DNA of 64,000 nucleotides from Apostichopus japonicus (lineage: Eukaryota; Echinodermata; Holothuroidea; Aspidochirotida; Stichopodidae), in the NCBI RefSeq assembly GCF_037975245.1, contig NC_092576.1, positions 26,301,611 through 26,365,610 of the forward strand. Direction: 5' to 3'. Of the stretch, positions 1 through 64,000 are shown in pieces. The notes beneath the pieces are model-generated. The model was not told where the DNA came from, did no database searches, and saw only the letters and a program-made list of their open reading frames with translations. The translations under genes and the position numbers were made by a program. Each line of letters starts with the position of its first letter. The first letter of the stretch is position 1.

Positions 1-2112
1 AACAATAGGTCTATATGTTTGGTACTGTTCCCACAGCCAAAATTTGCATATATCCTCACCATAATAGATGAAATCTGAAAAAGACAAAGGGAGAAGTATT
101 TAATATTTGATACTGTACGATCCATGAAACGTCTGATATTTTTGCTATAATTATGACTGCATTTTAAATTTTTAACAAATGTAAAATGGCACAGGTAATG
201 GAAAGTCCTGAAGGATTCTCCATAATATTCTCCATAATATAATATTCTATAGATCTCAAGTGACATAAATGGAACTATGGGAAGGCTATCAAAAAGTAAG
301 TCCATAGGAAGATTGAAAGACAGGTCCAATCTGTCAAAGAAACCTGAAAAGTTGTGCATGTGCAACTACTCCAGCCCCCCACCCCCTTCCTCTTTCACTC
401 CAAACAGACGACTACATATGCAAGTAAGAATGGGACTGATATTCTCTTGACCCTAATTATCTTCGTCACTGTGCACCTGCAACTGCTAGCCTAAGTGAAT
501 TAACCACAATAGGTCTAGCCAGTACTGTAGCCAACACCGTACAACAATGGGTTTTACTGAATCACTAAATTTACTGTTAGTGTTACATCGTTTCTCTTTT
601 CCATTCTTATTGTATTGTAACTTGCAGATATGTTCTACGTACGAATGAGTTTTAACAATAGTTTGGCCAAAATCGAAACAACGTTGTGTACGCGACGTCC
701 TAGCCTACGTCAATTTGGCGATACTCAGGCCTACCCACATTAGTCTCATTTCAAAGATTTTGTAAACAACTGTACTTCCAAATGACGTTTATGATTTCTC
801 TTCTACTCACCAGTTAGCCGTTATCGTTGTTGAACGGATAAAAACGCAAAGAACAAATTGTTGAAAGTTCGGTTTATTTTGGTTCGTAGTGTAACTTACT
901 CAGTGTTGATAATTGTCTATGACAGTGACACATACACAGTACAGCTGAGCAAATGCTGTGTTCTTATTTCACCTTTGGAGAAAGGTCACGCACATGCGCA
1001 AAAAGTAATTTCGAAAAGGCTTATTAATGGGATATAAATACTTCTCCTTAAAGGGTGTGAAGACTCCCGCACAAAGAAACGTCTCATGCCCGTTATCTGA
1101 CCTGGTTCCGAATGCGGTGTAACAGAAGTGTTAGACACCACCATTGATCCCAGAAAATACACACACAGCTTGCTACCATCTGTAAATAGCCATTAGTATA
1201 CAGTCAATACAAACATCACGGTCAATACTCACAACACAGTGCACATAGTATCAGGTTTCATTACTGTCTGCATTTTGTAGCGACACCAAAAAAATTCACT
1301 TGCAAGCAAGGGAAAGTAAACTTTTTCAGAGCGTGGCATGCGGTTTAGGGCGAGTCTTCAATACCTTTAAATATACTGCATCGGTTGTTGTCACTTGATC
1401 ATTTGCTTGTGTGTGAGCTAAACAGCTTATATAATATGTAAAAAAATAATACAAACTTTCAAATTGCCAGATATTTACTTGCTAAAAATTATTATCCAAT
1501 CATGATTTGATGCTATCCTTGAGTCCATTATGCAGATGATGAGGCAGATTCCCTTCAACTCTCCATGATGAAGGTAAAACCTTAAATCTTAACCAACTGC
1601 CATTGAGTGTCCATTTGAAAGTTTCAAACACACAAGTGCATTGATTAAAGCAAAGACTTTATTGCTGTGGTTGCATGAACTGGATTTCAGTCTAATAGTC
1701 ACTCACCAGGTTCGTCTTTATCACAGTCTGCTAACTGTGGCTTTTTATGTTAGGAGGTTTTCTTCAGAGCACATGTCACCTTTGATTTGTAAAAATATCC
1801 TGAAATTCAGGGAGTTATAATTTACTGTGTAAAGATAATTGGAAAAGATTTTTTTTTAACTTCAATCGTCAATGTGGGTGTCAACTAGGGGAATAAGGAG
1901 TTACTGATGCAATGAGTTTCTGGCATAAGTGCATTTATAATGTGTTAAAACTTGAAAGGTGTATCATACTGCATCCCCCCCCCCCCCCCTCTTAATTTGA
2001 ACTCCGTTGGAATGCACAGACAGTTTTGCTTTTTAATGAAATACCAGTTAACACTAAATTTTCAAATCAATTCAAGTCTTGCTTTAAAACAGTCAAACGA
2101 AACCGTGCATTG
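1..2112. other. Intergenic stretch, no gene recognised
   Basis: AT-rich sequence with no reading frame I can assign and no splice-consistent exon set. It holds one copy of a dispersed repeat (about 1052-1252) and a run of 15 C at 1975-1989. The last 12 bases (2101-2112, AACCGTGCATTG) are the left copy of the target-site duplication of the family B LINE that begins at 2113. Confidence 0.6.
1052..1252 (+). repeat. Dispersed repeat, copy 1 (unclassified)
   Basis: About 200 bp that matches 25768-25960 in the same orientation with scattered substitutions and small gaps. Shared landmarks in order are GTGTGAAGACTC, GAAGTGTTAGACA, CAGAAAATA followed by CACACAGCTTGCTACC, ACAGTCA.TACAAACA, and GGTCAATAC.CACAACACAGTG. 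No coding potential, no A-tail and no obvious terminal repeat are visible. It could be a piece of a SINE, a MITE or an element UTR; the sequence does not decide. Confidence 0.7.
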
Positions 2113-2329
2113 ACTGATAGCCGTCTCATAGCCGTCTGAGGGACTTGGCGTGGAGGATTGCACATGGGGTCCTCATCACTAACCATTTTCGCCTAGTCAG
2201 GTGGCGATTAGGTGATGGGATTTGTCCCCGTGTGGGCTGTAAAGCCATCGAGACTATGCAACACCTTTTGCTGGAGTGTCCCTTTGTCCGGTTGGTGTGG
2301 GATTGGTTTCACGCCTTCGTTATTGGTGT
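2113..2329 (+). pseudogene. Family B LINE, 5' part of truncated ORF2 C-terminus
   Basis: Plus-strand fragment coding for the C-terminal part of a non-LTR retrotransposon ORF2, beginning just before LRDLAWRIAHG. It shows WRLGDGICP, a GC..IET..H....CP zinc-finger-like pattern typical of L1/Tx1-type ORF2 tails, and ends at WFHAFVIGV. Family A ORF2 has the matching segment WRIAHGALVTN...WRLGDGLCP. The reading frame stops abruptly at 2329 because family A is inserted there, and it resumes at 7223. The element is 5'-truncated, as is usual for LINEs, and starts directly after the duplicated target AACCGTGCATTG (2101-2112). Confidence 0.85.
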
Positions 2330-2490
2330 GCTTTTGACGTGACCCGTCATACGGGATACAAAACGTCACGGCCAAACGGCACTACCAAACCATCCCATTC
2401 TTACAAACGAACCTCAGGTCAAGCGAGCCAAAAAAAGTACATACGCTCACCGACCTGCAGAGACAAAACGCCCAACCCCCCACTGAAATA
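2330..2490 (-). other. Family A 3' UTR with predicted terminal stem-loop
   Basis: The 160 bases between the ORF2 stop (2491-2493) and the element end. In sense orientation the last 50 bases include CGTGAC...CCCGTATGACGG...GTCACG, which can fold with an outer 6-bp arm and an inner CCCGT/ACGGG arm around a 3-base loop, ending 8 bases before the terminus. Many LINEs use a 3' hairpin as the reverse-transcriptase recognition site; that role here is inference. Bases 2337-2402 recur without a mismatch at 61675-61740. Confidence 0.6.
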
Positions 2491-5400
2491 TTAAAAAACT
2501 ACAAAAGGACGACCAGCACGCAGCGAAACAAAACACCCTTCCCCAGCACACCACCGTCCAAAAAAGGCAGACCTAGATAAACGGCGAAAATCGCCTTCGA
2601 CCTGAAGGCGAATGTCAGACTTCACCGCCTCCAGGACTGCCTGCCAACTGGCAAATTTCCCCCTAAAAACAACATCACATCTATTCCTCCAAATAAGTTT
2701 TTTTTACAACAGAACAAACATAAATAATACGCTGCAACACAGCAACGGAACAAACTGGAGGATCTAATCCATACAAAACAAAACCCTGTCCTACCGACCA
2801 GGAACGGTCTCCCGTTAAACGGTCGGTCCAGGACTGAAACCACTCCCACAAGTTCAAAACAAAGGGGCAATGCCAAAAAACATGGGCAGTACTCTCTAAG
2901 CTGTCACAGCCGGTCCTCGGGCACAGTCCATCACCCAATCGCCAGTGATACCTTTTCAGATTGGTCACCAAGGCACCGTGTGCAATTCTCCATGCAAGGT
3001 CACGGAGCCTGCAACCATTCAGCCTTGAATGCACCGAACGCCATACTTCGACAGGATGACGTCCCTGTACAAAAATTGCATTCAAGGCCCTATCCCGCAA
3101 CGAACTGTGAACGAGGGCCGGCTGTGACAGGTCAACAGGGGGCAACTCAATCAGAGCGGAGCAAATGACACGCACCACCCTGTTTGGAGTACTACTATGC
3201 GGTTCTCTGTTGCTAAACAGCGCCGGGACCCATCGACGCAGGTGCAAACCGCCCCAAAAACGTACAAAATATGAACAAGGCAACCCTGGGTCAGTTACCG
3301 CTACAAACAACTGCTTAAATAACAAACAAGTTAACTTACTTCCCAGATGAACCACCCCTAACCCACCCTTCTCCAGTTTTTGGTACATTACCGCCCTCTT
3401 GACAAGCTCTGTACCACCCGACCAAATAAATGAAAATATCGCTCTCTCCAACCGCACCAGGACGCGACGCGGAATTGGATACACCGCGCCCGGGTACCAC
3501 AAGATGGGCGAAACAAAACGATTAACTACGGTGACTTTCCCTAGGATCGAAAGCCAGCGGGTGCCAAAGGTTTCGAGCCTGCTCTCAAATACCTCAGCCC
3601 TCTCGCTCCAGGTGACATCACCAGGTGCATCGTAGCCGAACCATATACCATTAATTTTGATCCGACCACGACGCACCGAATGGTAAGTCTCTGTATCTCC
3701 AGCTACCAAGACGAAGGCCCTTTGTCTTTTCTGGATTCAACTTCGCCCCGGTAGCTCTCTCAAAAATAGATAAATCCTGCGAGAGTGCGCGAAAGGAGCC
3801 CAGACTCGAAACAACACATGTCACGTCATCTGCATATTGAGCGCATTTCACTTTGGCACCCCCTGGCACAACGAATGGAACAAGTCTGGAGTCCCTTTCC
3901 AAAAGACGAGAGAGGGACTCGCTAAACAAAACATAAAGTAATGGAGACAGAGGGCACCCCTGGCGCACCCCCCTCTCTACGTTAAAAACCTCCGAACAAA
4001 ACCCATTTACGATAACGGAACTGAAACTTTCTTCATACAAAACAGAAATCCAATTACGAAAATTTGGGTGCAACTGAAACGTCTCCAATACATTCATTAA
4101 AAAACCGCGATCCACCATGTCAAAGGCCTTCTGCTGGTCCAGAGACACCAATGCACATGGCAGATCACGCTCAATAACAAAGTCGGTCAAGTCGCGCATC
4201 AACCACAAGTTCTGCTGGATGCAATGACCCTTCACTGCACAAGTCTGGAGATCACCCACAAGATGCGGCATAGCCAGTGCAAGGCGGTTGCACAAAGCCT
4301 TAGCCAGCAACTTGTAGTCCACATTTAACAAGGTGATCGGACGCTTGTTACGGGGATCCAAGGGGTCCCCAGACTTGGGCAGCAAAGTAATCATGCCCAG
4401 ACGTTGACTTTGGTTTAACAGTCCGTTTTGGAAGGCGTCCTCGAAGACGGCTCTGATGTCGGGTCCTATTATTGCCCAGAAGGTTCGGTAGAACTCCCTC
4501 GGAAGCCCGTCCGAACCCGGGGACTTGCCATTCTTCATCTTCGAAAGCGCCTTCCAAAGCTCAACAGTGGTTATTTCGCCCCCCAAAATATCATTGACAT
4601 CGTGGGGAACGGTTTTTGAGATTCCCCTCAATAAATCAGCCTGTGCCGACAAGTCGACATTGCCACGCGTAAACAAACTCGAATAGTACTCTTTATATAC
4701 GCGGACAATGCCGTGAGGGTCACTAACCACGGTCCCATCAGTAGCGCGTACAGACGGGACGCGTCTGTCACCTGCCGATGAGCTAACGGACTGGTAAAAC
4801 CTCAGTGAAGGGCGCTCCTCGGCTTCCACCGCTTCGACACGGGCCCTGACGCGGGCACCGTGGTACTTTTCATCGAGATAAGTCTGCAAAGCGATGACTG
4901 CCGAAGGGTCGCCAAACTTCACCTCCGCGCACAGCTTCGAGAATTTTTCTCTTCGACGCCGTGCGCGGGTCACGCAATACTGAATTGCGTAGCGTTTGAT
5001 GCGCAGCTTGACCTCATCCCACCATTGGGATGTAGAAGCAAAGGCCGGCTTCAATGTTTGCCATCCTTTGTACCTGGTCTCGAAACCCTGGCGGAACTCT
5101 GCCTCGCCAAGAATCCGACAGTTAAGCTTCCATAGGCCCCGCCCGATGGGGAAAATGGAAGGCAAAACAAAACGTGCTACTACAGTGTCATAGTCAGAGA
5201 GCGGACAGCTGAGCGTCTCGCAACCCGAAAATGTAAAACTTACGGGCGCATACACTCGATCTATCCTGGAGGCATCTTCTCCGTTAGGCCTCACCCACGT
5301 ATACCCCGTACTACACGGGTGCATATGCCTCCAGACATCGGCTAAAAGGTGTGCCGAAGTGAATCTGTCCAATTCTGTGATCCCAGCGTCGGGACTTGCA

Positions 5401-5876
5401 GACACAGAAGTTCCGAGTCTGTCAAGACCCGAGTCTGGGACACAGTTAAAGTCTCCGACCATGACACACGGCGCACTACCAGGAACAAAGGAAGGCAGCG
5501 TGTTAAAAAAATCTCGTCTAGCAGAAGGCCGATTGGGAGCATACACATTGCAAATGGCGATGTTACCCTGTGGATACTTGAATAGAATGCAAACCAATCG
5601 GCCCTCGTGATCCGTCTCCACCCTAGTGGCACAACCCGCCTGACGAGCTGACAGAAGGATGACAGTGCCACAGGATGAAGACGAACCAAACGAAGCATGC
5701 AGCTCACCACCCCACTCATAAGCCCATAGAGGGACATCTTCTTCCAAAATATGTGTTTCTTGCAGGCAAACGCAGTCGACCTCCATTGATTTACAATATT
5801 GGAAAATGCGACTGCGCTTGCGATGATCCCTCATGCCATTCACGTTCAAAGTGGCAACTGAAAGTGTATGGGCCAT
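2491..5876 (-). pseudogene. Family A ORF2: APE endonuclease / reverse transcriptase
   Basis: Encodes the enzyme for target-primed reverse transcription. I start at the ATG at 5876; the upstream in-frame codons 5877-5894 contain no ATG. The APE-type endonuclease comes first: LNVNG (N11), LQETH (E40), NVYAPN (~110), GDFN (D142, N144), SRIDRVY (D206). The final SDH motif reads SDY (Tyr229), so the usual catalytic His is lost. The reverse transcriptase follows, with PITLLNVDYK, SLDQQKAFD, RQGCPLSP and QYADDV (YADD from residue 681, 3825-3836). The frame shifts near 3716-3721 (CCC run) and again at the 8-T run 2698-2705, then reads through the WRIAHG and CP..GC..H..C tail to a TAA at 2491-2493. 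ORF1 ends 20 nt upstream of the ORF2 ATG, so ORF2 may be translated by reinitiation. Two single-base shifts in homopolymers could also be assembly errors. Confidence 0.9.
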
Positions 5877-5896
5877 GAGAGGGCAGTGGGGCAAAA

Positions 5897-6988
5897 CTAC
5901 GAAGACGACGATTCCGTAAGCTTCAAGCGCGCCCTTGACGACATATCGTCGTCCGAGTCGTCACTTGAAGCCGACCTTTTAAGAGAGGGTTCCCCCATTT
6001 CGTCGTACCAGCTCGTCCCAGTGGCACGTTTCGGCTCACTGATCACCGATTCACCGGAGTCGCTGTCAGACAGAACCTCCGGAGAATCGATGACCACCGA
6101 TTCTCCGTCAGACAAAGCCTCCGGATCTGGCGATACCGGCGGCGGACTGGGGACGGAACTGGACGAGTTGATGGGGGAAGCTGGTGGAGACTTTCTCGGT
6201 GCGGGCACGGGGTTGGGGTCTGCAACGACGGGGGAGGGTGAACCAGGTGCAGGGGAGGGTAAAATCCCACCAGATTCCCCCTCCTCTCGTGAAGTAGTAG
6301 GTGCGTCGGAACTTGACTTACCCCCACTCTTAGTCCTAGAGACATAAGAGGAGGGACAAGCTCGAAAGACATGTCCCTCCTTCCCACATAGTGAGCACAC
6401 AACCTCGTTTGGGCAAGCGGTGCTATCATGCCCAAGACGAAGGCAGCGCCCACATTTCTTGTTTGGGCAGCCCTTGGCTTCGTGCCCGGTCTCCCCACAC
6501 CTGAAGCAGGTACGGGGCTGACCGGGATACCGCACGTGGGCTTTATGCCCTGCTATAAACAGGAAGGAGGGAATGTCCTGTTTCAGGTCGATCCGAACCT
6601 GTCGGTGCCCGTTCAACACCCCAGGGGCTTGTGCATAGGAGCACATTTTGGCAGCCTTGACAGCCCCGAACCGACCCAAAACCGTTACGACAAGTTCCTG
6701 CCGCACCTCTAGTCCTACGTGGATGATAGTTACCCATACGGATCGCTCGTATGGAGTAACTGTCATCCCCTCGACGTTACTCAGCAACGTGACACCTTTC
6801 TGACGGGCCACGTCACTGGTAAAACGTAAATCGTACGTATTACGACCCTGGAGAGCTTGCAAAGCATCAACCTCTCCAGGCACAACAACACCCTTGCTCT
6901 TCAAAATACTAAAAACTTGCACCGGTGGAACAACTTGTTCACCGGTGAACGACAACTTAACTATCCGAGAATCACGGCGCGATGCCAT
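5897..6988 (-). CDS. Family A ORF1: gag-like RNA-binding protein with three zinc knuckles
   Basis: An intact 363-residue frame starting MASRRDSRIV at 6988. An open frame runs upstream to 7279 but crosses the element border at 7207, so the ATG at 6988 is the sensible start; the same start context (MAARRDSKIV, MAVRRDSKIV) occurs in family C. Residues ~60-150 look like an RRM-like fold (WVTIIHVGL...VVTVLGRFG). Three CCHC knuckles follow: C161-C164-H169-C174, C179-C182-H187-C192 and C198-C201-H206-C211. The C-terminal 150 residues are rich in Pro, Ser, Asp and Glu and likely disordered. ORF1 proteins of this kind coat element RNA and form the cytoplasmic ribonucleoprotein. This is the best-preserved coding region in the window. 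Confidence 0.9.
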   Translation of the reverse strand: MASRRDSRIVKLSFTGEQVVPPVQVFSILKSKGVVVPGEVDALQALQGRNTYDLRFTSDVARQKGVTLLSNVEGMTVTPYERSVWVTIIHVGLEVRQELVVTVLGRFGAVKAAKMCSYAQAPGVLNGHRQVRIDLKQDIPSFLFIAGHKAHVRYPGQPRTCFRCGETGHEAKGCPNKKCGRCLRLGHDSTACPNEVVCSLCGKEGHVFRACPSSYVSRTKSGGKSSSDAPTTSREEGESGGILPSPAPGSPSPVVADPNPVPAPRKSPPASPINSSSSVPSPPPVSPDPEALSDGESVVIDSPEVLSDSDSGESVISEPKRATGTSWYDEMGEPSLKRSASSDDSDDDMSSRARLKLTESSSS

Positions 6989-7207
6989 GATACCGAAGGT
7001 GGCTAGGCCACAGGGTAGTAACACAAAAACAAAAGACAGGATAGTGAAACAACAAACGATATACGAACTGAGGAAAACACACGAACACAAGCTATCACAC
7101 CCGTCTGGCGGGAAGTATAGCACAGCACAGTACAATAACAGCTGTAACAGATGAAGAGCGAGAGCGAAAACACGTCCGCACTCCACGAAAGCCAACTCCA
7201 ACTCCAA
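6989..7207 (-). promoter_or_regulatory. Family A 5' leader with DPE-like word
   Basis: The 219-bp 5' UTR begins TTGGAGTTGGAGTTGG and contains GGAGTGCGGACGTG about 25-37 bases in. GGACGTG matches the downstream promoter element described for Jockey/I-type LINEs (A/G-G-A/T-C-G-T-G, about +30). The same GTGCGGACGT word occurs near the 5' ends of the fragment at 13.4-13.7 kb, of family C at 11.9 kb and of family C at 35.5 kb. An internal RNA polymerase II promoter is therefore likely; the transcription start was not observed. Confidence 0.5.
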
Positions 7208-7222
7208 CTTCGTTATTGGTGT
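7208..7222. repeat. Right target-site duplication of family A
   Basis: CTTCGTTATTGGTGT, identical to 2315-2329. Joining 2329 to 7223 restores the family B ORF2 frame (FVIGV followed by NGCTSDFVLYGL), which confirms that the 4.88 kb between them is an insertion. Confidence 0.95.
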
Positions 7223-7533
7223 TAATGGTTGCACGTAGTGATTTTGTTTTGTATGGTTTGTTGTCCCCTGTGTGCCCAACCTGGGTTAGGGATCTGCTGT
7301 TGTTGTTTGCCGCTGTCATCAGGAGACACATCTGAAACAGCAGATGCCGCCTAGTTTTCGATGGGGACGTCTGGAGGGCAGAGGATGTTGTCCCCCTCGT
7401 GCAAAGTGACATCAGGTTGCGCATGGAGGCGGACCATGTACGGCTTCCCGACACTGCCTTTCGTAGACGCTGGCGCAAGCCTGTCGTCTACTATCGGGAC
7501 GGCGTTCCCCGGACGAAATTTGGAGTGAGTTAG
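7223..7533 (+). pseudogene. Family B LINE, 3' end of ORF2
   Basis: Continues the frame broken at 2329: SDFVLYGLLSPVCPTW, LLLLFAAVIRRHI, a stop, then a segment with DIRLRMEADHVRLPDTAF and a final TAG at 7531-7533. It aligns with the end of family A ORF2 (GFVLYGLDPPVC, DIRLQVEGDFRRLSRSAF). The in-frame TGA at 7333-7335 sits where family A has Trp. The last 20 or so codons (RKPVVYYRDGVPRTK) are the stretch also present at the ORF1/3' UTR junction of family C. Confidence 0.85.
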
Positions 7534-7800
7534 TTGGTAGGTGTGGGGGCTGTGTGGTCGTTACATAGTGTGGGTTGGTTTAATTTTTCTCTTTCTGGTT
7601 TGGGGTTGGCTTTTTGGGGCCTGTTTGTGGTGTTTTGCTTGTTTTGCTTCTGTTGGCCTTTGGGTCCGTGCCCTTTTCGCGTCGCGTTGGGCGCTGCGTT
7701 AGTGAGAGATTGATGGGTTTGAGTTGTTGTTTTACAGACTGGGTTTGTTTTTGGTTTTGTTGACCTTTGGTCCGTGTCCGTTTCTTAACACGTAAAAAGC
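7534..7800 (+). mobile_element. Family B LINE 3' UTR and 3' end
   Basis: A 267-bp 3' UTR ending CACGTAAAAAGC, followed at once by AACCGTGCATTG (7801-7812), the right copy of the 12-bp target-site duplication that starts at 2101. It contains two similar blocks (TTGGCCTTTGGGTCCGTGCCC and the terminal TTGACCTTTGGTCCGTGTCC) and a 5-base G run at 7545-7549. The same UTR, with longer G runs, ends the family C copies at 10.24, 33.73 and 42.58 kb. With its nested insert removed, the family B copy spans 2113-2329 plus 7223-7800. Confidence 0.85.
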
Positions 7801-7812
7801 AACCGTGCATTG

Positions 7813-9539
7813 CCCAAGCTAGGATTACGCAATATTTTCAACATTTCTTTATCAACATGTGGTGACAGGGCTCTTAAGATAATTCAGTGACCAACACAAG
7901 TCTTTGCAATAAGCATACCTAAGGCTAGGCTACCAGTACCAGTACCATAATTAGCCTTGGCCTAGTGGTCTTTGAAATGTAGCCTAGGCCCCTGCCACTT
8001 TGATAAATGATAGTTGACTGCATCCAAATTAAAGCAAGGCTTAGGCTATACTTTTGGAGAAGAAAAAATTAGGCTGAATTCATGTTAGCCTAAAAAGGCT
8101 AGGCCAATGCTAACATCTAACACAAACCAAGATCATTTAACCATTTGGGCACTTGTTTATGGCATACTGACAGGGTCTATATAATAAGGCCTGTATGTGT
8201 ACACAACCCACAAGTTGCCAATGAGTATACACCTAGCCTAACTAGTTTAGGCTTAGGCTACTTTGTTTTCCTTAGGCCTAGTTTAATTGGGCCTTATACT
8301 GTGCCATATTATGAAATGTGCTATAACAGTTGTAGTAATAGCAAGAATGGTCCAGGTCTAACTAAGCCCAGGCTTAACTTATGCTTCGGGCTTAACGTTA
8401 TGCCTAGCCCATCCTTTTACATTAAACTAAAAGTTATACTTTTTTAGGCTAGGCATAGCCTAGGCATACAATAACTAGGAATTAGGATAGCTATATGTGC
8501 GACTGACACTGCATATGCCTATGATTAGGAGAGCTGGCATAATGAAATCGAATTTGTGGATCGTAAAACGAGAGAGAATAGCCATGAATGTAATTACAGA
8601 AACCAGTCTGAACGTAAAATTCTCGCATTGCTTGTACATTACTCATATTACCATAGGGCCTACGGATATGGGCCTAGGCTACACAGACTTTTTTCATTAC
8701 ATCTCCATTTTGTTCTTTCTACTTCCAAAAAATTCCTCTTCTTTCATGGTCAGTCGGAAAATCAAACAATATCGATGTGCTCACCGATTGCAGCATCTCC
8801 AGCACCATTTCTTTCATAATTTCGTACTTTTTTCGCGAACACAAACGATAGTCTATACACTGTGAGAATGCGTGTCGCCTGCTCTATAGTTTTCAAGTGG
8901 ACCTATTTTACCACCCTGTGTGGGCGTTGTCCCTCTCGACCAATCCAAATCGGTTACATGGTTGGCCAAACTTTCTCTATATACGGCTCTGTATAATTTG
9001 AATAATTAGCGCCACCATCTTTCAAAAATCTGTTAAAAAAGCTGCGCCACTCTTTAGCGTGAAAGAGATATAGAACTACACACTTCACCATGTTGAAAAT
9101 GGTGACGTCATAAGAGATGTGTATGTAATGAGTATCTAGACTAGGGTCATTACAGTCCTTTATAGAAACCAAACAGTTGTGGGGCCGTTTCGTAGAGTGA
9201 TTTCATTTCCTGCAGAGGGCCATACTTCCCACGTGCGCGCTACAGCAAAAATTAGGTTGCAAACCTAAGACAAAACATTTCTTTTCAGATGTGGCGATTT
9301 TTAAAAAATAATGAGCCATCTAAAAAAGAAATAGGGGTGAGGTACGAACTTCGGGATGGTAAGGGAATGATGAAGAGGTTAAGCCGGCCGGGAATTGAAG
9401 ACAGTGCCCACTATATCTTTGTTAAAAACGTCTGAGCCATTGCTGATCAATTCTTGGATAATAAATAATACTATAAAGTAAAAATAAATAGTGTGATAAA
9501 AATGTAAAACAATTCATTGACGTCCGTTATTATTGTTCA
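7813..9539. other. Intergenic stretch rich in AGGCCTA/CCTAGGC words
   Basis: No gene recognised. From about 7915 to 8480, and again near 8660-8690, the sequence is crowded with short overlapping words such as TAGGCT, GGCCTAG and CCTAGGC in both orientations. A possible splice acceptor (TTTTCTTTTCAG) at about 9280-9290 precedes a short open frame (MWRFLKNNEPSKKEIG), which I cannot assign. Confidence 0.5.
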
Positions 9540-10238
9540 TATCTGAAAGAAAAGGAAACCTTGGAAGGACAAGCAAAGTTGACGCCAGTAGTCCTTTTTT
9601 TGGGAATGACATATATGATACAGATGACACTCTGAATTTTACATTTCTCATGTTGTGTCAGATGACCAAACGAAATTGAATCTGGGAACGCATATGATTG
9701 AAGGATTTAGTCTTTCTACTAAAAAGAAAATGAGTCCGATTAAAAAACAAAGACTTAAACAGAAAGAAACTGTACATGGTATGGAAAACCAATAGAAGAA
9801 ACGTTAAAGATGCTGTGTATAATGATAGCAAACCATCTTATGAGTTTGAAACAGGAATTGAAACTGAAGGAAACAGAAATAACAACAGCAGAAATGGAAG
9901 CACCCAAGCAGCAGGTTATCAATTATCCCCGGAAGAAAGGTTTTGTTTATGCAGGAGGAGTTAATGATCCCAAGTTACCTTACGTACAGTGAGACACTTG
10001 TTATGAGTGGTATCATTATCAGTGTGTGGGCTTCAAAGAACGTATAAATTCATTGAAATTGCCGTTTGTTTGTCCAGTAAGTAGGCGAAAAGCTCATAAA
10101 AGAGATAAGATAAACCACGTTAAATCAACGCAGTCAACGAAAAGGTATCGGCAAAACAAAAGCCTTGGGAACACGGATAGAACTGAAGGTATTGAAAGTG
10201 GTGGTGATGACGATGGTGACAGCAAAGAGATTTATTGT
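9540..10238 (+). pseudogene. Decayed PHD-finger-coding segment of an unassigned element
   Basis: Reading across one frameshift (about 9945) and one stop (about 9990) gives a PHD-like zinc finger: FCLC, then GGVNDPKLPYVQ, a stop where the third-pair Cys is expected, DTCYEWYHYQCVGF, and FVCPVS where a Cys is expected. A basic stretch (RRKAHKRDK) and an acidic tail (GGDDDGDSKE) follow. The tail is cut at 10238 by a family C insertion and an acidic tract resumes at about 11900. PHD fingers usually bind histone H3 tails and are found in some transposable-element proteins. I do not recognise the family. Confidence 0.5.
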
Positions 10239-11899
10239 GCTTTTTACGTGCAAAGAAAACGGACACGGAGCAAAGGTCAACAAAACACATAACAACCCGT
10301 CTGATTAACAACCACCAAAAACCCAACTGAAAACCCACAAACAGAAATCTCTCACCAACCCACAAATGTATACAACGCAGCGACGCGAAAAGGACACGGG
10401 ACCCGAAGGCCAACAGAACCAAAACAAGAAAGCTCTACAAACCAGCCCAGACAAGCCAACTCCAAACCAAAAACAGAACCCCCCAACCCATATTATGTAA
10501 CGACCACACAACCCCCCCCCCCCATAACTAACAACTAACCCACTCCAAACTTCATCCGGGGTACGCATTACCTCCGACGTTTTCCCAATATGGGTCTTTG
10601 CAGGCCCCTAGCAGTGTTCCCCCTTTCTTACGAGCGATCGAGTGGACCTCCCTGTCAGGAACAGGAGGTCCACTAGCGACCATCGTGTCCGGTATAGCGG
10701 AAACGACTGCGGGCAGGTTGGAAGGGCAACTCGAGTCAATGAGATCAGTTGCCCGTTTCGTCTCATCAAACCAATCGGAGGACTCCTTAGCCACAACTAC
10801 CAAGGCTGTAGTGCAGTCCTCCATTCACGAGTCAGAATCTGGGCCACCTAATGTGTCTTGGGCCAGTTGACTCGGGGCCCGACTGATATCACCGATGGCG
10901 GGCGTAGCTACCGGTGAACAAGCGGCTTCCTGCTCCGCATGCCACTCCGCTAGTACCATCTCCACCGTTTTATCCAGCTCCGCCTCGGTGGGCAGTCTCG
11001 GCAGACGAGGTGGGACACGAAAGGGGGGACAAATCCTCCACCGGGGCGATAGTGTCGGACACTGGGGCGATGACAGGAACATCAGGTGGTACGGTGTCAT
11101 AGGCCGGGACGGGGACCGCTACAACCACGCCCGTAGCCACTCTCGCGGCGTATGAGCGGTCTGGGCATAAACGGGCGAGATGGCCCTTTTTCCCACAAAC
11201 GATATCCCCTTTACACTCGGCCAGGGTATGCCCAATCTGTAAACAGCGGCTACAAGTGCGAGGCTGGCCAGGGTATGCACAAGGTAGAGGGAATATCGGA
11301 CTTGAGTTCGACTGTGACTCGTCTAGTCCCGGTCTTGACACCCTTACATTCAAGGAATTGCGGCTCCTCGTAGCCGGTCACTTTCCCAAAACGCCCCAGT
11401 GTCCGCACAACAACCTGTTCAGACACGTCCAGAGGGAGGTGGAGGACTGTCACCCACACCGAACTGTCATACGGTGTGACATTCAGTCGCTCAACTCACT
11501 CAAACACATGGACGCCTCGGACGCGGGCAGCCTCCAAGGTGAACCGTACATCAAAACAATTCATACCCCGGAGAGGTTTACGCTGAAGCGCGTCAACCTC
11601 TCCAGGGACCTTTAAACCAACAAAACGCAAAACTGAAAAAAAATTGTCCGGGGACGACCTTAGCCTCCCCCGAAAAACTCAACAATACGATTTTGCTGTC
11701 ACGGCGAACCGCCATGACAGCTAGGGGTGTGGCAAGCCACGCACCTACGAAAATCAAAAACCACGAAAGAAAGCCAAACCTACACTAAACAAACTACAAA
11801 CTATTGAAAGGCCAACGTAAAAAACACAAAGTGTGTGGTCAACGAAAAGTGGAGAGCAGCCGAAAAACACGTCCGCACTCCACGAAAACCACGACTAGC
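10239..11899 (-). mobile_element. Family C, copy 1: gag-only LINE derivative
   Basis: A 1.66-kb minus-strand element. The 3' end at 10239 reads (sense) TTTGCACGTAAAAAGC. The 5' end near 11899 carries the shared leader word GGAGTGCGGACGTG. Between them lie an ORF1 remnant, a few bases of former ORF2 and a B-type 3' UTR with a 12-base C run on the plus strand (10512-10523). No endonuclease or reverse-transcriptase sequence is present. Compared with the copy at 33.7 kb it lacks about 30 bases around the junction (GCG joined directly to GTACCCCGG at about 10560-10567). I could not find a target-site duplication. Confidence 0.75.
10552..11715 (-). pseudogene. Family C copy 1 ORF1 (gag-like) remnant
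   Basis: Starts MAVRRDSKIVLLSF at 11715, continues in several frames through an RRM-like part (MWVTVLHLPLDVSEQVVV, TLGRFGKVTGYEE) and zinc knuckles (CSRCLQIGHTLAEC, then a damaged knuckle in which IVCGKKGHLARLC has lost residues between the first two Cys). It ends in an acidic/Pro-rich tail beginning MEDCTTALVVVAKESSDWF. At least four frameshifts break it. The order of parts matches family A ORF1, with a longer C-terminal tail. Confidence 0.75.
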
Positions 11900-12199
11900 A
11901 TCGATGTGAACAATGATAATGACGACAATGTGGACGGTGACGACCCTCATGATGATGATGACCCTCATGACGAGGAGGAGGACGACGACGAGGAGGAGGA
12001 CCACCACCACCACCATCACCACGTTGTTGATGTTGACAATTATTACAACAGTGGTAACGAGAGTGACGATGTTGGTTGCAAAAACGACGACGAGAATGAA
12101 GGTAGTAACAGTGATAGTAGAGACGAGGGTGAAATAAAATGCCACAGAACTTCTGACGGGGATAACGAAGGTCATGTAGATGAATGGTGTCATGATATT
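11900..12199 (+). pseudogene. Acidic, Asp/Asn/Glu/His-rich coding-like tract
   Basis: An open frame of low complexity: runs of Asp, Glu and Asn (VNNDNDDNVDGDDPHD), seven His in a row, then a less biased D/N/S-rich part. The DNA is a GAT/GAC/GAG repeat, so the frame may reflect repeat expansion. It lies downstream of the family C insertion and in line with the acidic tail that ends at 10238, so it may be the continuation of the PHD-finger gene; no flanking duplication proves this. A similar D/N-rich tract occurs at 17.56-18.05 kb. Confidence 0.4.
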
Positions 12200-12324
12200 A
12201 GTGTAGATCAGTGCCTCATTGTCATCAACTGGATAGGCTGCGCGTACGGTGAATGGATAGCGAGCCGTCAAGTCACCGGAAGTTATTCAGCGGCCATGTT
12301 GGGATATTCAAAACATCACCGCGC
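12200..12324 (-). repeat. Terminal-repeat-like end, partner of 17453
   Basis: Read on the minus strand it begins GCGCGGTGATGTTTTGAATA and contains ATCCCAACATGGCCGCTGA, ACTTCCGG and GCCTATCCAGTTG. The plus strand at 17453-17555 has the same words in the same order. It looks like the right end of a DNA transposon whose body lies to the left. The 14-base word GTGTAGATCAGTGC is present in both ends but in opposite relative orientation. Confidence 0.6.
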
Positions 12325-12919
12325 ATATGTATGACAACCACACGTCCGTACAAATCTGAGAAGGGCACTGACATAACGACTGCAGCAGCCAGCGGTGGTG
12401 GGTAAAATTGCTCCAAAATTACTTTGGAAGTAAGTACATTATGAAATGCTCCCCCTGACTGTATCATATCATCAGCAGCGCAAAATAGGCTTAAAACGTC
12501 AGGAGTACTATACTGATCATGCTGACCTGATTAATCATGTATGTAAACGTTCGCCATGTTCAATGTTAGTAACAGTAGCATGGAGGTAGCTCCATGCTGT
12601 TAGCAGATAATTCATGTTGTTAATACTATATAATATTATACTATAACTGTAATAGGCCAAACGTTAATCACTTTTCACATGCCTAACCCTGCTAATTTCT
12701 TAATAAGTGGTCACTGATGATCATACAGTCAGGGAGGGGGAAACATTTCATGCTTGAGACTGTACGTACCATCATCTGACCACCATGAGTGATGTCCGAT
12801 GAGTGACACTCGATGTCCAACATGTACATTCCACTAGCTGGAGCTGGCATTGCAATTATACCTGTGTATTTGGTCTCTTTTTACACTACAGCTAATTGGT
12901 GAACCCAATACTTGCTACA

Positions 12920-15763
12920 ATGTCAGGCTGTTCAGCCTACGGCTGCACAAACAGGGCAAACCGCTTCCATTATGACAGAGGGATAACATTCCATTTAGGA
13001 TTGGATTCTATTTGAAGACCCAAAAATAAAAACTATTCTTACTCTTAGTTACTTACTCTAACGCTTAGTGCTCGAGCGTGGAAGTAATGCTGCTTTTTAT
13101 AAATGGTTTACAATTTTCCAGTCTTAGCCTTCATAGTTTGCTTGCCCGCGTGCAAAACTTTGGACCAATTTTGTGACAGTAATGTAGTCGCGATATTCTT
13201 GTCTTTATTGGGACCATTGCACTGGTAATTCTATTTTAGCACAGTATTCAGTTCGTTTATTTACCTTTCCATAGAGATTTCCACATTGCCAGTCAGAGAG
13301 GCTTAAAAAATGGACTGTCAATATGAGAAGAGAGAATTGGAAACCATGAAAGACTTCGCTTGTTTGCTCAGAGCACTTTTGGATAAGTATTTCGATAGAT
13401 CTGGGCATTGCTCTTCAAAATACTAAAAACTTGCACCGGTGGAACCGCTTGTTCACCGGTGAAGGACAACTTAACAATCCGAGAATCACGGCGCGATGCC
13501 ATGATACCGAAGGTGGCTAGGCCACAGGGGAGTAACAAAAAACAAACAAACTAAAGACAGGATAGTGAAACTACAAACGATATACGAACTGAGGAAACCA
13601 CACGAACACAACCTATCACACCCGCCTGGCGGGATGTATAGCACAGCACAGTACAATAGCAGCTGTAATAGATGAACAGCGAGAGCGAAAAACACGTCCG
13701 CACCCCACGAAAGCCAACTGCCAAGTCGTCACCATATTGTTGAACTTGAGTTTCAACGCATTCTGTTTTTGTTATTCCCTTTTCCACTTGTTCATGTTTT
13801 CAGGTCTGCCTTGTGCCACAAGAAGATGACAGTGTTTGATTCCTGAATTAATGGTACATGCATGATTTTGTATTTTTCTATGTTGATTGTTTCTGTTAAA
13901 GTTTAAATTTTTACCTACCATACGTTCAAAATTGATGTCACAAGATTATTCATTCATTGAATTCATGAAATATAATTGTAATGAAGTTCTGTAAAGCAAC
14001 AAAAGTCTTGTTATAGAATTTTGTTAATGGTTTTTGGAGTATGATTGACATGAACATGTATGTGTCACACTCCCTGGCTCTGGAATAAAGCACAGCTTAT
14101 GCAATGTGCATCTTTATTCTGCGGTGTGTATGACAGCATGGGTGTATATAAACAAAGTTGCATAATAATGAAGTGAATTTTGAAGTATTTATTTCAAGGT
14201 TAAATGTGTTTCTATTCAGAAATCTACAAGCCGTAAACCACCCTCAAGAAAAGGAACTTCAGACGTGAGTCTTCAGACAGTACCTCAGCAGCTCCATGTC
14301 GGTGTTTGTAATCACAGTTATGCTGTGTTAGAGTCTCCCAGGAAACTAAGTTAGACCAAGCAGTAGATGAACTTGTAACATGTAAGAAAAAGTTGAAGGT
14401 TGAGCAACAAAAACACGACGTCTGTAAGCAAGGTTTTCAAACTTGAGCACAGTGATAGATTCTTTGCATAATCAAAACCTTATATCAACCAACTGTGCTG
14501 AGATGCTGGAGTCAACCTTTAGTGGAGTTCCTAAGGCAGTCTTTTCAAAGAATTATTGAACAATCAAATACTAAACAGAGTAATACATACCCAGAAGACC
14601 TCCGTTCATTTGCCATGACTCTGCAGTTCTACTCAGCAAAAGCTTACGAGTATGTGAGAGAAACATTTGACCTGGCCTTACCCCATCCTCGTACAATTAG
14701 AACATGGTATTGTACTGTAGAAGGGAACCTGGGTTCACAAAGCAAGCATTTGATGCTCTCTATGCTAAAGTCAATGACAACTTGGCACAGGGAAGGGAAC
14801 AGCAGAAATCCTTTGGGCAAAGGTGCAAAAGCTCCAATAAGAAATGGAAATGCAGATAAATTGCTTGAGATCTTGGGAAATGCTGAACGTTTCATCCTTG
14901 GTCTTACTGATACAACCGGTAAAGCAATGCATCTTACCCCAAGGAAGACTGGCTTTATAGGTTTGCTGCAAGCATTAAAAGTATCTCAGAACTGTTTGTA
15001 GATCTTCTTGCAGGTCCTCATGTTCCAATGAAATACCTTTTAACCTATAAATTTAGTGAAGATCACACAGAGCTTTTTTGTAGTCCAGTGAAAACCCAAG
15101 GTGGGTTCAATAATAACCCAACAGCAGGCCAATTTTGTGCGGCATACAAGCGGCTGTTAACAAGGCACAGTGTCAAGAATGTCACAGGAAATTGCAACCA
15201 TCAGCAATAAGCATAGCACGTATATATGATCTTGTGCTTAGAACTCAGCCATTGCATGATGATCATGATCATGCAGATGTACCAAATTTCCAAGCCACAT
15301 CTGGGTACAAAGAAGCTGCAATCAATTACATTGCTGGATTTGTTGTCAAAATGATAAAGCGTCGATTGAACTGCCTCTTGTGCACAGAGGCACTGACTAA
15401 TCAAAGTGGCAAGATTCATAAGTTTTTGGCACTAAAAGACCGTGTCGTTTGTGTGTGCATAGAAACAGAAAAAAAGGTTTCCAAAAATTTCTGATAGAAA
15501 ACTTTCACGAGGTCTTGGTGTCTCAGAAGCAATAGCATCATTTGTTCTCAATAACTGTTCACACCGTAATCTTTTTCCTGAGTTACGTAATCACCAATTT
15601 CACACCACAGTAGATGATAATCATGTACACTCTCTCGTAAAGCTTGTATTATCATGCTACTCTAAAATCAAGCTGTTCCATTTAGGAAAGCAGATGACAG
15701 CCTTTGTTGCAGGACCCAAAATGCGGAAGCGAATGTCAAAACTTATTTTGTTTAACCATCAGT
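12920..15763 (+). pseudogene. P-element / THAP9-like transposase, decayed
   Basis: The first exon (ATG at 12920) encodes MSGCSAYGCTNRANRFHYDR, the start of a THAP zinc finger (C..YGC), and stops at a TGA near 13012. After a splice acceptor at 14218-14219 the frame gives a coiled coil (LDQAVDELVTCKKKLK with local frameshifts), TNCAEMLE, and YPEDLRSFAMTLQFYSAKAY followed by LPHPRTIRTWY. Further on are KYLLTYKFSEDHTELF, GGFNNNPTAGQFCAAYKRLL and YIAGFVVKMIKRRLNC. These are hallmark segments of P-type transposases such as THAP9, which cut and paste DNA in the nucleus. Frameshifts lie near 14540, 15000 and 15480, and a family A fragment sits at 13408-13719. The end at about 15763 follows RKRMSKLILFNHQ. 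It is not functional as read. Confidence 0.85.
13408..13719 (-). mobile_element. Family A fragment containing only the 5' end
   Basis: Matches 6892-7194 over its whole length with about 10% differences and small indels. It covers the 5' leader and the first 25-30 codons of ORF1 (MASRRDSRIV at 13506 going down). The ORF1 remainder, ORF2 and 3' UTR are absent. LINE copies are usually 5'-truncated, so a copy with only its 5' end is unusual. It lies between the THAP exon and the rest of the P-type pseudogene. Confidence 0.85.
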
Positions 15764-17452
15764 AAACTACAGAAACATAATTGACAGACCACATTTTCCA
15801 ATATAAATATCTCGGTGTTCAACATATACTGAGATAAGCTGTTAAAATATCTCCGTGTTCTGCATCTTGACATTTCTTGTTTCAACAATATGGTATGATG
15901 TAAACTTATCATGGTAACAGTCACAAACCTATCTTCAGGCATGGGACTTCATCTTCGAGAGGGCAAAGCCGTTTTCAATTTGCAAAGGGCACTTCCATAG
16001 CAAAATGTCAAAATCAATGGGATATTTTGAAGGGGCACCAAGGCCAGGGCAACAGAGGCCGTGGCGTCCGTGAAATTCCAGGCCTGTATCTTGGTAACAT
16101 GGAAACATGCAGATTTTGTTAAGCTTCCGTAGTGAACTAGTGTTTCATGAGAACACAAATCTGCTTAAATTTAATTGTTATTCAAAGCAAATTGTTTAGA
16201 TGTTGTTAAAATGACATGGATTGACCGTTAGAGTTCTCTGGGTGGCCCTGTTAAATGTTGATTTTCAATCAGGGTTATACAAAAAAATTAACCCATGCTT
16301 TCTTAACAGAATTTGTGGTGTACAAATCTATATCACGTTCATATTGCACAAAAATCCAGTAACATTCAAACACAGTACTAAAGCTGTACAGTGTGCCCTG
16401 TAAATATTTGGCCCGTGGATAACACGTCAATTAAGTATTAAATGTTATAGGGCCATAAAATGTATCTTTGATATTTCTGAAAAATTAATATTTTTAAAAG
16501 ACTTCGCAAGCTTTTATTTCATTTTTAAACCAGTAGAAAATGTATTTTTCCGTTGCTGAAATTTCTCTGCTGTATATTACTATATGTATGTACTAGGGCA
16601 TTACTTACATGTGTGTCACTGTGGGAACCAACCTGTAAAAAGCTGAGGAATATAAAGAATTGAACTGAAATTGTGGAGAACTGCTGAATAAATTGCGTTG
16701 CCGCAAAGATATAACTGTGCATATCAACTATAAAGAGTTGTCTGTCTGCATTTACTTCCAAAAAAATCATAATAATACATGTACAAAAATAATGACCCGT
16801 AGATGATTGTCTTAATTCCATATCCCCAAACTGGACACTAAGGTTTTCTGAAAGGAATTCCACTTCTGGACACTGCCTTAAGACCCCGGCCTCATGCACA
16901 AACCCTATTCGACAAGGTTTTCCTGAGAACACATGGAATTTTGCCTCCCAATTTTTGAATCTATCATGGAACTTGCATTTTTACTTTCTAGATGGAAATA
17001 AACTCAATTTTTGTTACCCCACGAGCCACCTGAAAATTTAATATTTGCCCTTGCCAATACTAGGTACCGGTACATATAGTTTGTGTATGGATGGTGTAGC
17101 CTCGTCCAGTTATGAAATTCTTGCCCCCAATTTGAAGTGAATTTAGAAGAAATGCTTAACATTTTTCTTGAAATTAAATGGCCCTAACCATTGAGGAATA
17201 GATGCCCCTCAGGTTCCTAGTCCGACGTATCCCATAGACTTTATATTGAATTGCACTTGCAATTCCATATCTTTTCCTGCACGGAAAATAGGCATATTTA
17301 ACATTTTAGTCTGGCATAACATATATTTCTCAGGGTTGAAATGTTCAATGATCAATAAGGATTGTTTCTGCGACATTCACTTCCCTTCCTTGGCCTCTCT
17401 TCGCATCACCTTCTCGGCCACCGACAGACATAGCAACGTATGCACTGTATGT
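15764..17452. other. Intergenic stretch, no gene recognised
   Basis: AT-rich sequence. Short open frames are present on both strands but none shows a domain, codon pattern or splice-consistent continuation that I can support. The right limit is the transposon-like end at 17453. Confidence 0.5.
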
Positions 17453-17555
17453 GCGCGGTGATATTTTGAATATCCCAACATGGCCGCTGAGCCACTTCCG
17501 GCTGCTTCACACACGGAGCCGCGCGGCCTATCCAGTTGGTGTAGATCAGTGCAAT
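17453..17555 (+). repeat. Terminal-repeat-like left end of transposon
   Basis: Begins GCGCGGTGATATTTTGAATA and runs through CCCAACATGGCCGCTGA, CACTTCCGG, GCGCGGCCTATCCAGTTG and GTGTAGATCAGTGC. It is the inverted counterpart of the end at 12200-12324. The coding part of the element extends to the right. No second end was found downstream. Confidence 0.6.
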
Positions 17556-20150
17556 GAGGTCGACGATTGCGGTGACAATGAAAATGTTTCTTTCCAAGAT
17601 GATGTAGATAGTGAAAACGACGACAAAAGAGTGATAATAGCGAATGTGACGACAAATCATGCGATGATGACAATTTATACAATAATAGCCAAGGTAAAGA
17701 TGGTAGTAATGAAAAAAATGACTTTCTAGATGGTATCATGGAAGACAAAGACTGCACTAATGACAAGAGTGACTGTTATGAAGCGGGCAACGTCATTGGT
17801 CACGATGATTGTGATTATCATAGTGATGTTATTGACCATAGTAACCACGAAAAGAATAACTTTAATGATGAAAGCGGTAATGTAATTAACCACTTTGAAG
17901 ATGTCAGTGACGGCAACGACGATGAAGGTGACAAAGAAGATGGTGTCGACGAAAATCATGGTGATGTCGGGGATAGTACTGATGGTAACGATGGGAAAGC
18001 TAACAGTGACGACGAAAGAAAGGTCAGAAAGAAAAACCGTTCTTTTGATATTCAGCTAAGAAGAGAAGAATGGGATTCCATTTCACCTACTCATGAAGCC
18101 CATAAATTATCACATGGTTGAAAGTGAATTCACCGCCAAGAACAAAACCTGTGTGTTGATTTCAAAACACAACATGTAAAGAAAGAAAGAAAGAAACGGG
18201 ACACCCGATATCCAAAGAGACGCAAAATCGCCAGCAAGCTAGAGATGGAAGGAACCGCAAATTGGAACTTTAAGAAAATGTTTCGTTCTCATCCAGCATC
18301 TCGAAGAGCAGGGAACATAAGTGAAATCCTTGCAGGTGCTTTCCAAAATCCTTTCTGAATCCACACAAAATCTGAATTTGTCTCCAAACATTTTTCAAGA
18401 GGTTAAAACTGCTCCATGAAATATATCAAGAACTGGACAAAGACAAGCAAATACCAGGATTCACTCAGTACTTTTCCTGCAATCCTTTCAAAGCAATTCT
18501 CTACACAGACAAACAACTGAAGTTATACCTTGCATCTGAAGAGAAGACTTTGTACTTTGACGCCACTGGATCACTGGTTCAGAAAATTCCCCAGAGTAAG
18601 AAACCCGTGTTTTATTACGCATTAGTAGTGAAAAGCCCACTTCCGGGTAAAGGAGCTGTACCAGTAGCAGAAATGCTTACCAATGATCATCATACATCAG
18701 AAATACGTCATTTTCACTCGAGAATTGTTGCCGTGTCTTTGGGTCGCCAAAAGAGACCAAGAAAGTGAAAAAAGCAAGGGCAAAGTTGCAACATCACATA
18801 AAGAGAGTAAACATTGCCAAAACGACTGAAGAAATTGTCCAGACATCAGATGTACAAACTCGAACCGTAGAAGACACTACATCAATACGAGAGTCGTCAC
18901 CATTCTTTCAGTATTTCAACCAAATATGGCAAAGGCTTAGAAAAGCCGGCTCTAAAGGAATTTCAAATCCTTTATTGAAACCTACAGTGATTGATGTCAT
19001 CATGAAAGGAGTAATGGCACCATTTCCACTTTGGAGTGGAATTATGCTTGGTGACTTTTCTCGGCACAACTCCAAAGGTATGCATCCAGAATCGTCTGAG
19101 TCCCATGCAACAAACAACATGGTAGAAAACCATTTTGAGAAGATAACAAAAGACACGTTGCCAAGAAGAGGAAGGAGGTTACGGCCCGGCCAGTTCATAG
19201 ATTGGAGTACGTTTCAATCATTGCCCATATGAATGAGATTGAAATATTTAGGCCATCATGTTTCCGTACCGGTAGGTCCCCGAGAAAAAGGTTAAAGTCT
19301 GACAGACAACAAGAGGAGAAATGGATTCGGAAAAGAAAGCAAAGAAAATCAAAGTACTTCAGCAAAGGTATTTCAGCTCAAAATGTCGAGCTGAGAGACC
19401 AAACGAGACCAATGAAAGTTCGCAGTGCCAAAACATCGTTGCCTATTGGAAGTAAACAACGCCATCGGGACACCGGTGAAGAAAACGAACCAAAAAATCG
19501 GAAACGGGCAAAGGAGGGTGTAAGCAGCCGGACAAAGAACCTACAAACTTCCAATGAAGCAGTTTGACCAAGATGGGGTGGCAATGCCACATTTGAAGGA
19601 GTCCGAGTTTTCTTGCAAAATACGTGTCCTATTGATACTACTGAGAGTGCAGATATTCATCAAATCTTGCAACAACAAGAAATGGAGTCACTATTATGCC
19701 AGTTTCTCACAAAGTTGAAAGACCTTGGCGGTAACGGAAAATGGACAAAGGCAAAAATCATGCGACTGAATAACTTCTGCGGCTTTACTATTACAACCAA
19801 AGACAGTCGCAAGGGACAGGTAAACGCGTATGGATCCGAATATGACAGAATCACTCAACATCTCCAGGATGTTGAGTCAAACAAGATGTATTGACATATC
19901 GTTAAGGTTAGGAAAATTCATAATATTCATAAAGTAATTTGTTGTTGTAAAAATAAGTTAACACTTTCACTTCTTTTTAAGCACGTTGAAGACCCATTAT
20001 AAGCCCCCTCCTGAACAGTATCTATCAAAACTAAATGAGGAAAGTTCTTTGCAGAAACAACTGTTAAAAAAATATTGTCATTTAGGTGTAAAACATGGCA
20101 TGACTGTTCTCGTGCATTTAAAGACGCTTCATGTGTATATTTCGTTACCC
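17556..20150 (+). pseudogene. Transposase-like gene of unassigned family, decayed
   Basis: An acidic N-terminus (MEDKDCTNDKSDCYE..., D/N/E-rich, ending VRKKNRSFDIQ) is followed across frameshifts by KLYLASEEKTLYFDATG, then PVFYYALVVKSPLPG and PVAEMLTNDHHTSEI. Later segments include FPLWSGIMLGDFSRH and NNMVENHFEKITKDTLPRRG with RLRPGQFID. A C-terminal part has a very basic linker (19.27-19.55 kb), GGNATFEGVRVFLQNTCPID and KKYCHLGVKHGMTVLVHLKT. The pattern 'YFDATG ... PVAEM.T..H ... N..VENHF' resembles uncharacterised multi-copy invertebrate proteins that look like DDE-type transposases. I cannot name the superfamily. Stops and frameshifts occur near 18120, 18355, 18768, 19230 and 19566. Confidence 0.55.
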
Positions 20151-21780
20151 TTTACACACTGGTCGAACTCAGATAAGTCCCTGGGAGAAATATTTTCACC
20201 AATTTCCACGATTCCACCCTTATCACCTTACATAACCTTTAACCTCTGCTTCCTGAATGACTTTGAACCTACTTTGACCAAAATCAGAATATATATACAT
20301 ATATGTATATGTATTTCTTTCGACGCCTAAAATCTGTGTGGGAGGGAGGGGGGTTGGGTAGGGCAACCTGTCTTGGCCAAAATGTGGGGGTTATACCCCC
20401 TGTTTCTCCGCCTATGAAACACTAATGCTCTTGATATTTTTCGGCTCAAATCATATTATCTTTGTAAAATGCGTTATAAATGTTTAATGGTTCTAAAATC
20501 ATGTTATTTTTTATATCCTAATTAAGTTTTGATAGATATTCCCCTATATAGCTCTCCAACACCTAATGCTGATGTGCAGACCATTGTCACCCACAAAAAG
20601 AATGCAAGTGGCAATGCGACACATTCGCCTAGCGGCTATCCAAAATGAATATGCAATGCAAAAATGAAATACTCCAACCAACTAATGATACAGAACAAGT
20701 TTTATAAATTCAACTTCTTAAGTGAATATGTATTTATTGAGGAGGAACTTTCTCCTTAAAATAAAAATAAAAAACATGGAAAATAAAGGTTACAACGTTC
20801 TGTAATATTGCTTAAGAACACATATGACTACTGAATACTTAGAGATAACGGATTGCTTTGGCGCAATCTTTACCAGAGGATGACATATGATAGATTTAGC
20901 TTAACTACTGAAAAGTTTAAGACTTTCCAAAGTTTTGATACCCCTGGATCTTTTCCAATTGCGAGAGAGCAAACTGGCACGTATAAATTTAGTCTTAATA
21001 TATATATAATTATGGGATATACTTTTCTCTACAAAAGAATGAGACTACCTCTTCTAGTCTGAAGAGTTTTCCCCCCTTTACATCATGAAATTCTGATTTA
21101 ACATTTATGTTACAAAAATTAGTTCTGAGTTGTCACTATGACGAATATTGCCTAAAGATGTTGACAATACTTGTTGACACGTGGTTGCTGATATCAGGTT
21201 GTGGTAGGTGTTATAGTCGGTGAAAAAACTATCCTCAAAAGCTTCCGGTCTTCGACTCAATGTGAGGAAAGTGGCACTGTATCAGAACAAAATACACAAT
21301 CAAATTCTCGGATAACACTTTGTCCAAATACACTATACTAAATATGTTGCATAAATTTATAATAAAAAAATTTGTAACAATAACCCATATATGAATCTTG
21401 AACAAAGTTAAGTTTGTTCCACATACAAAAAAAAAATTGGTTAAACTCAAACATATATACATTCCTACTCCAAAGCTATGGTGAGCACATCATAACTTTC
21501 CTTTATGCACACTAACCTCATGTTCACTACACTAAACATATAACCCCTCTCTGCCAAAATCGCTTGAATTAATTTGTAGTGCTATAAAAGTCACCATCAC
21601 TATTACAATCATAGCAAACATCCACTTTCTTAAGGAAAGTCAATTTAAGGCGTGACTTTTACTATCCAACATAATGAAAAATTACTACACAAAATTAAAC
21701 TGACTTTTGTGCACCTCCAATAGTATACAAACTTTAAAGTGGTTGCATCCCAAATATTACATATACAGAACAGATTAAAG
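20151..21780. other. Intergenic stretch, no gene recognised
   Basis: AT-rich and without an assignable frame. At 20338-20405 there is a G-rich then C-rich segment (GGAGGGAGGGGGGTTGGG ... GGGGGTTATACCCCCTG). It resembles decayed ends of cut-and-paste elements common in invertebrates, but no partner end was found. Confidence 0.45.
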
Positions 21781-21790
21781 AGGCGTGGTC

Positions 21791-21960
21791 GTGACGTAGT
21801 GGCTTTTAGAATATTCCTTCTGGACGTCAGAGTTCTGTACAGTACATTTCTCTGACGTCACGAAGGTGACGTCACACTACTTTTACGAATGATCACCGCG
21901 ACGCGACGAACATCAGCAACTTTCGCCCGTGTACAGTCTGCTACAGTTGTACGTAGGGAA
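21791..21960 (+). promoter_or_regulatory. Probable promoter with two perfect CRE palindromes
   Basis: TGACGTCA occurs at 21853-21860 and again at 21867-21874, 14 bp apart, with looser sites at 21791 (GTGACGTAG) and 21822 (GGACGTCAG). TGACGTCA is the binding site of CREB/ATF factors. The pair lies about 165-185 bp upstream of the first ATG of the Kolobok-like gene at 22038. Promoter activity is inferred from position and motif density. Confidence 0.5.
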
Positions 21961-22037
21961 AGTTCAGTACACAATGCAGGGAGTGACCGTTTATTGACAA
22001 TAAGGCTACTGTAAATTAGTTATTTTCTTCACGAAGT

Positions 22038-25000
22038 ATGGAACATCCTAGAAAGCGGAAATTAAACGAACGGAGGTCCACATCGGTTCTTCTTCCCGAC
22101 GCCTTCGATGAGTGGGTCCGACAGAAAAAAGGTTTCGAGACGAAAAGAGGCGAATTTAAAGAAAGTCGAGGGATAAGTGACAAAGACTTTACGGTTTCCT
22201 CAACACATTGCGGCTTTGCCAAACACCTCCTTGACTGTCATCTCACTGCATGTCGTTTTTGCTGGTAAGTGCGTAACTTTCAGCATGCATAAACTTTTAA
22301 AAATGTTTGATAGACATAGGTCTTCCATCCACAGGTGAAGAAGTCATACATTGATGTAGGCCTACAACTGAAACTAAATTGCTTGCTCTCGATATAGGTG
22401 AAGCAAGGACATATAGTACTCCAAGTACCTTTCAAACATTTGATTAGGAATATGCTCAGACTGAATTTTCGTTGCTATATAGCCTCTTATTTAGGCATAA
22501 CTTTTTCATGTGGGTTTTATTATGTCAAGGCCTAGCAATGGCCCTCTTTAGAGTTGTTTTTAAGTTATGGACAATGTCAGCATTGATTATGAACTGAATT
22601 AGTGCCAGGGCTTAGTTTCTCAGTTTAAAACTTGTAAGATTGTAGCTGAGTACAATGTATCTGCTCATACAGAGAACAAGTGTTAACTGTTAATATCGAA
22701 CTTCCGGTTAACCCCTCCCACACACACTTTTGTGGGCCGGTTTGGGGGTATGCTAGATTACAGTTACCACATACAAGTCTATTATCCTTAGGAATCATCT
22801 TAACTATTCCAGTGGACATATTTGTTCTACAGTGTATAATGAAGGGTATTCAAATTAATTGCAATACCTTCTTTAAATTGATTCAATTTGCATATTTTCA
22901 GCTCAAACTGATTAAGTAATGAATGTTTAGTGCTGGATTAGTTTGTATCTTATCGTGCATCTTTGTTCTAGCGTGGATCATGTTATAAAAAAATGAATTG
23001 TTTTGCTGTCACCTAATGGTTATGTAATTCAGGTGTTCTTCTCATCCAGTGAGACTGTAGCGTGATTAAATTGACAGATTAATTCAGTATTCATTCACAT
23101 TTATTTCAGGCTGCCAGAAGAACAGGTTTCTTGTTCAAAAGTGACAGATGCAACAAATCAACATGTTCATGGATCAACCCAGACTGAAGATAGTGAAACG
23201 TGCATATTAGTATCGAGCAGTAAGTATTTTTTATGGTGATGTAACATACTAAAAATGATATAAAAAAAGGTTGTTCCCTATCAGGGGGCATAAAGGTCAC
23301 TTCAATTGGACAACTGTTGTGAATGTTATTGATAGATCACATAAGTTCATTAGTAGTACTATTCTTATCAATGAGCTATCACTGATGCTGGTATATACTT
23401 AAGGTACCAATATGTAATGATAATTTCATACTCTCTTTGACAGACCAAACACCAGAGATATCTACTTGTCCCACAAAGCCAAATACAAGACAAAGATTGC
23501 CAAACCAATCTCAAACAGTTCCAATGGCTCAGTCAACACCAGGTGAAAATTATTGTACTTTTTTTTTTTAATTGATTGAAGTTGTTTCAAACAAGATATG
23601 ATTTCATTGCAAATTCATATTTTCCATTCAGTGAAGAATATGTTAGTTTTGCAATGCAGCCAATGGACTAGTGTAGTTTAACTTTAAATTAGTGTCATGC
23701 TTAGGGAAATTCAGATATATAGGGACAAAAGCCACAGAACTCTAAAATGTCTTGGGTAAAGGGTTGGGATAATTTTATATGCATAACACACTTGCTGGTT
23801 TTCCACCGATCACCAAATTGTCCAAAACTTCTTGGAATCCATCCCAAATGTCATATGCAAAATATCACCTACCATTTGACTCTTTTTGGTTTGGTTTGGT
23901 TTGGTTGTGATGACTTTGGTATAGTGATTGTGGCATCTCAATGATCAAAATGAGTACCACATACGAAGGACCTATGTCCTCACTTTTTTATATTTCACTT
24001 TCATCCTTTTTTCTACATTCCAGTTTCTGGAGTGGTGTCAAGCCTTTTCCCCCTTAGCTTTCTGCTATGTACTGAGTATCAAATATTACATTCCTAAGTT
24101 CATTTCATTGGTTATTTTGATACAGCAGCAGCAGTATTACCTCATCCATTGGAAGCCATCAATAAAACAGTAAGGCGAACCTTATCGAAACAATTTGTAC
24201 CAACTATATCACCAATATTGGGACCAACATCAGATGGTGTTATTCATGGCGATTCTGATTCTGAGGAAGAGTAAGTATTTCCCTTTTCTCTTCTTTTATT
24301 CCCCTTTCTATCTTCTTGCCCCTATTCTATTTACTTATTATATTCTCACATAGTAATGACAGATTTTTTACTTTTGTAAGGCTCCATGAAATTATATCTT
24401 GAGATCTTTATATTGCCACCCAAGTCTTTAAACCAATCATTGTTTTTAAGGGAATTGATGATAGAGTCGTTCATACATAACCACATTCCCATAGTATTTT
24501 GTATAGCAAGATACAGTAAGGTGTTTTTCAAATTATGTCATATTTTGGGTGAATGCATGTGAAAACAATGGCAATTTTCATATGAAAGGAAACCTTTCCA
24601 ATAATACCTACCACTATGGTATTTCAGACTACCAACTGTGATTAAGAGGGAAGGGTTCAGCCATTCAAAATATGTTCAATAAATGTTATGTGAAGTTAGA
24701 GATAAGATATTGGAATTTTTTGAAGTAAGAATATATCAGATACATTCAGATATAAATTCATTTGCTTGAAGATATAGTCTCATTAGTAGGAGTTGTACGT
24801 GGATCACCAGTTAACTACAAGTTTGCATGATGCGTCGCCTAGCTGGTTGTATTCAATTGCTGGAGTCATATTAGACCAACTTAGATGAAGACTTATAACT
24901 ACAAACATGTTGCTCTGTTTAGTATAAAGTGGTGTGAGTAAAATATGTGCTTTGACAGCCCTTTCACCTGCCTGTTTTTATTACTTTCTTGAAGGTCCTT

Positions 25001-27863
25001 TCACAGTGATGAAGAGGGTATTGCAGCCATATCCCATGGTGAAGAAGAACTATTGTGTATTGATGAAGGGTGAGTATATAGTAAAGACTATCACAAGTAA
25101 CTCCATGGAAGTTTTTATGGATACAGTTATATCAGTGTAATTTAAATGGAAATATAATCTGCAAGTTCATAAAGCTGTTCAGTGTGGAGCCAGCCATACC
25201 ATCAAGTGAGGAACTATTTTCTGTCTCATTTAAAGTGTCAAGAAATGAAGTGAGAGAAAATCAGTAAAAGTCAGCTAAGGCCTACAGTTTCATCTAGTAC
25301 CTATTCCATATCCTTAGTGAAGTTTGGGTTTTAATCCTTTTTAAATACTCTGCTAAATGTGCATTATTAGGTCAGAAATAACAACTTTGGCCATTGAAAA
25401 TTCCTATATATTCCATGCTTTACCAGAGCTTTACAAAACATTCATTACGATGTTCCCTGCCTATAGAAAATAATACCAAGTGTACCCTGTTTTGGGCAAG
25501 AACAACAAGGGAGATTGAATATGTACAGAAGTTGGTAATGCTAGCCATACTGAACGCTCCTTTGCACAAATTCATGATCAAACAGACAGTGTACTATTTC
25601 AGTGGTCAAGCCAAATTTGTCTTCACACAGGAAAGTATTGTTGGCCATTAGAGCACTTGTGTATACAACCATATGGTGACTGTCAATGATTAGGTGCACT
25701 CAAGGATGATTCCTTATGCCAGTATTGTCAATTTGGGGAAGTTTATGCTATCAAGTAACAAAGTATTAAAGAGTGTGAAGACTCACACATAAACAAAGTC
25801 TAAGCTGGTAATCTGACCAAGTCTCAATTGAAGTGTTAGACAACACCATTGCTCCCAGAAAATATGCACACAGCTTGCTACCTTTGTTAATTAGACACCA
25901 ATGTACAGTCAGTACAAACAGCTGTGGTCAATACCCACAACACAGTGTACAAACGATACAGCGATGGGGGGGGGGTGTTGTTAGGTATATAATTATTTAA
26001 AATTTATTCTTCTTTCTGAGAGCTGACCATGGTGGTTGTGCCTACTGGAGAACATGATACATGTGAAAATAGAGGTTACCTCCTGCCCCCCCCCCAACAG
26101 TATCTCCCTATTTGATGCCCCTTTCATTTCATACGAACCACCCTCCCGCCAACCCCCACCCAAAGAAAAATAAATACCATGACAGAATTTTGTGCCTCTG
26201 CCCTTACTTTACAGTTCCCATAGTACTGATGCAAATAGGCTTCCATTATCTATCAATATACCTATTCACTGAACTTTTGGATTTTATTTTTACAGAGAAA
26301 TACTGCCCAATGAAACTGTGGAGAGTGAGGTGTTTCCTCCAGAGCTTGAGGTGGACTCCTCAGAACTGCAGAGTGAAGAGTCTCTTCCAGATAACTGCCC
26401 CTCAGAGGAAAATTTAGATATAATTGAGGAAGAGAAATGTATAGTATCTTTAAACAAATTGTTAGAATTACTGAAGTTAATTCATGGGGAGTACTACACA
26501 CACACAAATTGTACTAAAACCTTATGTTATCAATGGAGTGCTATTGGTACAGCCATTATTTTTTCTTGGAAGTGTGAGGATGGCCATGTGTGTGGAAAAT
26601 GGTACTCACAAAACAGATTTTGTGGTATTTTTACAGGTAACATTCAATTTTCGTCAGCTGTAACCATTTCAGGAAACAATTATTGTAAAATGGCCTTGTA
26701 TTTTAAAGTGTCCAAAGTTTTTTTTGTAAGCAACACAACTTTTCTACGTGTTCAAAGGTTGTATGTCACTCCAGCTGTTAAAGCTACCTGGCAGAAGGTA
26801 CAAAAGGCAGAATTCTGCAAACTTAAAGACAAAGGTTTATGTGTAGCAGGAGATGCTAGAACAGACTCTCCTAGGCATTGTGCCCAATATTGTACTTACA
26901 GCTTCATGGATGAAGATTCTTCCAAGATTTTGCATTTAGAGGTAGTTGATGTTAGGGAAGTAGGGGGAAAAGTCCAAACATGGAAAGGGTTGGATTTGAA
27001 AGAGGATTGGACTTTCTAATGAAAGAATTTAAATCTGTGAAGTAGTGACAGATGCTCATGTTCAGATAAAGGCACTGCTAAAAAATTGTCCAAAATATGA
27101 TGGAATTTATCATCAAGTGGATGTTTGGCATGGAGCAAAAAACCTTGTAAAGAAACTCTCTAACGTAGCAAATGCCAAGGAGAACACTGACCTTCACTTG
27201 TGGATTCCTGCTATACGAAATTATTTCTGGTACTCCGCTAAAGAGTGCGGCGGTAATGATATAAAAATAAAGTCAATTTTTCTGTCACTACTTCACCACA
27301 TTGTAGACGAACACCAGTGGTTGTTATCAATTGATGGTACACCTGGTGAATGTAGTCATCACCACCTTGGTGATGACGACCACAGTAAGCCTTATCTGAA
27401 GAAGGGATCACCTTCACATGAAGCTCTTAGGTCTGTAATACTCAAGAAGCAGTTTCTTAACTCTCTTCCATATTATACAAATTTCAAGCACACTGGTTCT
27501 CTTGAATCCTTTCACAATCATATGCTAATGTATGCTAATAAACGTTGTGCTTATTCTTATGATGGATATGTAACTAGAATGCTGCTGGCTGCAATTGATC
27601 ACAACTATCACATTGAACGAGCATATGATTAAACTGCTGATGGCAAACCAATGTATCGGGTGAAATATAGTAAAAGATCAAAACAATGGGCGCCTCAAAA
27701 AGTCAAAGTGCCTAAGGATTTTGGTTACATTCCTGAATTAATGAAAACTGTCTTTCTGCTCAGACAAGAGAATCAGTGCCATTTATCAGCCAGAGTAGTT
27801 CTACCTGAAAATCACCCAAAAACATCAAACCAAATATTGGCAGTGCTCCAAAGCCTAGTATGA
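22038..27863 (+). pseudogene. Kolobok-like transposase gene, copy 1 (six exons)
   Basis: Exons that join in a single frame: 22038-22264, 23110-23219, 23444-23542, 24126-24270, 24995-25069 (or from 25007, also in frame) and 26296-27863. All borders are GT...AG. Exon 1 encodes MEHPRKRKLNERRS...FDEWVRQKKGFE...HLLDCHLTACRFC; the middle exons are Ser/Thr/Pro-rich, then acidic. The last exon holds the transposase core: CGKWYSQNRFCGIFTGNIQF, GDARTDSPRHCAQYCTYSFM, VTDAHVQIKALLKN, VDVWHGAKNLVKKL and SLESFHNHMLMYANKR. These match the Kolobok-type transposases of fish and invertebrates (GDGR.DSPG, TD.H.QI, VWH..K, ESFH), with putative acidic catalytic residues kept. The last exon has two frameshifts (about 26980 and 27045) and a TAA at 27630-27632. 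The five small exons are clean. Terminal repeats and TTAA duplications were not located. Confidence 0.8.
25768..25960 (+). repeat. Dispersed repeat, copy 2 (unclassified)
   Basis: Partner of 1052-1252. It lies in the fifth intron of the Kolobok-like gene copy 1. The match ends just before a G run at 25966-25975. Confidence 0.7.
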
Positions 27864-29100
27864 GTGTTTTACTTGCACAGTACCAGTCTAGATTTGCAAG
27901 TTCACCTGACATGGGACATTCCTAAAATGCAGCTTTATTTCACTTGATTTGTTATTGATTATCACCCTAATGGCTCGGAGAGATGTTACATAAAGTTAAG
28001 CCTTGATGTGATTTAAGTCCACTTTATTATTATATATGTTACAAGTCAAGCATTTTTGGAAATGCTTTTGGAATTTTAATATTATGTAATGCAGATTTAC
28101 AGAAAAGTTTGGGAATCGGGAGTTCCCCAAAACAGTTTGGATTACATAAAATGACATTGTATTTCAGATATTTTATATTACACTATTTATCAAATTATGA
28201 CCAATCACTGAACATAACGGATGAAAAAAGTCACTAGTTTTGTCTACACAAACCTTTTGTACTAGTCAGTTCATTGTAAGATGACCAGTCCAACAGTTTT
28301 GTGTGTCATTTATGGTCTTCATAAGCTCAAGCCCGTATATCCTCCACAAAGCATACCATTCTGTCAGAGAGGTGGTTTTTGCGAGCGATGAAATCATTTG
28401 CAATGTAGCCGCTTTGTTTGTGCAGTCGTGTTTAAGGACATCATGACAAATTATGCTGGCTTAGCACCATTTGAAAAGTTTAACTGAGTTATTAAAGTGA
28501 TATAACTATATAATGTCCCACGAGTTTAAGTTGTGCAGGAAAGTTGTATGTATTGATATTTTGTGTGTGGAAATTAACGGTATACGTTTATGGAAAAATC
28601 TGACTCAAAAATAATCATTTAATGGGGTTACACCGAGCATAGCATGCATACTTCTCGTTGTGATTGGAATAAGCTAAATTTTCCCCCCATCTTTCAAGTA
28701 AACTTAGGGGACCCGTATCCATGGTGTGCGATGGGTGATTTCGCAACGCCTCCCACTCCAAACGGTCGCGACGGCCCGATTATATAAATGCGCGGGAAGC
28801 ACGCGGATACTTCTTGGTCAACAGTTCCTATTAATATCTCCCCAGCGTACTAGAATAGTCCATTAACTAAAGTGGCAAAGTTTCCGATATATTACGGCAT
28901 TATTAAATATTGTAAAATTCAAGAAATAATTTGACACCTAAGTGAAATACGTGACCGTGTTTATGCACATTGGTAGGGAAGAAAAAATAGAATATTCTTA
29001 CGATGCTACAGTGCCTAGGGAAACTCAATGCTATGCCGTGACGCTACATTCGCGGAAATTCCGTATCAGTATGTATTGGTGATTTATGGTAAAAAAGAGA
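27864..29100. other. Intergenic stretch with an isolated TATA-like GC-rich island
   Basis: No gene recognised. Around 28720-28860 the base composition rises sharply (CGCAACGCC, GGTCGCGACGGCCC), followed by ATTATATAAATGCGCGGGAAGC at about 28778. This looks like a core promoter, but no coding exon could be linked to it. A LINE remnant lies 2.2 kb downstream. Confidence 0.4.
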
Positions 29101-29825
29101 TTAATGAAAAGCCATAGAGATTTCAGTGAAATTACTTTTTTAGAAACTGACTTTTGACCTCAATGGTCAGTTTTCCCAGCACAAGATCAATAAGTGTCTA
29201 TTTAAGGGTATTAAAAGTAAGGCGGGTGAAAAGTGTAAATACCCAGGTAGGCAAATGATATACACGTCAGATTTACGTCATTTCCGGCAGGCCCGACGGT
29301 AATGAGGGGGACGAAATTAGGTAAAATGATTATGTTATTCCCAGCTCAAGATTTATAAGTGTCTATTTAAGGTCTGAATATACACTCGACTCTGATATTA
29401 CACGTAAGGTTTACGTCATTTGCGGTAGGCAAGACGGCTAGGGGGACGAATTTAAGTGAAATGACTTTGTTAGAAACTGGCCTTTGACCTCGATGGTCAG
29501 TTTTCCCATCACAAGATCAATAAGTGTCTATTTGAGGGTATTAAAGGTAAGGCAGGTGAAATGTGTAAATACCAAGTATGCAATGGACTGTGATATTACA
29601 CACGTTACTTTTTCTTTATTTCCGGTAGGCCCGACGGCAAGGAGGGGTGCGAATTTAGGTGACATGGCTTTGTTATAAACTGACCGTTACTCTCAATTGT
29701 TTATTCAGCACAAGATCAATAAGTGTTTAAAAAAGCTATTAAAAAACACTTAATAAGGGTAATAATGGTAAGACGGGCGAATGCTCTAAACATCAGGTAT
29801 ACTGGTCGACTCTGATACGACTTTG
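29101..29825 (+). repeat. Diverged tandem array, four units of about 135-205 bp
   Basis: Units begin near 29126, 29321, 29456 and 29659 with GTGAAATGACTTTGTTAGAAACTG or variants. They share AGCACAAGATCAATAAGTGT, GGGTATTAAAGGTAAGGC, TTACGTCATTTCCGGTAGGC and CCGACGG..AGGGGGACGAAT. The second unit lacks the first ~40 bases. Each unit carries a TTACGTCA word and the small inverted repeat GACC..AATGGTC. It could be an unassigned satellite or the subrepeats of an element's 5' UTR. Confidence 0.75.
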
Positions 29826-30982
29826 TGATATGGTTACCAACAGAAATAGCCTATACTTCATTGAAGGCATGTATCCTTTCTAACAAGCGTCTCAGTAGAT
29901 CAAAGGTTCTTTAAGCAGTTTTCTGTTCATATCAGCCTATCTGTGAAAGAAAATAAATCCTTTTAATTGTTCGCGAACAAAATACAATCGGTTTGAATTT
30001 AACAGCTATTGGTGGTGTTTACGGCAGACTTCAGATATTAACACTGAAAATGTATGAAAGATATCATAATATGGGTCAGTGACTGACTTTTGTGAATTTC
30101 TAGAAAAAAATAATAATATTAATAATAAAAAAGGTTTCGGTTATGGTCATTTAAGTTTGCTCAGCCTGCACATTGACTTTGGACGTTTGATGTAGCCATG
30201 CAACATAGAAATTGGCAACATTTACGAACACTACGTTGTTGTACTCAATCGAGCAAGCAATCTGGTACACTGACAAGAATATCGTGCTGGGAAAATACCG
30301 CGCTAACTTGAAGAAAATATAGTGTCAGCTAAAAATTGTGCGTACTTCAGCCGGATCATCGGCTGTTACGTCCCCTATTTTTCGGCCGAATCGTCGCTAC
30401 AACGTTTCTCCGGAAGCAAGATTCATTAAACAAACGTATCCTTTCTTTTATCGTCGCGAGAACCAAGGTTTTCTTCGTTTAGTTGATGTGTTCCTCATGT
30501 TTCACCACACTCGCCGCCTCGATAGCACTGAGTTAACACCTACGTTGGTACGATCGCTCAGCTCAGCCGTAAATTGAACTGTTTCGCTTTTTCATTCGGA
30601 TTACTCTTATCTATCCTTTCATTATTTCTATGAAGATTTATATACACGGAACTTTTATCTACCATTATACTTTTCTATGGAGATTTATCAATACCATTTA
30701 TTCTTTTCTACGGAGATTTCGGGACTGTAGTAACTTTTATTCACGGATACTCCACTTTAAATAATCGTTTCTCCCTTTGCCAGCTAATTAACTTAATTGG
30801 GTGAGTTCAAATTTAGTCATTTTAACTTCCCCTAAACTAGCTTCAGTGTAATTGTCAACGTTGCTGCTCTACTAAATGCGTTGAATAACTAAATCCAGAG
30901 GAAGCATTTACGAAAGCCAGATTTGCATATTGGGTATATCAATAATTAAATACAATACACTTGACATGAAACACTTTACTTC

Positions 30983-31255
30983 TTGCACACGATTTCTTTC
31001 CTGAAAAACGTATGTAAGAATTACAGAATATTCAAAAGGAATCTTAACTTTGAAAAGTATGTGACAAAACTCAAGCCATTTGATCGTACAATTCTTTGTA
31101 AATATCGTTGCTCTAATTTTAAAATACCAAGTATCCTTGGAAGGTATATCAACATCTCTATCGAGAATAGAATATGTGATTTATGAACAAGCAAGAAAAT
31201 TGGAGACGAGTTTCATTATCTTTTTCAGTGTAAGGCTTTTGAAAATTAGGTGAAG
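30983..31255 (+). pseudogene. LINE ORF2 C-terminal remnant
   Basis: The frame reads NLNFEKYVTKLKPFDRTILC, KYRCSNFKIPSILGRYIN, ENRICDL, a stop, then IGDEFHYLFQCKAF. The pattern 'R...H/CDLC...IGDE.HYLF.C' is the zinc-finger-like tail of reverse transcriptases of several invertebrate LINE clades and differs from the family A/B tail. No polymerase motifs precede it, so it is a 5'-truncated relic. A poly-A tail is not evident. Confidence 0.6.
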
Positions 31256-32300
31256 AGGGGGCTAGAAGTCACAGGGATAGGTTGTCACAAAGGCTCTCAG
31301 CCAAACCCCATAATGCGTACAGTCGCATGAATGGGTGTATAGTATTAGTATGCACCCAGGCACTCTCGATCCACATTTCACCAGTTCCTCGCTAGCGCCG
31401 ATATCCACTCGTACAAAGATCCTTATTTTGTAACCCAAAAAGCTACTTCTTGGGGCGTTTAATTTTTACTACATGTCAGCAATATTTGTCACGGGGTTGG
31501 TCGACGAAAGTGTTTCTATTACAAAACCTAATAACGTTGTCTGCGAAGGTTTCGCAGAACCAGTCTCCCCATTGGGAAAAAGGACGATGAAACAAGATGT
31601 CACAATTTGTGACAACTTGCCCCAACGTAATTTTGTACATAGGGGATCTATTGTGCGAAATTGTGACAACTTGCCCCAGAAATATCTTATGAACCCAAAA
31701 GTTGCTGTAATGTTATTGGTTTGAATCACTGTTTCAGTGTTTATGAATTGACTTGAATGTATTTTGATCTAGCCTAGCCTTATAAAGGCATGGGATTCAT
31801 TGGATCCATAAACTCTCACCCCAGTAGCTGCCCCATAACAAAACTCCTGGAACCCGAATACAGGGGGGAACCGGGAGGGGGATATGAGCTGGGAGGGGGT
31901 AGGGGGACACGCGTCCCCCCACTTTCCCTTAATACAGCAATTATGCCCCACTGAAATGGAAAATATGGATGTCAGTTAGTTGAAATGCTTTCTTGGCAGT
32001 CTCCCGATTCCCAAAAAGACGCCCAATTTTTTCCCCCGCTCCGCATGCACCACTTTTACTTTCCTGTCGAGGCTTAGGGCGGCTTGGAAAACTGGGGATA
32101 AAAGTTGTCTGCCCCCTATCAGACGAGTCCCGTACGCCTTGGCATGTAGGCGATCCGTATTGTTAGTAAGACGAGTAGAAATTGTGTATTGGGGGAGTGC
32201 CCCTCTGATGTGCCCCCCCCACTTTTTGGAAGCCTCTTATCCCGAGCCCGAATACTCTGTGTGGAAGTTCTATATAAAAAAAATCTTCTATGTCGTGAAG
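31256..32300. other. Spacer upstream of the Tigger-like gene
   Basis: No gene recognised. At 31860-31925 it has AGGGGGGAACCGGGAGGGGGA and GGGGGACACGCGTCCCCCC, a 16-base near-perfect palindrome around ACGCGT. A direct repeat TTGTGACAACTTGCCCCA occurs at about 31608 and 31661. GTGCCCCCCCCACTTTTTGG follows at about 32209. The stretch may be the 5' part of the Tigger-like element. Confidence 0.4.
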
Positions 32301-33689
32301 ATGGTACAGAAGTATCAGCGAAGAACGGGGAGGGGAACCTTCAACAAAGAGGCAATGACCGCAGCTGTCAAAGCTCATGAGGGAGGCATGAGTTCGAGGA
32401 AAGCCGCTGAGCTGAATGGGGTCAACTACCGCACTCTGGCAAAAAAACATCCCGATATATAAGAAGAATCAGGCTAGTCTCGACGGCAACCACGAAGGTC
32501 CTGACCGACGCCATAGAACAGGATATGGTTGAGTATGTGAAAAAGGCTGCAGCAATATTCTATGGTATAACCTTTGATTCAACTTGCCTATTTTTTCGCA
32601 GTGGCGAACAACATATGCTCTCCCATCTAACTGGATTAAAGAAAAGAAGGCAGGTCTTGACTGGGCAAAATATTTTCTGAAACGCAATACCAGTATTTCC
32701 CTGAGAAAGCCAGAGGCCACCTCAGTGCAACGCATGATTAACTTCAATCCCCACAACGTAGAGAAGGTATTGGAGAGAGAGGTTGGATTTTAGGCAGATC
32801 AGATCTGGAATGTTGATGAAACCGGGGTAACTACAGTTCAAAAACCAGTGAAGATCCTCCCTCAGAAAGGTGCCAGACAAGTGGCATCCACGGTGTCGCA
32901 TGAGAGGGGGACACTTGTGACATTGTGTTGTGCGGTCAACGCCCTTGGTAACCACATACCACCATTCTTTGTGTTCCCGAGGAAGAAGACCCAGGATTTT
33001 TGGCTCCTCACGGCACCACCTGGAAGCGATGCCTCTGGATCCGGCTCAGGTACAGGGTGGATGACTGATGAAATGTTTCTGAAGTATCTCCGACATTTCA
33101 CGAAGTACGCGAAACCAACACCCGAGAGACCAGTCCTTCTCCTTGACAACCACCATTCCCATGTCTCTCTCAAAGCCATAACATTTGCAAAGGAGAACCA
33201 TATCGTTATGCCCAGTTTCCCACCCCATTGTTCCCATGAGCTGCAGCCACTCGACAAGTCGGTGTATGGCCCGTTTAAAGGCTACATCAACCAAGCAAGC
33301 GACAACTGGATGCCCCAGCCGGAGAATGCTAGGAAGGCAATGTCCGTTTACACCATCCCGCAACTAGTGTCGTATGCTTTCCCAAAAGAACAAAATGTCA
33401 GGGTTCAGAGCCACCGGCATATGTCCCTTCGACAGGAACATCTCCCCCCAACCCCCGCACAAGTTTATCTCATGCTATTCGTCCGACCCGTCCATTGAGA
33501 GAGTCCACTTCAGATGATAGAGCTACTCCGTCAGAATCCTCGGGTGGAGGAGGCTGCACTGAGGTCTCGGCTCCGCCAGTCATCAACATGAACACGCACA
33601 TCATGCCAGAGGAATCGGATCGAGTGGACCCAGCCGATGTTCCGGGTCCATCGCTCGTCAAAGGGAGCACTGATACCTCACCAGGATAA
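32301..33689 (+). pseudogene. Tigger/pogo-type (DDE_1) transposase, decayed
   Basis: The ATG at 32301 starts MVQKYQRRTGRGTF, a Psq-type helix-turn-helix (SSRKAAELNGVNYRTLAKK) that binds element ends. After a frameshift near 32460 come VLTDAIEQDMVEYVKKAAAI, a shift near 32605, and NWIKEKKAGLDWAKYFLKR. The DDE core follows: IWNVDETGVTTVQKP, GTLVTLCCAVNALGNHIPPF, SGSGTGWMTDEMFLKYL, PVLLLDNHHSHVS and SFPPHCSHELQPLD. These are standard DDE_1 landmarks, with the first two catalytic Asp in NVDET and LLDNH. A TAG at 32793 interrupts the core. After about 33400 the frame shifts into a Ser/Asp-rich tail that ends at 33687. Family C inserts about 45 bp later. No terminal repeats were found. Confidence 0.8.
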
Positions 33690-33733
33690 GCGGATGAAGT
33701 TGGCTACGAAGAGGACCGTGCCGCAGTGTTTGT

Positions 33734-35555
33734 GCTTTTTACGTGCAAAGAAAACGGACACAAACCAAAGGTCAACAAAACCAAAAACAATCCCAGTCTG
33801 TAAACAACCACCCAAACCCAACCGAAAACCCACAAACAGAAACCTTTCACCAACCCACAAACGTATGCAATGCAGCGTTCAACGCAACGTGAAAAGGACA
33901 CGGACCAAAAGGCCAACAGAACCAAAACAACAAAGCTCTACAAACCAGCCCCAAAAAGCCAACTCAAAACCACAAACATAACCCCCCAACCCATATTATG
34001 TAACGACCACACAACCCCCCCCCACACCTAACAACTAACTCACTTCAATTTTCATCCGGGGTACGCCGTCCCGATAGCAGACGACAGGCTTGCGCATTAC
34101 CTGCGAAGTTTTCCCAATACGGGTCTTTTCAGGCCCCTGGCAGTGTTCCCCCTTTTCCTACGAGCTGGCAGAGTTCTTAGCTCCTCGTGAACCTTGATCG
34201 AGTGGACCTCCCTCTCAGGAACAGGAGGTCCACTAGCGACCATCGTGTCTGGTATAGCGGAAGCGGCTGCGGGTAGGGTGGAAGGGCCACTCGAGTCAAT
34301 GAGATCAGTGGCCTGTTTTGTCTCATCAAACCAATCGGAGGACTCCTTAGCCACAACTAATAAGGCTGTAGTGCAGTCCTCCATTGGCGAGTCAGAATCT
34401 GGGCCACTTAATGTCTCTTGGGCCGGTTGACTCGGGCCCGACTAGTATCACCGATAGCGGGCGTAGCTACCGGTGAACCAGTACAAGCGGCATCCTGCGC
34501 CGCGTGCCACTCCGCTAGTACCATCTCCGCCGTTTTGTCCTGCTCTGCCTCAGTGGGCAGGCTGGCAGTCTCGGCAAGTTCGATCAGGGGAGAGGTCGGA
34601 CACGAAAGGGGGAACAAAGCCTCCATCGGGGCGCTAGTGTCGGACACTGGGGCGATGACAGGAGCATCATGTGATACGGTGTCAGAGACCGGGACAGGGA
34701 CCGCTTCAACCACGCCCGTAGCCACTCTCGCGGCGTATGGGCGGTCTGGGCATAAACGGGCGAGATGGCCCGTTTTCCCACACGAGTTGCAAACGATATC
34801 CCTTTTACACTCGGCCAGGGTATGCCCAACCTGTAAACAGCGGCTACACCGCTTGTTCGGGCACAACCTGGCCTCATACCCTTCTAGCTCGCACCTCCAA
34901 CAAGTGCGAGGCTGGCCCGGGTATGCAATGTAGGCCCCGGGCCCATTAGGCTACAAGGTAGAGGGAATATCGGACTTGAGTTCGACTCTAACTCGTCTAG
35001 TCCTGGTCTTAACACCCTTACATTCAAGGAATCCCGGCTCCTCGTAGCCGGTCACTTTCCCAAAACGCCCCAGTGTCCGAACAACAACCTGTTCAGACAT
35101 GTCCAGAGGGAGGTGGAAGCCTGTCAGCCACACCGAACTGTCATACGGTGTGACCTTCAGTCCCTCAACTCCCTCCAACACATGGACGCCTCGGACGCGG
35201 GCAGCCTCCGAGGTGAATCTAACATCAAAACAATTCATACCCTAGAGAGGTTTACGCTGAAGCGCGTCAACCTCTCCAGGGACCTTTAAACCAACAGAAC
35301 GCAAAACTGAAAAAACCGGGGACGACCTTAGCCTCCCCCGAAAAACTCAACAAAACGATTTTGCTGTCACGACGAGCCGCCATGACAGCTAGGGGTGTGG
35401 CAAGCCACGCACCTACTAAAACCAAAAACCACGAAACAAAGCCAAAACTACACTTAACAAACTGTTGAAAGGCCAACGTAAAAAACACAACGTGTGTGGT
35501 GAACGACAAGTGGAAAGCAGCCGAGGAGACGTCCGCACTCCAGGAAAACCAGCTA
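33734..35555 (-). mobile_element. Family C, copy 2: full-length gag-only LINE derivative
   Basis: A 1.82-kb minus-strand element with both ends defined. The 3' end (sense) reads TTTGCACGTAAAAAGC at 33734-33749 and the 5' end GGTTTTCCTGGAGTGCGGACG lies at about 35530-35555. It is flanked by CCGCAGTGTTT at 33721-33731 and 35556-35566 (11-bp target-site duplication, with two further unmatched bases at the 3' side). It encodes ORF1 only. Sense bases after the ORF1 stop (TAATGCGCAAGCCTGTCGTC...GACGGCGTACCCCGGATG) match the last ORF2 codons of family B, then the B-type 3' UTR follows. It therefore resembles HAL1-type half-LINEs, which must borrow reverse transcriptase from a full element. Confidence 0.85.
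34097..35383 (-). pseudogene. Family C copy 2 ORF1 (gag-like)
   Basis: Starts MAARRDSKIVLLSFSGEAKV at 35383. Past a frameshift it gives MNCFDVRFTSEAARVRGVHV, VRTLGRFGKVTGYEEPGFLE (RRM-like part), YPGQPRTCWRCELEGYEARLC (a knuckle with Tyr for His), CSRCLQVGHTLAEC and CNSCGKTGHLARLC. A long Pro/Ala/Ser/acidic tail ends KRPVLGKLRR at the stop near 34097. Frameshifts lie near 35310, 34950 and 34430, and a stop interrupts near 35240. The tail is longer than that of family A ORF1 and is shared by all three family C copies. Confidence 0.8.
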
Positions 35556-35568
35556 CCGCAGTGTTTTG

Positions 35569-35795
35569 CTCCTGTGACTAGTCGCAGCAACATCGCAGCA
35601 AAGAAATATGACTTCGCAGGAGCACCATCTTGTTGTAACTAGTCGCGGCATCTGTTTTTACCTCCATGGTCGCAGCTTTTTCGCGGCAAGGAAAGTAACT
35701 TCGTTGGAAAGGCCTTTTGGTGGCAACCAGTCGCAGCTACTTCGCGGCATAGGAATAATCACTTTACAGGAAGGTACCTTTCCTGCAACTAGTTT
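35569..35795 (+). repeat. GTCGCAGC array, possible left arm of a foldback element
   Basis: Three or four imperfect units of 62-87 bp, each opening AACTAGTCGCAGC or a variant (about 35577, 35638, 35725, with a decayed start near 35787) and carrying ACTTCGCGGC or ACTTCGCAGG. It starts GCTCCTGTGACTAG. The array at 38735-38985 has the same vocabulary in reverse complement and ends TTACAGGGGC, so the two could be terminal inverted repeats (GCYCCTGT...). Confidence 0.55.
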
Positions 35796-38734
35796 TGGGA
35801 ACTCAAATTATTACTGCATGATCATGGGCAGGTTCCCCTTTCTGCAACTAGCTGTATTTACTACATTGCAAGAAAGCTATCATAGTGCAGCGATTCGGCA
35901 GTTACCTTCCTTACCTTCACAACAAGGAGAAACTTAAATACAATGTTACAGACTCAAACTCTACACAAACCAAACAGAAATCTTTAAATTATTCTTGGTT
36001 TCAATTAAAGAGCCATTATCTCTTAAATGTTTTCACTTTTCCTTTAGGAATAGAAAATATGTGGTACCAATGAACAAACTGTAATGGTTACTAAATGAGG
36101 AGAGGTATACTGGGGACTGTAACATCAAGGCTATAGAGCTCATAGATCAGCAATTAAAAACTTACTGATATTTAAAAAAAAATCCATTCGTACAAGAAAC
36201 CCACAATTACACTAAGCAATGTAAATCATTCAAATCTTAAAAGTTAACTCAAAACTCTGAGAACAAAACTCAGGAAGATTCTTCATAATTCTACCAACGT
36301 CACTGTTGTTTCTGTTAATTAGTTAAAAGGTTTCAGTTAATCAGTTTAAAATGTTAATCAGTGTCTTTAAAATTTGAAAACCAATCCATACTTCTCTATA
36401 ATGATTGGTTCAGGTGTCTGACATGTCTATCATGTATGGAAGAGTTTAAAAAGTCAAACAGAACAGTGAAGAAACTACCATGATAGCATGCTCTGTTAAG
36501 GAGATATGACACTTTGCATATTTCAAAATTTCTTTGCAAATGGCTGGTGTAGAAAGACTAACTGTGAGGGTGTGATGTGACATCCTCACTTCCTTGACAT
36601 GTGTCAATATATTTCATTGAAAAGTAATTAAATTTTTGGTCATAAATGTAAAAGAAATATAGTCTAACATTCTTCAGACGTTAAATCTCAAATACTTCCC
36701 TTGACACATATGTGATCTCCTGTCGTATCTTTTGGTTGTAAGTCATAAAATCTTACAAAATGTTTTAATAAAATAACAAAAACTTTTCAGGACTGTCAGG
36801 ATATGACGTCACAGCTAGTCTGATTTCAGCACTTTCTACACAATCAGGATAGAACTTTAAACTTTAATATCTCCTAAACGGAAAAAGATATTTGAATAAT
36901 TTCTTCACTATTGGGTTCCATGTATTGTCCTCTTTCATATAAGATAAAGATTGTGACAAAACCAGGACGCTGAAACAAGTTTTGAACTTGAGTATGTACA
37001 TTGAGGTATTTGTTCCTCTCAAAGTCAATCGTCATCCTGCATATATTACAGTTGGTCTGGCCATCTTCAACAGAGCTAAACCAGGACCCGCAGTTATAAT
37101 ACTTTTGAACTGGGGAATCTGCCTTTTCAAAATAGTTCTTAAACTATCAGACAGCTGGACATCAGTGATGGAATGCATAGTTGCAAATGTGAGTATCAGG
37201 AGAAGACTTGTTTCTACTGTCATCCAATGTCCTCTATAGATGTATGATGAACCACTCCTGGACTCTGTCTCTCCATTATCTTCCAAAGGTGAAGCATCAC
37301 ATGTATCATCGGGCTCAACCAACGTATCCTCCCACTTATCAGAAATGTGACCATCTTGGTCAAGAGTTGCCTTAGTTCAATTACTACAGTTGCTAAAGGT
37401 ATAGGTAGATGGTGGGTGGATAATTGTGTGCTCTGAAAATAATCTATGAAATGAAGTTAATCCCTGTCGAATTTAAATAATGCAATGGTGTGTGATATTA
37501 TCTACGCAATGATGTGTCAATGTTGAGCTTATTTTGGACATGACGCACCTATCTTGGGGTTGGAGGTGCATCATATATTTTGTGAATCCATGCTGTTTAA
37601 GCTAGCACGTCATGTCTGCTGTAAGAGGGGGGGGGGGGTTGTTGACTGACCTGATTATAATTCCGAATGGCTGTGGCCATTGACCCACCAACATGCTAAT
37701 TTCAATTGCTGACTAGGCTATTTATAGGAATTGTACTCACCAACATTTTGTTTCCTGGAAACAGTTGCTGCAAGTTCATTCCCAATCGTTGCTTTTTGAG
37801 ATTAGATCTGCAGAAAAAAGGTACAATGATTATTGTACTTGTAGGTGTATGCACAGACATAAGTATGACATAATATGAATATTTATACACTACGAACGTC
37901 ATTGACCAATAGGCCAATGTAATACGACACCATGCTTAACTTGTGTACAGTCTACATGGCAGTTGTACCAGGGAGTTCCATACATCTCCCTGGTTGTACC
38001 AACGCAAAGTCTTGAATCTATTTTTAGCAACGGCTCGTAACTAAACCTGCATTTCTGATAGGTTGAATTCAAACTAGTGGGTTTGGCGGAACTGTATGCG
38101 ATTAATTTTAACTGGAATTTGTCGAGGACACTCTTCTCATTATCTGCAAATATCCTTAATTACTCGCCAATTAACGTTGTTGGCAGGAAAAAAACCTGGC
38201 TAATATCTTACTTTGCTGTTTTGTGATTGATATATGTAAAAAAATCGATGGACATGTCAAAAAAGTAGCAAACGGCGACCAAACGCAAAATGCTGCTTTA
38301 AGTTTCCTTGCTTGTATAAGGAAGGATCTGGAGAGTAATGGTGAAGCGAAGAGAAAAGACTTTATACTTACTCTCAAATTTCATATCCGCAATGAAACAT
38401 TTCAGCAATTCCATGAGTATTCAATAATAACAAATTGAAGAGGATACTAATTGGTATTTGTCATTAACCTGAGGGAAATTTGTCTTTCTTCTCCACTGTA
38501 TGGTGGCAGTGTACTGAAGATGAAAGATGCTGATGTCACAAAGGCAATCAGCAGCAAGTGCAGCACAGTCAGGAGACTGATGAAGAAAGTGATGCTGACA
38601 TGTTGGGGATAATGGGAGGGGGCAGAGGTAAATTAGAGAAGACAATAATATTACAAGTTTAACAACTAAAATTAAAAGTATAGAACTAAAAATAAAGTAG
38701 TTTATACCTACAAAGTTCGTATGTGTTATTTTTG
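35796..38734. other. Region between the two inverted arrays, no gene recognised
   Basis: AT-rich, with only short unsupported frames. It contains an 11-base G run near 37627 and a small hairpin at 37968-37993 (CCAGGGAG, 10-base loop, CTCCCTGG) flanked by GTTGTACC direct copies. If the arrays are foldback arms, this is the interior of that element and it does not code for a visible transposase. Confidence 0.45.
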
Positions 38735-38985
38735 TTGCAAGGACCTCTCCGGAGAGGTCGCCACAAGCCCCTTTCCCTGCGAAGTTGCCGCAACCCCCAT
38801 TCCGGCGAAATCGTCACAAGCCTCATTTGCATGTGAAAAGTGAAGTCGCAGCGAAGTCGCTGCGAGGTCGCTGCAAGCCTCTCTCCGGCGAAGTCGCCGC
38901 AAGCCTCTTTCCGGCGAAGTCACCGCAAGCTTCGTTTGCATGTGAACAGTGAAGTCGCAAAGGGCCTTTTTTTTTACAGGGGCTA
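38735..38985 (-). repeat. GCGACTTCGC array, possible right arm of a foldback element
   Basis: On the minus strand the unit is GCTTGCGGCGACTTCGCCGG plus A.AGAG, about 27 bp, repeated with variation. It is interrupted twice by CACATGCAAACGAAGCTTGC or CACATGCAAATGAGGCTTGT. GCGACTTCGC is itself a near palindrome, so each unit can form a small hairpin. It ends in a T9 run and TTACAGGGGC. Orientation is opposite to the array at 35.6 kb. Confidence 0.65.
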
Positions 38986-39339
38986 TATTCATATGTGTAC
39001 ATCAGTATAGTGTTATGAAATAGTAATACTGCCTCTTTGATGTTCCCGAAACACTCCATCGAGACACCTTACAGGCCCCCTTATATATTTATCTAGGTCA
39101 TGGATTCAGTTTTCCCACGATTAGTTTTAACTATCTTATTGAATCATGTCACAGGGCCTTTTCCCAAAATAGATTCTCACGTGGTATGGAAGTTTTCATA
39201 AGAAAAGGGGTGGACTTCCAAACTCCCAACCAATCAGGGCAGATCAGTGCTTTCTAGACGAATTTTTATATCGTTAAGTTAATGCAGGATGAGCAGGTTA
39301 TTGGCTGCCTTCTGATTGTGCGCAGTGGGATTTTCGGTA

Positions 39340-39440
39340 CAGTAATGTATAAAAGGCGGCATTGTCCCGCAAGTTCACCACTTCGTCATCACTTCGTCAC
39401 CATTTCATCACTCCTTCTAATTGCGGAATTGACGGAGTCA
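39340..39440 (+). promoter_or_regulatory. TATA-box-like core promoter upstream of the hAT gene
   Basis: TGTATAAAAGGCGGCATTG at about 39346 is a good TATA-box context, followed by an imperfect triplicate of CACTTCGTCATCACTTCGTC over about 35 bp. The first recognisable hAT coding sequence begins about 300 bp downstream. The link is by position only. Confidence 0.4.
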
Positions 39441-39649
39441 AATCATTGTAATTTTGTTTGTAGGAGATTCGACAGAAGAAATTTCTCGTCAACTTTTTTT
39501 CCGAGAACTCATTGTTTTCTTCTATCTTCCGTTCGAGACGTCTCCTGAAGAAGCATAAAATACGGCATCAAGATAACCCCAGTACCTTTCTATCGCGAGT
39601 CCCGATATAGTATTACTATCGGAGGAGCCGGGCTTGTCACAATATTACA

Positions 39650-41356
39650 ATAGCTAAACATTCCAGCAAAGCGATTCTGACGTATTTTGCTCCAGCAAAA
39701 AAGAAAACTGCAGTACCTGATGTAACTGATAATGCAAGCATTGATTCTTTATCGACATCAGCAAGTTCAGCGACCATGGAAAACCCAAATGAGCTGTTAT
39801 CTTCAGCCCTAGATACCTCACCAGAAAATGATACTCTGGTTAGCAAAGATAGCATTGAGGGGATACAGCCAATAGACCCTTTCTGTTCATGATCCCAGAA
39901 GTGCATCGCGCTTTCTTGAAGAAGGCTCCTTCCAACCAAATTATACGTTCCCAACAAGTACTGAGAGGAAGTTCAGGAGAAAGTGGTTCTCTGTGTTAAC
40001 ATGGATAGAGTACAGTCCTGCCCTAGATAAAGCCTTCTGTTTCCCCTGCCGAGCATTTCCTGGAAAAGGTTGCATGGAAGATGCTTTCAGGAAACACGGT
40101 TTCAATAACTTGAAGAAGAGCACAAACAAATTCAGTGACCACCAAAATAGTATTTCACATCTTGCTACGATGGAGCAACTGATCGCGTTGAGAAGTTGCC
40201 AACAAATGGGTAGTGTAGCTAGCCAACTGAACTCAGCTCATGAGAGGGAGGTTATGGGAAAGAGAGAATATTTGTGGTCAAGACATTGCTTTTTTGTGCC
40301 CGGACAGGTATACCACTTCGGGGTCATGATAAATCTCAAGATTCATCCAACAAGGGTAAGAAATTCAGTCTCATGGAACTGGGAGCTGATGATAATTCTG
40401 TCATCGACAAATATTCCAAAAAAAAAGGAAAGATCTTTCAGCTACGTCCAAGGAAAACACCAAAATGAACTTTTATCAATAATGACAGACAATGTGCTGC
40501 AGAAGATAACTAAAGATATTCAGAAGGCCGGATTTTTTTGCCGCAATAGCAGATGAAACGCAAGACATCAGTCGACATGAACAAGTTGCCGTCGTTCTGA
40601 GACACTGTGATGATAAGTTCAACATGAGTCATTCATCGGTTTCTACAGAACAAACAAAACAGATGGGGATTCCTTGGTTCCTTACTCAAAGAAGAAGTAT
40701 TGTCCCTAGGTTTGGACATGAAGAACATTAGAGCCCAGTGCTATGATGGAGCAGCAAACATGTATGTGGCCATGTATGTGCATTGTCATGCACATATTCT
40801 TAACCTGTGCATCGTAGACATGTGCACGTAAGTACCTGCTGTTGCTTATCTGATGACAACAATGTCTGCACTCCACACCTTTATGGAAGGGTCTGCCAAA
40901 CGTCATGCCATTTTGGAGAACTTTATGAAGGGTAAGACAGCAGGTTTGTTGGCTTATCCACCACCTTGAAATCTTTGAGTGACACATGATGGAGTTGTCC
41001 AGCCGATGCACTGAAGAGTGTCTTCGATAATTGTGACCCTCTTCTGACTGCATTGGAGGAGATATCAGAAACAAGGAGGGCAGGCAAGCATGATAGAGTC
41101 GATTAGAAACTCTTCACAGGCATACTCCTGCGCCGGATTCTGACAGTGCAATATGCTCGCGAAAGAATTTCAATCAAAACACTAAACTATGCAACTGTCA
41201 AGTCATTAGCCAGAGCTACTGTGGAAGTCCTCACCACTATGAGGTCAGATGATTATTTTGAGAAACTATGGGTATACACCCTAGGTCTAAGTAAAGATCT
41301 AGACATTCCGGGTCCCATGCCTCGTAGAAGAACTGCGCCCCCAAAGCTTGGTGGTG
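39650..41356 (+). pseudogene. hAT-type (ZMYM1-like) transposase, N-terminal and central part
   Basis: Reading across frameshifts gives KAILTYFAPAKKKTA, ASRFLEEGSFQPNYTFPTST, WFSVLTWIEYSPALDKAFCF and PCRAFPGKGCMEDAF (a TTF-type zinc finger). Further on are GIPLRGHDKSQDSSNKG, FIAAIADETQDISRHEQVAV and QCYDGAANM. SLARATVEVLTTMRSDDYFE and PRRRTAPPKLGG close this part. These are landmarks of the hAT transposases related to ZMYM1 and '52 kDa repressor' proteins (ADET, YDGA.NM). At 41357 the frame meets a family C insertion; the C-terminus is at 42576-42637 and 43622-43857. Frameshifts are numerous, for example near 39892, 40300, 40545 and 40715. Confidence 0.75.
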
Positions 41357-42575
41357 GGTAATGCGCAAGCCTGTTGTCTGCCGTCAGGGCGGCGTGCCCC
41401 GGACGGGGTTTGTGGTCGTTACATAATATGGGTCGGGGGGGGGGGTCTGTTTGTAGTTTGGGGTTGGCTTTTTGGGGCTGGTTTGGCATACCCTGGCCGA
41501 GTGTAAGGGGATATCGTGTGTAACTCGTGTGGGAAAACGGGCCATCTCGCCCGGTTATGCCCAGACCGCTCATACGCCGCGAGAGTGGCTACGGGCGTGG
41601 CTGAAGCGGTCCCCGTTCCGGCCTCTGACACCGTACCACCTGATGCTCCTGACATCGACCCAGTGTCCGACACTAGCGCCCCGGTGGAGGCTTTGTTCCC
41701 CTTTCGTGTCCGACCTCTTCCCTAATCGAAGTTGCAGAGACTGCCAGCCTGCCCACTGAGGCAGAGCAGGACAAAATGGCGGAGATGGTACTAGCGGAGT
41801 GGCATGTTGAGCAGGATGCCGCTTGTACTGGTTCACCGTTAGCTACGCCCGCTATCGGTGATATTAGTCGGGCCCCGAGTGAAATGGCCCAAGAGACATT
41901 AAGTGGCTGAGATTCTGACTTGCCAATGGAGGACTGCACTACAGTCTTAGTATTTGTGGCTAAGGAGTCCTCCGATTGCTTTGATGAGACGAAACAGGCC
42001 ACTGATCTCATTGACTCGAGTGGCCCTTCCACTCTGCACACAGTCGCTTCCGCTATACCGGACACGATAGTCGCTAGTGAACCTCCTGTTCCTGACAGGG
42101 AGGTCCACTCGATCAAGGTTGACCAGGAGCTTAGAACTATGCTCGCTCGTAAGAAAAGGGGCAACACTGCTAGGGGCCTGAAAAGACCCATATTGGGAAA
42201 ACTTCGCAGGTAATGCGCAAGCCTGTTGTCTACCATCGGGACGGCGTACCCCGGATGAAAATTTGAGTGAGTTAGGTGTGGGGGGGGGGGGGGTTGTGTG
42301 GTCGTTACATTATATGGGTTTGGGGGGTTGTCTGTGGTTTGGAGTTGGCTTTTTGGGGCTGGTTTGTAGAGCTTTATTGTTTTGGTTTTGTTGGCCTTTG
42401 GGTCCGTGTCCTTTTCACGTCACGCTAAACGCTACATTATATACATTTGTGGGTTAGTGATAGTTTTCTGTTTGTGGGTTTTCAGTTGGGTTTTTGATGG
42501 TTGTTAAACAGACAGGGATTGTTTTTAGTTTTGTTGACCTTTGGTCCGTGTCCGTTTTCTTTGCACGTAAAAAGC
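41357..42575 (+). mobile_element. Family C, copy 3: rearranged, plus strand
   Basis: Two pieces in the same orientation. Piece X (41357-41484) starts GGTAATGCGCAAGCCTG, the ORF1/3' UTR junction, and runs about 128 bp into the 3' UTR. Piece Y (41485-42575) jumps back to ORF1 at GGCATACCCTGGCCGAGTG (coding HTLAEC) and continues through a knuckle (CNSCGKTGHLARLC), the acidic tail and its KLRR stop near 42213. It then passes the same junction and the full 3' UTR to CACGTAAAAAGC. A 14-base G run lies at 42280-42293. The insertion lies in the hAT gene, but no clean target-site duplication is visible. Confidence 0.75.
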
Positions 42576-42637
42576 ACGGAAAGCTGTTCCCAAAAGCGCT
42601 TAGATTTCTTCCAGACACAAAACCTTAGTCAGAGTAT
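42576..42637 (+). pseudogene. hAT transposase, short middle segment
   Basis: Sixty-two bases between the family C 3' end and the solo LTR. In the hAT frame they give KALRFLPDTKP, a stop and SEY. This frame joins directly to EQCCISSSPLYDIPMNSATC after the LTR is removed, which shows that both insertions hit the same gene. Confidence 0.65.
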
Positions 42638-43617
42638 TGTTACGCCCTGGGTTGTTCGGGATGCGTGTACCCCGTATTTCGAACACGCCCAGGGCTAACA
42701 ATATATTTTCCCGTTTGTTTGAATAATTTACCCCGCGATTTGTTGCCATTCATTGACCATTCCATTTACTTTTGTTTTATTATGCAGGTCTCTTTCGCTG
42801 TACCCGTCGTCTGCCATCACCAGCATTCCAGGCATTCGGTCTTTTTATTACGCGAGTTGTTCTGTTTAGCGTTTATCTATTTTACTTTCACTTACTCTCT
42901 ATACCTTGTTTCATTAAGACGGTGTTGTTTTTCTTATGTATTTTGTGTTGTGGAAACTGTATTTACGTCCTTGAAGTTCGGGCAGAGAACTGGAAACCAG
43001 CGGTGAGCAGCACGGCTATTACAGTAAAGTAATATTTCAAAGGCAAGGTTTATTTAATTTAGAGAGCGGGTCCGGGAGCGAGGGCTGACTACGGGCGCCA
43101 TTTCGTATTTGTAGTGTATAAGTAATAATTTCCCGTCCTTGTTGGCTTCTTTGCATATTATAGACTCCGGAGGTAGGGTCAAATTAGGGCTCTCCCCGGA
43201 GGCAGTGTAGGAGTTAATCGAGGCGGGAACACATTGGGCGGTACTGTTCAGTCTGCCGTTGGCGCCCCGTGTGGAGTACTCACTCTCGTAATTCTTAAGA
43301 GCCGTGCTGCCCACGCCCTGGTACGTATTTATTAGTTATTTAGTTAAAGTGAATCTCTGCCCGTTGTTTGCATTTCTTTGTATACGGCAGAAAGACACTG
43401 CCTTAATTTTGTATATATGTTTAAAGTTGATTAAGTAATTACATGGTTGATTTGAGACCCAGTTCTCTAAAAATATATTCTTCTCTCTTTTTTTGTGTAT
43501 TGGTTCAAGCCCTGCTAGCATAAGTCTTCGCCATCCTTTCCCCTGCCCTGACATCAGGTGGCCTCCAGCTGCCTGATAACCCACGCTACCGCTCGGCCGG
43601 GGTACAGGAGTGTTACA
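42638..43617. mobile_element. Solo LTR of an LTR retrotransposon
   Basis: A 980-bp stretch that starts TGTTACGCCCTGGG and ends CAGGAGTGTTACA (TG...CA) and is flanked by the 4-bp duplication GTAT at 42634-42637 and 43618-43621. Removing it restores the hAT reading frame. No gag-pol sequence lies in or next to it, so it is a solo LTR left by LTR-LTR recombination. The first 60 bases can fold into a hairpin (GCCCTGGG...CCCAGGGC). Short frames within it look non-coding. The 4-bp duplication suits several LTR superfamilies, and Gypsy-type is only a guess. Confidence 0.8.
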
Positions 43618-43621
43618 GTAT

Positions 43622-43857
43622 GAGCAATGTTGCATTTCTAGTTCGCCTCTTTATGACATCCCGATGAATTCGGCTACATGCGAAAGGAGCTTCTCCTGCC
43701 TTCGCAGGTTAAAAAACTACTTGCGAAACACCACAGGTCAAGAACGACTAAGTAGTTAAGCTGTGTTGAAAGAACTATCGACGTAGACATCCACAAAGTC
43801 GTTAGTCGATTCGCCACACATGCAAGTGTCAGCGGACGTCGTCTAGCCCTTCATTAA
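43622..43857 (+). pseudogene. hAT transposase C-terminal dimerisation domain
   Basis: Gives PLYDIPMNSATCERSFSCLR, RLKNYLRNTTGQERLSS, a stop and VVSRFATHASVSGRRLALH, ending with TAA at 43855-43857. The 'P...AT.ERSFS.LRR.K.YLR.T..Q.RL..LA.L' pattern is the hAT C-terminal dimerisation region. One TAG (about 43756) and a likely frameshift near 43770 are present. Confidence 0.8.
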
Positions 43858-44577
43858 CAGTAATTAACATTGACGTATTTATTATGTATTTCTATGTTGC
43901 CTGATAATGTGGCAATAGTTCAAATATAATGCTGCTACTGCCAAGTAATAATTTGTTATCAAAATCTCAGTCAATACTATGAAATGACCCGTAAATATTG
44001 CTCCATGTTGCACCTAGTCGCATCGTAAAATCCAAACCGACGGAACCGGTGGACTTGAGGGGCTTATCCCCCATGAAAAAGGGGGGGGGGTTGAGGTAGG
44101 TTCAGCCCCCAATATTTGCTAAGTGCTCCAAGAAGTGGGGACCGCGGGGAGAATTTGGAAGTGGGTGCTGAACATATTCTTGATCGGTCCAATGCACAGT
44201 ATACTAATAATTTTAGGGGGAAAGAAGAGTGATAGTGAATAGAAAGTGACGTATAACTTTGGTCTAGATACAATTGCAGACATGAGATCCATATTTCAAG
44301 GATGGGTACATGCAGCTTAGAGCACTCGGGAAGTGCCAATTCCGGCCATCTGGGGGGGTTTGTAAAGCCAAAACAATTCTTCTACGCTCCGCGCCAACCG
44401 ATGGTGGCGCTCCACTTTCACAACTCAAATCCCACCCCTGGACGTCAGTCTCCATGCGGAGTGAACCGCGAACGCGAACCAATAACAATGGACTTTCAAG
44501 GGACGTAGCCAGGGGGGAGCAGTTGGAGAGACCCCCCCCCCGCCTTTGAGTACCCCAATAAAATGAACTGACACCAG
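43858..44577. other. Spacer between the hAT and Harbinger elements
   Basis: No gene recognised. It contains a run of G at 44082-44091 and C at 44531-44541, and GACGTAGCCAGGGGGG at about 44501, a word seen at ends of many invertebrate cut-and-paste elements. A matching opposite end was not found. Confidence 0.4.
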
Positions 44578-44700
44578 GGCCCCGTTCCACAAAGACTAAC
44601 TTACGCATGATCTTAATATCAAACTTAAGTTCGATTCTCATGCGATTGATCGTAGCGTAAGTTCGATCGTTAAGTAGCGTTCCACAAAATCAAACTTACG
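44578..44700 (+). repeat. Harbinger left terminal inverted repeat and subterminal repeats
   Basis: Outer repeat GGCCCCGTTCCACAAAGACT, then several CTTACGC, GATC and AAACTTAAG words in alternating orientation, then an inner GCGTTCCACAAAATCAAACT at about 44677. The mirror arrangement lies at 49860-50039. Such words are likely binding sites for the Myb-like protein or transposase. Confidence 0.8.
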
Positions 44701-44829
44701 CTACGCATGATTTTAATTAATATTTGGTTAGTGGACGAGGCTGCTGTGACCTTTCGTGACCTCAAATCACTTGTGTCTCCGAAGTTTTGACACGGCGAAC
44801 AACATGTCGGCGCATTATATGTCATCAAA

Positions 44830-47647
44830 ATGGTGAGTAAATATCAGATAAATGTGTCAGAATAAACATTTAACCACAATCTTTACAAGAATAACCTTTG
44901 CCATATTTTATTGCACTGGTTCGTTGTGTGTTACGACTCAAAAACATTGAAAGATCCTCCGTAGACCACATTTTATCTGCCAACTTGGTAGTCTTTGCGT
45001 ACGTTAAATTAGTTTAATACAGGCAGTCAGTGTTATATGTAGGCTATGTACTAGAGCCTACAGAAATACCCGGGACAACGTTAGGCCTGCCTACGTCTTT
45101 ACTAAAGTTTAGGCCTAGCAGTAGCACACATTTATATTAGCAAATGACTACTGTATAAAGGATAAACTACATAAGTATACACCTGTACTATTACACGGAC
45201 GACTTAGTACTACAAGACTATACAGTATACTAAGGCCTATAACGGTACTCGGCTAAAGATTAACAGTGGGATCATTGACTGATATTGATAAATTGTCACA
45301 ATTTCGTACAAAGGAACTCTGTATGAAGTCCAGACTAAAGTCTAAAGAGAGAGGTATAGTTATTGCACTTGCACCCCTTATAGGCTTAATTCTGAACAAA
45401 AGTGAAAGTCACCTTGCTTCCAACTAAGGCCTAGCTAGCCTATTTTTTTTAATGTCCACAAAATAAAAGCAGTAATAGCTTAGGTCTACAGGGCCTAACC
45501 TCCCCACACTAACATCTGATTTGTATACCCTGTGTTTGTTTTGGCTGAACTTGAGCTGACTGGGAGTTTACATCCTTAGAGATGTAAATGATTTATTTTG
45601 GATTGTTTCAGTCTAGGCCTAAAGCATTGTTAAATTGAAAGTCGTCATTTTGAAAGGCAACACTGCAGGTAAACAGGGTTTTTGTTTTTATAGACCTTCC
45701 TTGCTAGGTGCACACAAGGCAAGCAACTTTATCTGCCCACTTAGCCAAGGTCAGAGTAGCTAAGTCGGGCTGGGACTCTACTACAAAAGGGTTATCATAT
45801 TTCAAGTTATTGAGAAGTTATTACAATTGAAGCTGTTCAATGGGATGAGCAGCTGTGTGTGCTGCTTGCCTATAGCCATTGACTGTTGGAAATCAAAATA
45901 GAGTTCATGGGGTTCAGTCTGGTATTGACAAGGCTGGCTCATTCAGTTTAGAGCACAGTGTTCTTGAGTCGTTAATGATAACTTGACAATTTTCACAGTA
46001 ACCGTTTTTTTTCCTAGTCTAACCCAAAAGCAAAACAATGAAGAAAGAAGAATTTGTCCCAGCAAGAGATGTTTATTCTTTGCCAGTTTGTCAAAGAAAA
46101 CCGTGACAAATTGTTTGGTCGAGCTGGACATTGCTCACAAAAGGTAAGACTTTTAAAAGCCTAAGCACATCAAACTTAGCATTTGGAAGCTTGTTTTTTC
46201 CAAAGTGAATACAATCAGTACATTTTGCATTTAGTATTGACAGAGTATGAATCAAAGGTGTGATGTTGTCTGAGTAAATTACATAGAATGATTTTCCTAT
46301 TTAAGACAAATGCATGCTTTCATTTTGCGGCAAAAATATGCACTCAGCAGAATTGTGGGACTTGAGAATATGTTGTGTACTGCATATCTGTTGGAATGTC
46401 AATTGTACCGTGTGTGTGTGCGTAATGACACTATTTGAAGTTGAAAACATAGCCAGTAATATCACCTAATGCTCTGTCATAATGTAAACGGATAAAGAGA
46501 GGTAGAATCCTGACATAGCACAAAATGGATATAGGATTTATTCAGAAAATATAAGTATTGAACATTAAATCATGTGTTTAAATTAAATCTGTTAGGAAAA
46601 TATAGCAATATATATATAGGAAAATATTAAAGGAAAATAAAGCAATATATAATTTAGGTGATATTGTAACTAACAGAGTAACTAATTTGTAATGAATGCC
46701 TGAAGCAATATAAAAATTTAGACTTTTCATTCTTTTATGTAGCTGAAGGACATATTGTTGGGCTTTCTGAATTGTGCTTTAACCTCCATGCATATCCAAC
46801 AGGTAGAACACAGAAAAAAAGGCTAATGGGAGAAGGCTGCACATTCCATCAGGGTTGCAGGAGGAGTCTCAGAGAGAAGTGCCTCTGAGCTAAAGAAAAA
46901 GTGGTCAGATCTCAAGATTCTGGCCAAAAAATATCAAAGAGCAAAACATGCAACAGGTAAATAGCAATTATTGGCACATCACATCCATCACGGATTTCTT
47001 GACATATAATGAAATGCAAATTGATAAACATTGTTCATATCATTTTATTTTAGGTGGAGGGCCAGCAGCTGACTACAGCCCTGTTTACGAGGCCGTGTTA
47101 GAGGCAATGGCCCCCCAGGCCAGAGATGGTGTGAATGCTCTGGGGACATCAGAGACAGACCCTTTGACTGCTATGAGCGAGTCATCACAGGTACAATTTA
47201 TATGATATTCATGTTAAAATACCCAATTTAAATTTGAGTACAAGAAGCCTATGGCTTTTGGTGAACTTTAAAGGTCATCTGTGATCACCAGAAGTCAAAT
47301 TGTGAAAGCCTAGAAAACGTAGAGCACTCCAACTTAATATGATACATAATATGTTTTTGGTACCCTTGATGAATATTTTATAATTGATTAATTGTTTTCA
47401 TTTCTTCTATTCACAGGATTCACCTGCACCATCACCAATCAGGCAGTCAACCCTTTCCCCAACAGTTGTCCCTCTTCCCCAGTTGTCCCCAAAATATGAT
47501 AACCAAGTGATACAGACCTCATTACAAGAGGAAATAATCAAAATTGAGAGGGAAAAGCTTGAGCTAGCCAGACAGAATTTGGAAGTGCAAAAAGGCATTC
47601 TTTCGGCACTTCAAATCATCTCAGCAGCCCTTGGTCCTGAAAAGTAA
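44830..47647 (+). pseudogene. Harbinger accessory Myb/SANT-like protein
   Basis: Exons: 44830-44832 (start codon only, intron GT at 44833), 46016-46143, about 46803-46956, 47054-47190 and 47417-47647, all GT...AG. The protein reads KNLSQQEMFILCQFVKENRD, then (after a frameshift near 46835) WEKAAHSIRVAGGVSERSAS and ELKKKWSDLKILAKKY, the trihelix Myb/SANT-like domain. A Pro-rich linker (DSPAPSPIRQSTLSP) and a C-terminal coiled coil (EEIIKIEREKLELARQNLEV) ending LGPEK follow. In Harbingers this protein helps import the transposase into the nucleus and binds the element ends. A TGA at about 46036 and the frameshift break this copy. The one-codon first exon is inference. Confidence 0.75.
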
Positions 47648-48465
47648 CTTTAAATACATACTTGACCCCCTCCCCCACCCCTTCCTCACTGTTATTTTGT
47701 GTCTAATTAGGTATAATTAATAGTATAATGGTGCTATGCATTACTGTTAAAAAATTGTGTCGCAATCTTTAGTAAACTCCTGGTTGTCAAAACCTTTCAT
47801 TCATGCCAGCTGCCCATGGCTTTAGAAAATTGGCTCACATTAATTAGTGATCCTCCTGTTATAAACAGTGTCATCAAGTAAACTAAACTGGAGAAGATTT
47901 CTGAAGAGGTTCATTCTAGGCCAAAGAAGCCAGTTATACTGTCTCACTGTTATAATTACACAGCCTACACTATAGTGTACTCTTCTACGTGGAATATATT
48001 TATTTACTAAGTAGCTTTATTGCATATACAAGTGAAGGAAGCTAAGGAACTATTATCTTAATTGGCAAACCATCTGAGTGGGAGTTGTAGATAATATTAA
48101 TGATCAAGAATTGTATTATGCCTTTCCAACCATCTTTGAGTTGAATGTCATTTCTGAACCGTCCATTATGTAACAGCACTGTAGGTCAACTTTAGATACT
48201 AATTTTTAGCTTATATACTATCTGCCTTAGATATTAAATTTCTATTGGGTGTACTACTGAAACTAAATTGATGGTCAACATAAATTAAATTCAAAATGCG
48301 ATTTGAAGCTGTTATGTTAGAATGTCAAAACTGCAAGTGGTATTTGATAAATGCAAAATGTTTGATTGACATGACATTCATATTCTTTGCTGACACTATG
48401 TATAGCCAAAACTAATTTGCCTCTTTCAAGGGTAAAAAAGGATAGGGGAAGGGTTAGACCATCAT

Positions 48466-49749
48466 TTAGGTGAAAAAATTAGTACTTATATCTGCCCGGA
48501 CAGCTGCCCCATGGACATTATCAGGTGCTGCACCAGCTTCATCTGGGTCTGGTTGAACCTGTTGGTCATGCTGGGGGTCTAAGTGTGGCTCTTTCAAGTC
48601 CTTACTGATGTTAAAGAGGATACAGCAGGCAACGATAATATCACAAGCTCTTTGAGGTTCTATTGCATGCCATCGCCAAGCAGACATCGAAATTTGTTCT
48701 TGAGCTGGCCGTTGACTTGCTCAATCTTGGCTCGTGTCCTTGTCTGAGCACTGCAATTAAAGAATAATTATAAACTTGAAGACAGCTGTTTATTTCTTTG
48801 TTCACTATTAAGTAATTTATGTCTAGTTTTGTCCGTATGGTGAACTACAATATACAGTCATAACTGATACTATATTGAGTTTCTGATTTGTGTGTGTGCT
48901 TTTTGTACAAATCTAAAGTGATGTATAAATTTAGATAGTCCAATGAGCTGAAATGATACGATACCATACCTCGATATGTATTGGTTTGTACAAGCTTACT
49001 TACTTATTGAATGAGGTCTCTTCGAGTGTGGTTGGGTTCTGAATAGGCGTCATCAACCATGGCTGTAGAGGATAACCAGAGTCCCCGAGAAGTATCCCTT
49101 GAAGTTGGTGGTCCTCAAACTGTCTCCCAACAAGGCTTTCACTCAATATCCTACTGTCATGGGTACTGCCTGGCCATCGTGCTACAACATTGATGATTTT
49201 GTATTTTGCACTACAAATTAGCTGTACATTGATTGCATGTCTACCTTTACGGCTAACAAATACATACTCATCCGGCCCATAGTTCCAACCGTGAATTCCA
49301 ATCAATGTCCCATCTACTGCACCCACAACCTGCGGAAATCCTGCTACCAAAAAAAATCCCTCCCTGGAGTGATTGGGAACTTAATTTCATCATTCCGGAT
49401 TTGAACCAATGCTTTTGTAACCCTCAATGCCCGTGAGGCAGATGACTTGCTGCATCCGTGTACACTCTGCTAAGGCACTTTTCGATCCTGATGCATAAAA
49501 TCTTAGACCAATGAAAACCTGCAAACTGGCTGAGAGCGCCCTACTTCTGTTGGTGGAATGTTCTAACTGGGCCCTTAATCTATTAATTATAGTCATACAG
49601 CCTAGCCTAGTAAACCTATATCTTTGGTACATGTCAACATCATTGTCAAGTTCAAAAGGCTGCCTTCTGTCTCTAAAAATTCTCTCTCTTTGTAGAATCC
49701 GACGATAATTACGTTGTTGACCAGCTTGCCGATACACAAATAACGCCAT
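48466..49749 (-). pseudogene. Harbinger (HARBI1-like) DDE transposase
   Basis: The N-terminus MALFVYRQAGQQRNYRRILQ starts at 49749 and leads through DMYQRYRFTRLGCMTIINRL and, after a frameshift near 49460, HGCSKSSASRALRVTKALVQ and IRNDEIKFP. A shift in the 8-T run near 49352 leads to VAGFPQVVGAVDGTLIGIHG, RKGRHAINVQLICSAKYKII, PGSTHDSRI and LLGDSGYPLQPWLMTP. The exon ends at 49004 (GT donor) and joins 48750 in frame as TRAKIEQVNGQLKNKFRCL. DDE residues are visible in AVDGT, LGDSG and KIEQVNG. A further shift near 48690 precedes EPQRACDIIVACCILFNI. The transposase converges on the Myb-like gene. Confidence 0.85.
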
Positions 49750-49859
49750 TTGTGCACAAGTACATGAAATTCACATTTTATTTCTTCTACATGTACTGTG
49801 TACAGTAAAAACATAACAAATTTAAAACAAGTGTTTACCATAGTAACGTATCATACTTA

Positions 49860-50039
49860 CGATTGATCTGGATCACTACTTAAAGTTACGCATGATCGGA
49901 TCAAACTTAAGCTTGATATCAAGCGTAAGTTTCTTTGTGGAACGGAGATAAGTTTGATATCAAAGTTACGCTCGATCGGCTGACTTACGCACGATCGATC
50001 AAACTTAAGATCAAGCGTAACTCTTTGTGGAACGGGGCC
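49860..50039 (-). repeat. Harbinger right terminal inverted repeat and subterminal repeats
   Basis: On the minus strand: GGCCCCGTTCCACAAAGAGT, GATCTTAAG, GATCGATCGTGCGTAAGT, then an inner TCCGTTCCACAAAGAAACTT about 97 bp in. The first 18 bases equal the left end. Confidence 0.85.
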
Positions 50040-50524
50040 CAGGTAATATCAAGCCCTCTTTTCAGGTTGAAGGAAGTAAAGCGTCTCTTCTCAATATTCG
50101 CCTGATACGTAATACAATAAACTTTTCTCCGTACATCAATAGTGCTCCTTTTGTGAGAACTGCCCCTTTCAAAGATTTGAAGAAATTTTAAGAAATTTCT
50201 CAAAAAGGGACCATATCATGGTCCGAGTGTCGCCAAGCATATGAAGAATATTTTAATTACAAAATGACATTGACATGAACAGTTTTCATACAGCTAAGAC
50301 ATGATTTTACTTACTGCCCCAACAATGCACCGTCAGCCATGTTCTTTGCTATGCTGAGGGAAATGGGGCAATACCAGGCACATGAATATTACGGTGTCTT
50401 AATAGTAATTTCGGAATTTTGACTTTTTATCTGAAAATGTTACAATTCTTATCCCAAAGAGTCGGGTTTACAAATTGGGAAAGAAGATTGCGTCGTGATA
50501 GATGTAACGAAACATATACTTACT

Positions 50525-50945
50525 ATTAGTTTATTCAACGTCCCTGTTTTCATTGATGATTCTGAACTAACCGACAAATTAACAAAACTTGGCTGCAAAC
50601 TTCGATCTGAATGGACTCATTAATTCTACATTGATTTTCACATCCAAAACGGGAAACGATTTGTGCGGCTTAAATTACTAAGCAAGGTAAAGTGTACCAT
50701 ATGTTGTTGTTATTGGAGGCATTCACAGTGGCCAAAGTAGGGTTTGTCACAATTGCTTGGGAGAGGATCATCTAATGAGAAACTGCCCAAACTAAAGATG
50801 TAAACAATGTCATGAGCTGGGACACTCCGAATCAAGATGCCTTACAATAGAGTGCCTTAACTGTCATCGCTTTGGCCACAAAAGACTTTATAGGAAACTT
50901 CCTTTCCCATTGTTCACAATTGGCGATAAAACAAATAAATGAATT
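50525..50945 (+). pseudogene. LINE ORF1 (gag-like) remnant with three zinc knuckles
   Basis: Reads NVPVFIDDSELTDKLTKLGC, KLRSEWTH, a stop, NGKRFVRLKLLSKVK, then in another frame RVCHNCLGEDHLMRNCPN, a stop, RCKQCHELGHSESRC and CLNCHRFGHKRL. Three CCHC-type units are visible; the third lacks its last Cys. The spacing is that of gag-like ORF1 proteins of invertebrate LINEs, and the sequence is clearly different from family A/C ORF1. It may belong with the ORF2 tail at 31 kb, but nothing proves it. Confidence 0.65.
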
Positions 50946-52085
50946 AGGTGACGTGAAAACATGTATACAAGGACGTACGCTACTTATACCAGGGATTACG
51001 AAATGGCTGCCATTTAACAATGTTCTTGGAAGTTAACTTGTATTCGACACTTTTCCTGTCTTTCATGTGTATGGCAAGCCATGTGGGACAAACACTGCAT
51101 AATATATCCGCGTATTAATTGGAATTTAAGTGAATTACGTTAAGGATAAAAAACATAATTGATGAAGGTAAGAATTTATGCTGATACATATGAAAGGAGA
51201 AAAGGGTGAATTTCCCCTCTCCCCTCCCCCCAAAAAAAATTTCATGCTCCTGATACGTCATCCCTTGCACAATAGATAAGGTACCAAAAGGGATGACCAG
51301 AGTGTATGTGTATATGCATAATATCTACAATATATGTATTGATTTATATAATATATCTACATATACATTTTCATTTATACATATATTTCTATTCATATAT
51401 ATATATATCTATAAATGCATACATTTATACATAATTTATATATGTGTGTGTGTGCTTGTTACACATATTCCATATATGTGTGTTTATTTTTTATGGGTAC
51501 CAATGCCGTTTAAGGCACTACTTTCCTTGTGTACTAATCCTTCCTCACTATTAAGTTGCAATGAATCATTCTTGTAGTAAATATTTATGTGCATTAATGT
51601 CTTTGTTATGGTACCACCACAACAAAATAAATGTGTTGGAAACCATGGTTTTTGGTAGATTTTTGAATGGTGTCCCATAATTTTTGCCTCTTTATCTGTG
51701 ACATTTCAACAATTGTTATTAATATGCTGTATTTTATCATAACAGGGTAAATTCGTTGTTTATTTCTTCGAAGTAAATAATAACCTAGAAAACCTTCACG
51801 TTATTGAAAATTTCACTTTAAATTTACGTAGGGAACATCAGTCTTCCACGATGTATATTTGAAAATAAAAGGCATGTACTACATTGTTTTTCTACCTAGG
51901 AGTTAATGATGACAAACAATACTATAAATGAAAACAATGTTACGGTATTGCTGTAAGTGTCTCGAAAATAAACAGGTAAAACTGTTAGTCTTTCATTCTG
52001 TGTCCTAAATATATTTTAAGTTGTTATAAAGTGATCATTATTTACTAAAGCTTTCTATCGTCTGCTAATTCAATGTCCCGGATGT
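50946..52085. other. Intergenic stretch, AT-rich with a TA microsatellite
   Basis: No gene recognised. At 51300-51480 it holds a degenerate TATATA/CATATA microsatellite that generates a spurious Ile/Tyr-rich frame. Confidence 0.5.
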
Positions 52086-52222
52086 AGATGTGGGAATTCC
52101 CGCGTTTACGTAAACACAAGTGGTAGCAGCCGAAAACAAATCCTGAAGTTTTATTTCGTGTCCTTAAGTTTACGATGTAGCTATTTTAACGTTGTGACAA
52201 CTTTCTGTGGCAGCAAAAACAG
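52086..52222 (+). promoter_or_regulatory. Probable promoter and 5' non-coding exon of Kolobok-like gene 2
   Basis: Two perfect palindromes lie side by side: GGGAATTCCC (52092-52101, an NF-kB-type consensus) and TTTACGTAAA (52105-52114, a C/EBP/PAR-bZIP-type site), the second overlapping a TAAACA Forkhead-like word. An exon-like stretch ends at AACAG with a GTGAGA donor at 52223. The next acceptor is at 52604-52605. Promoter role is inferred. Confidence 0.4.
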
Positions 52223-55200
52223 GTGAGAATTATTTTTTGGAGCTTAAACTATGGAAAACATTTACATCGAGGTTAATACTGAAGACATTGTATTATAAAA
52301 CATGGAAAACTTACCAAATGGTCTGAAAGCAAGATGTGCCCATGATTTTCACATGGGCTACTTTTGTATTTGTGTAACATATACCGTAAAACCATGAAAA
52401 ACATACATGTTAGAACCAGGAACAAATGTTAATGGGTTGTCAGACCCCTACAAAGAGTCCCTACTCAGTGTCTTTTACCCATGAACTGAGATTATAAAAA
52501 TATAAACATAGATATTACAAAACTAAATAATTAATGATCATATTTATGAGAGGAGATATTCTTTTTAATTTAAGGCTTGCTTTTCTTAATTGCTTCATCT
52601 TTTAGGGTGACAAGCGGTCCAAAGTTGCTAGGCAAGGAAGTGACTGAAACACAATGATACTCCTGTTTTGGTAAGTTTAAAACATTTTGATTTTTATAAA
52701 TTTATAGGACAAGACAAACACCCTCTGTCTTATGTCTGTAGTACAACCTTGCCCACATCCTGTTATGTGACCATAGTTGGTCCTCCACTTTCCCCAAGTT
52801 TCTCTATTCCCACATTCTCTTATGATTCTGTTCTTGTGGATTGAAGGTATATGATTAAGTCAGATTTAAACAGATAAATGGAAGGGCATATCCCAAAAAT
52901 TTTGTAAGCAATACAAGAGATTGTATTTGTTTCCCCGCCTTTCGTTTTCCCTAATACTCATGATTCCGTGTAAAAATTCATGTAAACTTTGATAGTATTT
53001 TTTTTTGGCAGAAGACTGTTGTATTCATGTTAAACATAACACCTACTTTAAATAATGGCCTGCAAACCATTTATCTGCTTGGTCCCATAATAGATGGTGT
53101 TACAGCAGACGTGGAACGAAAAAAATATTAGGGACCCTTTGGCATATTAGCTATCGTTAGAAACATTTTTCTAATTTCTGAAGCCTTTTGAAATAGTTAT
53201 AACATTTGCCAGGTATATAATTGGTTAAGCAAAGAAGTTATTTGGGGGGGGGGGGCTGGCCACTCAATTATTATTATTGAAGATGCCCCCTCCCCTGCTT
53301 CAGCTGTTTTTCTGTTATAAATGCATACTTTCCCTGTGCAATTGTTTTCATTTCATTGTTGGCGTTTCCTTAAATATAAATATGTATCCCATGGGTCAGA
53401 TTCCTAGTAGCTCACATTGTACTATTGCAACCAATAATTCTGTACTCATTTTGTTTCTTTTTAAACCTACAATTGGTAACATGGCAGTATAAAGATTATT
53501 TGGTTAAAATCAAGGAATATTTACAAACTTTATTTCGAGATGGTTATCGTAGGGTAATGTTATACTAGTATAGTAACAGTAGTGATTAGGCACCCAAACT
53601 AGGCCGACATCCCGTTCTTGTACGTGTTTCATGATGGCCGGGTTGTAACTTCTAAGCCACAATTTGGATGGTAACTTCACGATTATTCAACCAAATGCGT
53701 TAGAAAGGCATAAAATGTTTTCTTAAACTAGTAGCTGATCACCCGTCGAACTTTCCTACACAATAGCTCAACCGCTATCGTAGTTTGCGTGCCGTAAAAT
53801 ACACCAAAAACTAAATAAATAATACTACTTGTGTTAAAGACCACTATAGCTGCGCATCGCAGACGAAAAGACTAAGTGAGAGGTTACTTTCTTCGTTGGT
53901 TTTTGCTGACCCTAACCAGAATAAGGCTTCGCTTAATGTCCTTTGTCAATGCATATTTTGGGGTCTTTCTTAGAATATGTACAGAAAATCAAGACTCTCG
54001 GAAATGCTCTGCAAGGCTGGTTATAACATATAATGGATGTTTAGTGCTTTTCAGTTTAATACAAACTGCAATATAACTGCAACTGATCTGCCACTGCATA
54101 TGTATTGCCTACATAAAAGTAAGTGTCAGGACTGCAAGTTTTGTTTGAGAAAAATACTGAAACATAGTCTGTATTCTCCTGCTCATGTACCTTGAGACCA
54201 GTTTATGAAGACTCGTGCCAGCTACCTCATAAATTAGGCTTTACTGCATTTTGTTCTGATAACTGTGAAAGGTGTGATGTATTGCAAAAGTTGTGAAAAA
54301 TTTGGCTGATTCCAAGCTTCAAGCTAGCTGTGTTCAGGCTACAGCTGATAAACCCCAACACTGTAACTTGTTGAATTTTTAAGTAGTACGTTTCAAAGAA
54401 AGCTTTCCATATTGTAAGAGACTCAGGTCAAGATATGACCTGACAATGAATAATCTCAGTAGTGGATATCATGAAGGTAACAATCTACTGGGAGCTGACT
54501 GTCAAACAGGGAAAAGATAGGCGAATCTGCACGGTAAGGAAGGACTATAGAGTATACATGTGCGGTAAACATACTTTTGGCTAAGGAGTGTATGCAACAT
54601 TTGCTGGACAACAGTTTTATGGTTTCTATGTGCTAATGTTCATGTGTACTTAGTGGTTCAAATTATGTTATGCCATCCATTTTCACAACTTGTCCAAGAC
54701 TTATGGTGATGTATATATTGGTTAATATCAGATTATGAAAAAAAATTATTGGCACATTTTAATTTCTTCCAATTTGTAAGGCACCGAACAGTATACATCT
54801 GTGCAACCTTTTCAATAGCACTGCTGTGAATTACACCAATTTCCAAAAAATATGATTGAAATTGATAATAATGACATGCTACACATACAGTGTAACCTGT
54901 TTTGTACGTGCAGTTGGTTGCCTAACAAAGAAACTATTACCAGGAACTTTACAATACCCCCCCCCCTTTCCCACTCTTCATACTACAGTAATTTTCCTTG
55001 CTAGTGAATTTGTTTCTACTATACTTCTGTTGAAAACATGATCTCACAAAACAAGAACTAACAATTGTCTTCTTAAAATATGTCTTCTTTGCTTGATGTA
55101 CTTAACCTTCTTATCATATTGATGGAACCTATAAGAATAACTATAAATTGAATGTTGCATTACAGATGTTCACCTCGTTATATGAGTAGTGTTCACACAC

Positions 55201-57179
55201 AGACTGAGTCAGATGACAGCACCCAAGTGTCACAGCCATCTGAAGCTCCTCTTCTTGATATTGGTAAGTGGAATAGTGGCAACTCCTTAATAAGTTTTAA
55301 AATAATTGTTCTTCTCTGGGGATTGAAAATAGCAATTAAACCTTCTTGTTCAAGCTTCTGTATAAGAACTTACACTTTCCTTAACAATAAATTTGTTAAA
55401 CTGAAAATTAATGAGTAGAGCTTCTAAGACCGTTAAAATCAACAATTTAATGCTAGTTCTTGTACTATTTTATTGGACTGTGTCAGTTGAAAATGATATT
55501 ATGCAAGCAATACCACTTTGTTTCTGTGATCAAATCAGTAAGGAATGGACATTTTTCCCTGAATAAGGTGGCTCAAGTCGATCACTGGACCTGTCTCTCT
55601 GCAGGATCTGCATATATATTAAGAATGCCCTAAATACATATAAGGTAGAAGCAGATCGGTGCATTGTGAGAATATTTGAACTATTGAAGACAGTTTATAT
55701 GTAAATAGTGTAGTTAGTGAGAACACCTTAAGCCTTTTATACCAACCTACACAAAAAGTTTCATTTAAGGAAGAAAGAGACAGAGATGGGGGGGGGGGGG
55801 AGTACCTCTGTGAGAGGGAGTTTGCTGGAAACCAAAATAATGGTATACCGGTTCAACTCTCCAACCCACTTGCTTTCATCTCTGTAAGAGTAAATATAAA
55901 GTTTTCTTTTATTTTTAACAAGCACTTTGTAGTTAATTACCATTTTTTACATTCACACAAAGAAAACACTTTCTGGATCGAGCATGGGGGGGGGGGGAGG
56001 GAGGGGTGTATGATATCTTCCATTCATATGTTTTACATTTAGGGTTAAAGGCAATCCAAGTATTCTAGTTAAACTTGTGCACTCACCACACATTTTACCA
56101 CCCATTACCTGGCTGAATTATCAGATTTTCCACAAAAGTAAGCTTGGAGCAAACATTGGTGCCGTAATTGTACCCTGCCAGCAAAATGTTTTGTTTTTCA
56201 TTATAGCTCAGTTCATTGTTAAAATTGGATAAATGAAAGGTTTGCCTTAAACGTGGCTGTGGAGTGCATATGATACTAATTGAGTATAGAGTGTTTAGTG
56301 TTTGTCAAGATATGCTGCTTCCAAAACTAGTAGGAAACAACAAAGCAAATTGCAGGGAAGTGCCTTGTATATTTCTTGTGGAACTGCAATTATGCAGAAA
56401 GTGGTTAACTTATCAATTTTCTTTACAGTTAATTAAATTAGGATACTTGAATTCTAATTTCAAAATACAAAATTTCAGCATTGACATCTACTCCTATAAA
56501 GGGGCATGGCGGTCGCCTTTCCTTCCCATCTACCTCCTTTTGTGATGAGGATCTTCAACCTCTAGACCAAGAGCTTGGAGAAGTTGAAGCCAGTGGAAAC
56601 ATTGACATTATTCAAGCTGGAAAACAGTAAGTACAATTCTATTTTGATACTACAAACATTTGTTGACTGACTGTTAGCAGATTAGGAAAGAAAGGTTTGT
56701 GGTGGGAGAATTTCTTTACAACCATTAAACTTGCAGTGACAACTTGAATATATGTGTATACTGAACAAAAAGATCAAGAGGTAGATGGTGAAACAAACTA
56801 ATACATTGGTTTGAGTTATTCACTTGATTAGCTATCAACAAACTATGCATTAAGGAAGAACCCCTTTGTCTGGTATGGATATAATGAACTAAGACGAAGG
56901 TGTGAACATGAGAGTGCCATGAGAATCACACAGGGAACTAGAAGATAAACATCAAGAGATAAGTAACCCTATACTCCTGTGAAAGCAGCAGAATGTGAGA
57001 TGACTTTTACTTTTACAGTGTTAGCAAAACAGTACAATTTTTGTTACTGTGCATTTTGAGATGTCCACCCAAAAAAAATGCAAACAAAGCAGTGCACAGT
57101 CCTGAGGGAAAGGGAAAGGCTCTTAATTGTTTCAAATGTTTGGCTACAATCTAACACTCATGCACATTGCATAATACCC

Positions 57180-57220
57180 TTATTATACCAGGGAGTTCCG
57201 TAACAACTCCCGGATTATAC
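57180..57220. repeat. Small hairpin repeat, relative of 37962-37998
   Basis: TTATACCAGGGAGTTCCGTA followed by ACAACTCCCGGATTATAC can pair across a short loop. The sequence at 37962 (GTTGTACCAGGGAGTTCCAT, ACATCTCCCTGGTTGTAC) has the same design and much of the same sequence. Confidence 0.55.
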
Positions 57221-58309
57221 TCATGTCCAATACTGTACATGTATGTATGTTTTATCATTTGTAAAGCTCTCACTAGCATCTCTCTCTTATGGCATAGCCA
57301 ACTTATTAGCCAAACTGTCTGTGAACACTGGGGAATTTCCCAAACCCCCCACTGTGAAAAATAACAACTGAGAACCTGCTTTAGACTTGTAATGAAAATA
57401 AATCCTATACATGTCCTTGACAAACTGTGCTGTGTAGTAAAGTATCTGCACACTTAGTAGCATATACAGTGCTACACTGCAAAGAGTAGAATTTACCTGA
57501 GGCAATTATCTTCTGTCATTTGCAGTTCATCACATGCATGAAGCTTATGTGTATCATCATGGTACATGTACCAGCATATTAGCTCTGTGCCAAAGCACTC
57601 CGAACTGTAGGACAGTGTTTGATGTCTGTGATGGGGGAGGGGAAATGTGGGGGGAGGAGGGTGAAAAGATCAGTGAATTGTTTGGGAGAATTGGGACCTT
57701 GCTAGTCCATGTGAGTCTACCCGTAGTTGGATAATGATGATGAAACAAATGTTTTCAAGTGTTGTTTAATGTATTGTAATGTTAGTGACATTTCTTGACA
57801 TAGCTACTGATCAATTATAGTTCAATTTAAAAAAAAAATGAAAAAAAAAATTTTTTCAAGGTAGCTTAAACATTATTACATTATGTCCAAAATTAGTTAC
57901 TTAGTGGCACTTGTAAGATGTATCAAAGCAGAAACTGAAGGATCCACATGGAAAAGTTAATTTTTATCATTTACTCAGGACTACAGTGTCAGTTACAATT
58001 GGAAGAAATTACAAAATTTGAAGCATGTTTTGTTATTACGTCCATTAGACCAATGCTCTGTTTGATGATGAATTAAAAATATGTTTACCATTGATATTTA
58101 ACAAACCTATTTTTCAAAGTACAGGGTCATGGAGACCTCAAATATGAGGGATTCTTGTAGGTACCTGTAAAAACAGAAAAACAGTCTACACAACATTGTG
58201 TGTGTCTGCTATTTCCTCCCAAACCAGCTATTGATCTCCCAAATTTACTGAAGCACCCTAGAAAAAGCTGTCCCATGGGTTAAGGCTCCACCAGCTGTAG
58301 GATATATAT

Positions 58310-59189
58310 CAGACCTGTCAACTCTCCCGGTTTTACTGAGAGACTCCCGGTTTTTACCCGAATCTCCCCGCCTCCCAGTTTCATATTCTATTGTGGCGGT
58401 TTTTATTGTTTCATCGCTTGCAAAATTTCTGAAAATAGCCAGCAGTTAGTCCTATATCGCGTAATATTAAGTGTAATCTAAAAATAGATTGATTGTTTAC
58501 AAACACGTTACGACTGACACAGTGCTGTGCGGGACTCTCAACCAATATCAGGCTGCTTTGTCAGTTCTCAGACTTCGCCCAATGTCGTTATTGTACGTTG
58601 GCCTTGGTCGAGTCCTGAAGTACAGTACAGTAGTACGGCGTGCACTGTGCATATGCCATGGTGCACAATAATAAACACAAGTTGTCACTTGTTTGTATAT
58701 GCGGCGTACCGAATGTGTGCAGTTCGCATGTAGGCTACTTGTATACGACCAAAAAAACAGTTCAGTTCTATGCCGGCACACACTTTACCGGCGTCCTCCT
58801 CGATGCTAGGTGAATATCACGTGAAAAACTACGATTTCAGAAACGGCTGTTTCAAACATCTCACTAATTCTTTTGTCGACTTTAATCCCTATTCATTGAG
58901 CACAATAGCATAACCTGCGTATAAACTCGTACAGGGATTATACGAGGTGTCTACGTGGCAATTTTTTTTTCAACGATTTTATACGCGTATGTACTTGTTT
59001 ATACGATCATTATGCGCGAACACATGTCCAGTTATACATGAGTGGTACTGTAGACTATTTATTTAGAAGTATTTATACAATTTCAGTTAAAAATGACCAA
59101 TCTCCCTATTTTCCCGTTATTCTCCCGGTTTTTTGGCCCTGAAAAATGTTATTCTCCCTATTTTGGGGTCAAACAGGTTGACAGGTCTG
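58310..59189. mobile_element. MITE with CAGACCTGTCAAC terminal inverted repeats
   Basis: An 880-bp insertion starting CAGACCTGTCAACTCTCCCG and ending with the inverted copy GTTGACAGGTCTG. Both ends carry further CTCCCGGTTTT words, here also as TCTCCCTATTTT. The flanks are ATATATAT and ATATATTG, so a duplication of 6-8 bp is possible but ambiguous in AT repeats. There is no transposase. CAG.CCTG-type ends with TSDs of about 8 bp suggest a non-autonomous hAT relative; this is inference. It lies in intron 3 of the Kolobok-like gene copy 2. Confidence 0.7.
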
Positions 59190-59437
59190 ATATATTGATA
59201 TAACAGATTTATTGAAATCTTTTGTAATTGTGGGATGTCAAGTGAGCTACTTGGTATCCCAGGACTCCATTACTTCAAATGAGTAGCTTACGGTACATCC
59301 AATATCATATCAGTTGCTAAGTACTATTATCTTTCTGAAGGATGTTTTCTCAACTGTTTATTGTTCCTTGCTGAAAGGCATTCAGGTTGGCATGTGTCTG
59401 TATGGGTGAGTGTACATGTTGTGTGACACTTAAGCTT

Positions 59438-59835
59438 GTATGCACGATAACCAAAGCAAATGATCATTTACCATACTTATCGTGTGGGTGGCCCATAGTT
59501 AGTTCATAAACCCTATTGATGTTGTTGCTGAAACACTAATACTAATGAGGTGACATGGTCAATTGTCAAAATCTTTAAATGGCTATAACTCGGCACAATA
59601 GGTCAAATACTCTTAAAACTTGGTATGGTGATACACTCGCTCCAATTCCTAATCTATGTTGCAAATGATATCATGAATATTCATTAGGAGGTGGGGCTGA
59701 GTTATTTCAATATGTAAAGTTTGTATGCACTATAACTCAACAGGGAATGATTGCCATTCTTGCCATGTGTGGGTGGGTGTATGAACCCTATTGATTTTGG
59801 TGCTTATCATGAATATTAATTCGGTCATTGGTTCA
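59438..59835 (+). repeat. Three diverged tandem units of about 135-155 bp
   Basis: Units start near 59438, 59573 and 59727 with GCACGATAACCAA, GGCTATAACTCGG and GCACTATAACTCAAC. Each continues through a 'CTTGGCATG'-like word and 'ACCCTATTGAT', then 'ATGAATATTAAT' and 'GGTCAA'. A single related unit lies at 63748-63885 (GATAACTCACCAATGG ... ATGAATAATTATGAGGTCA). No coding potential. Confidence 0.6.
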
Positions 59836-61665
59836 AATATGAGTATTAACGATGAGTAGCTTCAGTGTTTGACGAAATTTGAGCTTCTAATTTACGTACA
59901 AATTATTTTTTAAAAGCATAATGCATTTTTGTATCTTTATATTACACATTGTATCACTTACAATTTACATATACTTTTCAATGTATTTATTGTTTCCCAC
60001 AGTAACAAACTGGAGATCAGTACAGTAGAGGAAGACATCTTTCAGTTAGAAGAAAAAAGTGAGAATGGCAGTGATACTGACAGTGAAGAGGAGACTGCAG
60101 CAGCTGCAGATGAAAGGCAACTCACACCCATTGCAGGAGTCAAAGCAATTGTTTGGGTTGACCAAATCCTTAAGCTCCTGCGAGATATCAATGGCACTGT
60201 GTGCAAGCATTCCTTTTGTACAGTATACAACAAACTTTTGTGGTTCTGCTGTGGTTGTTAAATGGAAATGTGGGGAAAAGTACCACCCCAGTGGTACTTG
60301 GTGTTGACAGCCAAAGCTGCGTGGAATGTATGCAGGGAACTTACAGCTAGCTGCAGGGATTGTCGTTTCAGGCAACAGCTTCACAAAAACAGGCCAGCTG
60401 TTCAAAAGCATGAACTTGAAATGTATTTCTAAGGACACCTTCTTCAGGGTACAGAAATTGTATGTCGCCCCAGCTGTTCAAGAGATGTGGGAAAAGATGC
60501 AGGAGACCCTGTTTTCTTCACTGAGGGACAAAGAAGTAGTTGTGTCTGGTGATGTCCGCAACGATTCTCCTGGACATAGTGTACAGTACTGCACTTACAC
60601 TATGATGGAAGAAAGCAGTGGTAAGGTCCTGCATATGGAGATTGTAGATGTAAGGGAAGCTGCTGGGAAAAGCCCAAGCATGGAAAAGATAGGCTTCACC
60701 CTATCATGGATTTTCTCATGGAGAGAATCAATGTCGAAGAGGTTGTGACACTTGGCCACCTTCAGATTGCTGCTCTCATGAGAAATTGTTCGAAATATGA
60801 AGGCATCATCCACCAAAATGATGTATGGCATGGTAGCAAAAGCTTCACCAAAATGCTCACGAAAGCTGCCAAGGCAAAAGAGAACAAAACGATTTTGGAG
60901 TGGATGCCAGCCATCAGGAAACATTTTTGGTTTTCTTCCAGCAGTTGTGATGGAGACGAGAAGAAGCTGAAGGCATCCCTTCTCGGCATCCTTCACCATG
61001 TTGTCAATGAGCATGAGTGGGCTCTTGGAGCATATGGGTTTCCGGGTAAGTGTGCTCATGAGGAAATAGATGAAGGGGAGCATGACAAGGCCTGGCTGAC
61101 CAAGGGATCAGCAGCACATAAAACCTTAGCGAGGTTGCTGACTAGCAAACGCTTTATGAAGAAGTTAGCATACTATAGGAACTTCAGGCATACCGGCAAC
61201 CTGGAGTCATTTCATAATCATTTACTTATGTACGCACCAAAGCGACACTCTTACGGGTTTGTTGGGTTTGCTACTCGAAGTAAGCTTGCAGCGATTGACA
61301 CCAACTACCATGCTGATCGTGAGCAAGCTGTCACCAAGGACGGAAATCTACGATACAGGTGCAAATATAGAAAGCGAACCCGCTGCCAAGCGATTAATAA
61401 CACCTGGCCACCTTTCTCAGCATGTCTCCCTCGCGCAAGATGATCCAAGAAGGATCCATCCAAGGATATCTATGCTTCCAAGGTCATCATTAGATGAGCT
61501 TGTAAAGGATCATCTCAGTCGCTTTTCACCCCAGCGGCAGATATCTGAACAACCCCCAGAGTGAAGAAACCCATACATTTTTTGTAGTTTCATTGGTGTA
61601 ATTGTAGTAATTTAGCTGTTGCCATTTTCAATATATCATATATCACTTTCATTTTTTTGACTGTA

Positions 61666-61743
61666 TTGCTTTTTACGTGACCCGTCATACGGGATACAAA
61701 ACGTCACGGCCAAACGGCACTACCAAACCATCCCATTCTTTTG
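61666..61743 (-). mobile_element. Ultra-short (78-bp) family A insertion
   Basis: Bases 61675-61740 are identical to 2337-2402, the last part of the family A 3' UTR, and the sense 3' end reads GGGTCACGTAAAAAGC. The flanks carry TTGACTGTA at 61657-61665 and 61744-61752, a 9-bp target-site duplication. This is a LINE copy 5'-truncated to its final ~75 bases. It lies about 100 bp downstream of the Kolobok-like reading frame. Confidence 0.85.
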
Positions 61744-61744
61744 T

Positions 61745-64000
61745 TGACTGTAATACCTTCAACAAGTCTGTTTTCACTCGTGTTGCAAAATATGTGAGAT
61801 TCATAAAAAAAAATACACATCAAAACCACAATGCTTTCAAATATTCTGATTGTGAATGTGTAATTTCAACTGGTTTTTAATTGTTATTGTTTTACTGTGC
61901 TGGCAGCATATGTAGAAAAATGTATTTTGCCATTGAGGCTGTGTTAGTTATGTATGTGTGTGTGAAAGGAGCAAGGCAAGATCACCATAAGTAATTAGTT
62001 ATCATATCGGACTGATATAGTTGCACTACTCATTCATTTTCCAGAGCGCTGTATTTATCTGTACTTGAACAGGAGCGTTAATCAAGTCTTGCCTAATACT
62101 TTTTTCTAATGACATGTGGTATTTAAAAAAAAAAATTATGGCTAATATGGAAGTTGTGGAATGTTGTGTAACAGAATGTATGTTACCCTTGTCTAGTACA
62201 CTATACAACATAGTGGTAAATTTGTTGTAACCAAGCGAGAGGTGGGAAGTTTGAATATGCTTCCTTATATACTTTATTTATTTGTTTATACTATTGTTTA
62301 CAAAATACACTTGGTATGGTTTGTAGGCTATTGCCTTTGGAAAATTTTGATGGTTGTTAAATCCTCTGACCTCACATATATGTATCATGTGAGGCCCTCA
62401 ATCACTAGGGTCATGTAGTCTTAATGCTCTATCCATCCATAAATAATGATGGTAAAATCATTCCCCTGCTGAGAGGGTCGCATGAGAAAGTGTCACGAAC
62501 ACATGCATACAATATGCCTATTAGAATGGGGTACCCCCTCTCCTCTGGTTCAGTCAATTGATTTTCCATTAGTTTCTAGCGTAAACCATTTCATTGTATG
62601 TGTATTTTAAATTAATTGCCATGAATTGTGATAATTTCCTCATGGGGAAAAGGTTTGTTAAGTTGTTTTATTAGAAAAGAACGACATCATCACTGGTTTG
62701 ATGGTGTTTCAAAGAATATTTGTTATAATAATCCATTTCACATTGTTAACTGCATCTATAGTCTAAGTTTGTTCTTAGTTGTTCAATTAACTGATATGTA
62801 ATGGCATGTATGGTCTACTACTTTCATTTTGTGAAAATGGTGCAAATGTAAAAACAAGATTGTTTCTACTTTGTTTTTAGCTGCTGCTAGGAATCACTTT
62901 TACAATGTTGATATATATGGTCAGTTGTTATACTGTTTAGTTATCACCAGGCCTGGATGAAACTAATAAAATCTTAATGCAGCTCTTACTTTTCTATGTA
63001 TTAAAAAAATTGTAAAGTTGATTACTTTGTAGCAAAGTGAGAATTTTAACTTTTCATTTTTGTTTTAGTAAAATGCAGTTCTTAAATATATTTTTTAGAA
63101 AGAATTTCATTTCATTTTCATTGTTGCATTTATTTGTTTTATAACATAACAGTACAATTAAGTCAAAGAACAAATACGTGAATGGACGTGACCTTAAAGA
63201 AGAGAAGCAACATAGTAGGAAAAACCCCCAACAATATAGACAAGAAGAATTTCATAAATGTACCCTACCCCACCATCCCTATGTCACCATAAGGCTACAA
63301 AAGCTCACATGAACATAGCGCTTGAGATTAATGAAATGGTTCAAGATATATTTAACTTGTGATAACAGCTTTCTGGAAAAACTTAATGAGATTCCACAAT
63401 GTATGCTGCTGTCAAAAAAACACATGAGTGATCACCCACTCCCCCCTTCCCCTCCCCCATATGTAATAGTGTGACAGGGTAGTACATCAAGACACCAATA
63501 TAACTTTCCACATAATCAAGTGAATCAGTGAAGTTTATCAATTGTATTTGCCAGCACAAGCTTGGTTGAGTAACCAGGACATAAACCAAACTGATGTTAG
63601 GGAAATATGCCAGGATACAGAACATTAGAAAAACGGTTTTAATTGCTGACTATTTTGAGCAACTCCCATTTTGATTTCTTGCCTGTATAGGCTCAAGGAA
63701 TCTATGTGTTCGTGATAGCGCGCGTGTGTGTGTGTATGAAACGCCATTGGCCCGTAAACATGATAACTCACCAATGGCAAGTGGGATTGAAGTCATTCCT
63801 TGGACATAGATGCACCATACTGTATGGAAGAACCCTCCTGATTTTGTTGCTCATTCTCATGAATAATTATGAGGTCACAGGGTCAAGCCAAAAAAAATCT
63901 TAAAATAGTAACTCTTTAAGCAAAAGTCATAACTTATTTATACTTGTTATTAATATATATAACTTCACACACCCCTCCCCCCCCCTTCACCTTGTACGTG
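61745..64000. other. Intergenic stretch, no gene recognised
   Basis: AT-rich sequence with short unsupported frames. The only structure I can name is the single diverged repeat unit at 63748-63885. The window ends in a C-rich run near 63972-63985. Confidence 0.5.

What the first reader, a model, noticed from the sequence alone, without database searches (positions are those of the whole stretch)
33734..35555. A gag-only 'half-LINE' lineage (family C) in an invertebrate
Copy 2 has both ends and an 11-bp target duplication yet codes only for ORF1. Directly after the ORF1 stop (KLRR) comes GCGCAAGCCTGTCGTC...GACGGCGTACCCCGG, which is the end of family B ORF2, then the B 3' UTR. The same junction is present in two other places (42.2 kb and, as piece X, 41.36 kb) and in a slightly shortened form at 10.56 kb. 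A shared junction in separate insertions means that the deletion derivative itself was mobilised. HAL1 of mammals is the known precedent for ORF1-only LINEs; I know of no description in this kind of genome.
Basis: partly seen in the sequence, partly recalled or inferred. Interest (0 to 1): 0.85.

Follow-up and report, generated by a model that had tools for sequence, protein, structure and literature searches.

The report
Mobile half-LINE carrying only ORF1
An echinoderm-like genome carries many copies of a shortened jumping gene that kept its RNA-packaging protein, lost its copying enzyme and still spread, probably by borrowing the enzyme of its full-length relative.

Summary
The window element at 33732-35555 (-) is a LINE that lost about 3.3 kb of ORF2 and is flanked by an 11-bp target duplication. 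Its junction (ORF1 stop plus 2 nt, then the last ~50 nt of ORF2 and the 3' UTR) occurs at 177 places in the host genome, 0 in the reversed control. Of 54 copies with a readable 3' end, one pair shares its flank. 9 of 20 full-length copies share 8 nt or more between their two flanks, against 3 of 380 mismatched pairs. So the deletion derivative itself was mobilised.

A full-length relative with both ORFs open exists (L050). 10 of 35 copies have a complete open ORF1, and internal-branch ORF1 changes are depleted of non-synonymous ones (moderate evidence). Best reading: ORF1p made in cis, ORF2p supplied in trans by family B.

New here: a second, rarer ORF1-only lineage with a different junction, and a young subfamily whose 5' end matches the helper.

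The principle is known (mammalian HAL1; looser parallels in HeT-A and a mosquito CR1). I rate it a new variant of a known kind.

The parts
33732..35555 (-). C copy 2: ORF1-only element, 5' end to 3' end
33721..33731 (-). target-site duplication, 3' copy (AAACACTGCGG)
35556..35566 (-). target-site duplication, 5' copy (AAACACTGCGG)
34097..35383 (-). ORF1 region (CCHC zinc knuckles) from ATG to TAA; broken in this copy, longest open stretch 180 aa
34094..34095 (-). deletion junction TAATG|CGCAAG (about 3.28 kb of L044 or 3.37 kb of L050 missing)
34044..34095 (-). last ~52 nt of family B ORF2, retained
33732..34043 (-). family B-type 3' UTR, ends in ..TTTGCACGTAAAAAGCAC with no poly(A)
10237..11895 (-). 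C copy 1, junction shortened by a further 29 nt; 5' border approximate
41486..42578 (+). C copy 3, 5'-truncated, same junction
41356..41485 (+). piece X: C tail fragment fused 5' of copy 3; junction with only 7 nt of ORF1 side
7285..7806 (+). 5'-truncated family B copy: ORF2 end continuous into the same tail (parent structure); left border approximate

Best explanation
C is a non-autonomous LINE ('half-LINE'). One family B element lost nearly all of ORF2, from 2 nt after the ORF1 stop to ~50 nt before the ORF2 end; its subfamily probably had the ORF1 stop TAATG, as the B copy L058/L085 does. The resulting RNA still has the 5' UTR, the complete ORF1 and the B 3' tail. ORF1p made from it coats its own RNA (inferred), B ORF2p recognises the shared 3' tail and copies it by target-primed reverse transcription (inferred), and new copies land at separate sites with target duplications (shown). 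During copying the template sometimes switches between C and B RNAs, so that a young C subfamily carries a B-type 5' end (mosaic shown; direction and mechanism inferred). A second lineage, D, has a different deletion (shown) and also sits at four separate places.
For: 177 junction places, 0 controls; 130 places with the uninterrupted ORF2 end and tail. One shared-flank pair among 54 copies and one positional pair among 36 longer 3' flanks. Flank strings of 8 nt or more shared in 9 of 20 full-length copies against 3 of 380 control pairs. Full-length B L050: ORF1 426 aa from ATG, ORF2 open over 1153 aa, 12-nt flank match by eye. 10 of 35 C copies with both ORF1 ends are open for 426-431 aa. Internal-branch N/S below neutral: omega-like 0.42, p=0.0003 in 36 younger copies, against 0.79 on terminal branches. 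The last ~70 aligned columns of tails L028 and L050 are 93-100% identical against 80-92% in the columns before them back to column 60. Mosaic of L028, permutation p=0.0005 in two quartets. Split C+B2 against B1+D in the tail tree, support 99-100.
Against: No expression or retrotransposition data; supply of ORF2p in trans rests on shared tails and an open B copy. 11 of 20 full-length copies share only 4-7 nt between flanks. The ORF1 tree does not keep C together: I read this as exchange, but recurrent formation of the same junction is not formally excluded. C monophyly in the tail tree is weakly supported (42, 69). One-sided internal-versus-terminal Fisher tests are weak (0.013-0.090 over six runs), terminal branches are also below neutral, internal branches of C still carry 1-2 stop changes (expected 0.8-4.4), and the same method finds no depletion on internal branches of 12 B ORF1s (0.92), where selection would be expected. 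One tail folded shows no signal (z 0.50).
Confidence: 0.82

Rival explanations
1. C copies spread by segmental duplication or a satellite-like array rather than by retrotransposition.
For: L016/L017 share flanks. C11 14.3-14.7 Mb shows repeated C-to-B spacings of 7646, 6958 and 7644 bases. Copies cluster on C17 and C16.
Against: Only 1 pair among 54 copies shares a 3' flank, and full-length copies have flank matches of their own. Copies of the C11 array with that spacing were not among those fetched.
Confidence: 0.03
2. ORF1 in C is passenger sequence: C is moved like a long SINE by B ORF2p (with B ORF1p in trans) because of its tail, and its own protein does not matter.
For: 25 of 35 C copies with both ORF1 ends are not open over 400 aa, the window copy included. 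The N/S signal is moderate and not seen in 12 B ORF1s. Mobilisation through a shared 3' tail is known for SINE/LINE pairs (PMC4176376, passages).
Against: Depleted non-synonymous changes on internal C branches. C and D both keep the ORF1 region through its stop. 10 of 35 copies open.
Confidence: 0.15
3. The ORF1-tail junction is a splice product of full-length B RNA that was retrotransposed repeatedly.
For: The 100 listed C places share one junction; a GTAATG follows CGCAG at the ORF1 end.
Against: By my reading of the letters the missing segment does not begin GT and end AG in either register that the 1-nt overlap allows, and the GTAATG is retained in the product. The C tails form one group next to B2 and not next to the B1 copies; repeated splicing should also yield B1-type C copies.
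Confidence: 0.04

Closest known systems
HAL1 (half-L1) of mammals
   Same: ORF1-only derivative of a LINE that itself multiplied; arose several times (PMC5753468, passages); ORF1 coding kept over time, read there as cis ORF1p plus trans ORF2p (PMC3627910, passages)
   Different: Parent here is a LINE with a zinc-knuckle ORF1 and a conserved non-poly(A) tail in an echinoderm-type genome, not mammalian L1; about 50 nt of ORF2 retained; 5' mosaicism with the helper seen here. Bao & Jurka 2010 itself was not held, so I cannot say that HAL1 lacks such features
HeT-A / TAHRE of Drosophila
   Same: Gag-only non-LTR element with a gag+pol relative of similar Gag (PMC5537684, abstract and passages)
   Different: HeT-A transposes to chromosome ends and never to interior locations; C inserts at interior sites with target duplications; different LINE group (recalled)
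Internally deleted CR1-2_AG family of Anopheles gambiae
   Same: Copies share the same deletion blocks and 8 have full-length ORF1 (PMC3442997, passages)
   Different: CR1 family; the passages that I read make no claim of a mobilised ORF1-only lineage, of selection on ORF1 or of helper exchange
R2 and R2/R1 hybrid non-autonomous elements
   Same: Internal-deletion derivatives of a non-LTR element (PMC3414825, title and start of abstract in a listing)
   Different: R2 is 28S-site specific (listing); that it has a single ORF is recalled, so no ORF1-only product

Membership tests
Half-LINE (HAL1-like) as a kind | derived from a full-length LINE by loss of ORF2 | tested here: met
Half-LINE (HAL1-like) as a kind | complete ORF1 retained | tested here: met
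   10 of 35 copies open; broken in the window copy
Half-LINE (HAL1-like) as a kind | the derivative multiplied by retrotransposition | tested here: met
Half-LINE (HAL1-like) as a kind | ORF1 under selection while spreading | tested here: inconclusive
   C internal branches omega-like 0.42 (36 copies), 0.58 (42), 0.37 (29), each below neutral; but weak Fisher tests, 1-2 internal stop changes, and no depletion in 12 B ORF1s by the same method
Half-LINE (HAL1-like) as a kind | mobilised by the parent's ORF2p in trans | not testable with these tools
   needs a retrotransposition assay
HAL1 proper | derived from mammalian L1 | tested here: not met
   mitochondrial code with AAA=Asn, so no mammal; ORF1 with a CCHC knuckle
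L1/Tx1 group of LINEs | RT closest to L1-type RT | tested here: met
   best solved-structure match human LINE-1 ORF2p 7.4e-39, R2 3.5e-21; few other LINEs have structures, so a coarse test
Tx1 clade | RT phylogeny inside Tx1 | not tested
   no Tx1 reference sequences at hand; label recalled from ORF1/ORF2 appearance
HeT-A | inserts at chromosome ends in head-to-tail arrays | tested here: not met
   interior contig positions and flank matches

The most novel reading that the evidence does not exclude
ORF1-only LINEs form repeatedly in this genome (C from the B2 subfamily, D by a separate deletion), keep ORF1 under selection, outnumber the tail-bearing copies of their helper (177 places against 130, by two different patterns), and renew their 5' ends by template switching with the helper, while B1 and C differ most in the ORF1 C-terminus and the tail: a helper-parasite race inside one LINE family.
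Probability: 0.3. Interest if true: 0.75.

Novelty: new variant of a known kind. Interest (0 to 1): 0.55.

Why it matters
HAL1 is the best-known ORF1-only LINE with kept coding capacity. An independent case in a LINE with a different ORF1 type and a conserved non-poly(A) tail suggests that the trick is general. It gives a natural test of whether ORF1p acts on its own RNA in cis while ORF2p can be shared, and of which 3' RNA sequence ORF2p needs: both deletions kept the tail plus the last ~45-52 nt of ORF2.

Tried and rejected
Segmental duplication: rejected for the copies examined, except L016/L017 and the D pair L047/L064. Splicing origin: rejected by my reading of the junction letters. A stem-loop in the 3' tail: one sequence folded, z 0.50, no signal. 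L040/L046 as complete parent copies: rejected; they are broken ORF2 pieces inside another repeat. Origin of C from D: rejected, because C keeps the CGCAAG letters that D lost; D from C: rejected, because D keeps ORF2-start letters that C lost. L042/L043 share 2.5 kb including non-LINE DNA; left open. U2-like letters in L063 were recalled from memory; Rfam gave no match at gathering score. Literature: searched openly licensed PMC papers; in the listed rows (some lists capped at 12-20) I saw no title on an ORF1-only LINE of an echinoderm, which is no proof that none exists. Repbase was not searched.

Rows dropped: ORF1 trees and N/S counts used only sequences with at least 750 aligned nt (43 of the 66 held; 57 of 86, of which the 42 C copies entered). 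Tail tree: 49 kept, 9 dropped for lack of head or 3' end, L053-L061 left out by script; there many tails were cut short because the first of two end motifs was taken; one search repeated it with the last motif and L085 (50 tails, a few still short: L029, L032, L044). The 20 later C copies were not put in the tail tree. For one search the 3' end of L003 was set by hand.

Full report
What is in the window. Copy 2 of the element lies at 33732-35555 on the minus strand, flanked by AAACACTGCGG on both sides. It reads 5' UTR, ORF1 with CCHC knuckles (Pfam zf-CCHC; I count three by eye), stop TAA, TG, then CGCAAGCCTGTC..., the last ~50 nt of the family B ORF2, and a 3' UTR ending ..TTTGCACGTAAAAAGCAC without poly(A). 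Two further copies (10237-11895 minus; 41486-42578 plus) and a tail fragment X (41356-41485) are present. A 5'-truncated family B copy ending near 7806 shows the undeleted arrangement: ORF2 runs straight into the same tail. ORF1 in the window copy is broken (longest frame 180 aa).

Genome-wide counts. The host genome G000 has 671.6 Mb in 35 contigs. The junction pattern (31 nt, up to 3 mismatches) occurs at 177 places; 100 are listed, 21 exact and 79 with one mismatch; the reversed control has 0. The undeleted ORF2-tail pattern (29 nt, up to 3 mismatches) occurs at 130 places, control 0; some of these are B2 pieces inside another repeat. The ORF1/ORF2 boundary pattern occurs at 44 places, control 0, of which 4 are the second deletion lineage described below. 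A separate 191-nt similarity search scored 40 of 431 candidates, and these 40 covered nearly the whole query with the junction inside it.

Independent insertions. I fetched 36 C copies, picked by hand over contigs from the 100 listed places, with 2.55 kb each, and later 20 more of one young variant with 1.9 kb. With the 3 window copies this makes 59 C copies. Among 36 copies (of the first 39) with a long 3' flank, one pair (L016/L017) matches along the whole flank; one more pair (L002/L026) shares 64 nt at different offsets, which I read as a dispersed repeat; 23 5' flanks gave no matching pair. Among 54 copies with a readable 3' end, only L016/L017 match in the first 24 nt. Of 20 copies with both ends, 9 share a string of 8 nt or more between the 60 nt at the 5' end and the 30 nt after the 3' end, against 3 of 380 mismatched pairs. 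The other 11 share only 4-7 nt.

The parent. L041, L044, L050, L051 and L052 are B elements with the same 5' UTR and ORF1, an ORF2 and the same tail. In L050, ORF1 is open from ATG for 426 aa and ORF2 over 1153 aa; its flanks share GGTCCTCTCCAG by eye. ORF2 is broken in the other four. Of 8 B copies with both ORF1 ends, 3 have an open ORF1. ORF2 pieces of L041 match Exo_endo_phos, RVT_1 and, just below the Pfam cut-off, zf-RVT. Its RT is closest among solved structures to human LINE-1 ORF2p (7.4e-39) and next to R2 (3.5e-21). Relative to L050, C lacks positions 1687-5054, about 3.37 kb; relative to L044, about 3.28 kb.

Which B gave rise to C. In the tail tree of 50 sequences the 35 C tails form one group without B or D (support 42; 69 in the 49-sequence run with partly cut tails). 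C plus the B2 tails L040, L046 and L085 are split from B1 plus D with support 99-100; the root is a midpoint, so this does not say that D is nearest to B1. L085 is a B copy that runs from ORF1 (part of it missing) through a broken ORF2 to the tail. Its ORF1 end (L058, the same place) reads TAATG as in C, whereas the B1 copies read TTATG or, in L041, TTTTG.

A second ORF1-only lineage, D. L047, L048, L049, L063 and L064 keep ORF1 sequence plus ~60-70 nt of the ORF2 start and then jump to CCTGTCGTC in the ORF2 end. L047 and L064 share flanks, so there are four separate places; L047 (exact) and L048 (with a mismatch) show duplications by eye. The D pattern (28 nt, up to 3 mismatches) was found at 4 places, control 0, and misses L048, which differs by indels. 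C cannot descend from D and D cannot descend from C, because each keeps letters that the other lost. L063 has the B1-type ORF1 end TTATGACACC, the other four the TAATGG form, so D too is mixed. Thus deletion derivatives were mobilised at least twice.

Selection on ORF1. 10 of 35 C copies with both ORF1 ends are open for 426-431 aa. Counting changes by parsimony (all): 42 C copies, internal N 77, S 55, stop 2 (omega-like 0.58, p=0.0014), terminal 375/181/14 (0.85, p=0.044); without CpG sites 72/44 (0.61, p=0.0075) and 327/146 (0.84, p=0.041). 36 younger copies, internal 36/35, stop 1 (0.42, p=0.00029), terminal 234/122/9 (0.79, p=0.022); without CpG 31/27 (0.43, p=0.0014) and 209/100 (0.79, p=0.029). 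29 young copies, internal 15/16, stop 1 (0.37, p=0.0057), terminal 142/79/6 (0.72, p=0.012); without CpG 12/12 (0.36, p=0.013) and 131/65 (0.73, p=0.027). Internal stops expected without selection: 4.4, 2.2 and 1.0. One-sided Fisher p, internal against terminal, runs from 0.013 to 0.090. An earlier count gave 0.60 internal and 0.87 terminal for 28 C copies, 0.47 and 0.79 for 22, 0.63 and 0.87 for all 43; 12 B copies gave 0.92 internal and 0.71 terminal, so the method does not show the pattern in B, where one would expect it. I read this as moderate evidence that ORF1 mattered while C spread.

Exchange with the helper. In the ORF1 tree (43 sequences, midpoint root) C is not one group: L002, L003, L008, L009 and L018 group near D and L058, while W1 and the other C lie on the side of B1. 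Window profiles show the young C L028 at 91-98% to B1 L050 in the 5' UTR, where L012, L018, L003, L008, W1 and W2 are at 79-90% to L028, and L019 at 100% to L050 over about 300 columns but 87-88% further on. Informative sites for L028 switch from B-like (fractions 0.75 and 0.72) to C-like (0.05 and 0.00), permutation p=0.0005 (the floor of 2000 shuffles) in two quartets; L019 gives p=0.008; L012 and W2 show no switch (p=0.57, 0.79). So some C lineages share a 5' part with B1; the direction is not settled.

Age. The 29 young C ORF1s are pairwise 98.4% identical at the median (maximum 99.7%, 406 pairs); nine B1 ORF1s are 98.0% at the median (36 pairs). The divergences are similar, so young C and B1 may have spread at about the same time; no absolute date is claimed.

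Mechanism. Shown: one shared junction, many separate insertions, target duplications, a shared 3' tail, open ORF1 in some copies, and an existing open helper. Inferred: ORF1p binds in cis, B ORF2p acts in trans through the tail, template switching made the mosaics. Recognition of a shared 3' tail by LINE proteins is established for stringent LINEs (PMC4176376, abstract and passages). Here the last ~70 aligned columns are 93-100% identical between L028 and L050, as are 93% of the first 60 (the ORF2 end), against 80-92% in between. No fold signal was found in one tail.

Host. COX1 of the mitochondrial contig has AAA where conserved Asn stands, for example FSTNHKDIG and GGFGNW, the echinoderm-type code 9; that flatworms share this code and that the COX1 looks echinoderm are recalled.

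Known relatives. HAL1 in mammals encodes only ORF1p and arose several times (PMC5753468, passages); its ORF1 coding was kept for an estimated 29-44 Myr in guinea pig, read as cis ORF1p plus trans ORF2p (PMC3627910, passages). HeT-A lacks pol, and TAHRE has a similar Gag plus Pol (PMC5537684, passages). Anopheles CR1-2_AG copies share internal deletions, and 8 keep a full ORF1 (PMC3442997, passages). The kind is therefore known; the LINE type, host group, double origin and 5' mosaicism make it a new variant.

Noticed in passing
L040 3167-6273 and L046 3196-6301 (oriented as; C10 and C18): Two loci on different contigs are 99.4% identical over 3.1 kb: a repeated stretch, a broken B2 ORF2 piece with tail, and sequence beyond the LINE 3' end. 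It looks like a B2 fragment captured in another, young mobile repeat; a 601-nt query finds further 94-100% matches on C2, C5, C9, C10, C11, C17, C18 and C21 (40 of 386 candidates scored).
   Followed up: partly
G000 C17 15-25 Mb and C16 26-34 Mb: Of 100 listed junction places I count 55 on C17 and 26 on C16 by hand, although C17 is about 5.5% of the genome. Listed B copies cluster in the same parts.
   Followed up: no
G000 C11 14.3-14.7 Mb: C and B pattern hits recur at spacings of 7646, 6958 and 7644 bases (by hand), which suggests local segmental duplicates.
   Followed up: no
window 41356-42578: Tail fragment X is fused directly to ORF1 of C copy 3, as expected from a template jump between two C RNAs during reverse transcription.
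   Followed up: partly
L042 3384-5274 and L043 3412-5282: About 1.9 kb of non-LINE DNA precedes a B tail truncated at nearly the same point in two loci: segmental duplicate or chimeric retroelement.
   Followed up: partly
window 2681-7285 (-): A related LINE (family A): endonuclease and RT in one 769-aa frame, ORF1 55% identical to C ORF1 over 225 aa, ORF2 57% identical to B over 737 aa.
   Followed up: partly
window 31980-33690 (+): A degraded transposase (Pfam DDE_1 in 32794-33498) lies just beside C copy 2; the label pogo/Tigger-like is recalled.
   Followed up: no
L063 about 1855-2050 (oriented as): Extra sequence inside the tail of a D copy resembled antisense U2 snRNA from memory; Rfam gave no match at gathering score.
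   Followed up: partly
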